Source: Bacteroidia bacterium (GTDB lineage Bacteria > Bacteroidota > Bacteroidia > JANWVE01). From it: a stretch of DNA of 41,320 bases. The notes below the pieces were generated by a model that ran no database searches, was not told the DNA's origin, and saw only the letters and a list, made by a program, of their open reading frames with translations. The position numbers and the translations under genes were made by a program. Of this stretch, positions 1-41,320 are shown in pieces (position 1 is the stretch's first letter; each line of letters starts with the position of its first letter). The stretch spans positions 1-41,320 of the forward strand of contig JANWVE010000003.1 of assembly GCA_025057675.1 (NCBI GenBank). The letters run 5' to 3'.

Positions 1-88
1 GCCGTTAGGCAGTGCGAAGCGCAGCGTAGCACCGAGCGTGAGCGTAGTGCGCAGTAGCCCGACCCGAAGCGCAGCGAGGGACACGCCC
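1..88. repeat. Right arm of intergenic repeat element, cut by window start
   Basis: GC-rich arm of the repeat family found throughout this window. It ends with GGACACGCCC-type sequence followed by an A-rich stretch, and its inner part carries the TGCC-taac-GGCA hairpin variant. The rest of the element lies outside the window. It sits downstream of the M16 peptidase gene. Confidence 0.9.
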
Positions 89-136
89 AAGAAAATAACT
101 AATCAAACTATCTATTAGCTATGACCTAATTACCTT

Positions 137-3037
137 TCAATATCCAAATATCTGTTCAGGAGTAAGCACTTTTAACTCACCATACTGTTTGAGATCATCC
201 AACTGAATGCGGCTTTTATCTCCAATGATTAGATAAACCTTTGGAACTTTGTAATACTGTCGGTTAAATTCAGTTATGAACTCACTTTTGGCATTTTTAA
301 CATATTCATAAGTTTTGATGCGAGTATCCTCTTCTATGCCGTATCTTTGCAAGGATTGATATGTATCTAATACTTTTTCGTTAATAACTCTTTCTGAAAT
401 AATAGTGTTAATTAGCGTATTTTTGGCTACATTAAACAAGGTTTCTGACACAGGGGGGTTGTCCAAGAGTTCATTCATGGTTTTGATAGCGTCATGAGTT
501 TTATCGGCTTGAGTTCCAATATAAGATTGAATAAAATACGGTTGTGCTTTACGAGGAGGACTGCTAAAACGAGAATACGTAGAATACGCTAACGCCCTTG
601 ATTCTCTAATTTCTTGAAAAACAATACTACTCATTCCTCCGCCAAAATACTCATTAAACAGAGTTGCTTTTCGGCTAACCTCTGGGTCAAACTCTACCGA
701 TTTTTGTAGAATGAGTATCTCCGCTTGTACCATATTATCATATTGATAAAAATAAACTACATTCTTGTCATAATTTTGGTATATAGGCTCTTTAGATGGA
801 GGTAGTTCCTTGAATTTAGCGGGAATCTTGTGGTATTGTGTCAGGATATTTTTTACTTCATTTATTGATTTAGGTCCGTAATAAATAAACTTATGCGGAT
901 ATTGAAACAGAGACGCAAATAGGTCTGTATATAGTTTGCAGGGAGTATTTTGCAGTTCTTGGGCAGAAATAAGATACAGCAAATCAGGTGAAGTATTACC
1001 AAACTTAGCATAATGTGCCATCTTTAAATACAAAATCTCAAACTTATCTGCTTTGGCTTCTTGGCGCAGTTTTAGCACATCAGATACAATCTCTCGCTTA
1101 ATTTTTTCATCGGGCTGAAAAGAATGAACTATCTCCTCAAAAAATGATATAAAGTTGGTGAAATAGCTATCTAAACCTAAGCATTGAATAATTACCTCTT
1201 CGTCACTTACATCAATATCTATGTCGCAAGCATACTCTAAAAAGCGCCTTTTTATCTCTTTTTGTTTATATTTTTTTGTGTCAAGGTGTTCAAAAAAATC
1301 AGGTAATAGAGCTAAATACTTGTTATGTTTTTTTCCTATTTGAATTACAAATTTACATTTGAATAGATCATTTGTAGTATTTTTTTTGTACCATATTGGC
1401 ATCTCTTGGTATTTTTCTTTAATAACCTCCTTTTGGTAATCCACAAAAACAGGTTCTAGAGGTGGTGTAGTAATGCTAGCAAACTCCTTAAAAAACGCTG
1501 ATTGGGTATTTCGGTTCGTTTCTACTTTGTTTATAGGGGGTTTAGGAACTTTGGCAGCAGGCTTTGGTGTACCCTGTTCTTTGTAGATTACCACATAATT
1601 TTGATTAAAATTGTTTTTTGCGTACTCTGTGATTTGCTTTTTGGTTACTGATGCAAGTTCTTTGTCAAAATTAACAATTTCTTCATAAGGTACGCCTTCT
1701 GTAAAAGCAGGCAGAATGCTAAATACACGACTAGGATTATTTTCATATTCTAAAATCTTGTACTTCTTATAATCATTGATGATTTGCGGAATTATCTTTT
1801 CATCAAACTTACCTTTTTTAATCAGTTCTAATTGTTCTAAAAGCAGCTTTTTTACTGTTTTTAGGTCCTGCTCTTCTTTAGCTTTGCCGTACAAAGCGAA
1901 AACAGAGTAGTCTTTCATATTGTCGTGATAAGCATATCCTGATAGTATTTTTTGTGGAAGAAGTAGATTAGTAGTAATTAAACCCACTTTTTGATTAGAA
2001 AGTAGCAAAGCTATGGCTTGACTAATTAATCTATCCTGTTTTGAAGAAGGAGTTCGAAAACCTATGAATATGTATGGAGGTTCTTTGCCTGTGATAGTTT
2101 TTTCAATAGGCTGAGGGATAGGTTTTTCTTGCGGTGGGTTGAAAGGTGGTACAGGTTTAGCTGTAAATTTTCCGAAGTATTTATTTATTAGTTCAATAGT
2201 AGTGTCGTATTCCAAATCACCAGCTAAGAGAATAGCCATGTTATTGGGTACATAGTAGTTGTTATAGTATTCTGTAATTTTTTTAAGTGAAGGATTTTTG
2301 AGATGTTCTATTGTACCTATGGTAGTCTGTGTGCCGTAAGGGTGGGTAGGAAAGAGGGTAGCGAAAAATGTTTCGTAAGCTAAGTTATCATCTCTATCTA
2401 AAGATATATTTTTCTCCTCATACACGGCTTCTAATTCTGTATGAAATAAACGCATGACAGGATTTCTAAAACGCTCACTTTCTAATTTAAGCCACTTTTC
2501 TATTTGATTACTCGGAATGTCGTTAATATATACTGTTTGCTCAAATGAAGTGAAGGCGTTTGTACCTCTTCCTCCAATTTGAGAGATCATTTTGTCGTAT
2601 TCGTTGGCAATAGCATATTGAGCCGCTATTCCTGATACACTATCAATCTGACGGTATATTTTTGTCCTTTGGGTTTCTTCTTTGGTTTGGTTGTATAATT
2701 CGTACAAGGCATATATTTGGTCAAGGTAAATTTTTTCTTGGCTAAAATCTCTTGTACCGAACTTGTCTGTGCCTTTGAATAGCATGTGTTCTAAATAATG
2801 AGCTAATCCAGTGGCATCAGAAGGGTCGTTTTTGCTGCCTGCTTTTACGGCAATAGCCGTGTAAATCCTAGGTTCTTTTGGATTTTTACTCAAATAAACA
2901 GTTAAACCATTTTCTAGGGTGTATATGCGTGTCTGTAGGGGATCGTTGGGATAGCTTATGTATTTGTAGTTTGACTGTGAAAATGCTTCAAGAACAATCA
3001 AAATTTGAATTATGACTACCTGAATTTTTTTACTCAT
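137..3037 (-). CDS. M16 family zinc metallopeptidase (insulinase-like), two-lobed, exported
   Basis: Predicted zinc peptidase of family M16, 966 aa, matching the double-length form with an active N-terminal half and an inactive C-terminal half. The inverted zinc motif HxxEH is visible at residues 80-84 (HYLEH), and the third ligand is likely one of the glutamates in AVYEEKN near residues 204-210. The spacing to that Glu is longer than in pitrilysin because of a lysine/glutamine-rich insertion at about 100-150. The second half (from about residue 540) lacks HxxEH, as is usual for the structural lobe. A hydrophobic N-terminus (about 1-20, ending AFSQ) suggests a signal peptide and periplasmic location. 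A TATATTTG promoter box lies 5 nt before the ATG. Monocistronic, with repeat elements on both sides. Substrate unknown. Confidence 0.9.
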   Translation of the reverse strand: MSKKIQVVIIQILIVLEAFSQSNYKYISYPNDPLQTRIYTLENGLTVYLSKNPKEPRIYTAIAVKAGSKNDPSDATGLAHYLEHMLFKGTDKFGTRDFSQEKIYLDQIYALYELYNQTKEETQRTKIYRQIDSVSGIAAQYAIANEYDKMISQIGGRGTNAFTSFEQTVYINDIPSNQIEKWLKLESERFRNPVMRLFHTELEAVYEEKNISLDRDDNLAYETFFATLFPTHPYGTQTTIGTIEHLKNPSLKKITEYYNNYYVPNNMAILLAGDLEYDTTIELINKYFGKFTAKPVPPFNPPQEKPIPQPIEKTITGKEPPYIFIGFRTPSSKQDRLISQAIALLLSNQKVGLITTNLLLPQKILSGYAYHDNMKDYSVFALYGKAKEEQDLKTVKKLLLEQLELIKKGKFDEKIIPQIINDYKKYKILEYENNPSRVFSILPAFTEGVPYEEIVNFDKELASVTKKQITEYAKNNFNQNYVVIYKEQGTPKPAAKVPKPPINKVETNRNTQSAFFKEFASITTPPLEPVFVDYQKEVIKEKYQEMPIWYKKNTTNDLFKCKFVIQIGKKHNKYLALLPDFFEHLDTKKYKQKEIKRRFLEYACDIDIDVSDEEVIIQCLGLDSYFTNFISFFEEIVHSFQPDEKIKREIVSDVLKLRQEAKADKFEILYLKMAHYAKFGNTSPDLLYLISAQELQNTPCKLYTDLFASLFQYPHKFIYYGPKSINEVKNILTQYHKIPAKFKELPPSKEPIYQNYDKNVVYFYQYDNMVQAEILILQKSVEFDPEVSRKATLFNEYFGGGMSSIVFQEIRESRALAYSTYSRFSSPPRKAQPYFIQSYIGTQADKTHDAIKTMNELLDNPPVSETLFNVAKNTLINTIISERVINEKVLDTYQSLQRYGIEEDTRIKTYEYVKNAKSEFITEFNRQYYKVPKVYLIIGDKSRIQLDDLKQYGELKVLTPEQIFGY

Positions 3038-3042
3038 ACAAG

Positions 3043-3050
3043 CAAATATA
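3043..3050 (-). promoter_or_regulatory. TAnnTTTG -7 box of the M16 peptidase gene
   Basis: On the minus strand this reads TATATTTG, an exact match to the Bacteroidota -7 consensus TAnnTTTG. It ends 5 nt before the ATG at 3037, which implies an almost leaderless transcript. No good -33 TTTG was found at 19-21 nt. Confidence 0.55.
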
Positions 3051-3140
3051 CAATCTTAAAAAATATCGTATGGTCAAAACTTGATGTAAGCAGACATGCA
3101 AGTATATTTAAGTGATAAAATTTTGATTTTCTTCTTTTCT

Positions 3141-3715
3141 GGGCGTGTCCCTTGCTGCGCTCGGGTCGGGCTACTGCGCACTGCGCTTCGCTTCGGTGCT
3201 ACGCTGCGCTTCGCACTGCCTAACGGCATGCTGCGTATCCCTCACGCAAGCAGCCTTTGGATGTTTTGCTTGGTTTTTAGACGTAATTTTGCTTTTCCTT
3301 GTTTAATGCTCATTATCAGACACATACAAAGTTAAAATTTTTTATTTTGTTTTAATTATGTTTGTTTTACCTTGTTTAGTATTCATTTCAATAACCTACG
3401 AGGTTAAATCCCTGAATATAGAGACTTTACACGACTCTTTAACCCGATGTACTGAAGTTTTACTTTGTTTTATATTCATTTTGAATGATTTACAAGGTTA
3501 AAATGTATTTTTATCTTGTTTAGCGTTCATTATCAGGTACTTACAAGATTACTTTTTGTATAAGTAGAGTTAGTTTACTGCCTGCTTGCGTGAGGCATGC
3601 GAAGGGTGGCGTTAGCCCAGTGCGGAGCTTAGCGTAGCACCGAAGCGATAGCGCAGCCCGTAGCACGCCGACCTTGTGGGCATACGCGCAGCGTAACGCC
3701 CACAAGGACACGCCC
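3141..3715. repeat. Full-length intergenic repeat element (arm-core-arm)
   Basis: Left arm 3141-3250, AT-rich core 3251-3584, right arm 3585-3715. The left arm has the short outer module (CTTGCTGCGCTCGGG) and the TGCC-taac-GGCA hairpin. The right arm has the long outer hairpin CCTTGTGGGC / GCCCACAAGG, so the two arms are different variants. The core is in the orientation I call forward (GATGTTTT next to the left arm) and contains ACCTTGT...ACAAGGT pairs. It holds no plausible coding sequence. It occupies the gap between two minus-strand genes. Confidence 0.92.
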
Positions 3716-3810
3716 AAAAAAATAACAACTAAAAAATTCCATCTGCAATATAATATCTGCTATTCTAAATACCTCAAAAGTATCATACCATGATGACGAA
3801 AGTGAGATAA

Positions 3811-6405
3811 TTATTCAATAATTAGCTTGCGTAAGCAACCTGTGTTAATTTCATGAATAATGTAAAGCCCAGGAGATAAGTTGTGCAGCGCCACACGATT
3901 CGTGCCTTGTACTGCGTATAATTCTTGTACTACCTTTCCTTCACTATTTAATATGAGATAATTTTGGAGATGTTCAGAATAATTACGTAGATAAATATGG
4001 TCTTTTGCAGGATTAGGATAAACCTCAAATTCTTGTGTAATAGGGGGAACTTGAACAGTTTTTACATTTGAGTAGTAGCTATTTCCATCATTATCCGTTG
4101 CACGAACACGATAATGTATCACTGTATTATACGAGATAGATTTATCTATGTAAGAATAGTCATCTGTAACAGCAATAGAAGTAATAGGTTGCCATTGAGT
4201 ATTATCCCATTTCTCTACTTGGTACATTTTAACGTTAGGTATAGTGCTAACCCATGTAAGATTGATGTTCTTCTCTTCGGAAATGTAACTTGCTTCCAAA
4301 GAGATTGCCTGAATAGGTAAGGGAGTTAATCCTATTTTAGTTACAAATACATCATTATTACCTGCTAAATTAACTTGATAAGCACCAGAGGTTACATCAT
4401 AATTAGTAGAGTTAGTGCGTCCAGTTATGTAGGCGTTAAAATTTGCGTCCACAAATGTGTCAAAACCTGTGTCATTATTACTTCCGCCTAAATATGTAGA
4501 GTACTGTAAATGAACGCCATCGGGGCTAAGCATGCTGATAAATACATCGTTGTTTCCTCCGTTAGTAGTTTGGTAAGCGTTCCAGGTAACGTCATAGTTG
4601 GTGGATGCGGTCCAGCCTGTGGCGTAAGCGGCGCCGTTGTCATCCACAAATATACTGATGGCTTCTTCATCGTTAGTTCCCCCTATGTATGTAGAGTATA
4701 TTAAACCGCTTAATGTTAAATTCATTTTTGTAACAAACACGTCTTTATTGCCGCCATGAGTAGATTGATATACACCAGGGGTTATGTCAAAGTTGCTAGA
4801 TTCTGTGAATCCTGTAATGTATATACCTGTATTTTTTAAGGTCAGGTCATTAGCTTCATCCCATCCACTACCTCCTAAATAGGTGGACTGTAGTAAAGTT
4901 GTACCTGTGGCATTTAAGCGAGATACAAATATATCGCCTGTACCTCCTCCATGTGTGCTTTGAAAAGCACCAGTAGTAACATCATAATTAGTAGAGTAGG
5001 TATAACCTGTAATATATGCTGTACCTGATGCATCCACCGTGATATCTTCACCTTCTTCCCAATTACTTCCTCCGATATAAGTAGAGTACAATAAAGCACT
5101 ACCTGATGCATTGAGCTTGGTAACCACAACATCTCGCCCACCTGCGTTTATACTTTGATAAGCACCTGAAGTAACGTCGTAGTTAGTGGAACTAGTCCAA
5201 CCCGTAAAATATACTTCTCCTGCAGTATTAACAAAAATACCATTGGCTCTCTCATCAGCAGTACCTCCAACCAAAGTAGAGTAAATAAGTGCAGTTCCTG
5301 TGGCATTTAACTTAGTAACAAATACATCTGACACACCTGATAAAGTGGTTTGATAAGCGCCTGTGGTAACATCATAATTGCTTGAAAGTGTTCTACCTGC
5401 AATGTATATATTACCTGTTCCATCTACAAATATCCCATCACTGAAATCATCATTACTACCCCCTACAAAAGTAGAAAAAATGATGGAGCTTCCTGTATTA
5501 TTAAGTTTAGTAATAAACACATCAAAGCCGCCTGCGTTAGTGATTTGGAATACCCCAGGGGTAATATCATAATTGATAGACTCAGAGTTTCCTGTAACAT
5601 AAACGCATTCTGCGGCATCTACAAAAATGTCGTTACAATGGTCATTGCTTGTTCCACCGATGTAAGTAGAATATATGATAGGGTCAATAATTAGCGTTTG
5701 ATTATGGTTATACTCGCCTAAACTGATACACCAGGAGTTGTTGTATTCAACAAATTTACTACGTACAACCTTGTCCGCTTGATAGGTTTTGAGTTCAGCC
5801 ATTTGAACTTCTCCGAATATAGTAGTGAATATGAGCTGATTCTCACCTTTTAGGTATGTTTTATCTTGTCCGCGAAGTTTGAAACGTATTTGATTAGGGT
5901 CAGCGTGGGGATGTACAATAAAATCGTACCGTAAGCAACCTTTTTCAAAATAATATAGTATGTCTATACCTGGATAAACATTTTTAACTATTACTTCCTT
6001 ATAAAGACTGACATGCGTAGCATATTTTTTTTCATCATTCCCTATAAAATAGTTATAGTATGTTTCTTGTACTTTCGTACCTTGTCTATCAGGGTTGCTG
6101 TTGGCATTTTCTAACTCAAAAAGAACTCTATGACCGATGATATGACTTTGTAAGTTCTCGTGCTTCATAGAGCGTATGCTCTTAGAAAAAGAGCTCTGTT
6201 CTACTTTATAGAAGGTGTAATTAACACCGTATTTAGTTATCCATGCATCTAGTCCGCCCATACGGCAGAGGTATAATACATCACTATGCCACTGACCCTT
6301 GTTTTCTATGAAAAATAGATTGTCCGTGTTGTTAGCTACGGACTGGTGCCTGACAGTAATGCAGAAAAGAACAATTAGCAGTTGATATAGTAAGGCTTTT
6401 TTCAT
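3811..6405 (-). CDS. SBBP-repeat beta-propeller protein with T9SS sorting domain
   Basis: Large secreted or surface protein of 864 aa. A signal peptide (about 1-25) is followed by the N-terminal domain typical of Bacteroidota SBBP proteins (FIENKGQW at 32-39). From about residue 246 there are seven repeats of about 65 aa, each opening with S-T-x-hydrophobic-G-G and containing TNYDVTxGAYQ and DVFVTKLN-type segments, as in SBBP (beta-propeller) repeats. A fibronectin-III-like stretch follows. The last about 72 residues (from FEVYPNPAKD at 793) form a type A T9SS C-terminal domain, so the protein is probably exported by the Por system and anchored at the surface. Function unknown; adhesion or structural roles are common guesses. 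The gene is monocistronic, with a TAAATTTG box 22 nt upstream. Confidence 0.9.
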   Translation of the reverse strand: MKKALLYQLLIVLFCITVRHQSVANNTDNLFFIENKGQWHSDVLYLCRMGGLDAWITKYGVNYTFYKVEQSSFSKSIRSMKHENLQSHIIGHRVLFELENANSNPDRQGTKVQETYYNYFIGNDEKKYATHVSLYKEVIVKNVYPGIDILYYFEKGCLRYDFIVHPHADPNQIRFKLRGQDKTYLKGENQLIFTTIFGEVQMAELKTYQADKVVRSKFVEYNNSWCISLGEYNHNQTLIIDPIIYSTYIGGTSNDHCNDIFVDAAECVYVTGNSESINYDITPGVFQITNAGGFDVFITKLNNTGSSIIFSTFVGGSNDDFSDGIFVDGTGNIYIAGRTLSSNYDVTTGAYQTTLSGVSDVFVTKLNATGTALIYSTLVGGTADERANGIFVNTAGEVYFTGWTSSTNYDVTSGAYQSINAGGRDVVVTKLNASGSALLYSTYIGGSNWEEGEDITVDASGTAYITGYTYSTNYDVTTGAFQSTHGGGTGDIFVSRLNATGTTLLQSTYLGGSGWDEANDLTLKNTGIYITGFTESSNFDITPGVYQSTHGGNKDVFVTKMNLTLSGLIYSTYIGGTNDEEAISIFVDDNGAAYATGWTASTNYDVTWNAYQTTNGGNNDVFISMLSPDGVHLQYSTYLGGSNNDTGFDTFVDANFNAYITGRTNSTNYDVTSGAYQVNLAGNNDVFVTKIGLTPLPIQAISLEASYISEEKNINLTWVSTIPNVKMYQVEKWDNTQWQPITSIAVTDDYSYIDKSISYNTVIHYRVRATDNDGNSYYSNVKTVQVPPITQEFEVYPNPAKDHIYLRNYSEHLQNYLILNSEGKVVQELYAVQGTNRVALHNLSPGLYIIHEINTGCLRKLIIE

Positions 6406-6427
6406 AAGTATTTGGAATTGCAGGGCA

Positions 6428-6435
6428 CAAATTTA
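6428..6435 (-). promoter_or_regulatory. TAnnTTTG -7 box of the SBBP-repeat gene
   Basis: Minus strand reads TAAATTTG, 22 nt before the ATG at 6405, giving a short leader. The rest of the gap 6436-6657 is plain AT-rich sequence in which I see nothing else. Confidence 0.5.
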
Positions 6436-6657
6436 CAAAACATACAGTTACATGTAGTGCCTTAAAAATAAAAAAATTTTGAAATGAGTTTTAATTAAAA
6501 CAGACGGTGATTTTATTAGACGGAACGTTTGAAACTATACATTTTTATATATAAAATATAGATTATTAGTAAATTTTTTATTTCCACATATCCTTTTTGG
6601 AGATAGTTTATTTACTTCAGAGTAGTGCAACTTTAATATATGAGTAATGATACTTTT

Positions 6658-6709
6658 GGGTGTGCCCTTGTGAGCGTTTCGCTGGCGCTCTGCTCACAAG
6701 GAAGCGCCC
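6658..6709. repeat. Minimal 52-bp hairpin member of the repeat family
   Basis: Only the outer module of an arm, closed on itself: GGGTGTGCC, then stem CCTTGTGAGC / GCTCACAAGG with a 16-nt loop, then GCGCCC. The T tract before and the A tract after extend the pairing. The stem differs from the usual CCTTGTGGGC / GCCCACAAGG by a compensated pair. It lies 29 nt downstream of the rnc stop codon. The T/A tract polarity is opposite to that of an intrinsic terminator. Confidence 0.8.
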
Positions 6710-6738
6710 AAAAAAGTAAAACAAACGGTTAAGTTTAG

Positions 6739-7479
6739 TTATGTCTCACCTTGTTGTATTTTAAGTAGGGCTTGTTTTGCGGCCAGCTGCTCCGCTTTCT
6801 TTTTTACATTATCTATCCCTATGGCAGTTAGACTGCCTAATGTAACTTGTACTACATATAACATCTGATTACCATTTTGTCGCTTTTCTATGACTTCAAA
6901 AAAAGGTAATATCATTTTATGTTCTTGTGCGTATTCAATCAGCTTGCTTTTGAAGTTTGTATCAGTAACCGATAATTTCTCTATATCTATCCAATAGGTC
7001 AGCAAACGATGTACTACAAATTTTTTAGTAGTTTCATATCCTGCATCAAGGTACAATGCCCCAATAAAAGCTTCAAAACAATTACCATATAAGTTTCTTG
7101 CGTTAGGTACTTTGTCTTTGCGGTAATTTATAAATGCATCAAAATTAAGTTTAAGTGCTAATGCGTCAAGAGCATCTCTATTAACGATTTTTGAACGTAA
7201 TTCTGTGAGAAAACCCTCTGTTTTTAAGGGATACTTGTGATATAAAACTTCTGCAATAATAGAAGATAATACAGCATCTCCTAGGAATTCTAATCTTTCA
7301 TTAGAATTTGCTGCTACTTGTTCTTTAGAATTTGCTTTAATAGCAGATACATGAGTGAAAGCAAGTTTGAATAAGTCAAGGTTTTGAGGTGTATGACCTG
7401 TTAACCTATATACAAAATTAAAAAGGTCAGATTTTTTTACAAAGTATTTGAGATAAAGCCGTTGTAAAAGGCGTATCAT
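6739..7479 (-). CDS. rnc: Ribonuclease III
   Basis: Double-stranded-RNA endonuclease that processes rRNA precursors and structured RNAs in the cytoplasm. 246 aa, usual length. The catalytic RIII signature NERLEFLGDAV is at residues 60-70, followed by the second metal-site segment GNCFEAFIGALYLD at 132-145. The C-terminal third (from about 175) is the double-stranded-RNA-binding domain, with KKKAEQLAAKQALL near the end. The position equivalent to E. coli Asp114 is Asn133 here, while the following Glu (136) is kept. The ATG overlaps the fabF stop codon (ATGA), so translation is probably coupled. It is the last gene of an acpP-fabF-rnc operon, an order common in this phylum. Confidence 0.96.
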   Translation of the reverse strand: MIRLLQRLYLKYFVKKSDLFNFVYRLTGHTPQNLDLFKLAFTHVSAIKANSKEQVAANSNERLEFLGDAVLSSIIAEVLYHKYPLKTEGFLTELRSKIVNRDALDALALKLNFDAFINYRKDKVPNARNLYGNCFEAFIGALYLDAGYETTKKFVVHRLLTYWIDIEKLSVTDTNFKSKLIEYAQEHKMILPFFEVIEKRQNGNQMLYVVQVTLGSLTAIGIDNVKKKAEQLAAKQALLKIQQGET

Positions 7480-8723
7480 TCAAATTTTTTAACAATAATA
7501 GAGGTGTTATGCCCTCCAAATCCGAAGGTATTACTTAGTGCTGCTCTTATAATTCTGGGCTTGGCAACATTGAAAGTATAGTCCAAGTCAGGGCATTCCT
7601 CGTCTTTATTTTTGTGATTAATAGTAGGAGGTACTACGCTCTGTTGTATAGCTAATATGCAAGCAATAAGTTCTACAGCGCCTGCGGCGCCTAATAAATG
7701 TCCTGTCATAGATTTAGTAGAACTAATGCTAATTTTTTTTGCCTGCTCTCCAAAAACTTCTACGATAGCTTTAGCTTCTGCTATATCCCCAAGTGGAGTA
7801 GAAGTACCGTGCGTATTGATATAGTCAATGTCTTCTATGGACATACCTGCATCTTCCAATGCATTGCGCATTACAAGTTTGACTCCTTTGCCTTCAGGGT
7901 CTGGTGCCGTCATGTGATAGGCGTCAGCAGACATACCGCAACCTGCTACTTCCGCATGTATTTTTGCACCTCTATTGAGAGCATGTTCAAGTTCCTCCAA
8001 AACTAAAATGCCTGCTCCTTCTCCTAATACAAAGCCATCTCTCTCTTTGTCATAAGGTCGGCTAGCAGTTAAATAGTCTTCGTTCCGTTCAGAAAGGGCT
8101 TTCATAGCATTGAATCCTCCTATGCCCGTAGGAGTTACTGCGGCTTCAGAACCTCCCGTAACCATAACATCCGCTTTACCTAAACGAATAAGGTTGAAAG
8201 CATCTATGATATTGTTACTTGATGTAGCACAAGCAGAAACAGCAGAATAGTTAGGACCTCTAAAACCGTATCGCATAGAGATATGTCCAGGCGCAAGGTC
8301 TATAATCATTTTGGGGATAAAGAAAGGATTGAAACGAGGTGTGCCATCTCCTTTTAGAAAACCTTGAACCTCTTGAAAAAAAGTGTGAATTCCCCCAATA
8401 CCTGAACCTACAATCACCCCCACTCGGTCTAAGTTGACCTTTTCAAGATTAAGTTCTGAATCCTTTATAGCCTGGTCAGCGGCTGCAATAGCATAGTGGC
8501 AGAAGCTATCCATTCGTTGAGCTTCTTTTCGATCTAAATATTGTAACGGGTCGAAGTGTTTGAGTTCGCAAGCAAACTGTGTTTTAAACTTGCTGGCATC
8601 AAACTTAGTAATGGGATTTGCACCGCTTTTACCGGACTTAAGCCCCTCCCAGTAAGCAGGTATGTCTAAACCTATGGGAGTAAGTGCTCCCATACCCGTA
8701 ACTACGACCCGTTTCAATTCCAT
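7476..8723 (-). CDS. fabF: Beta-ketoacyl-ACP synthase II (KAS II)
   Basis: Condenses malonyl-ACP with acyl-ACP in type II fatty-acid synthesis (cytoplasm). 415 aa, normal length. The Cys-His-His catalytic triad is visible: Cys165 in SAVSACATSS, His305 in NTHGTSTPLGD and His342 in SMTGHLLGAAG. The glycine-rich C-terminal motif NTFGFGGHN is also present. It lies 38 nt downstream of acpP and overlaps rnc by 4 nt, giving an operon in which the enzyme is made with its carrier protein. No separate promoter is evident before it. Confidence 0.97.
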   Translation of the reverse strand: MELKRVVVTGMGALTPIGLDIPAYWEGLKSGKSGANPITKFDASKFKTQFACELKHFDPLQYLDRKEAQRMDSFCHYAIAAADQAIKDSELNLEKVNLDRVGVIVGSGIGGIHTFFQEVQGFLKGDGTPRFNPFFIPKMIIDLAPGHISMRYGFRGPNYSAVSACATSSNNIIDAFNLIRLGKADVMVTGGSEAAVTPTGIGGFNAMKALSERNEDYLTASRPYDKERDGFVLGEGAGILVLEELEHALNRGAKIHAEVAGCGMSADAYHMTAPDPEGKGVKLVMRNALEDAGMSIEDIDYINTHGTSTPLGDIAEAKAIVEVFGEQAKKISISSTKSMTGHLLGAAGAVELIACILAIQQSVVPPTINHKNKDEECPDLDYTFNVAKPRIIRAALSNTFGFGGHNTSIIVKKFE

Positions 8724-8761
8724 GATGTTCTGAACTTAAAGTACGATTGTTGTGTTATTTT

Positions 8762-9007
8762 TCATTTTGCAGACGCTTGCTCTAAATAGCTTACTGCTTG
8801 ACCCACAGTGCTGATCTTCTCTGCTGCATCGTCAGGAATACTGATATTAAATTCCTTCTCAAACTCCATGATGAGTTCTACGATGTCTAAAGAGTCTGCT
8901 CCCAAGTCGTTAGTGAAGCTTGCTTCTGGGGTTACTTCACTTGCATCTACGCCAAGTTTTTCTACGATGATGTTTTTTACTCTTTGTGCTACGTTTGACT
9001 CTGCCAT
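8762..9007 (-). CDS. acpP: Acyl carrier protein
   Basis: Small acidic carrier of growing acyl chains in fatty-acid synthesis, 81 aa. The phosphopantetheine attachment serine is Ser39 in [11 protein letters not shown]. The start at 9007 (MAESNV) gives the normal family length and places a TAAATTTG box 15 nt upstream. A longer in-frame opening would run through the promoter and into the divergent gene, so it was not used. First gene of the acpP-fabF-rnc operon. Confidence 0.97.
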
Positions 9008-9022
9008 AGTTGAGAATAAATA

Positions 9023-9052
9023 CAAATTTAGTTTGGTTCGCAAAAGTACAAA
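9023..9052 (-). promoter_or_regulatory. Promoter of the acpP operon
   Basis: Minus strand: TTTG (9049-9052), 18-nt spacer, TAAATTTG (9023-9030). This matches the Bacteroidota -33 TTTG / -7 TAnnTTTG pattern. It predicts a leader of roughly 10-15 nt before acpP. Confidence 0.65.
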
Positions 9053-9133
9053 TGAGTTTGGAATTTGCAAATATGACCTTACTTTTTTTTGAAAATTCCG
9101 CATGTTCTCACCTTCTTTTTGTATATTAGTTCC

Positions 9134-9514
9134 ATGGAAGTAGACTGGAAATCTATATGTGAATTTAGTTATGAAGTAGAAGCACAACCTTTAATAGACC
9201 TGCTCAAATCTCACAGCATTCCATTTGAAGTCAAACAAGTAGATACAACATTTAACCCTAGTTTTTTAACTAATCCCTTGCTAGAAAAAATTGTAATTCT
9301 TGTACCGCATGAGTATTATCAATCTGCCAGCTTGTTATGGGAAAAAGCAGTATCTGATGGAGAATGGTACGATGTATATCCTTATTACATTGATGACTTT
9401 ACAGATGAAGAGTTAGAACAAATTCTCAAAAATCCTCAGGAATGGAGCAGCTTTGACCTCAATTATGCAGAGAAACTATGGCAAAAAAGACAACTCGGAA
9501 AACAAAAAACCTAA
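9134..9514 (+). CDS. DUF2007-like small protein
   Basis: Short cytoplasmic protein, 126 aa from the ATG at 9134 (MEVDWKS). An upstream in-frame ATG at 9089 would add 15 hydrophobic residues and is less likely. The N-terminal about 75 residues resemble DUF2007: a segment [19 protein letters not shown] (chain shortening and alternative conformers are typical of this fold), a beta strand, then [14 protein letters not shown]. The C-terminus is acidic and then lysine-rich. Function unknown; the family is sometimes labelled a putative signal-transducing protein. It is divergent from acpP, and its stop codon overlaps the stop of the convergent gene at 9511. Confidence 0.75.
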
Positions 9515-10194
9515 TTCAAGGGTGAGTAATTCATTTTAGAATACATCTCCCTGAATAATAGCTCATGATTAGATTGTATTTTCGCTTCCAATAGTTCTAA
9601 AAAATAGATACCATCGGTTTTATCTCTCTCAGAGAAGCAACTATTTCGGGTTATACTTTGCATCATAAAGTCTAATAACATAACGAGTTTTTCTCTCTCT
9701 AAATACTCATAAATCCTTTTCTCTTCTCTAAAACGGCGAATTTTATTGGACAAACCCTCAAAATTGTAACAATATATTTGCTCCATGAATTTTTGTACTT
9801 TGTCAGCATTAACTTGGCTAAAAGAATTGTAAAACTCTTCAACTAAATGGGGATATAAACGAATTAAAACAACATCTATCACTATTTCTACGCTAATATG
9901 CACTAAAAAAAATTTTCTTTTTACCTTCTCGAAAAAACTGTGTTTTTTTATCTCCTCGTTTGCCCAGTCGCAGGTGCTGAGAAAATAATCACTGTTATGA
10001 AAAACTTTGTCAGACAAAAAGTGTTTTTGCAGTCCTATTTTGAAGTGATGTTTTTCTATCTCGTCGTGCATTTCAGGTTTAGGGGCATAAAGATTCATCT
10101 GGGCGTGCCACAGGTCGGGGATACTTAAACCTACTATAAGATAAGCATTTTCTTTATGCTCATACTCTAAATAAAAATGAGATATAAAATTCAC
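9511..10194 (-). CDS. Uncharacterised alpha-helical protein, possibly ACP-phosphodiesterase-like
   Basis: About 227 aa from a GTG at 10194 (VNFISHFYLE). The longer reading frame from 10236 adds 14 unlike residues. I do not firmly recognise it. The N-terminal NFxSHFYL, GLSIPDLWH and HFLSDKVFHNSDYF segments, with paired His and Asp residues, resemble the helical HD-like layout of acyl-carrier-protein phosphodiesterases (AcpH) and a family of Bacteroidota hypothetical proteins. The middle has FFLVHISVEIVID, another His/Glu/Asp helix. A metal-dependent hydrolase is plausible but unproven. The acpP operon lies one gene away, which fits but does not establish an ACP-linked role. It is convergent with the DUF2007-like gene, with overlapping stop codons. 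Confidence 0.6.
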   Translation of the reverse strand: MNFISHFYLEYEHKENAYLIVGLSIPDLWHAQMNLYAPKPEMHDEIEKHHFKIGLQKHFLSDKVFHNSDYFLSTCDWANEEIKKHSFFEKVKRKFFLVHISVEIVIDVVLIRLYPHLVEEFYNSFSQVNADKVQKFMEQIYCYNFEGLSNKIRRFREEKRIYEYLEREKLVMLLDFMMQSITRNSCFSERDKTDGIYFLELLEAKIQSNHELLFREMYSKMNYSPLN

Positions 10195-10327
10195 AAAGTA
10201 GAAAAATATGAAATTGTTGCTTTGAGTAATACACACAAAAATTGTGCTTTATTAAAGAGCGCACAAGTGATTGGTGCTGAGTAATTAAAAACGTGCTATT
10301 CTGATGGGTTTATTTAGGAAATTTTTT

Positions 10328-10887
10328 GGGCGTGTCCCTTCGCTGCGCTCGGGTCGGGCTACTACGCACTACGCTGACGCTTCGGTGCTACGCTGCGCTT
10401 CGCACTGCCTAACGGCATGCTCCGTATCCCTCACGCAAGCTGCGTTTGGATGTTTTACCTTATTTTCATACGCATGTTTGCTTTATCTTGTTTAAGGTTG
10501 ATTATCAAATACTTACAAGGTTAAATTTTTTTACTTTGTTTTAATTATGCTCATTTTACCTTGTTTTATATTCATTTTCAGGCATGTATAAGGTTAAATC
10601 TTGAATGTATGGACTTGTTCTAACACTTTAACCTTGAATACACAAATTTTACTTTGTTTTACCCTCTTTTTCAAGTGTTTACAGGGTTAAAAATATATTT
10701 TTATTTTGTTTAGTTTTAATTTTCAGGTACTTATAAGATTAAGTTTTATATAAGTAGGATTCAGCTACTTGCTGCTTGCGTGAGGCATGCGGAGGGCGTG
10801 CGTTAGCACGGTGCGGAGCGAAGTGAAGCACCGAAGCAAAGCGTAGCCCGCAGCACGCCGACCCGAGCATCAGCGAGGGACACGCCC
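10328..10887. repeat. Full-length intergenic repeat element (arm-core-arm)
   Basis: Left arm 10328-10439 (short outer module, TGCC-taac-GGCA hairpin). Core 10440-10774 in forward orientation with several ACCTTGT / ACAAGGT pairs. Right arm 10775-10887 (short outer module, GTGC-taac-GCAC hairpin). It lies between divergent genes. Confidence 0.92.
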
Positions 10888-10933
10888 AAAAAGCCTAAAA
10901 AGTACATATCCTTACTAAAAATTCCTAATTACT

Positions 10934-10968
10934 TAATTTTGTAAAAAAAAATCGGCTTAATATATTTG
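10934..10968 (+). promoter_or_regulatory. Two candidate -7 boxes of the TraB/GumN gene
   Basis: TAATTTTG (10934-10941) and TATATTTG (10961-10968) both match TAnnTTTG. The second lies 33 nt before the ATG at 11002. Which one is used cannot be decided by eye. Confidence 0.4.
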
Positions 10969-11001
10969 CTTTGCGTATATTGCAGTAGTTTTATTGCAAC
11001 T

Positions 11002-11895
11002 ATGAAAAGACAATTTTCAATACTGAACCTTGTTATTTCTCTTGTATTATATCTAAGCACATGTAGTTTTGCGCAGCAAAAAGGTTTGTTGTGGGAAATA
11101 TCAGGTAACGGGCTAACTCAAAAATCTTACTTGTTCGGTACGATGCATGTTACCGATGAACGCGTGTTCAACTTTCCTAACGGTTTCAAAAGTGCATTTG
11201 ATGCCTGTCAAGCTTTTGCAATGGAACTTAACTTGGACTCCGCACAAAACCCTACACAAGCACTGGCACTGATGCAGTACATGATGATGAAAGATGGTCG
11301 TACTCTAAAAGATTTAGTTTCTAAAAAAGATTATCAAAAAGTTGAAAGTTTTTTTAATAAACATTCGCCTAACGTGCCTTTTGCTATGATGTCTATGATG
11401 AAACCTATTTTTTTGATGAGTATAGTAGAGCAGGCTAAACCTAAACCCTTAGGTGCGCGCGATCAACCTTTGGATAAATATCTTGCAAGTTTAGCTAAGG
11501 ACGCACAAAAACCCATAATCGGATTGGAAACCCTTCAAGAACAAATGCAGGCACTCGACGTTATTTCCGTAGAGGAGCAGGCTAAGCAATTAGTTAAAGC
11601 TATTAAAGGGGCAGAGAAAATGAAAAAAAATGACAAAACTATGGATGAACTGATGAAGTATTATCTTGCAGGAGATTTAACTAAATTATATCAACTTTCA
11701 CAGAAAAAAGACGTCAAACCTGAAGCGCAGCAAGCGCTCATCATCAAGAGAAATCTTAATATGGTAGATAGAATTGATGCCAGGATAAAAAGCACCTCCG
11801 TATTTATAGCTGTAGGCGCTTTGCATCTTCCAGGGGAGCAGGGGATTCTTCGGTTATTAGAGAGGAAGGGGTATACGCTTAAAAGCATCCCTTAG
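11002..11895 (+). CDS. TraB/GumN family protein, exported
   Basis: 297 aa from the ATG at 11002 (MKRQFS); a 12-residue upstream extension was rejected because the signal peptide (about 1-25, ending SFAQ) starts here. TraB/GumN hallmarks are present: FGTMHV at 45-50, a central GLETLQEQ segment, RNLNMVDRI, and C-terminal GALHLPGEQG followed by LLxRKGY. Members are thought to be metal-dependent peptidase-like (Tiki-related) proteins; in bacteria they are mostly uncharacterised. Probably periplasmic or lipid-free secreted. Monocistronic, ending 67 nt before the tRNA gene on the opposite strand. Confidence 0.88.
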   Translation: MKRQFSILNLVISLVLYLSTCSFAQQKGLLWEISGNGLTQKSYLFGTMHVTDERVFNFPNGFKSAFDACQAFAMELNLDSAQNPTQALALMQYMMMKDGRTLKDLVSKKDYQKVESFFNKHSPNVPFAMMSMMKPIFLMSIVEQAKPKPLGARDQPLDKYLASLAKDAQKPIIGLETLQEQMQALDVISVEEQAKQLVKAIKGAEKMKKNDKTMDELMKYYLAGDLTKLYQLSQKKDVKPEAQQALIIKRNLNMVDRIDARIKSTSVFIAVGALHLPGEQGILRLLERKGYTLKSIP

Positions 11896-11962
11896 ATTTG
11901 ATTACAAAAGCACCAAGTGTTGGAGTGTGTGGAGTATGTAATACTAGAAAGAGGCTATATTG

Positions 11963-12035
11963 TAGCGAGGGCAGGACTCGAACCTGCGACCTCTGGGTTA
12001 TGAGCCCAGCGAGCTGCCAACTGCTCCACCTCGCA
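11963..12035 (-). tRNA. Initiator tRNA-fMet (anticodon CAT)
   Basis: A 73-nt cloverleaf with no encoded CCA. The D arm is GAGC / GCTC, the anticodon arm CTGGG-CTCATAA-CCCAG, and the T arm GCAGG-TTCGAGT-CCTGC. The anticodon is CAT. Two initiator features are visible: three consecutive G-C pairs (GGG / CCC) flanking the anticodon loop, and a mismatched first pair (T1 and T72) above a paired acceptor stem GCGAGG / CCTCGC. The GTGGAGCAG and GCTCATAACCC segments also match bacterial tRNA-fMet. Confidence 0.95.
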
Positions 12036-12052
12036 ATGTCAAAAATGGAGTG

Positions 12053-12083
12053 CAAAATTACACTATTTTATGATGCTTGTCAA
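12053..12083 (-). promoter_or_regulatory. Promoter of tRNA-fMet
   Basis: Minus strand: TTG (12081-12083), 20-nt spacer, TAATTTTG (12053-12060), 17 nt before the mature tRNA 5' end. Good match to the -33/-7 pattern of this phylum. Confidence 0.65.
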
Positions 12084-12243
12084 GTGTTTGTTTTTATTTT
12101 TCGCATAACCACCAAAAATAACGAGAAATTATTACAGTTTTTGATGTATCTAATTTTGAAGTGTTAGTAATTATATGTCTGTTATGTTTGAAAAGAGATA
12201 GTTTTGAGTGTGCTAAGTAAGAGGAGTATTTTTTATACTTTTT

Positions 12244-12857
12244 GGGCGTGTCCCTCGCTGCGCTCGGGTCGGCGTGCTGCGGGCTACGCTGACGCTTCGG
12301 TGCTTCGCTGCGCTCTGCACCGTGCTGACGCACGCCCTCCGCATGCCTCACGCAAGCTGCATTTTAATGTTTTACTTTATTTTTAGATGTACCTTTACCT
12401 TGTTTAATCTTGATTATCAAGTATTTACTTTACAAGGTTAAAGTTTTTTACCTTGTTTGAATTCGGATTTATTTTCTCTTGTTTCGTGTTCGTTTTCAAG
12501 TATTTGCAAGGTTAAACCTTGAACAAATACACTTATTACTACACTTTAACTCTGAACTATTATCCTCTACTTTATTTTGAATTGACTTTCAATAATTTAC
12601 AAGGTAAAAATATATTTTAACCTTGTTTAATGTTCATTTTCAGGTACTTACAAGATAAAGGTTGAATAAATGGAGTTAATTTACTTGCTGTGTGCGTGAG
12701 GCATGCGGAGGGCAAGCCGTCAGGCTTGGTGCGAAGCCCCTCGCCCACGCTTTCACTCTTGCCCAGGGGGTGGGCGGGTGGAGCGCAGCACCGTCAGCCC
12801 GTAGCACGCCGACCTTGTGGGCATGAGCGCATGCGAAACGCCCACAAGGGCACGCCC
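12244..12857. repeat. Full-length intergenic repeat element with extended right arm
   Basis: Left arm 12244-12356 (short outer module, CGTGC-tgac-GCACG hairpin). Core 12357-12691, forward orientation. Right arm 12692-12857 with the long outer hairpin, a C-rich extension (contains CCAGGGGGTGGGCGGGTGG) and the AAGCC-tgac-GGCTT hairpin. The arms are therefore of unlike types. Confidence 0.92.
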
Positions 12858-12883
12858 AAAAAATTAAAATTTAACAGAGAAAA

Positions 12884-15082
12884 TTAGTAATACGGATAGC
12901 ATCCGCTATGTCTTGCTAAATCTTGCCCTTTGGCAGAGATGACCCAGTCTATAAATTCCTTAACTATTCCTTTGGGGTTTTCACGAAGAATGAAGTAAAT
13001 GTCTCGTGTAAGGGGGTATAAACTGCTCCGAACATTAGCCGCAGTGGGAAGGGTGGCAGGCTCATTATCATCCTTTTTAACTTTAAGTTGTTTAAGGTTA
13101 TCTCCTTTTTCTATTAGTCCGAATCCTATGCTGTTAGGATATTTAGCGACCTTGTAAGGCATCTCCTCTGAGGAAACAAAAACAGTTGTACTATCACAAA
13201 AATCTGTACCCATGATTAGCTTTTTGAAGTGTAGATAAGTATCATTAAAGTTTTCTAAGCTAAACTTTTGTATTATCTCGTCTTTACCACCAAGTTCTTT
13301 CCAATTTTTGATCTCACCCGTGTAAATTTTACGAAGCTGTGCAAAACTTATCTCCTCAATAGGATTATCTTTATGTACTACAATAGATATGTATGTGTGT
13401 GCAATAGGAATAGTATAACCTGCCTTCTCCCCATAACGCATTTTCATTTCGCGAATTTCACTAGCATTCATTTCCCGAGTAGATACGCAGATGTCTGAAA
13501 CACCATTAAGCAGATGTCTAATTCCCATCAAAGAACCTGTAACTTTACTATCAATAATACAGTTTTTTCTGTAATCCATGAATTTATGCACCATTTCCTG
13601 AATAATGGGGGACATTACATCCGTACCTTTAATGACAATTTCTTGCTGCTCATTCTCAACGTCAGCACTACTTTCCTGATGTTCCATTTCATAATTCTCT
13701 ATTTGAACGAGGTTTTTATCTTTTTGTGTATTGAGTTCAAAATAATAAATATCTTTTTCACCGAATCCACCTTCACGGTCTGAGGTAAAATAACCTGTTT
13801 TATCATCTTTATTAAGTACAAAATAAATGTCATTACCCACAGAGTTGAGCGGATAGCCAAGATTAACTGGGACCGAGAATTTCATAGTTACAGTATCTAG
13901 TATGGATTTGAATATATCATACCCCCCCATAGAGTTATGCCCTCGGGAACTGAAATAAATGGTTATGCCATCGTGGGCAATAACGGGCGCATCTTCGTCA
14001 AAAATGGTGTTTAGTATTTCACAATTGACGGGTTTAGTCCATTTTCCTTTTTTATCTTTTACTGTGTAGTACAGGTCTAGACCGCCTTTTGAACCTGCTC
14101 TGTTACTACTAAACATCATTATTCTACCATTAGGAGAGATACAAACACTTGGTTCTCGGCTGGTAAGTCCGTCAATTTCAGGTATAGGGCGGACATTTGT
14201 CCAATGATGTGCATTTTCCAGATCTGCTTGATACAAATCTGCACCATGTCCAATGTTGTACAAGAATATTGTCTTTCCATCAGGGGATAAGCTAATAACT
14301 GACTCATGCCATCGACTGTTCAAGTATCTATCTTCACCTAGCTTGATAGGTGTGCTCCAATGAATGCTGTCTATTTTAATAGAGACATAAATATCTTCCA
14401 TGTAGCTCTCTTCGGTGTCAAAGTTCATTTCTCGGCAGGAAGTGAAATACATTCTATCTCCTGAAGGGGTGAGGATGGGTACATAATCTGCTAACGGGCT
14501 ATTCAGTTCTGCTACATTGATAATTTTGTGGTGGGAGATATTTTCTTCTCGTATTGCTTCTAAAGCGTGTTTACAGGCAATAATTTCTTGTTCAGTAAGT
14601 TTATATTCATATCCTCCTTTGGGAAGTTTTTCTTTATATTTCTCAAAATACCTCAATGCTGTATTGAAGTCATGCATGTACTGATAGATTTTTCCTACGT
14701 AGAATTTTAATCTAGGGTCTATTTTAGGATCTATCTCTTCAGCGCGAAGTAGGTAATACAAAGCATTGGATTTGGTATTACTGTTACTATTCATAATTGC
14801 CCAGCCGTATTTAAAGTTAGCCAAGGCACTATTAGGGTTCATTTTTAAGACATTTTCATATTCTTTTACTTGGGATTGAACTAAGTAATCTCCATGTTCA
14901 ATATAGTCTGCATAATACTGCCAGTCTAATTTTTTAGCCTGTCGGTATGGATCCATCCTACCCCTAGATTTAGAATTAAATTTAGGGGTTTCTGTTGTGT
15001 TTTGGGCATACAAAATGGGGGTAGCCAGACCAGTCATCCAAAAAATGAAACCTAAGTATGATACTATGTATTGAAGACGCAT
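12884..15082 (-). CDS. TPR / PD40 beta-propeller protein fused to a PstS-like substrate-binding domain
   Basis: 732 aa from ATG 15082 (a TTG at 15091 would add three residues). Signal peptide to about residue 27 (LYAQ). Residues about 55-190 are TPR-like helices (YENVLKMNPNSALANFKYGW and later repeats). About 200-445 is a PD40/WD40-like propeller (LTPSGDRMYFTS, ISLSPDGKTIFL, IAHDGITIYFSSRG). The last about 250 residues are a type 2 periplasmic binding domain like PstS: IKGTDVMSPI for the family GSSTVxP site, VTGSLMGIRHLLNGVSDICVS, FAQLRKIYTGEIKNW, and PLTRDIYF then EFIDWVISAKGQ. Bacteroidota TPR-PD40 proteins such as PorE usually end in an OmpA domain; here a ligand-binding domain takes its place. 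A TAAATTTG box lies at 15109-15116. Function unknown; periplasmic ligand or phosphate sensing is an inference. Confidence 0.85.
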   Translation of the reverse strand: MRLQYIVSYLGFIFWMTGLATPILYAQNTTETPKFNSKSRGRMDPYRQAKKLDWQYYADYIEHGDYLVQSQVKEYENVLKMNPNSALANFKYGWAIMNSNSNTKSNALYYLLRAEEIDPKIDPRLKFYVGKIYQYMHDFNTALRYFEKYKEKLPKGGYEYKLTEQEIIACKHALEAIREENISHHKIINVAELNSPLADYVPILTPSGDRMYFTSCREMNFDTEESYMEDIYVSIKIDSIHWSTPIKLGEDRYLNSRWHESVISLSPDGKTIFLYNIGHGADLYQADLENAHHWTNVRPIPEIDGLTSREPSVCISPNGRIMMFSSNRAGSKGGLDLYYTVKDKKGKWTKPVNCEILNTIFDEDAPVIAHDGITIYFSSRGHNSMGGYDIFKSILDTVTMKFSVPVNLGYPLNSVGNDIYFVLNKDDKTGYFTSDREGGFGEKDIYYFELNTQKDKNLVQIENYEMEHQESSADVENEQQEIVIKGTDVMSPIIQEMVHKFMDYRKNCIIDSKVTGSLMGIRHLLNGVSDICVSTREMNASEIREMKMRYGEKAGYTIPIAHTYISIVVHKDNPIEEISFAQLRKIYTGEIKNWKELGGKDEIIQKFSLENFNDTYLHFKKLIMGTDFCDSTTVFVSSEEMPYKVAKYPNSIGFGLIEKGDNLKQLKVKKDDNEPATLPTAANVRSSLYPLTRDIYFILRENPKGIVKEFIDWVISAKGQDLARHSGCYPYY

Positions 15083-15191
15083 AGACTTCAATCTATCTAA
15101 AAGTATGGCAAATTTAAAACTTTTTGTATAACATAATTGCTAAAAATTGTATATTTTTTTAGTAGTTTTTTTTAATAAAAAAATACGTAAA

Positions 15192-16310
15192 CTATATCAT
15201 TAGTTTTTCTGTTATGTAGTCTGCAAGGAGTTTGCCTTCCAGGGTTAGGTAGATAGTTTTTTGACTTATAATCAGTAATTTATGAGTTAAGAATTGTTCT
15301 ATTTGTCTACTTTTTATTTCAAAAAAATCAATTCCTGTTTTTTGGTTAATCTCATCTAGGTTCGCTCCCCATTGAGTTCTTAGTCCGAGCATGAGTTTTT
15401 CATTAGCTTGTTGTGATAAAGATAAACTTTCTTTTTGCTCTATACTTAACTGATTTTTTAGCAACTGACTAATGTAAAAGTTGATATTTCTCACGTTCCA
15501 ACTTCGTGTATTTCCATCAAAACTATGTGCAGAGGGGCCAATTCCTAAATAGGGTAAATATTTCCAATAGTTTGTATTGTGTCTTGAATAGCGATTAGGA
15601 AGTGCGAAGTTAGAAATTTCATAATGTTCAAAACCTGTATTACACAGCATTTCTACAAGCATCTTGAATTGTGTCGCTGATTTTTCCTCATCTACGGGAG
15701 CAGTTATACCCTTTTGTACTTTCTGATACAAGACAGTTTTAGGTTCAATTGTCAAATTATAGGCAGATAAATGGGGTACTTGTAAATCAATAGCCTTTTT
15801 TATATGCTTTCGCCATTGAGAGAGACTTAAAAGCGGACTGCCATATATCAAATCTATACTGATGTTTTCAACCCCTGTATCTTGACTTAACTTTACACTG
15901 TACTCACCTTTTTGTGCGTTATGTGTACGATGCATAAATTTTAGTTCCTCATCGTCAAAGGACTGTATACCTATGGATAAACGATTGATCCCTATCTGCA
16001 TTAACCCTTTCAGATACTCTCGGTTAATATCTTCGGGATTGGCTTCTAAGGTAATTTCTGCTATAGAGGTAACCTTGAATGTAGAATTAACCACATCAAG
16101 AATACGGTCTATCTCTAGTAGGTTCAATTTACTTGGTGTGCCTCCACCAAAATAAATGCTCTCAATCGTTTGAGGAATTTCATCTTTACGGATTATAATT
16201 TCATTCTGTACTGCTTTTACATACTCTGCTTTATGCTTTAGATTAGTAACAAAGTAAAAATCACAGTATGAACAAGCTTGCTGGCAAAAAGGAACATGAA
16301 TGTATAACAT
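15192..16310 (-). CDS. hemW: HemW-type radical SAM protein
   Basis: 372 aa. The radical SAM cluster motif is CxxxCxxC at Cys9, Cys13 and Cys16, followed by D-F. The fourth cysteine found in coproporphyrinogen dehydrogenase HemN is absent, which points to HemW, a heme-binding chaperone/transferase, rather than HemN. GGGTPS is at 55-60, and IGIQSFDDEELKFMHRTH in the middle is typical of the family. The C-terminal HemN_C-like region is present. The ATG start leaves three residues before the first conserved HVPFC segment, normal for HemW. It is divergent from the arginine-decarboxylase-like gene with 73 nt between; a TATTTTTG box is at 16333-16340. Confidence 0.93.
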   Translation of the reverse strand: MLYIHVPFCQQACSYCDFYFVTNLKHKAEYVKAVQNEIIIRKDEIPQTIESIYFGGGTPSKLNLLEIDRILDVVNSTFKVTSIAEITLEANPEDINREYLKGLMQIGINRLSIGIQSFDDEELKFMHRTHNAQKGEYSVKLSQDTGVENISIDLIYGSPLLSLSQWRKHIKKAIDLQVPHLSAYNLTIEPKTVLYQKVQKGITAPVDEEKSATQFKMLVEMLCNTGFEHYEISNFALPNRYSRHNTNYWKYLPYLGIGPSAHSFDGNTRSWNVRNINFYISQLLKNQLSIEQKESLSLSQQANEKLMLGLRTQWGANLDEINQKTGIDFFEIKSRQIEQFLTHKLLIISQKTIYLTLEGKLLADYITEKLMI

Positions 16311-16332
16311 GAATTAAATTTCTTTTAGTACT

Positions 16333-16340
16333 CAAAAATA
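16333..16340 (-). promoter_or_regulatory. TAnnTTTG -7 box of hemW
   Basis: Minus strand TATTTTTG, 22 nt before the hemW ATG, within the 73-nt divergent intergenic region. Confidence 0.45.
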
Positions 16341-16355
16341 TAAGAATATATTCTA

Positions 16356-16363
16356 TAAATTTG
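16356..16363 (+). promoter_or_regulatory. TAnnTTTG -7 box of the arginine-decarboxylase-like gene
   Basis: TAAATTTG, 20 nt before the GTG start at 16384. Confidence 0.5.
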
Positions 16364-16383
16364 CGCTTTGATTATATTTAGCC

Positions 16384-17847
16384 GTGCAAACCTACGAAGA
16401 GTTCTTAAAACAAAATGTTGACTTCCCACAAGAGGGTTTTGAAGTCATTGATAATGAACTACATTTTGAAGGTATTGACTTGATGAACCTTATTTATGAG
16501 TATGGTACTCCTTTGCGATTTACTTATCTGCCTAGTATATCTCGTAAAATTCGCAAAGCAAGGCTTTTATTTCAACAAGCTTTTCTAAATAATGACTATC
16601 GTGGTACGTATACTTACTGTTATTGCACTAAAAGTTCCCATTTCTCTTATATTTTAGAGGAAGTACTTAAAAACAATACGGAGATAGAAACTTCTTCAGC
16701 TTTTGATATACCTATTGTTCGTGCTTTATATCGAAAGGGCAAGATCTCTAAGGATAACATGATTATTTGTAATGGATTCAAGGACGAGACCTATACACGA
16801 TACATAAGCGAGTTAATTAACGATGGCTTTCATAATACTATTCCTATATTAGATAATTTAGAGGAGCTTAGATATTATGAAAAGAACATCAAAAAGAACT
16901 TCAAGGTAGGTATGCGAATTGCTACGGAGGAACGCCCTGATTTCCAATTTTATACCTCTCGGCTGGGAATTCGTGCAGAGCGTATTATAGACTTTTACTG
17001 GGATAGAATTAAAGACAATCCGAAGTTGGAATTTAAAGTACTTCATTTTTTCATAAATTCAGGTATTAAAGACGCACCCTATTATTGGGAGCAGCTAGAA
17101 AAATGTGTTTATTTGTATTGTGAGCTTAAAAAAGAATGTGAAACACTGCAATACCTAGACATAGGTGGAGGATTTCCTTTCAAAAACACTTTGTCATTTG
17201 ATTATGATTATGAATATATCGTTAACCAAATTGTGTATTATATTAAAACTATTTGCGAGTCCGAAGGTGTTCGAGAACCCGATATCATTACTGAGTTTGG
17301 TGCTTTTACTGTGGCAGAAAGTTCTGGTGTTTTGTTTGAAGTATTAGGTAAAAAACAACAAAATGACCGAGAAAATTGGTTCATGATTGATGGCAGCATG
17401 ATAACTACTTTGCCAGATATATGGGCAACTAATCAACGCTTTATTCTTTTACCCATCAATAATTGGGACGCTCCTTATCAGAGGGTAAATATAGGCGGAA
17501 TGACTTGTGATGGTGAAGATTACTATAATGCCGAGGTGCATTTACAAGAGATATACATGCCCAAAACTAAAAAAGTACAGTATATAGGCTTTTTTCACAC
17601 GGGGGCATATCAACAAACGCTGGGAGGAGTGGGTGGAGTACATCACTGCTTAATTCCTACCCCAAAACAAATTATCATCGATAAGGACGAGAAAGGCGAA
17701 CTTATTGTTAAGCTATTTAGTCCTGAACAAAAACAAGAGGATGTTTTAAGAATACTTGGCTACGAGTACAAAGAAAATGGTGAGAAAACCATAAAAAAGC
17801 CTACTATAAAGAAAAGCCTTTCATCTGCTGATAAAGAGCAAGCGTAA
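16384..17847 (+). CDS. speA: Fold III PLP-dependent decarboxylase, probable biosynthetic arginine decarboxylase
   Basis: 487 aa from a GTG codon (VQTYEEFL). Alanine-racemase-fold (type III) decarboxylase that would convert arginine to agmatine for polyamine synthesis. The PLP lysine is Lys83 in YCYCTKSSHF; the phosphate-binding glycine loop IGGGFPF starts at residue 260; the active-site cysteine is Cys375 in MTCDGED. Members of this Bacteroidota group (about 460-490 aa) are shorter than E. coli SpeA (about 650 aa) and are usually annotated as arginine decarboxylase. Diaminopimelate or carboxynorspermidine decarboxylase is less likely given the length and the YCTKSSHF segment. The C-terminal tail is lysine-rich. 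Monocistronic. Confidence 0.8.
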   Translation: MQTYEEFLKQNVDFPQEGFEVIDNELHFEGIDLMNLIYEYGTPLRFTYLPSISRKIRKARLLFQQAFLNNDYRGTYTYCYCTKSSHFSYILEEVLKNNTEIETSSAFDIPIVRALYRKGKISKDNMIICNGFKDETYTRYISELINDGFHNTIPILDNLEELRYYEKNIKKNFKVGMRIATEERPDFQFYTSRLGIRAERIIDFYWDRIKDNPKLEFKVLHFFINSGIKDAPYYWEQLEKCVYLYCELKKECETLQYLDIGGGFPFKNTLSFDYDYEYIVNQIVYYIKTICESEGVREPDIITEFGAFTVAESSGVLFEVLGKKQQNDRENWFMIDGSMITTLPDIWATNQRFILLPINNWDAPYQRVNIGGMTCDGEDYYNAEVHLQEIYMPKTKKVQYIGFFHTGAYQQTLGGVGGVHHCLIPTPKQIIIDKDEKGELIVKLFSPEQKQEDVLRILGYEYKENGEKTIKKPTIKKSLSSADKEQA

Positions 17848-17885
17848 TAGATACGATATAATAATAAAAATGAAGTATATTTTTT

Positions 17886-18296
17886 GGGCACGTCCTTGTG
17901 GGTGCTACGCGCGTATACCACAAAGTCGGTGTGCTACGGGCTGACGGTCCTGCACCCCCTACATGCCTCACGCAAAAACAGTCTGTCCTGACCAAGATGA
18001 TCAGGACAATCACAAATACGATACTTTATTCGGTTGAGTGTTTCTTAACTAATACCTCACACAAGAAACGCTGCTGGTAAATTAAGTTCATGTATTTAAG
18101 GTTTAACTTTGTAAATGTTTGAAAATGAATACAAAAGAAGAAAAAATCAGCATACTTCAAACAAGGTAAAGTATCCAAAGGTGGCTTGCGTGAGGGATAC
18201 GGAGCATGCCGTTAGGCAGTGCGAAGCACAAGCGTAGCACCGAAGCGAACGCGTAGTGCGGAGTAGCCCGACCCGAGCGCAGCGAGGGACACGCCC
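17886..18296. repeat. Shortened repeat element with an internal insertion
   Basis: Left arm from 17886 is a diverged long-hairpin type (GGGCACGTCCTTGTGGGTG). The right arm, about 18183-18296, is the short-outer type with TGCC-taac-GGCA. The core keeps only about one ACTTTGT / ACAAGGT pair. After the first CCTCACGCAA (ending near 17974) comes about 75 nt of sequence not seen in other copies, then CCTCACACAAG again. The insertion carries a perfect hairpin TGTCCTGA-N9-TCAGGACA at 17984-18008. It lies between convergent genes. Confidence 0.85.
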
Positions 18297-18327
18297 AAAC
18301 AAAAAGTCTTATTTCTTGTTCTATTTT

Positions 18328-19347
18328 TTATTTCCGTAGTTGATAAATCCGCTCAATAATATCCACTACCTTCAACCCTTCTAAAGCGTTTGTTGTAGGT
18401 TGTGCTATACCCTGTATGGTTTTAACCACATTATCTATCACAAAATTGTGATTAGCGGCACTACCTTTATATGTACCATAATCATTCGGAGGATTTGAAG
18501 GAGGTAGGTCAGGTAGAGTATATTCCTTAACATGGCAGTATTCTACCCTTTCCATGTACTGCCCGCCTACTTTTACACTACCCCGCTCGCCAATAATAGT
18601 AATACTACTTTCCATATTTTTATCCCAAACCGCAGTAGAGTAATTGATACAACCCATACCTCCATTGACAAAATCAAACTGAATTATACCTGAGTCATCA
18701 TATAACTCTGTATTATGCTTGTGCGTAAAGTTATTAAAATGTGCTTGTATATGGGTAATATCGCCAAAAAGCCAATACATAATATCAATAAAATGGCTAA
18801 ATTGTGTGTATAGAACGCCACCATCTAAGTCCTTTGAACCTTTCCAGGAGCCTTTTTTATAGTAGCGGTCATCTCTATTCCAATAACAATTAACTTGAAC
18901 CATATAAATTTTGCCTAATAAACCTTGCTGTACAATTGATTTTAACCATACAGAGGGCGGACTATATCTATTTTGCATCACACAAAAGACTTGTCTATGA
19001 ACTTGAAGGGCTTTATAGATCACATTTTCACAGGATTGTCGGGTTATTGCCATAGGTTTCTCACAAACAACATGTTTTTTATGTTCTAACGCTAGTAATG
19101 AATGTTCTGCATGAAGTCCATTAGGGGTACAAACGCATACTACATCAATTTCCAGGTCTGCATTGAACATATCTTCGGCACTTTCGAAGAAAGGAACATT
19201 ATATTTTGCTTGTATATCTTTTTTTAGGTCGGTATTGATATCTGCACAGGCGATTAATTTAGCTTCAGGGTGTGTTGTGATGCTTTCTGCATGGCGGTTA
19301 CCGATATAGCCACAGCCGATTATTGCAAAATGGACTTTATTTTTCAT
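18328..19347 (-). CDS. Gfo/Idh/MocA family NAD(P)-dependent oxidoreductase, WlbA/WbpB-like
   Basis: 339 aa from ATG 19347 (MKNKVHFAII); five upstream residues were dropped. The Rossmann motif GCGYIGNRH is at 11-19, the conserved EKP at 96-98, and the C-terminal domain carries QNRYSPPSVWLKSI, DLDGGVLYTQFSHFID and YWLFGD. This pattern resembles UDP-N-acetylglucosamine-uronate 3-dehydrogenases (WlbA/WbpB) used in O-antigen sugar synthesis; that substrate is inferred, and no other polysaccharide genes are nearby. A TACTTTTG box lies at 19360-19367, 12 nt upstream. Repeat elements on both sides. Confidence 0.87.
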   Translation of the reverse strand: MKNKVHFAIIGCGYIGNRHAESITTHPEAKLIACADINTDLKKDIQAKYNVPFFESAEDMFNADLEIDVVCVCTPNGLHAEHSLLALEHKKHVVCEKPMAITRQSCENVIYKALQVHRQVFCVMQNRYSPPSVWLKSIVQQGLLGKIYMVQVNCYWNRDDRYYKKGSWKGSKDLDGGVLYTQFSHFIDIMYWLFGDITHIQAHFNNFTHKHNTELYDDSGIIQFDFVNGGMGCINYSTAVWDKNMESSITIIGERGSVKVGGQYMERVEYCHVKEYTLPDLPPSNPPNDYGTYKGSAANHNFVIDNVVKTIQGIAQPTTNALEGLKVVDIIERIYQLRK

Positions 19348-19424
19348 AGCAAGTATTAGCAAAAGTATTAAAAATTATTCGTGTTTCAAGGGATTATGTG
19401 GTATGGTTTTTTTACTTTATTTTT

Positions 19425-19675
19425 GGGCGTGTCCCTCGCTTGCGCTTCGGGTCGGCGTGCTGCGGGCTGCGCTATCGCTTCGGTGCTGCGCTTCGCTCCG
19501 CACTGCTGACGCACCCTCCGCATGCCTCACGCATAGATAATGCAGGTATGTTAAATCGGTTTACATCAAAATTTAACTTTGTAAATATCTGAAAATCAAT
19601 GTAAAGTTAGGTAAAGTATCACAATACATAATTAAATTGCATGAGGAGTACTGGAAATGCCGTTGAGTAACGCAA
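19425..19675. repeat. Eroded repeat element with decayed right arm
   Basis: The left arm 19425-19533 is intact (short outer module, TGC-tgac-GCA hairpin). The core is reduced to about one AACTTTGT / TTAGGT pair. The right end (about 19633-19675) is recognisable but mutated: TTGCATGAGGAGTACTGG where other copies have TTGCGTGAGGGATACGG, followed by ATGCCGTTGAGTAACGC. No GGACACGCCC terminus remains. A snapshot of a dying copy. Confidence 0.8.
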
Positions 19676-19731
19676 ATTATGAAGTATTGAGCCGCAGTCA
19701 AGTGCAGAAATGCTTGTTTATAGACAAAACA

Positions 19732-20637
19732 TTACAAATTTGTGTCATCAGGTAGAATTTCTATATTAGATACAAGTACTTTTTTTTCTATCATTTTAGC
19801 GGTTTTAGTAGCGGCTAAGCCTCCGAGAGCGGTTTCTTTGTATTTACTTTCCATACTTGCGCCCACCTCGCCCATTGCCTCAATTACTTCATCTACGGGA
19901 ATGACCGTTTTCAACCCTGCTAGTGCCATTTGTGCAGAACTGAATGCAATAGCCGCTGCAGACGCATTCCGAACTACACAAGGAACTTCTACTAAGCCTG
20001 CTACAGGGTCGCATATTAAGCCTAGCATACATTGAATTGTGATAGCTACAGCGTCAAAAATTTGCGATAAGTCTCCGCCCAAACAGTACACCACAGCACC
20101 CGAAGCCATAGCTGCTGCTGTGCCTGTTTCGGCTTGGCACCCTCCTACTGCACCTGCAATACTGGCTTTACGTTCTATTATCAATCCGATGCCTGCGCTG
20201 ATGAGCATAGCTTCATAAATTTTTTCATCAGGGATTTTATGTAAATTTTGCAATGTGGTTAGTACGCCTGGCATTATACCTGACGCACCCGCGGTAGGCG
20301 CAGCTACAATCCTACCCATGCAAGAATTTACTTCTTTGGCAGCTAAAGCATTGTATATCAATTGTTGAAAGTTATCTCCTAATACAGATACTTTTGCATT
20401 TTTTACCTTTTTGGCTCCGTTGTCAATCATACCTGAACGAGAACGCATGTCTTGGTTTAATCCTGTTTGTACGGCTTCCCGCATAACTTGAAAAGCTTTT
20501 GCTAATCCATTCCATATCTCTTGTTCTGTGCGGTTTTTTTGTTTCATTTCATACTCTAACACTGCTATATAGGGTAGAATATTTTTGTCTTGGCAGTATT
20601 TTGCCCACTCTTCGAAGCTGTCAAATAAAATATCCAT
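19732..20637 (-). CDS. sdaAA: L-serine ammonia-lyase, iron-sulfur-dependent, alpha subunit
   Basis: 301 aa catalytic subunit of the [4Fe-4S] L-serine dehydratase, converting serine to pyruvate and ammonia. Family motifs are present: APTAGASGIMPGVL (113-126), and cysteines 167 (GGCQAE), 209 (LICDPVAG) and 220 (VEVPC) as likely cluster ligands. The length matches the alpha subunit of split enzymes; the beta subunit (SdaAB) is not in this window, whereas it is often adjacent elsewhere. A TATTTTTG box ends 4 nt before the ATG. Confidence 0.92.
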   Translation of the reverse strand: MDILFDSFEEWAKYCQDKNILPYIAVLEYEMKQKNRTEQEIWNGLAKAFQVMREAVQTGLNQDMRSRSGMIDNGAKKVKNAKVSVLGDNFQQLIYNALAAKEVNSCMGRIVAAPTAGASGIMPGVLTTLQNLHKIPDEKIYEAMLISAGIGLIIERKASIAGAVGGCQAETGTAAAMASGAVVYCLGGDLSQIFDAVAITIQCMLGLICDPVAGLVEVPCVVRNASAAAIAFSSAQMALAGLKTVIPVDEVIEAMGEVGASMESKYKETALGGLAATKTAKMIEKKVLVSNIEILPDDTNL

Positions 20638-20641
20638 ACTT

Positions 20642-20649
20642 CAAAAATA
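20642..20649 (-). promoter_or_regulatory. TAnnTTTG -7 box of sdaAA, 4 nt from ATG
   Basis: Minus strand TATTTTTG followed by AAGT and then ATG. Predicts a leaderless or near-leaderless transcript. Confidence 0.55.
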
Positions 20650-20699
20650 ACAAAAATTTTGAACATTATTACTGTTTGTTGATTTGATAAAAGTTTTTT

Positions 20700-21306
20700 G
20701 GGCGTGTCCTTGTGGGCGTTTCGCTGCGCGTATGCCCACAAGGTCGGCGTGCTACGGGCTAACGGTGCTACGCCCCACCCCCTGGGCAAGGGATTAAGGG
20801 CGTGTGCGGGGGCTTCGCACCGTGCTGCGCACGCCCTCCGCATGCCTCACGCAAGGAACGCTGCTTGTAACTTAACTCCATTTATTCAACTTTAATCCTA
20901 TAACTGACTGATAATCAAAATAAAACAAGGTTAAAATATATTTTAACCTTGTAAATACTTCAAAATCAAAGCAAAACAGAGTAAAACTTGTGTACTCGGG
21001 GTTAGAATGCTATTAAAAGTCCATGTATTCAAGGTTTAACCTTGTACATACTTGAAAATCAATACAAAACAAGATAAAATAACTGCAATTCAAACAAAGT
21101 AAAATTTTTTAACCTTGGTAAGTAGTTGATAATGAAAATAAAACAAGGTAAAGCAAAGATAGGTATAAAAATCAGGTAAAATATCAAAATACACCTTGCG
21201 TGAGGGATACGGAGCATGCCGTTAGGCAGTGCGAAGCGATAGCGTAGCACCGAAGCGTCAGCGTAGTGCGCAGTAGCCCGACCCTTGCGCAGCAAGGGAC
21301 ACGCCC
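20700..21306. repeat. Full-length intergenic repeat element, reversed core
   Basis: Left arm 20700-20855 (long outer hairpin CCTTGTGGGC / GCCCACAAGG, C-rich extension, CGTGC-tgc-GCACG hairpin). Core 20856-21194 in reversed orientation with several AACCTTGT / ACAAGGTAA pairs. Right arm 21195-21306 (short outer module, TGCC-taac-GGCA). It fills a divergent intergenic region. Confidence 0.92.
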
Positions 21307-21400
21307 AAAAAATAAACTAAATTACCTAATTTAACCTCATTTACAAACACACCTTTCATATCTACCTTGCCATTCTCAAAAATCTCATTATTTTCGCGTA

Positions 21401-24400
21401 ATGAAAGTAAGTACCTTTACTCATTTGATTATATTCATAAGCTTTGCAACCATTACCTATGCACAAACCTATAAGGGTAAAGAGGCTAACACAATTATTA
21501 AAAATACATCTTTAGTTCACTATTCGCGATTGCGTACCCCTGCCTATATTCGCATACAAGATGGTTATCAAATCTCACAAAATAACGCTATCTCTTGGTT
21601 AAAAAAAGCCTTACATGCTTCAAATAACGACGATTTTAGCCTTATCCAAACCACACAAGATGAACTTGGCTATATTCATCACAGGTATCAGCAATATCAC
21701 AATGGCTTTCCCGTAGAAACAGGTATTTACATACTGCACTTCAAAGATGGTTATTTACACAGCGCTAATGGCATTTTTTACGACAGTTTATCCAGCTTAC
21801 CTTTGATACAATTAAACGAAAGCACCGCATTACAAAAAGCGCTTTCATATTTTAATGCAAAGGTATATATGTGGCAAATCCCTCAAATGGAACAGCATTT
21901 TAAGCTTGAACAAAAAAACCCTTCCGCTACCTACTTTCCCAAAGGAACGCTTGTGTACGCACCCAAAAATTATGAATTTAATCCCACAAATTTTTATTTG
22001 AGCTATAAGTTTGATATTTACAGCTATCAACCTTTATCTCGCAAAAGGGTCTATGTTGATGCCCAAACAGGAGAAATTATTTTAACTCAGGATTTAATTC
22101 ATACTTTGGACTCAACCGGAGTTGCTCATACAAGATACAGTGGAGTTCAAAGTATAAAAACTACGTTTGTTAGTACAAATTTATTTCATCTCAAAGAAAC
22201 GAGTCGCAGTGGAGTAGAAACTTACAATATGCTCAATGGCACTGATTATAGCGCATCCGTAGATTTTGAAGATACAGATAACATTTGGAACAATGTAAAT
22301 CCACAACAAGATGAGGTAGCCACAGATGCACACTGGGGCGCTGAAATGAGCTATGACTATTTCAAAAATGTTCATAATCGTTCAAGTTACGACGGTTCTG
22401 ACGCACCTTTGCTAAGCTATGTACACTATTCCACTAACTATCTTAATGCTTTCTGGGATGGATGGAGAATGACCTACGGAGATGGCAGTGGTGCTTACGG
22501 TCCTCTAACTTCTATAGACATAGTTGCCCATGAACTCACGCATGGGGTTACAGGATATACAGCAGGGTTAATTTATTATGCTGAGTCAGGTGCTTTGAAC
22601 GAGTCTTTTAGTGATATATTCGCTAAATGTGTAGAAAAAGCTTATAGACCCTCAAAATTTAGTTGGATAGTTGGAAAGGACATTCACGCTTATGGAGTGG
22701 GTATCAGAAGTATGAGTAACCCTAACGCATACGGTAACCCAGATACATATCACGGCAATTATTGGTATTTTGGTACAGCAGATAACGCAGGAGTGCATAC
22801 AAACAGCGGAGTTCAAAATTATTGGTTCTACTTACTTTGCGAAGGCGGAAGCGGTACTAATGACATAGGTAACTCCTTTAATGTGTCTGCTATTGGCTTT
22901 AATAAAGCTGAAAAAATTGCCTACCGTAGTTTGAGTGTGTATCTTACCCCTTCATCTGTATACGCTGATGCACGTTTTTATTCACTTATTGCCACAGGTG
23001 ATTTGTATGGTTATTGTAGTCCTGAATATGCAAGTGTATCTAATGCTTGGTACGCAGTAGGAATAGGAAACGCTTATCAACCAGGTGTAGAAGCCGATTT
23101 TGAAGCTTACCCTCAGACATTCTGCTATGTACCTGTGAGCATATCATTTAAAGATAAAAGTAATAACGCTTTTATGTATAATTGGAACTTCGGAAACGGT
23201 ACAAGTAGTACAGTAGATAATCCTATTGCCGTTTACACGCAGCCAGGCAGCTATGACGTCCAACTTGTTGTAAGCGGTGGATGTGGTAAAGATACCACGC
23301 TCAAACCTAATTATATTCAAATTAACACATTAACAAGTCCTACTGCAAATAATGCAAGTATTTGCAAAGGAACAAGTACCACACTGAGTGCATCACCCTT
23401 AAATGGTGGACAAATCTGCTGGTATAATACATTAACAAGTACCACACCTTTATTTACGGGTAATAATTTTACTACGCCTGCTCTTACTTCTACCACTACT
23501 TATTATCTTGCAGAGGAGGTAAAAAATCCTTTACTGACCATAGGAGCAGCAGACACAAGTTTTGCATTAGTTGCCAACACGGTTTCACCAAATTACTACC
23601 TCATTTTTGATGTATTCAAAGACATGATTATAGATAGCGTAACGGTCTATTCTACTCAGGCAGGAGATAGAACTATTCAAGTGCAAGATAAAAATGGGGA
23701 TGTAGTAGCTGCCAAAACAGTTAATATAGGGGTAGGAAAGCATCAAATTTATCTTGGATTTGCCCTTAAACAAGGTACAGATTATAAGATAGGTTTATCT
23801 ACCAGTAGTCTCGGCAGGTTATTACGAAACTATAATGGTATTCCCTTTCCTTATACTGTTTTAGGGTTAGCCAGCATTAAAAAATCTTCGGTTGCAAATA
23901 ATTACTTCTTTTTCTATAATTGGAAAATAAGGGAAAGAAATTGTACCAGTCTGCGTGTACCTGTGTTAGTGCAAGTATCCATTAAGCCTTCACTTCCGAT
24001 TATTACAGTTTCAGGTAGCACTTTGATAGCAAATGCAAGTCCAGCTACGGAATATCAATGGTTCTTGAATGGTAATCCAATACATGGCGCAACAAATAGC
24101 ACTTATACGCCCACTGTTACAGGAATATATACTGTAATAGCCTACAATCAAGGTTGTGCTTCTAATATGTCTAATGGATATTCTTATACTGCTTCATACA
24201 TATCATCACCTGTGGATTTACTACCTCAGTTGCAGATCTATCCTAACCCTGCCAATGAGTATGTTATCATTCAAACTTTGAATGATAATACAGTTAAACA
24301 AGGTCAAATAACTGATGTACAGGGCAAAATAATATCAGAATTTAGAGTTGGTCAAGCACTTACGAGGTTAAACATAGTAGATTTACCCAAGGGTATGTAT

Positions 24401-24448
24401 TGGATTAGAGTAGCAGGTTACAGGATTGAGAAATTATTGATTTATTAG
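21401..24448 (+). CDS. M4 (thermolysin-like) metalloprotease with PKD and T9SS domains
   Basis: Secreted zinc endopeptidase, 1015 aa. Signal peptide about 1-21, then an FTP/PepSY-type propeptide (about 70-170). Catalytic domain about 280-565: HELTH at 377-381, third ligand Glu401 in NESFSD (24 residues after His377, as in thermolysin), and catalytic His466 in GVHTNSGVQNYW. A PKD domain follows (NWNFGNGTSSTVDNP), then Ig-like or adhesive regions. The last about 72 residues (LQIYPNPANEYV from 944) are a type A T9SS sorting domain. Probably made as a zymogen, exported by the type IX system and displayed on or shed from the cell surface for protein degradation. Monocistronic. Confidence 0.95.
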   Translation: MKVSTFTHLIIFISFATITYAQTYKGKEANTIIKNTSLVHYSRLRTPAYIRIQDGYQISQNNAISWLKKALHASNNDDFSLIQTTQDELGYIHHRYQQYHNGFPVETGIYILHFKDGYLHSANGIFYDSLSSLPLIQLNESTALQKALSYFNAKVYMWQIPQMEQHFKLEQKNPSATYFPKGTLVYAPKNYEFNPTNFYLSYKFDIYSYQPLSRKRVYVDAQTGEIILTQDLIHTLDSTGVAHTRYSGVQSIKTTFVSTNLFHLKETSRSGVETYNMLNGTDYSASVDFEDTDNIWNNVNPQQDEVATDAHWGAEMSYDYFKNVHNRSSYDGSDAPLLSYVHYSTNYLNAFWDGWRMTYGDGSGAYGPLTSIDIVAHELTHGVTGYTAGLIYYAESGALNESFSDIFAKCVEKAYRPSKFSWIVGKDIHAYGVGIRSMSNPNAYGNPDTYHGNYWYFGTADNAGVHTNSGVQNYWFYLLCEGGSGTNDIGNSFNVSAIGFNKAEKIAYRSLSVYLTPSSVYADARFYSLIATGDLYGYCSPEYASVSNAWYAVGIGNAYQPGVEADFEAYPQTFCYVPVSISFKDKSNNAFMYNWNFGNGTSSTVDNPIAVYTQPGSYDVQLVVSGGCGKDTTLKPNYIQINTLTSPTANNASICKGTSTTLSASPLNGGQICWYNTLTSTTPLFTGNNFTTPALTSTTTYYLAEEVKNPLLTIGAADTSFALVANTVSPNYYLIFDVFKDMIIDSVTVYSTQAGDRTIQVQDKNGDVVAAKTVNIGVGKHQIYLGFALKQGTDYKIGLSTSSLGRLLRNYNGIPFPYTVLGLASIKKSSVANNYFFFYNWKIRERNCTSLRVPVLVQVSIKPSLPIITVSGSTLIANASPATEYQWFLNGNPIHGATNSTYTPTVTGIYTVIAYNQGCASNMSNGYSYTASYISSPVDLLPQLQIYPNPANEYVIIQTLNDNTVKQGQITDVQGKIISEFRVGQALTRLNIVDLPKGMYWIRVAGYRIEKLLIY

Positions 24449-24477
24449 GCTGATATAAATAATTTTTATGGTATTTT

Positions 24478-25046
24478 CGGCGTGTCCCTTCGCTGCGCTT
24501 CGGGTCGGCGTGCTGCGGGCTGCGCTATCGCTTCGGTGCTTTGCACTGCTGACGCACCCTCCGCATGCCTCACGCACGCAGCTATCCGACTAAGTCCACT
24601 TATTCAAATGTAACCTTGTAAGTAATTGAAAATGAATACTAAACAAGGTAAAAATATATTTTAACCTTGTAAATCATTGAAAATCAATTCATAATAAGGT
24701 AAAGTTTAGATATTCAGGGTTAAACGGGGTGTAATAAGTCCATGTATTCAAGATTTAACCTTGTATATGCTTGAAAATGAACGCAAAACAAGATAAAACA
24801 AATATAGTTCAAAAAAGTAAAAAAGCTTAACCTTGTAAGTATTTGATAATCAACATAAAACAAGGTAAACCAAAGGTATGCGTACAAATGAGATAAAACA
24901 TCAAAATACTACGTGCGTGAGGCATGCGGAGGGCAAGCCGTCAGGCTTGGTGCAAAGCCCCTCGCCCACACTTATACCCTTGCCCAGGGGGTGCAGCACC
25001 GTTAGCCCGTAGCACGCCGACCCGAAGCGCAGCGAGGGACACGCCC
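24478..25046. repeat. Full-length intergenic repeat element, reversed core
   Basis: Left arm 24478-24576 (CGGCGTGTCC, first base altered; short outer module; TGC-tgac-GCA). Core 24577-24913, reversed orientation, four paired units. Right arm 24914-25046 with C-rich extension and AAGCC-tgac-GGCTT hairpin. It lies between two plus-strand genes and begins 29 nt after the protease stop codon. Confidence 0.92.
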
Positions 25047-25109
25047 AAAAAAAGATAAACACAAAAACTCATTCCCATAAAAAAACAATCATTATTTTTT
25101 ATTTTTTAC

Positions 25110-25117
25110 TATTTTTG
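25110..25117 (+). promoter_or_regulatory. TAnnTTTG -7 box, 4 nt from ATG
   Basis: TATTTTTG followed by AACT and then the ATG at 25122. Suggests a leaderless transcript for the following gene. Confidence 0.55.
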
Positions 25118-25121
25118 AACT

Positions 25122-26393
25122 ATGGAAGAAAATCTACCAGAAATCCAGACACTCATCAAGGAATACCCCTATTATGCTTTGTTATACTTCAAACAAGCAA
25201 AGATATTAGCAAACTCAAAAAATACTCTTTACAAAGACGCACTCAAATTAGCAAGCATTTATGCACCTAATCGTAGAAAACTCCAAGAATTCATAGAAAA
25301 CCCCACCGACTACCGAAGACAAATTGTGTCACATTCCGAATGGCTATCCGAAGATCGAGAGTCTCAAAATCAAACAGAAACCTTACCATCCAATCACTAT
25401 AAAGAACTTATAGAGGAGATATTAAACCCTTATCCGACTGATGTTACCCCAATATCTACCCCTGAAACGCCTATTGTAAAGCAAGTTCAAGAAATACAAC
25501 AGATACTATCTCAATCTAACGAGGAAGATACGTATAATCCTACTATTGAATACATACAAAAACTCAAACAATCTATTCAACAAAATCAAGAGAAAGCGCG
25601 TTTGGCTTTATTTCAAAATCAAAGTGCCAAAAAAAAACAGGATACAGCCTTGCAAGATAATACTCAAGACACATCCAATATACAACAAAATAACATAGAC
25701 ACAGTAGATCCTATCTACGAACCCATTGAGAAAAATAACTTATCCGATAATTTGATATCTCAAAATAGCTCTGAAAACGTAACAGCTTTGCTCAATACAG
25801 AAACTGAACAAGAACCCGTTAGTTTGAGTGTACCTAAAATGAAAGAATGGTTTGAGCAAGAACTAAAAGCAGTCCGAGAGGCACAAGCTGTCAAACAAAA
25901 TGAAACAGAAACCCAAAATGAACAAGAAAAAAATATAGTAACATCAGAGACTCAAAACATGAATACTCTGGAGGCAGGTCTTTCCTATCCAATTTACAAG
26001 TCCATACAAGAAGAAAAAGAAGAAAAAACTGTTAATCAATATCTTTCCTGGTTAGAGGAAATGATTTTGAAACACAACTCCGAGAAAAGTCAGAAAACTC
26101 AGCTTATACAAGATAAAAAAACATTACAAAATCAGATTATAGATAGGTTTTTGGAGAGTCAACCGAAAATTAGTAAACCTGACCCGTTAGATATTAGCAT
26201 TACAGAGAACAAAACCGAGCATCAAACTGTAGAGTATGAGGATATTGCTTCTGAAACCTTGGCTAAGATATTTGTTATACAAAAGCAGTATAGCCGTGCC
26301 ATTCGCATTTATCAGGCGTTGATTAGCAAAAATCCTTCTCAAAAAGAGCATTACGAAGCAGTTATCAAAGATATTGAGGCAAAAATGAGTTAG
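25122..26393 (+). CDS. Uncharacterised Bacteroidota protein with helical N-terminus and TPR-like C-terminus
   Basis: 423 aa, no signal peptide, very rich in Gln, Asn, Glu and Lys. The first about 65 residues (IQTLIKEYPYYALLYFKQAKI, read as two segments, then LKLASIYAPNRRKLQEFI) match a helical module common in Bacteroidota hypothetical proteins. The centre (about 70-340) looks disordered or coiled-coil. The last about 45 residues (SETLAKIFVIQKQYSRAIRI, then YQALISKNP) form a TPR-like hairpin. Cytoplasmic. Function unknown; a scaffold or interaction role is a guess. Its stop codon overlaps the stop of the convergent glutathione peroxidase gene. Confidence 0.75.
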   Translation: MEENLPEIQTLIKEYPYYALLYFKQAKILANSKNTLYKDALKLASIYAPNRRKLQEFIENPTDYRRQIVSHSEWLSEDRESQNQTETLPSNHYKELIEEILNPYPTDVTPISTPETPIVKQVQEIQQILSQSNEEDTYNPTIEYIQKLKQSIQQNQEKARLALFQNQSAKKKQDTALQDNTQDTSNIQQNNIDTVDPIYEPIEKNNLSDNLISQNSSENVTALLNTETEQEPVSLSVPKMKEWFEQELKAVREAQAVKQNETETQNEQEKNIVTSETQNMNTLEAGLSYPIYKSIQEEKEEKTVNQYLSWLEEMILKHNSEKSQKTQLIQDKKTLQNQIIDRFLESQPKISKPDPLDISITENKTEHQTVEYEDIASETLAKIFVIQKQYSRAIRIYQALISKNPSQKEHYEAVIKDIEAKMS

Positions 26394-26896
26394 CTACTTG
26401 CCTGTTCCAAAAGTAACTTTTGAATACTGTGGTCTATAATAAGTGAGCTGGGAGGAAGTATGCTTAAAAATACTCGCCTTACTTTACCTTGTTTGTCAAT
26501 TAGATATTTTTGGTAGTTCCAAAAAACAGGAAAGCTGAACTTTCCATTTTTATCTTTTCGGGTTAAGTATTCATACAGCGGATGTTTGTTTTTACCTTTT
26601 ATGCTGACTTTGCTGAAAATGGGAAAGCTTACTCCATAATTCACTTGACAAGTACGTACAGTTTCTTCATCATTTTCAGGGTTTTGCCCGCCAAAGTCAT
26701 CACTGGGGATACCTATCACAACGAAACCTTTATCTTTATACTTCTGATATACTTTTTCTAACTTTCTTAACTGTGGCGTGAAACCACAGCGCGTAGCGAT
26801 ATTAACTATCATCAGTACCTTGCCTTGATAAGTGCCTAAAGATATCTCTTCGCCTTTATTATTTTTCAAGCAAATAGGGTAAATACTCTCTGTCAT
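26390..26896 (-). CDS. Glutathione peroxidase family protein (thiol peroxidase)
   Basis: 168 aa. Peroxide-reducing thioredoxin-fold enzyme. Peroxidatic cysteine at Cys37 in NIATRCGFTPQ, the conserved Gln71 (GGQNPEN) and Trp126-Asn127 (FWNYQKYL), and FPIFSKVSIKG in between. Cys83 (RTCQVNYG) is a plausible resolving cysteine, so the enzyme probably uses thioredoxin rather than glutathione, as most bacterial members do. No signal peptide: cytoplasmic. Convergent with the preceding gene, sharing stop-codon bases. Confidence 0.92.
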   Translation of the reverse strand: MTESIYPICLKNNKGEEISLGTYQGKVLMIVNIATRCGFTPQLRKLEKVYQKYKDKGFVVIGIPSDDFGGQNPENDEETVRTCQVNYGVSFPIFSKVSIKGKNKHPLYEYLTRKDKNGKFSFPVFWNYQKYLIDKQGKVRRVFLSILPPSSLIIDHSIQKLLLEQASS

Positions 26897-26995
26897 ACGC
26901 TAATAACATAACAAGTATTCGCAAGTTTTGTTCAATTTAGATATATTAAACCTGATTTTTTCTTTACAAAAAGAGTAGTTTAATTTTTTGTGTGT

Positions 26996-27031
26996 ACCTT
27001 ATGGGCAGACGCAAGGAAGGACGCGTGAGAA
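26996..27031. repeat. Possible decayed solo arm or hairpin relic
   Basis: CCTTATGGGCAGACGC followed by AAGGAAGGACGCGTGAG resembles the terminal CCTTGTGGGC...CACAAGGACACGCCC module with many changes and a shortened loop. It stands alone in AT-rich sequence between glutathione peroxidase and the next full element. Weak. Confidence 0.3.
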
Positions 27032-27103
27032 AAACAATTATATTAAGTCTATTTTTGTCTTTACGCAAAAGTCTCATCTTCAAAGATTAAGTTTTAATTT
27101 TTT

Positions 27104-27717
27104 GGGCGTGTCCTTGTGGGCGTTTCGCTGCGCTTATGCCCACAAGGTCGGCGTGCTACGGGCTGACGGTGCTACGCTGCGCTTCGCACCAAGCCTGACG
27201 GCTTGCCCTCCGCATGCCTCACGCAAGAACCTTGGCAGGTCGACAGAAGCTATTTATTCAAAGTTTTACCTTGTAAGTACTTGTAAGTATCTGATAACGT
27301 AGTTTGAGCTTCCTAGCTCAAATAAGTAAAGAATAAAAAAATTACAAAGATAAAACTTCAGTATTTAGGATTAAAGGGAGTGTGTAGTCCATGTATTCAA
27401 GGTTTAACCTTGTAAATAATTGAAAATCAATATAAAACGGGATAAAATGAAAGCAATTCAAACAAGGTAAAAAATTTTAACCTTGTAAATGTTTGATAAT
27501 CAACATCAAACAAGGTAAAGCAAAGATACGTCTAAAAACAAGGTAAAACATCCAAAAGCTGCTGCGTGAGGCATGCGAAGGGCGTGCGTCAGCACGGTGC
27601 GAAGCCCCCCGCACAACCCCCAGCCCCCTGTCCAGGGGGTGGGCGGGTGGGGCGCAGCACCGAAGCGATAGCGCAGCCCGCAGCACGCCGACCCGAAGCG
27701 CAGCGAGGGGCACGCCC
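27104..27717. repeat. Full-length intergenic repeat element, reversed core
   Basis: Left arm 27104-27227 (long outer hairpin, AAGCC-tgac-GGCTT). Core 27228-27561, reversed orientation, carrying an extra perfect hairpin TTTGAGCT-tcct-AGCTCAAA at 27303-27322 not seen in the other copies. Right arm 27562-27717 with a long C-rich extension, GTGC-tgac-GCAC and outer end GGGGCACGCCC. It fills a divergent intergenic region. Confidence 0.92.
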
Positions 27718-27779
27718 AGAAATAAACATAAATCGTAAAATAAGCCGTTGGACTTGATATATCTAATCTTTGTAATACA

Positions 27780-27787
27780 TAAATTTG
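27780..27787 (+). promoter_or_regulatory. TAnnTTTG -7 box of gmhA
   Basis: TAAATTTG ending 7 nt before the ATG at 27795. Confidence 0.5.
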
Positions 27788-27794
27788 TGCTATC

Positions 27795-28376
27795 ATGTAC
27801 GTTTATCAGCAAATTCAGGAAGCTATACGCATAAAAAAAATCCTTTTAGAGCAAAGTGAATACATAGAAAAAGTCGCCCAAGTGCTTATAGATGCCTTCA
27901 AAATAGGTAAAAAACTACTTATTTTTGGCAATGGAGGTTCTGCGGCAGACGCCCAACATTGGGCAGCTGAATTTTCAGGTTCGTTTTACAACCGAAGAAG
28001 ACCCCCTTTACCAGCCATAGCACTTACCACAAATTCCTCTGAAATCACAGCTATCGGCAATGATTTTGGTTTTGAATATATTTTTGAAAAACCTCTCTCC
28101 GCACTCGCCCAAAAAGGCGATATCGTGATGGGTATATCTACTTCGGGTAATTCTAAAAATGTACTTTTAGCGCTCGAAACCGCTATTCAAAAAGAATGCA
28201 CTGTCATCGGTTTTACAGGAAAAACAGGGGGCAAAATGAAAAACTTATGTCATTATTGCTTTTGTATTGACTCCACAGATGTAGCCCGCATTCAAGAAGC
28301 ACACGAGCTAATTGCTCATTTACTTTGCGCCCGCGTAGAACAAGAATTATTTGAGAATAAAAGCTATACTCTTTGA
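27795..28376 (+). CDS. gmhA: Phosphoheptose isomerase (sedoheptulose 7-phosphate isomerase)
   Basis: 193 aa SIS-domain enzyme for the first step of ADP-heptose synthesis for the lipopolysaccharide inner core; a cytoplasmic tetramer in the family. FGNGGSAADAQH at 44-55; the zinc ligands of the family map to His55, Glu59, Gln167 and His175, with the same spacings as in E. coli GmhA. ISTSGNSKN (114-122) is the sugar-phosphate loop. No other heptose genes are in the window. The 3' end overlaps the convergent methyltransferase gene by 13 nt. Confidence 0.94.
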   Translation: MYVYQQIQEAIRIKKILLEQSEYIEKVAQVLIDAFKIGKKLLIFGNGGSAADAQHWAAEFSGSFYNRRRPPLPAIALTTNSSEITAIGNDFGFEYIFEKPLSALAQKGDIVMGISTSGNSKNVLLALETAIQKECTVIGFTGKTGGKMKNLCHYCFCIDSTDVARIQEAHELIAHLLCARVEQELFENKSYTL

Positions 28377-29083
28377 GCTATCAAAATACATCGCTTACCT
28401 TCAGAATTACCTTGATAATCCCCCCAACAGGAAATTACAGAAGCACCCGCTCGGCAAAAAAATGAATATAAATCCCGTTGAAAGTATAATTTTACCCGTT
28501 CTTGAAAAAAATATGCTCTACCCTTGTCCTCAAAAGCAATTTCCTTCAAAACGGTATTATCAACAATACTTCTAGTAATGTAAAAAGTCAGCCCCTTTTT
28601 AACTATTCTCTCCTGACTGATAAGATTTTTAACTACATAATCTGCGTTAAAATAATCTAAAATAATGAGATTCTTACTCTGATGAACTAAATTTTTAATT
28701 ACTTCAAAGTTCTCCTCATCGTGTTCAAAGTAGCCAAACGAAGTAAAAAGATTGCTCACTACATCAAACTGTTTATTCAAGGGCTTACGGATATCTTGCA
28801 CAAAAAACTCCACATTAGAAAAATGTTTAGACTGTTGTTTAGCTTGTGCGATGTTATGTTCAGATAAATCTATCCCTGTAACCTGGAATCCTTTTTGGGC
28901 TAAGTACAAAGCATGCCTGCCTGTGCCGCAAGCTGTATCTAACCATGAACAAGCAGGTAAAATGTATTTTTGAGATAGTAAAAAATTTACTAAAACATCT
29001 ATGAATTGAGCTGCTTCTTGAGTATCTCTATGTTCGTATAAAAGGTGATAATAAGGGCTATCAAACCAGGTTTTGTACCACAT
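28364..29083 (-). CDS. Class I SAM-dependent methyltransferase
   Basis: 239 aa. SAM-binding motif I LDTACGTGRHA at 48-58, the acidic end of strand 2 (VTGIDLSEHNIAQA), then QDIRKP and FDVVSNLFTSFGYF as motifs II-III. The rest is a small-molecule-type methyltransferase with no extra domain. Substrate unknown. The start codon lies one base after the argH stop, so it is very probably translated from the argH transcript. The 3' end overlaps gmhA on the opposite strand. Confidence 0.88.
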   Translation of the reverse strand: MWYKTWFDSPYYHLLYEHRDTQEAAQFIDVLVNFLLSQKYILPACSWLDTACGTGRHALYLAQKGFQVTGIDLSEHNIAQAKQQSKHFSNVEFFVQDIRKPLNKQFDVVSNLFTSFGYFEHDEENFEVIKNLVHQSKNLIILDYFNADYVVKNLISQERIVKKGLTFYITRSIVDNTVLKEIAFEDKGRAYFFQERVKLYFQRDLYSFFCRAGASVISCWGDYQGNSEGKRCILIAQRV

Positions 29084-29084
29084 G

Positions 29085-30419
29085 TTAATTGTTTAGCAGT
29101 TGATGTATGGCTTTATTGACCTGTTCAAAAGGAAAGGTATTAAGTACCTTTTGCATTTCACTTTGTATAACCTCATTTTTCAAATTACCGATGCTACCCT
29201 CGTGGGTATGCTTGACTTCTCGGGGAGCAACAAAAGTACCGTTTTGTATTTGTTCTGCTACTATGCGATAAGCATCTCTGAATGAAGTACCTTTTAGAAC
29301 TAACTCATTAGCTACTTCTACGCTAAATAAGTGTTCGTAGCGTTTATCTTCTAAAATTCCTTCTTTAACAATAATTTGACTGATGGCATAATTTGTAATG
29401 TTCAAGCAAGCATTGAGCTCTGTAAAAGCGGGGATAAAGTTTTCTTTTATGAGTTGTAAGTCTCTGTGATAGCCTGAAGCTAGATTAGTTGTAATCAAAG
29501 TAATTTCATTAGGCAGCGCCATAATTTTATTTGCTTTTGCGCGTACTAATTCAAACACGTCAGGATTTTTTTTATGGGGCATAATACTTGACCCTGTGGT
29601 AAGCTCATCAGGAAATGAGATAAAACCAAAATTTTGGGATATATACAAACATACATCTTGGGCAAGCTTACCTAAAGTAGCCGCAATATTGGACATAGCT
29701 TGTGCTACAATTCTTTCAGTTTTACCTCTACCCATTTGTGCGTACACTACGTTAACATTGAGCTGTTCAAATCCTAATAGTTGGGTAGTCATAGTTCTGT
29801 TTAGAGGAAAGGATGAACCATAGCCCGCAGCTGAACCTAATGGATTTTTATTTGCTACACGATAGGCAGCTTGTAAAGTAATCAGGTCATCTATTAAGCT
29901 TTCTGCGTAGGCGCCAAACCATAGTCCAAAAGAGGAGGGCATCGCAATTTGATAGTGTGTATAGCCTGGAATGAGTACATTTTTGTAAGTTTCACTCAAT
30001 TGGATTAAAGTATCAAACAGGTTTTTAACTAAATATACTGTGTTTTCAATTTCTTTGCGAATAAACAGCTTGAGGTCTAAAAGAACTTGGTCATTACGAG
30101 AACGCCCACTGTGGATTTTCTTTCCTACTTCGCCCAGCTTACGCGTAAGATGCAATTCTACTTGGGAATGGACATCTTCCACGCCTTCCTCAATAACAAA
30201 GTTACCTTGTTCAATTTGATGATATAAGTCAATGAGTGCTTTTTTGAGGGTGGATAGCTCCTCTGCGGCCAGCAAACCGATACTTTGTAGCATGGTGATA
30301 TGCGCAATAGAACCTATCACATCGTGGGGAGCAAGAAAGATGTCCATTTCTCGGTCTTTGCCAATGGTAAATTTTTCAATCTCCTTGCTGACCTCAAAAC
30401 CCTTTTGCCACAATTTCAT
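29085..30419 (-). CDS. argH: Argininosuccinate lyase
   Basis: Last step of arginine biosynthesis: argininosuccinate to arginine and fumarate. 444 aa from ATG 30419 (MKLWQKGF), close to the family length; the in-frame opening upstream to 30476 passes through the promoter and was rejected. The fumarase-superfamily signature GSSIMPHKKNPD is at 276-287; HSGRSRNDQ at 103-111 and GYTHYQ (His155) are also conserved. Heads a two-gene unit with the methyltransferase. A TATTTTTG box is 5 nt before the ATG. The other arg genes are not in the window. Confidence 0.96.
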   Translation of the reverse strand: MKLWQKGFEVSKEIEKFTIGKDREMDIFLAPHDVIGSIAHITMLQSIGLLAAEELSTLKKALIDLYHQIEQGNFVIEEGVEDVHSQVELHLTRKLGEVGKKIHSGRSRNDQVLLDLKLFIRKEIENTVYLVKNLFDTLIQLSETYKNVLIPGYTHYQIAMPSSFGLWFGAYAESLIDDLITLQAAYRVANKNPLGSAAGYGSSFPLNRTMTTQLLGFEQLNVNVVYAQMGRGKTERIVAQAMSNIAATLGKLAQDVCLYISQNFGFISFPDELTTGSSIMPHKKNPDVFELVRAKANKIMALPNEITLITTNLASGYHRDLQLIKENFIPAFTELNACLNITNYAISQIIVKEGILEDKRYEHLFSVEVANELVLKGTSFRDAYRIVAEQIQNGTFVAPREVKHTHEGSIGNLKNEVIQSEMQKVLNTFPFEQVNKAIHQLLNN

Positions 30420-30424
30420 GCAAG

Positions 30425-30432
30425 CAAAAATA
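30425..30432 (-). promoter_or_regulatory. TAnnTTTG -7 box of argH, 5 nt from ATG
   Basis: Minus strand TATTTTTG, then GCTTGC-type spacer of 5 nt, then ATG. It also supports the shorter argH start. Confidence 0.55.
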
Positions 30433-30510
30433 CAACTTATTTTGAAGACTGATTGGTAACCACAAACTTTTGACAAGTAAAAAGCAAGATATGAAATATA
30501 TAATTTTTTT

Positions 30511-31121
30511 GGGCGTGTCCCTTCGCTGCGCTTCGGGTCGGCGTGCTACGGGCTGCGCTATCGCTTCGGTGCTTCGCTGCGCTCCGCACTGCTGACGCAC
30601 CCTCCGCATGCCTCACGCAGCAAGCTTGGGATGTTTTATCTTGTTTTTATACCTACCTTTGCTTTACCTTGTTTAATGTTAATTATCAAATATTTACAAG
30701 ATTAAAATTTTTTACCTTATTTCAAGTGGGGTTATTTTACCTTGTTTTACATTCATTTTCAAGCATATACAAGCTTAAACCTTGAATGCATGGACTTTTT
30801 GCAACTCTTTAACCCTGATTAAATAAAATTTACCTTTTTTTCATTCATTTTCAGATGTTTACAAGATTAAAATGTATTTTTACCTTGTTTAACATTCATT
30901 TTGAGATACTTACAGGATTAAAGTTTTGAGTATATGGATTGAGTCTGCTTGCTGCATGCGTGAGGCATGCGTAGGGCAAGCCGTTAGGCTTGGTGCGAAG
31001 CCCCTCGCCCACACTCAAACTCTTGTCCAGGGGGTGGGCGGGTGGGGCGCAGCACCGTCAGCCCGCAGCACGCCGACCTTGTGGGCATGAGCGCCAGCGA
31101 AACGCCCACAAGGACACGCCC
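30511..31121. repeat. Full-length intergenic repeat element, forward core
   Basis: Left arm 30511-30619 (short outer module, TGC-tgac-GCA). Core 30620-30955, forward orientation, four paired units. Right arm 30956-31121 with C-rich extension, AAGCC-taac-GGCTT and the long outer hairpin. Divergent intergenic region. Confidence 0.92.
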
Positions 31122-31216
31122 AAAAACTAATAAAATTAACTGCTTTATTTTTTTCAAAAATACATCCAATAAAAATGACCCTTGAAAAATATACAATCAG
31201 ATATTTGAATATTTGT

Positions 31217-31224
31217 TACCTTTG
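31217..31224 (+). promoter_or_regulatory. TAnnTTTG -7 box, 4 nt from ATG
   Basis: TACCTTTG followed by TAAC and the ATG at 31229; it also argues against the in-frame ATG at 31175. Confidence 0.55.
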
Positions 31225-31228
31225 TAAC

Positions 31229-31921
31229 ATGAGTGCAGATATTTATCATATTCTTTCAAAAATTCATTGGATAAGCGTACTGATTTTTTTGCTTCTATAC
31301 ATCTACAAACTAGTTCTACTTATTATCAACAAATTGGGAGATTTAGATAGATTTAGCAAGAAATTCAGAATTCCCGAGTCTATCATAAGTGTTATTTTTT
31401 TGCTAACAGGCGGGCTACTCTTGATAAACACAGGCAACACATCTAACTTCTTATGGGTAAAAATTGGATTGGTTTTTATATCCATTCCTTTGGGAATTAT
31501 TGGTTTCAAAAAACATAATAAGGTTCTAGGAGTTTTATGCATTTTATTGATAGTAGCCAGCTATGGAATGGCAGAGATTAACAAAAACATCACCAAAAAA
31601 GAGCTCAAAATAGTCTTACAAAGCATTCCTGCACCTAAGGTAGAACCTACAAGCACAAAAGATACCTTACAAAATGAACAAATCAAGAAGGAAATTACAG
31701 AATACGGAAAACAGCTCTACACAGCGGCTTGCATAAACTGCCATGGTGAAAACGGTGATTTAGGTAAGTCTGGGGCAAAAAATCTCAAAATGAGCAGTTT
31801 AAGCGAAACAGAAAAGAAACGCATCATTACAAAAGGAAAAGGTGTTATGCCTGGATACAGCAGCCTATCAGAAGCACAAGTGCAAGCTATTATCGAATAT
31901 ATCGCTACTTTGAAAAAATAA
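31229..31921 (+). CDS. Four-helix membrane protein (SirB-like) fused to cytochrome c
   Basis: 230 aa. The N-terminal half has four predicted membrane helices (about 13-33, 50-67, 76-93, 98-113) in a layout like the SirB / COG3094 family. A short linker (120-150) leads to a class I cytochrome c domain: CINCH heme motif (Cys168, Cys171, His172) and distal Met207 in GVMPGYSS, with the heme domain expected in the periplasm. Likely an electron-transfer protein of respiration; partner unknown. The first 18 residues of the longer reading frame were dropped because the promoter box overlaps them. No operon partner; the next gene has its own promoter. Confidence 0.85.
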   Translation: MSADIYHILSKIHWISVLIFLLLYIYKLVLLIINKLGDLDRFSKKFRIPESIISVIFLLTGGLLLINTGNTSNFLWVKIGLVFISIPLGIIGFKKHNKVLGVLCILLIVASYGMAEINKNITKKELKIVLQSIPAPKVEPTSTKDTLQNEQIKKEITEYGKQLYTAACINCHGENGDLGKSGAKNLKMSSLSETEKKRIITKGKGVMPGYSSLSEAQVQAIIEYIATLKK

Positions 31922-31965
31922 TCTGAATACCCTGAAAAAATGAGGTTACTTTCAGTTATTTAATA

Positions 31966-31973
31966 TAACTTTG
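31966..31973 (+). promoter_or_regulatory. TAnnTTTG -7 box of the SH3-like lipoprotein gene
   Basis: TAACTTTG, 18 nt before the ATG at 31992. Confidence 0.5.
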
Positions 31974-31991
31974 TACCAAAACCATAAATTT

Positions 31992-32771
31992 ATGAGAAAA
32001 CTACTATTAATATTGCTATGCGGAACACTCATCTTGTCCGTAGCATGTAACAAAAAAACTAAAACAGGAAAAGGGGATAAAGAAAAGAATGATATTGAGA
32101 ATGGAGAAAAAAATACTTCAAAAGAAGACAAAGAAAAATCTAGCACCATAGCAATATGTGTATATGATAAAATGTCTATTCTTACCAAACCTTCACGAAA
32201 AGAAGGTAAATGGATAACTTCCTTATCTTTGGGCGAGAAAGTTACTTATCTCGGGGATGAACAAAAAGATGAAACTGGTAAATACTCTTTTGTGAAAGTA
32301 CGTACCTTAGGCAACCAAGAGGGATACGCTGATGCCAGGGTTATCATTCCTAATGCAGAGGTAGCTTGCATAACCGATCATACCCCTATTTATAGCCGCC
32401 CTGAGCTCACCACAGTAACACAAAATTCTTTCGAACCTTTTGACATTATAGCTATTGTAAGCACACAAGGAGATTGGACAGAGATTGTGGGTAAACGTAG
32501 AAAAGGTACATGGATTGATAAAGGATGGATAAAATCAAAGAGCATTTCTAAAGATGAAAAAGATATTGCTACGGCAGTGTATTGTGTACGCGCTTTGAGT
32601 CAAAATACAACGGAAAAGACGCTCGCCGAACTTAAAAAAATTCAAAACAACAATGATTTGAAAGGTTCTATATTTGACGAAGACATTGCGGAGATAATAA
32701 ACAAACTATCTGGTAATGATAGTGAAAATTACCGAAAATCAATTAGTATTGAAGAGGTAGAGTTACAGTAA
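31992..32771 (+). CDS. Lipoprotein with SH3-like domains
   Basis: 259 aa from ATG 31992. Lipobox LSVAC, with the lipidated cysteine at 19. A Lys/Glu-rich linker (20-48) is followed by two probable bacterial SH3-like modules: about 55-115 (ICVYDKMSILTKPSRKEGKW, then VTYLGDE and EGYADARVI) and about 120-185 (ACITDHTPIYSRPELTT, then GWIKSKSI). The C-terminal about 70 residues are helical. Such domains often bind cell-wall or protein ligands; no enzyme motif is seen. Likely periplasmic face of the inner or outer membrane. A repeat element begins 12 nt after its stop. Confidence 0.75.
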   Translation: MRKLLLILLCGTLILSVACNKKTKTGKGDKEKNDIENGEKNTSKEDKEKSSTIAICVYDKMSILTKPSRKEGKWITSLSLGEKVTYLGDEQKDETGKYSFVKVRTLGNQEGYADARVIIPNAEVACITDHTPIYSRPELTTVTQNSFEPFDIIAIVSTQGDWTEIVGKRRKGTWIDKGWIKSKSISKDEKDIATAVYCVRALSQNTTEKTLAELKKIQNNNDLKGSIFDEDIAEIINKLSGNDSENYRKSISIEEVELQ

Positions 32772-32783
32772 AAGTTATTTTTT

Positions 32784-33389
32784 GGGCGTGTCCCTCGCTG
32801 CGCTCGGGTCGGCGTGCTGCGGGCTGCGCTATCGCTTCGGTGCTGCGCTGCGCTTCGCACTGCTCACGCACCCTCCGCATGCCTCACGCAGTAGCCTTGG
32901 GATGTTTTACCTGATTTGCATACATACCTTTGCTTTACCTTGTTTGATATTCATTATCAAGTACTTACAAGATTAAAATTTTTTACTTGGTTTGAACCAC
33001 TGTTGTTTTATCTTGTTTTGTACTCATTTTCAAGCACGTACAAGGTTAAACCTTGAATAGATAGACTTTACACAATCCTTTAACCCTGATTAAATAAGCT
33101 TTACCTTGTTTTTCACTCATTTTCAAATATTTACAAGGTTAAGGTGTATTTTTACCTTGTTTAACATTCATTTTCAGGTACTTACAAGGTCAAAATTTGA
33201 ATAGATGGGATTAGTTTCTTAGCCGCTTGCGTGAGGCATGCGGAGGGCGTGCGGTAGCACGGTGCGAAGCCCCTCGCCCACACTGAAACCCTTGACCAGG
33301 GGGTGGGCGGGTGGGGCGTAGCACCGTTAGCCCGTAGCACGCCGTCCTTGTGGGCATACGCGCAGCGTAACGCCCACAAGGACACGCCC
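32784..33389. repeat. Full-length intergenic repeat element, forward core
   Basis: Left arm 32784-32890 (short outer module, TGC-tcac-GCA). Core 32891-33225, forward, four paired units. Right arm 33226-33389 with C-rich extension, CGTGC-tacc-GCACG and the long outer hairpin. It lies between convergent genes. Confidence 0.92.
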
Positions 33390-33489
33390 AAAAAAACATT
33401 AAAAAATACCTTTCATTATCTGTTCATTTTGTTGTAAAAAATAACCAACCTTATACCTCGCAGTAACAAAAACATAAAAAAATAAATTT

Positions 33490-34245
33490 TCAAGTGCTTT
33501 TGAACTCTCTTTGTCTAACTGCTTCATATAATACTATACCTGTGGCTACACTCACATTCAATGAAGATAACTTGCCATACATGTAAATTTTAACCTGCAT
33601 ATCAGATAGTTTTAATAATGCATCTTGTATGCCTCTACCCTCTGAACCCATAACTATCCCTGTTGGGAGGGTAAAGTCAGTGTCATACAAGTTTGTAGTA
33701 CCTTTTTCGGTACAAGCTACTATTTGCAAACCGCACTCCTTTAAGTAATTCAGAGTACTTTTCAAACTTTTTTCTTTACAGACAGGTAAATGCATAAGCG
33801 CACCCGCAGAGGTTTTTATGGCAACACTGTTAATTTTTGCACTGTTTTGAGTAGGAATAACTAATCCGTCTGCACCTGCACAGTATGTCGCTCGGGCAAT
33901 AGCACCAAAATTATGTACATCGGTTACACCGTCTAAAATTACAATCAAAGGGTTTTTGCCTTGTTCAAAAGTTTGTGTGATAAGACTTTCTAAGTTTGCA
34001 TACCGTATCTCTGACAGGTACGCCACAATCCCCTGATGATTCTGACCTCGGGCTTCTTTTTCAATTTTTACCTCGGGTACGCGTTGTATCCATACTTCAT
34101 GTGCTTTAGCCAGTACGAGTATCTTGTCTAATAGTTCATTTCTAGCCGCTTTTTGACTAAGTAAAATTTTATCTAATGTTTTTCCTGCTTTAAAGGCTTC
34201 AATAATAGCATGATAGCCAAAAATAATTTGGTTTTTTTCGGTCAT
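33490..34245 (-). CDS. rlmB: SpoU/TrmH-family 23S rRNA 2'-O-ribose methyltransferase, RlmB-type
   Basis: 251 aa. SPOUT methyltransferase that modifies a ribose 2'-OH, in RlmB's case G2251 of 23S rRNA. An N-terminal L30e-like substrate-binding domain (about 1-75, with FGYHAIIEAF) precedes the knotted catalytic domain: motif 1 HNFGAIARAT (Asn112, Arg118), motif 2 IVMGSEGRG (197-205), motif 3 SLNVSVATGIVLYEA (228-242). Length and N-terminal domain fit RlmB; a paralogous TrmH-type target cannot be excluded. A TATACTTG box ends 4 nt before the ATG. Confidence 0.9.
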   Translation of the reverse strand: MTEKNQIIFGYHAIIEAFKAGKTLDKILLSQKAARNELLDKILVLAKAHEVWIQRVPEVKIEKEARGQNHQGIVAYLSEIRYANLESLITQTFEQGKNPLIVILDGVTDVHNFGAIARATYCAGADGLVIPTQNSAKINSVAIKTSAGALMHLPVCKEKSLKSTLNYLKECGLQIVACTEKGTTNLYDTDFTLPTGIVMGSEGRGIQDALLKLSDMQVKIYMYGKLSSLNVSVATGIVLYEAVRQREFKST

Positions 34246-34249
34246 CCTG

Positions 34250-34257
34250 CAAGTATA
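34250..34257 (-). promoter_or_regulatory. Near-consensus -7 box of rlmB, 4 nt from ATG
   Basis: Minus strand TATACTTG (one mismatch to TAnnTTTG), then 4 nt, then ATG. Same spacing as several other genes in this window. From 34258 to 34394 I see only AT-rich sequence, perhaps with remnants of an eroded left arm (34314-34365). Confidence 0.35.
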
Positions 34258-34394
34258 AGCAATACACTTGATAGTTCTTAAACAAGTATTTTTTATGCAT
34301 TGGGGATTAGCATCTTAAACTACGCTTCTACCTCTCTTCACACGCTACTAACACATTCTCACAAAAAAACACTACTAACATACTAAATAAACCT

Positions 34395-34635
34395 ATTTAT
34401 GCAAGCTTTAATCTTGTAAATATTTGAAAATGAACATTAAACGAAGTAAAAACAAGTTTTAATTTTTGTAACTCATTGATAATCAAAATTAAACAAGGTA
34501 AAGTACATACATGTGGAGTTAAATTGCGTGAGGGATACGGAGCATGCCGTTAGGCAGTGCGGAGCGCAGCGAAGCACCGAAGCGAACGCGTAGTGCGCAG
34601 TAGCCCGACCCGAAGCGCAGCGAAGGGACACGCCC
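34395..34635. repeat. Repeat element lacking a recognisable left arm
   Basis: The core remnant (34395-34526) has two paired units (AATCTTGT...ACGAAGT; AATTTTTGT...ACAAGGT). The intact right arm 34527-34635 has TGCC-taac-GGCA and the short outer module. The left boundary is uncertain because the left arm is missing or decayed. Confidence 0.8.
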
Positions 34636-34713
34636 AAAAATAAACCTTAGCAGTAAAAAAATTACTATTTGACTAGATTAACCACTTGTGTAATTTTTTC
34701 ATTTCTTTGCAGT

Positions 34714-35451
34714 ATGAAAGTTAAACTCATAATCCTACTATGCACCTTTTATTTGTTGAGCTGCCATTCTAACAATAAGACATCAGAAAACACAAATCTG
34801 ACGCATCAGGATAATACTGCCGCCAAACCTACCCCACAACAACTAAGCACAGACCTCTCTAAACTTAAAAAAGTAAAAATCACTACCTCTTTGGGAGAAA
34901 TCATAATCGCTTTGTACGATGATACTCCCATACACAGAGATAATTTTATCAAATTGGCTAAGGAAAAAACTATCAACGGGAGCATATTCCATCGAGTTAT
35001 AGATGGTTTTATGATACAAGGGGGCGACCCCACTACCAAAGACCCTAATTCTAAAATACCCCCAGGACAAGGTGGACCTGGTTACAATCTTAAAGCAGAA
35101 ATTAAAAGAAATCATCTTCATAAAAGAGGCGCCGTAGCCGCAGCCCGCCTACCTGATATGATGAACCCTGAACGTGAGTCTAGCGGCTCACAATTCTACA
35201 TCGTCCAGGCAGGACCTGTAAAACCCGAAGAACTAACCATGATAGAAAATTACTTCGGTATCAAATACACCGATGAAGAGAAAAAAATGTACTACACCCT
35301 CGGCGGCAGACCTGACCTAGATATGCAATATACTGTGTTCGGAGAAGTTATTTCTGGTATGGAAGTAGTAGATAAAATCGCCAAAGTACCTAAAAACACC
35401 CAAGATAAACCACTTAAAGATATTAAGATGGAGCTTCAAATGGTAGAATAG
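34714..35451 (+). CDS. Cyclophilin-type peptidyl-prolyl isomerase, lipoprotein
   Basis: 245 aa from ATG 34714; the longer opening from 34669 adds 15 residues ahead of a good lipoprotein signal. Lipobox LLSC with Cys17. The cyclophilin domain spans about 52-243: FHRVIDGFMIQGGD (92-105, catalytic Arg94, Phe99, Gln102), SSGSQFYIVQ, and VFGEVISGMEVVDKIA near the end. An insertion around residues 175-200 (NYFGIKYTDEEKK) is seen in Bacteroidota forms. Acts in periplasmic protein folding, membrane-anchored. A near-consensus TTTCTTTG box is 4 nt before the ATG. A solo repeat arm starts one base after its stop codon. Confidence 0.92.
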   Translation: MKVKLIILLCTFYLLSCHSNNKTSENTNLTHQDNTAAKPTPQQLSTDLSKLKKVKITTSLGEIIIALYDDTPIHRDNFIKLAKEKTINGSIFHRVIDGFMIQGGDPTTKDPNSKIPPGQGGPGYNLKAEIKRNHLHKRGAVAAARLPDMMNPERESSGSQFYIVQAGPVKPEELTMIENYFGIKYTDEEKKMYYTLGGRPDLDMQYTVFGEVISGMEVVDKIAKVPKNTQDKPLKDIKMELQMVE

Positions 35452-35452
35452 T

Positions 35453-35568
35453 TTGCGTGAGGCATGCGAAGGGTGCGTAAGCAGTGCGCAGCACCGAAGC
35501 GAAGCGCAGCCCGCAGCACGCCGACCTTGCTGGCATGAGCAAAGCGAAACGCCAGCAAGGACACGCCC
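35453..35568. repeat. Solo repeat arm with compensated outer stem
   Basis: A single right-type arm with no core or partner. TTGCGTGAGG begins one base after the stop codon of the cyclophilin gene. The inner hairpin is TGC-ttac-GCA; the outer hairpin is CCTTGCTGGC / GCCAGCAAGG, which differs from the usual CCTTGTGGGC / GCCCACAAGG by two changed pairs, both compensated. It ends GGACACGCCC, 32 nt before the MFS gene. Confidence 0.88.
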
Positions 35569-35600
35569 AAAATAAAAAAGAAAAACTTGTATAGAACTAT

Positions 35601-36854
35601 ATGAATAGAAATCGCTCTGTGTATACTGTCATTATTGTAGCCGCTTTAGGCTACTTTGTGGATATTTATGATATTATTGTATTTAGTATAGTACGTTTGC
35701 CCAGCTTACAAGCCATAGGCATCACTGACCCAAAAGATTTAGAAAGAGTTGGTCTGTTTTTACTCAATATGCAAATGGGTGGTATGCTAATAGGAGGTAT
35801 CCTGTGGGGAATTCTCGGCGATAAAAAAGGGCGTCTATCTGTACTTTTTGGGTCTATCATGATGTACTCTATTGCTAATATCCTTAATGGCATAATAACC
35901 GACCTGCCCATCTATCACTTAGAAGCATACGCAGTAATGCGGTTTGTATCCGGAGTAGGATTAGCAGGAGAACTAGGCGCTGGAATTACCTTAGTAGCAG
36001 AAATGATGAGTAAAGAAAAAAGAGGCTACGGCACAATGATAGTGGTTTCTATGGGCGCAATGGGCGCCGTAGCCGCAGGATTAGTATATCAATACTTTCA
36101 AGACTGGAAATTGAGTTATTTTGTAGGCGGAGTACTGGGATTAGTACTGCTACTTTTACGTATAGGAGTAACTGAGTCAAGTATGTTCAAACAAGCCAAA
36201 GAAGCAGAAAATATAAGTAGAGGAAATTTTTTAATGCTATTTAACCACAAAAAAAGATTTCTAACATACTTTAAATGTATTTTGAACGGCTTACCTGTTT
36301 GGTATGTAGTAGGCATCCTGACTACTTTATCCTCTGAGTTTGCACGCACATTTGGAATTATTCCGATTACAGCTAAGGTAGATCAAGCCCGTGTAGTTAT
36401 GTATACTTACATAGGCTTAACTATTGGTGATGTGTTAAGTGGCACTTTAAGTCAAATACTAAAATCTCGCAAAAAAGTAGTAATTATTTTTATTTTGTTT
36501 TCCTTGTTAAGTTCTGTCGTTTTTCTTACTGTACCTATGAATATCACTACTTTTTACTGGTTTTATTTAATTTTAGGGATAGGGACTGGCTACTGGGTAG
36601 TTTTTGTTACCATAGCATCAGAACAGTTTGGGACAAATTTGCGCGCTACAGTAACTACCACTACTCCAAACTTTGTACGAGGTTCAGTTATTGTACTGAC
36701 TACCTTGTTTCAACTCTTAAAACCTTTAGGTACTATTACATCAGCGATAATTACGGCATTTTTCAGTGCGGGCTTAGCACTATGGGCTTTGTATGGCTTA
36801 CAAGAAACATTTGGGAAAGACCTTAATTACAACGAGGTAGATGCAAAAAATTGA
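35601..36854 (+). CDS. MFS transporter
   Basis: 417 aa, about 12 membrane helices. The MFS signature loop between helices 2 and 3 reads GDKKGRLS, and helix 4-5 carries FVSGVGLAGELGAGITLVAE, as in the metabolite:H+ symporter / sugar-porter branch. The second half has EQFGTNLRATVTTTTPNFVRG, the repeat of the signature. An acidic helix 1 (YFVDIYDIIVF) is typical of organic-acid or sugar symporters. Substrate unknown. Inner membrane. It follows the cyclophilin gene on the same strand but is separated by a solo repeat arm, and a second arm starts 5 nt after its stop. Confidence 0.88.
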   Translation: MNRNRSVYTVIIVAALGYFVDIYDIIVFSIVRLPSLQAIGITDPKDLERVGLFLLNMQMGGMLIGGILWGILGDKKGRLSVLFGSIMMYSIANILNGIITDLPIYHLEAYAVMRFVSGVGLAGELGAGITLVAEMMSKEKRGYGTMIVVSMGAMGAVAAGLVYQYFQDWKLSYFVGGVLGLVLLLLRIGVTESSMFKQAKEAENISRGNFLMLFNHKKRFLTYFKCILNGLPVWYVVGILTTLSSEFARTFGIIPITAKVDQARVVMYTYIGLTIGDVLSGTLSQILKSRKKVVIIFILFSLLSSVVFLTVPMNITTFYWFYLILGIGTGYWVVFVTIASEQFGTNLRATVTTTTPNFVRGSVIVLTTLFQLLKPLGTITSAIITAFFSAGLALWALYGLQETFGKDLNYNEVDAKN

Positions 36855-36859
36855 ATTTT

Positions 36860-36966
36860 GGGCGTGTCCCTCGCTGCGCTCGGGTCGGCGTGCTACGGGC
36901 TACGCTATCGCTTCGGTGCTTCGCTACGCTACGCACTGCTCACGCACCCTCCGCATGCCTCACGCA
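36860..36966. repeat. Left arm of the Rpn-containing element
   Basis: Short outer module and TGC-tcac-GCA inner hairpin. It begins 5 nt after the MFS gene stop codon. Inverted partner at 38005-38113. Confidence 0.9.
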
Positions 36967-37043
36967 GTCTAAACCTCGCACTTCTTTAAACTCACCCGCT
37001 TGCATGTACTTAATTCTATCAACCCATTATCTCTATTTTTTTG

Positions 37044-37051
37044 TATCCTTG
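37044..37051 (+). promoter_or_regulatory. Near-consensus -7 box of the Rpn gene
   Basis: TATCCTTG (one mismatch to TAnnTTTG) followed by 4 nt and the ATG at 37056. It lies inside the arms, so the gene would carry its own promoter. Confidence 0.35.
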
Positions 37052-37055
37052 TACA

Positions 37056-37829
37056 ATGGCTTACATAGCTAATCCTATATTTGACGCTGTATTCAAATAC
37101 ATGATGGAAGATCAAGCCGTAACTAAATGCTTTATCGGCATCATCAACAAAAAAATAAAAGCGCTCAAACTCAAACCCCAAGAAAAAACTTATCACAAAA
37201 CAGACGCAGATGTAACCTACATGCTCACTCAAAGGTTAGATTTTATCGCAGAGATTATAGATGAACACAAAAAGAAAACCAAAGTGTTGATAGAAATTCA
37301 AAAATCTAACCGAAGTTATCACGCAGACGTACTCCGATTTAGGGGCTATCTTGCTCAACAATACCAATCTGATGATTTACCTATCATTACCATATACATA
37401 TTAGGTTTCGATCTCAAAGATTTGCCCTACCCTGCGGTGCATGCCCATCTTGTTTGCAAAGACCTTTTTTATGAAAAGAATATAGAAAACCCCTCTGAAT
37501 TTTTAGATAAATTAACACATCAGACGTATGTGATACAAGTGCCGAGGTTAAAACCTGTATTGCGGAATAGGTTGAGTGAGTTGTTAGATTTATTCAATCA
37601 GGAGTATCGTTTGAGTGATGTCAAGCCAGGTAATCGTACGTTGAATGTGCCATATATTCCGAAGGATAAAGATATTAGTTTAATCATGAAGCGGTTAGAG
37701 AAGGCGAATGCAGATGAGGCATTAAGAGAGAAGTTAAATGATGAGGAGTTTGCGGATATGGCTTATGAGGAGATGTTTGGTAAGTTAGATAGAAAGGTAT
37801 TGCGTTTAGAGAAGAGACTTAAAAAGTAG
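37056..37829 (+). CDS. Rpn family recombination-promoting nuclease / putative transposase (PD-(D/E)XK), truncated by amber stop
   Basis: 257 aa before a TAG. Belongs to the PD-(D/E)XK nuclease 'transposase' families: N-terminal NPIFDAVFKYMM, catalytic Asp62 (RLDFIAEI) and Glu80-Ile-Gln82 (VLIEIQKS), then YHADVLRFRGYLAQQY and PIITIYILGF. Known E. coli Rpn proteins are DNA nucleases that raise RecA-independent recombination, and rpn loci have been linked to phage defence with short C-terminal products as inhibitors. The C-terminal half (from about 185) is charged and helical (KRLEKANADEALREKL). Reading continues in frame past the TAG for 50 codons with family-like sequence, so the gene is probably broken or read through. 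Base use changes near 37500: A/C-rich before, G/T-rich after. Flanked by inverted arms of the repeat family. Confidence 0.85.
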   Translation: MAYIANPIFDAVFKYMMEDQAVTKCFIGIINKKIKALKLKPQEKTYHKTDADVTYMLTQRLDFIAEIIDEHKKKTKVLIEIQKSNRSYHADVLRFRGYLAQQYQSDDLPIITIYILGFDLKDLPYPAVHAHLVCKDLFYEKNIENPSEFLDKLTHQTYVIQVPRLKPVLRNRLSELLDLFNQEYRLSDVKPGNRTLNVPYIPKDKDISLIMKRLEKANADEALREKLNDEEFADMAYEEMFGKLDRKVLRLEKRLKK

Positions 37830-37982
37830 GAGAGAGAATTAGAACAAGAGAAACAACGCGCAGAACAAGAAAAAGTACTTACCGTTCAGAATCTGTTACA
37901 GAAAGGTTTTTCTGTTGAGGAGGTAATGGAAATTGCAGGTGTCGATAAAAAGTTTCTCAAAAAACATAATTTGTTGATTTGA
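37830..37982 (+). pseudogene. Detached in-frame C-terminal tail of the Rpn gene
   Basis: After the TAG at 37827-37829 the same frame stays open for 50 codons to a TGA. It encodes a glutamate/glutamine coiled coil (ERELEQEKQRAEQEK), then LLQKGFSVEEVMEIAG and KKFLKKHNLLI. The 'kGxSxEEVxEIxG' segment is the usual end of Rpn-family proteins, so this is the natural C-terminus cut off by a nonsense change. Only an internal ATG giving 18 residues is available for independent translation. Confidence 0.75.
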
Positions 37983-38004
37983 GCAGGATTAGTGCAGGGT
38001 TTAT

Positions 38005-38113
38005 TTGCGTGAGGCATGCGGAGGGTGCGTCAGCAGTGCGGAGCGTAGCGAAGCACCGAAGCGATAGCGTAGCCCGCAGCACGCCGACCCGAGCGCAGCG
38101 AAGGGACACGCCC
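38005..38113. repeat. Right arm of the Rpn-containing element
   Basis: TGC-tgac-GCA hairpin and short outer module, ending GGGACACGCCC. It starts 22 nt after the detached tail's stop codon. Nearly identical in inverted sense to 36860-36966. Confidence 0.9.
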
Positions 38114-38160
38114 AAAAAATAAAATTTATCAAAAAGATTTTCTGTTGAGCTGTGAGACAA

Positions 38161-38817
38161 TTATAACTGATGACCATATTCTTTGAGCCACGTCTCTGCC
38201 TTTTGATAGTAAGGACAAAGCTGCTGTATCAAAGCCCAAAAATCTTTTGAGTGATTGAGATGTACAGTATGCGCTAATTCATGTAAAATAATGTAATCTA
38301 TTACCCAAATAGGCATCTTAACCAAGCGCCAGTTAAGAGAGATGTTTTTTACTGACGAACAGCTCCCCCACCGAGTTTTTTGATTTCTTATAGTAACTTT
38401 ATTATAAGAAAAATGATGTTTTTTTGCCCAGTAAGCTAATCGTTCTTTGAGGAATAGGTGAGCAAATTTTTGATACCATTGTAGTAGAATTTTCTTTTGT
38501 GTAAGCAGATTAGCAGTGTAAATCATCTTTTTATTGTGGTTGAGTTGTGTTTTACCTATCATTTCAGGGACATAGACAAACCTATAAGCACTGCCAAAGA
38601 GTAAAATTTCGTTGTTTTTTAATGGAATTTGTTTGTAATTAAGAGTTTTGAAGTAAGATATCTGTTCTTGTATCCATTTTTGCTTTTTTTGCACAAAGCG
38701 TTCCACTTCTTGCTTGGAGCAGGAGAACGGACATATCACTTTTACTTTAAGAGTATAATCTACTTTGAGGGTAATACGTTTAACTTTTTTGTAAATAACT
38801 TCACATTCAATAGCCAT
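38161..38817 (-). CDS. YgjP-like M48-type metallopeptidase (SprT/WLM-like)
   Basis: 218 aa, cytoplasmic. Zinc motif HELAH at 179-183 with a third histidine at 189 (HLNHSKDFW), and the family hallmark RWGSCS at 149-154. This matches the YgjP / DUF45 family of predicted zinc-dependent peptidases, whose substrates are mostly unknown. It is 11 nt downstream of the CvpA-family gene, the last gene of the ftsZ operon. Confidence 0.9.
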   Translation of the reverse strand: MAIECEVIYKKVKRITLKVDYTLKVKVICPFSCSKQEVERFVQKKQKWIQEQISYFKTLNYKQIPLKNNEILLFGSAYRFVYVPEMIGKTQLNHNKKMIYTANLLTQKKILLQWYQKFAHLFLKERLAYWAKKHHFSYNKVTIRNQKTRWGSCSSVKNISLNWRLVKMPIWVIDYIILHELAHTVHLNHSKDFWALIQQLCPYYQKAETWLKEYGHQL

Positions 38818-38828
38818 ACTTTTCCCCC

Positions 38829-39362
38829 CTACTGCGGAATGGACAAAGACTTTAACATGTTAATAAAGTCTATTACGACTTCTTTGACAATTGGCAAGAT
38901 AGATAAAGTATAATGATATATCTTGGGTGCTGCATTGACTAAAATCATGTAAGTAATAGATTGCTGTGTAAAGGCAGGACCAACAACTTTAGCTTGATGC
39001 AGGATGTAGCATAATACAGATAATATGCTGGCATATAAAAAAGCAGTCAGGAGTCCTCCTGCTAATCGGTTAATTTTACTCATCATCACAGTTTTAAGTA
39101 CCTTTTGTGCAAATTTATTGACTAGAGCAATGGCTAATACAATAAAAATGATTGTTAGAACCAAAGAAAATAATGGAATGAAGTGTGGTTGTACTAAGGT
39201 TTTTATACTTTTACCAATCCATGTAGCTATTTTGAGACCTATTACTACGAACACAATGACTCCTATAACGACCAGCACTTGCTTAACAATTCCCTTTTGA
39301 TAACCTTTCCAAGCCCCTAAACCAATAATTAAACAAACAACAATATCAAATATGAGTGCCAT
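38829..39362 (-). CDS. CvpA family inner-membrane protein
   Basis: 177 aa with four predicted membrane helices (about 3-20, 28-50, 63-85, 100-125). The N-terminal FDIVVCLIIGLGAWKGYQKG segment with its glycines, and AGGLLTAFLYASILSVL, fit the CvpA (colicin V production) family. Its molecular role outside E. coli is unknown. It lies 21 nt after ftsZ and 11 nt before the YgjP-like gene, so it is probably co-transcribed with both. Confidence 0.88.
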   Translation of the reverse strand: MALIFDIVVCLIIGLGAWKGYQKGIVKQVLVVIGVIVFVVIGLKIATWIGKSIKTLVQPHFIPLFSLVLTIIFIVLAIALVNKFAQKVLKTVMMSKINRLAGGLLTAFLYASILSVLCYILHQAKVVGPAFTQQSITYMILVNAAPKIYHYTLSILPIVKEVVIDFINMLKSLSIPQ

Positions 39363-39383
39363 TTGAGTTATGAATTAGAGGTC

Positions 39384-40943
39384 TTAATCTACGTTGTCAT
39401 GTAAATGTGAATTATTTTCTTTGAGAGTGATTTTTTTCTCACCTGTTTGGGGGTCCACTTTCTCTTGTAAAATAGTTTTAGAACCTGATATAATAATTTC
39501 TTGCTGATGGCTGAAATCTTTTCCCATGCGCTTGTATGCAGGTATATCTTCTAATTCTTTGAGTATTTTTTGGTCTTTGTAATCTACGCTTTTATTATTA
39601 CTAGTACTTTTCAAGCGATTTTCAAATTCTCTTTGCAATTTTTCTTTCTCTGCTTCAAAATTGTCTTCGGGAGTTTCGTTACCATATAAATCAAAAACTT
39701 TTTTCTTACTCATGCTTTGAGTTTCCTGGTCTGCAATTCCTTCTGTTTTTTGTTGTATAATAGTTACATGACTTTTAGTGGGTTTTTCTATTTCTGATGT
39801 CTGTTTATTAATAGTGATTTCTTTGTTTTTTTCTTCTGTTAGTATATCTTTAACCATAAAAGTTTCTTTGAAAGAATTTTCATTTTTTATTAGGTTTTTA
39901 CTCTCTTCTGTGTTTTTATTAGCGATATTAAGTGAATTTATTTGTATTTTACTGCTTTTGTAATCATTATTAAAACCTGTGGCAATGACAGTGACAGAGA
40001 GTTTATCGCCCATGTTATTATCGTAAGCCATTCCTGTAAATAAGTCTGCTGTGCCGCCTGCTCTCTCTTGTATATATTGATTGATGTAAGTAAACTCATC
40101 TAACATTAGGCTTTCTTCGCTACCTGTAATATTAACTAATATGCTTCTTGCTCCTCTGATATCCACGTTGTCAAGTAGTGGGCTAGACATAGCTGCTTCT
40201 ACGGCTTCTTTGGCGCGGTTATTTCCTTCTGCGGTAGCTGTTCCCATGATGGCTGTTCCTCCGTTTGTCATTACATTTTTAACATCTTTGAAGTCAACAT
40301 TTATCATTCCAGGTCGAGTAATGATTTCAGCTATACCTCGTGTAGCATTAAACAGTACATCATCGGCGTAAGCAAAAGCTTTTTTGACACTAATTCCGCT
40401 GTTGCCAAGAATTTGATGAATTTTGTCATTGTTGATTATGAGAAGAGTATCTGTGTATTCTCTTAGTTTTTCTAATCCGATTTTAGCTTTTTCTTTTCTC
40501 GGCATTCCTTCAAACGAGAAGGGGGTGGTTACTATACCCACAACTAAGATATCCATTTCTTTGGCAATACGTGCGATAACAGGCGCTGCACCTGTTCCCG
40601 TACCTCCGCCCATACCTGCTGTAATAAACAGCATTTGTGTATGTCCTGATTTCAAGTATTCTCGGATTTCCTCTTCACTTTCTTTGGCGGCTTTTTGTCC
40701 TACCTCAGGGTCTCCGCCAGCGCCTAATCCTTGTACCAGTTTCTGTCCAAGATGTATTTTGTAAGGGATGGGACTCATTGCCAAAGCCTGTCGGTCAGTG
40801 TTACATATCAGCATGTCTACTCCTGCTATACCCTTATGGTACATATTGTTCAGAGTATTGCTTCCGCCGCCGCCTACTCCAATTACTTTTATAAGACTTT
40901 GTGGCGTTTTGTCTTTTTCAGGAAGGTCAAAATTAAGTTCCAT
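39384..40943 (-). CDS. ftsZ: Cell division protein FtsZ
   Basis: 519 aa GTPase that polymerises into the division ring. GTP-binding IGVGGGGSN at 21-29, tubulin signature GGGTGTGAAP at 112-121, and the T7 loop NVDFKDV near 216. The GTPase core ends near residue 330. A long charged, probably disordered linker follows (about 330-470), then a conserved DIPAYKRMG peptide and a further about 40 residues ending LHDNVD, the ending usual in Bacteroidota. First gene of a ftsZ-cvpA-ygjP-like unit. No ftsA is found within the about 375 bases upstream of it in the window. Confidence 0.97.
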   Translation of the reverse strand: MELNFDLPEKDKTPQSLIKVIGVGGGGSNTLNNMYHKGIAGVDMLICNTDRQALAMSPIPYKIHLGQKLVQGLGAGGDPEVGQKAAKESEEEIREYLKSGHTQMLFITAGMGGGTGTGAAPVIARIAKEMDILVVGIVTTPFSFEGMPRKEKAKIGLEKLREYTDTLLIINNDKIHQILGNSGISVKKAFAYADDVLFNATRGIAEIITRPGMINVDFKDVKNVMTNGGTAIMGTATAEGNNRAKEAVEAAMSSPLLDNVDIRGARSILVNITGSEESLMLDEFTYINQYIQERAGGTADLFTGMAYDNNMGDKLSVTVIATGFNNDYKSSKIQINSLNIANKNTEESKNLIKNENSFKETFMVKDILTEEKNKEITINKQTSEIEKPTKSHVTIIQQKTEGIADQETQSMSKKKVFDLYGNETPEDNFEAEKEKLQREFENRLKSTSNNKSVDYKDQKILKELEDIPAYKRMGKDFSHQQEIIISGSKTILQEKVDPQTGEKKITLKENNSHLHDNVD

Positions 40944-41244
40944 ATTTTAATACGTTATCACTTTAAATTACAACAAAAAGTTTTGAAAGCAAAGTTAGTC
41001 AATATGAAGACAAAAACCTAATAAAAAATAGCATTTATTGAAAAAAATATGTGAATTTGTTTGAATAAATCAATAGGTTATTTACAAAATCTTATGGAAC
41101 AAAAAAAATATGTTATATTTGTACAGTAAAAACTATAATTTAAATAGCCAAGTTAAATTATTGCTAAAAGTGAATATCAATTATGAGTGGAATATTTGTC
41201 AGTTTTTATTTCTTGTGAGTAATTGTGAGTAATATAGTTTTTCT
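40944..41244. other. Gene-free AT-rich region upstream of ftsZ
   Basis: About 300 nt of AT-rich sequence with no credible coding frame. It must hold the ftsZ promoter unless the gene is transcribed through the repeat from beyond the window. I could not identify a clear TAnnTTTG box at close range on the minus strand. Confidence 0.5.
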
Positions 41245-41320
41245 GGGCGTGTCCTTGTGGGCGTTACGCTGCGCGTATGCCCACAAGGTCGGCGTGCTAC
41301 GGGCTAACGGTGCTACGGGG
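41245..41320. repeat. Left arm of a further repeat element, cut by window end
   Basis: GGGCGTGTCC, long outer hairpin CCTTGTGGGC / GCCCACAAGG, then GGCGTGCTACGGGCTAACGG. The element continues past the window. Confidence 0.88.

Follow-up and report, generated by a model that had tools for sequence, protein, structure and literature searches.

We identified a family of inverted-repeat arms that, in the genome containing the window, flank every complete gene of the Rpn nuclease type as inward-facing pairs. By the window we mean the whole 41,320-nt stretch of DNA analysed here, which is contig 270 of the 336 contigs of a 2.89-Mb genome, hereafter G000; two congeners, G001 and G002, were searched as well. 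About a dozen copies of the element bear an Rpn gene, and hundreds of non-coding copies have the same termini. We observed that these copies share their ends, that the gene lies within the element, that Rpn is specifically the gene found there and that the elements sit at breakpoints of gene order. The reading we prefer, with our confidence falling a little short of evenly divided, is that of a lineage-specific inverted-repeat family linked to Rpn, in which cutting by Rpn and repair by copying would have spread both gene and ends.

The unit in the window and its parts are as follows.

36856..38117, forward strand: complete Rpn-bearing inverted-repeat unit of 1,262 bp, with ends TTTTGGGCGTGTCC... 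and ...GGACACGCCCAAAA, without target-site duplication
36856..36966, forward strand: left arm, type a, 96% identity with the left end of the consensus non-coding element
38006..38117, reverse strand: right arm, also of left type a, 97% identity with the consensus left end
37056..37829, forward strand: Rpn-type PD-(D/E)XK nuclease gene, encoding 257 aa before a TAG
37830..37982, forward strand: in-frame rest of the C-terminal helical domain past the TAG, open in the G002 orthologue

A preliminary description of this DNA had noted two inverted arms with few differences around a PD-(D/E)XK gene, and both points hold: aligned with each other, the arms are 96.4% identical over 112 columns (three mismatches and one gap), a match far beyond chance, and the 1,039-bp interior contains the Rpn-related ORF at 37056-37829 as its single gene. 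The unit consists of arms only, with no core; both arms are left-type, and no other unit found is as symmetric. The same description took the matching arms to suggest a recent unit. However, each arm is equally or more similar to arms elsewhere (best identities 0.973 and 0.982) than to the other arm of the pair (0.964), and the similarity of the two therefore does not date the unit. The gene belongs to a different Rpn lineage from the main one (37% identity), and its orthologue in the congener, G002:C30, is 81.5% identical with the C-terminal tail intact. In the window copy an in-frame TAG at 37827-37829 splits the nuclease domain from the C-terminal domain, which corresponds to the antitoxin RpnS in E. 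coli; since this stop codon cuts off the C-terminal domain, the copy is probably impaired. An Rfam search of the window returned a tRNA as the sole match, and PADLOC returned nothing relevant.

Rpn nucleases occur in dozens of phyla under the label "putative transposases" (PMC10327210), and the window protein appears from its sequence to be a distant member of this group. Like the published Rpn/YhgA-like nucleases (PMC5350276, PMC10327210), the proteins studied here have a D-D-ExQ-R pattern at nearly equal spacing, a C-terminal helical domain and several copies per genome. In 35 related proteins the residues D10, D58, E76, Q78 and R88 (numbered as in the L044 copy) are invariant; they are intact in the window gene and parallel, in the same order and with nearly the same spacing, D11, D63, E82, Q84 and R94 of E. 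coli RpnA, so that the RpnA active-site pattern is present. The five RpnA residues have been tested by mutation in E. coli (PMC5350276). Unlike the published nucleases, these proteins resemble the family profiles below the curated cut-offs: the G002 orthologue of the window gene matches TIGR01784 with an E-value of 7.9e-9 and 35.7 bits against a cut-off of 52.1, relatives of the window gene in the genome and genus match PF12784 at 5e-5, under its cut-off, five of the 35 related proteins match TIGR01784, and no profile match exceeds the curated threshold of the family (TIGR01784 / PF12784 / COG5464). An AlphaFold model of an Rpn protein is confident (pLDDT 87.6) and predicts an N-terminal domain of mixed alpha/beta structure and, after it, a long helix; neither fold search nor sequence search with the Rpn protein gave a significant match in the PDB.

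We surveyed 792 kb, about 27% of G000, for non-Rpn genes within arms, and searched for Rpn genes genome-wide. This sample contains 468 arms and 190 inward pairs with interiors mostly of 320-360 nt, which corresponds to about six arms per 10 kb or one per 1.7 kb; the window holds 25 arms, and the elements make up about 15% of the sampled DNA. Almost all arms (465 of 468) are intergenic, outside our gene proxies. The consensus element is 608 nt long, with about 80% identity from copy to copy and a core less conserved than the arms. As the preliminary description had it, typical non-coding copies carry an AT-rich core, here of about 340 nt; in it a unit of about 46 nt recurs, four to five times in all, with self-matches at consensus positions 155-200, 230-273, 323-366 and 373-416. 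Both termini, TTTTGGGCGTGT and ACACGCCCAAAA, are present in 174 copies. For the flanks of 173 elements, target-site duplications were as frequent in the observed sequence as in shuffled sequence, and none stood above chance. Three typical copies in the window are the following.

10324..10891, forward strand: arm b, AT-rich core of about 340 nt and arm a; core reference
12240..12861, forward strand: arms a and c
32780..33393, forward strand: arms a and c

The arms of core-type copies are indeed mismatched, as had been claimed, with a median left-right identity within an element of 0.60 (153 elements) versus 0.964 in the window unit. This value is no higher than that between left and right ends of different elements, and left ends compared with left ends reach 0.78. 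In G000 nearly every element has left and right ends of different types; the scarcity of symmetric elements looks like an avoidance of long, identical arms in inverted orientation. The hairpins that the preliminary description ascribed to the arms were not borne out, because single arms of types a and b fold no better than shuffled sequences (z about +1); for type c, z is only -1.2. Some cores carry a second non-coding insertion of about 165 nt (L052 5714-6430 and L069 1941-2680) with the ends AGA(C/G)TTTATGAACA and TGTTCATAAA(C/G)TCT. The outer 33 nt of the arm were also found at L085 and L088 in G039, a genome from the same class that is otherwise unrelated, and thus the outermost segment may be an older and wider repeat of Bacteroidia.

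The protein search of G000 gave seven Rpn matches and the profile search 18 matches or pieces, which together represent 14 places in the DNA read; G002 has 12. Apart from the complete genes, the G000 pieces are cut at contig ends and have an inward arm on the visible side, with the exception of contig C93, and places lacking an inward arm on a visible side number one of 14 in G000 and one of 12 in G002. Where arms are visible on both sides, an inward pair surrounds 5/5 Rpn genes versus 1/462 other genes in G000 (p = 3e-11), and 4/4 versus 1/503 in G002 (p = 2e-9), whose one non-Rpn exception depends on a 23-nt arm fragment. Both genomes therefore show the excess of arm-enclosed Rpn genes that the preliminary description called for. 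Rpn-bearing contigs were fetched on purpose, but this does not make the Rpn genes a selected sample, because they were searched for genome-wide. Orientation separates the two classes as well, 424 of the 462 ordinary genes lying in a -/+ setting between outward arm ends and the Rpn genes between inward ends. We conclude that the arm link is specific to Rpn. The real exception in G000 is an orphan single-copy gene of 269 aa (L225 13770-14576) in a complete arm pair without core (L225 13485-15236, contig C22), whose spacer contains repeated TGTAGTAAGATG. By eye, its product has a P-D-I ... F-E-I-Q-K stretch and a coiled coil, and for this reason it could be a PD-(D/E)XK protein.

In units of the main lineage, consensus positions 1 to about 200 are followed by the gene and then by positions 230-608, and the distances from arm to gene are mostly fixed, at about 140 nt on the stop side and about 263 nt on the start side. 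Judged by this layout, the abundant non-coding element appears to be the main-lineage Rpn element minus its gene; that the Rpn unit is a gene-carrying relative of that element, as had been proposed, is thus in line with the core retained on both sides of the gene in this lineage. By analogy, the two forms would make up a gene-bearing and gene-less pair of the IS/MITE or RAYT/REPIN kind. As with ISCca4/MITECca01 of Cardinium (PMC9769881), gene-bearing and gene-less copies have common ends, the gene-less copy corresponds to the gene-bearing one without its gene, and both ends together with subterminal DNA are common to the two. Unlike that pair, the units here have neither a DDE transposase nor target-site duplications, their left and right ends are unlike, and their share of the genome is very high, about 15% of the DNA sampled. 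With REPIN/RAYT systems (PMC3116915, PMC2817692, PMC8266576) they have in common many short repeat elements in intergenic positions of one genome, and a tie to an enzyme that cuts DNA and whose gene has those repeats on its flanks. They differ from these systems in that the enzyme is a PD-(D/E)XK protein (Rpn) instead of a Y1 HUH transposase, that the arms of about 110 bp do not form a hairpin palindrome better than shuffles, and that the elements are about 0.6 kb long with a conserved core. The Y1/RAYT transposase profile (PF01797) was absent from G000, G001 and G002 and was detected in controls; RAYT as the driver is accordingly excluded in the three genomes, as far as Pfam can see. Restriction-fold nucleases are also tied to DNA mobility in PD-(D/E)XK homing endonucleases and Tn7 TnsA (PMC5350276, PMC10327210), but the units have no intron or intein host site as the former would, and no TnsB-like partner as the latter. 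As far as the papers searched show, the association of a restriction-fold nuclease with an abundant repeat is new.

Since whole-element empty sites were not found at the nucleotide level in G002, we used protein-level synteny, counting junctions between neighbouring G000 genes with G002 orthologues away from contig ends. Adjacency is kept in G002 at 66 of 70 junctions without an arm (four broken) versus one of 14 with an arm (13 broken). The effect survives restriction to spacers of at least 120 nt (9/12 kept without an arm versus 1/14 with one, p = 8e-4) and to non-codirectional pairs (9/10 versus 0/6, p = 9e-4), and therefore, with the small numbers involved, is not just an operon effect. 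The order PPIase-MFS-X is kept in G001 and G002, and in G000 the place after MFS is taken by the Rpn unit and a YgjP-like gene, so the window unit marks a breakpoint specific to G000. Thus the search for empty sites, which the preliminary description had suggested, failed for whole elements and yielded one site for a single arm.

35454..35575, reverse strand: single arm in the PPIase-MFS spacer, which in G002 is 19 nt long and arm-free, an empty site

The link between Rpn and the repeat holds in G000 and G002 but does not extend to Rpn genes in general. In G001 there are arms with no Rpn gene inside and about a dozen Rpn genes without arms, whose flanks have no repeats in common except in nearby duplicated copies. 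In a tree of 40 Rpn proteins, arm-enclosed genes stand at three places, each beside arm-less G001 genes; well-supported branches force three changes of the arm trait, and some branches are long and were flagged by the tree program. The same three Rpn lineages are armed in G000 and G002 and arm-less in G001, and the arm association is accordingly lineage-specific, with three lineages involved. At 80 Rpn loci in other genomes, close flanking inverted repeats were rare and mostly lacking, and at L131, L136, L144 and L191 the flanking repeats were distant or unclear; together with G001, these mostly arm-less loci rule out arm enclosure as a general Rpn trait. In a MAG of the Saprospiraceae, perfect inverted repeats of 33 bp flank one Rpn gene (L133 107-139 and 1216-1248), and a second Rpn locus in that MAG (L158) has the right-hand 33-bp repeat; this is possibly a parallel case.

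Main-lineage Rpn copies of G000 are under strong purifying selection (dN/dS 0.02-0.08). Silent divergence between species is 0.24-0.57 for most full-length main-lineage pairs and 0.42 for the window gene, whereas roughly 90-99% of the 178 orthologues compared, with a median of 0.66, diverge more. The low values suggest that Rpn genes were exchanged or converted between species; short Rpn pieces compared with G002:C178 had no such reduction. Near-identical Rpn genes have unlike outer arms (b/c at C122a and a/a at C333). Therefore, ends and interiors have been exchanged, and the unit was not simply copied end to end.

In the reading we prefer, the Rpn nuclease would make its cuts in or close to the ends of an element, or else in the core of a different copy. 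Element copies would then be used to repair one another, by copying or by joining, and this repair would spread gene and ends, swap arms and rearrange the chromosome without target-site duplication. Such a system would resemble an IS/MITE or RAYT/REPIN pair with a restriction-type nuclease as its driving enzyme. Several observations weigh against this reading. In vitro, E. coli RpnA displays hardly any specificity for sequence, or none (PMC5350276); published rpn genes were described as having variable ends and no identifiable terminal inverted repeats, a transposase role was judged highly unlikely, and the authors knew of no autonomous transposase of PD-(D/E)XK fold (PMC10327210). To these we add the lack of target-site duplications, the unpaired arms and Rpn genes of G001, the unlike arms on near-identical Rpn genes, the one unrelated gene in a complete arm pair and the fold search without a significant match. 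On the other hand, the genes described here, unlike the published ones, have defined ends common to hundreds of non-coding elements, and the G000 lineage is thus a counter-example to the premise that such ends, and terminal repeats, are missing from rpn genes, not a proof of function.

A serious rival, to which we assign a smaller though substantial likelihood, is that another enzyme or homologous recombination spreads the elements and that Rpn is cargo that entered them, perhaps by homing into the core, as toxin/antitoxin or phage-defence genes carried along. This agrees with the role of Rpn proteins as toxin/antitoxin systems of the gene-within-gene kind that defend against phages (PMC10327210), with the low dN/dS expected of a maintained defence gene, with a fixed gene place in the core that suits insertion into a ready-made element, and with both the different arms of near-identical genes and the Rpn-less arms of G001. 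However, a neutral carrier should gain other genes, whereas the arms enclose Rpn genes of three lineages and next to nothing else; moreover, no RAYT was found and DDE_Tnp_1 matches are few and short. Slightly less probable again, and in our view unlikely, is the stronger form of nuclease-driven spread, an autonomous or trans-acting mobile family in which one Rpn nuclease recognises the arms of about 110 bp, has made hundreds of non-coding derivatives, and breaks and reshapes the chromosome. It is improbable that the arms are passive sequences, such as intergenic terminators, that recombine by RecA and enclosed Rpn by inversion or deletion between elements: their intergenic position and their presence at breakpoints fit this, but chance should trap any gene, 461 of 462 others are not enclosed, and the position of the Rpn gene within the core is fixed. 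Finally, we give virtually no credence to enclosure as a trivial outcome of an arm density at which most genes lie between arms, for this density, although very high, places ordinary genes between outward and not inward ends.

With Rpn-driven cutting and copy repair as our tentative preference, the finding matters in that several Rpn lineages lie in units with defined ends that are common to hundreds of gene-less copies at breakpoints. The element is thereby a concrete candidate substrate for Rpn, and G001, where the same lineages are arm-less, is a natural control. With a candidate substrate and control genomes available, a possible action of any Rpn on specific DNA for mobilisation therefore becomes directly testable.
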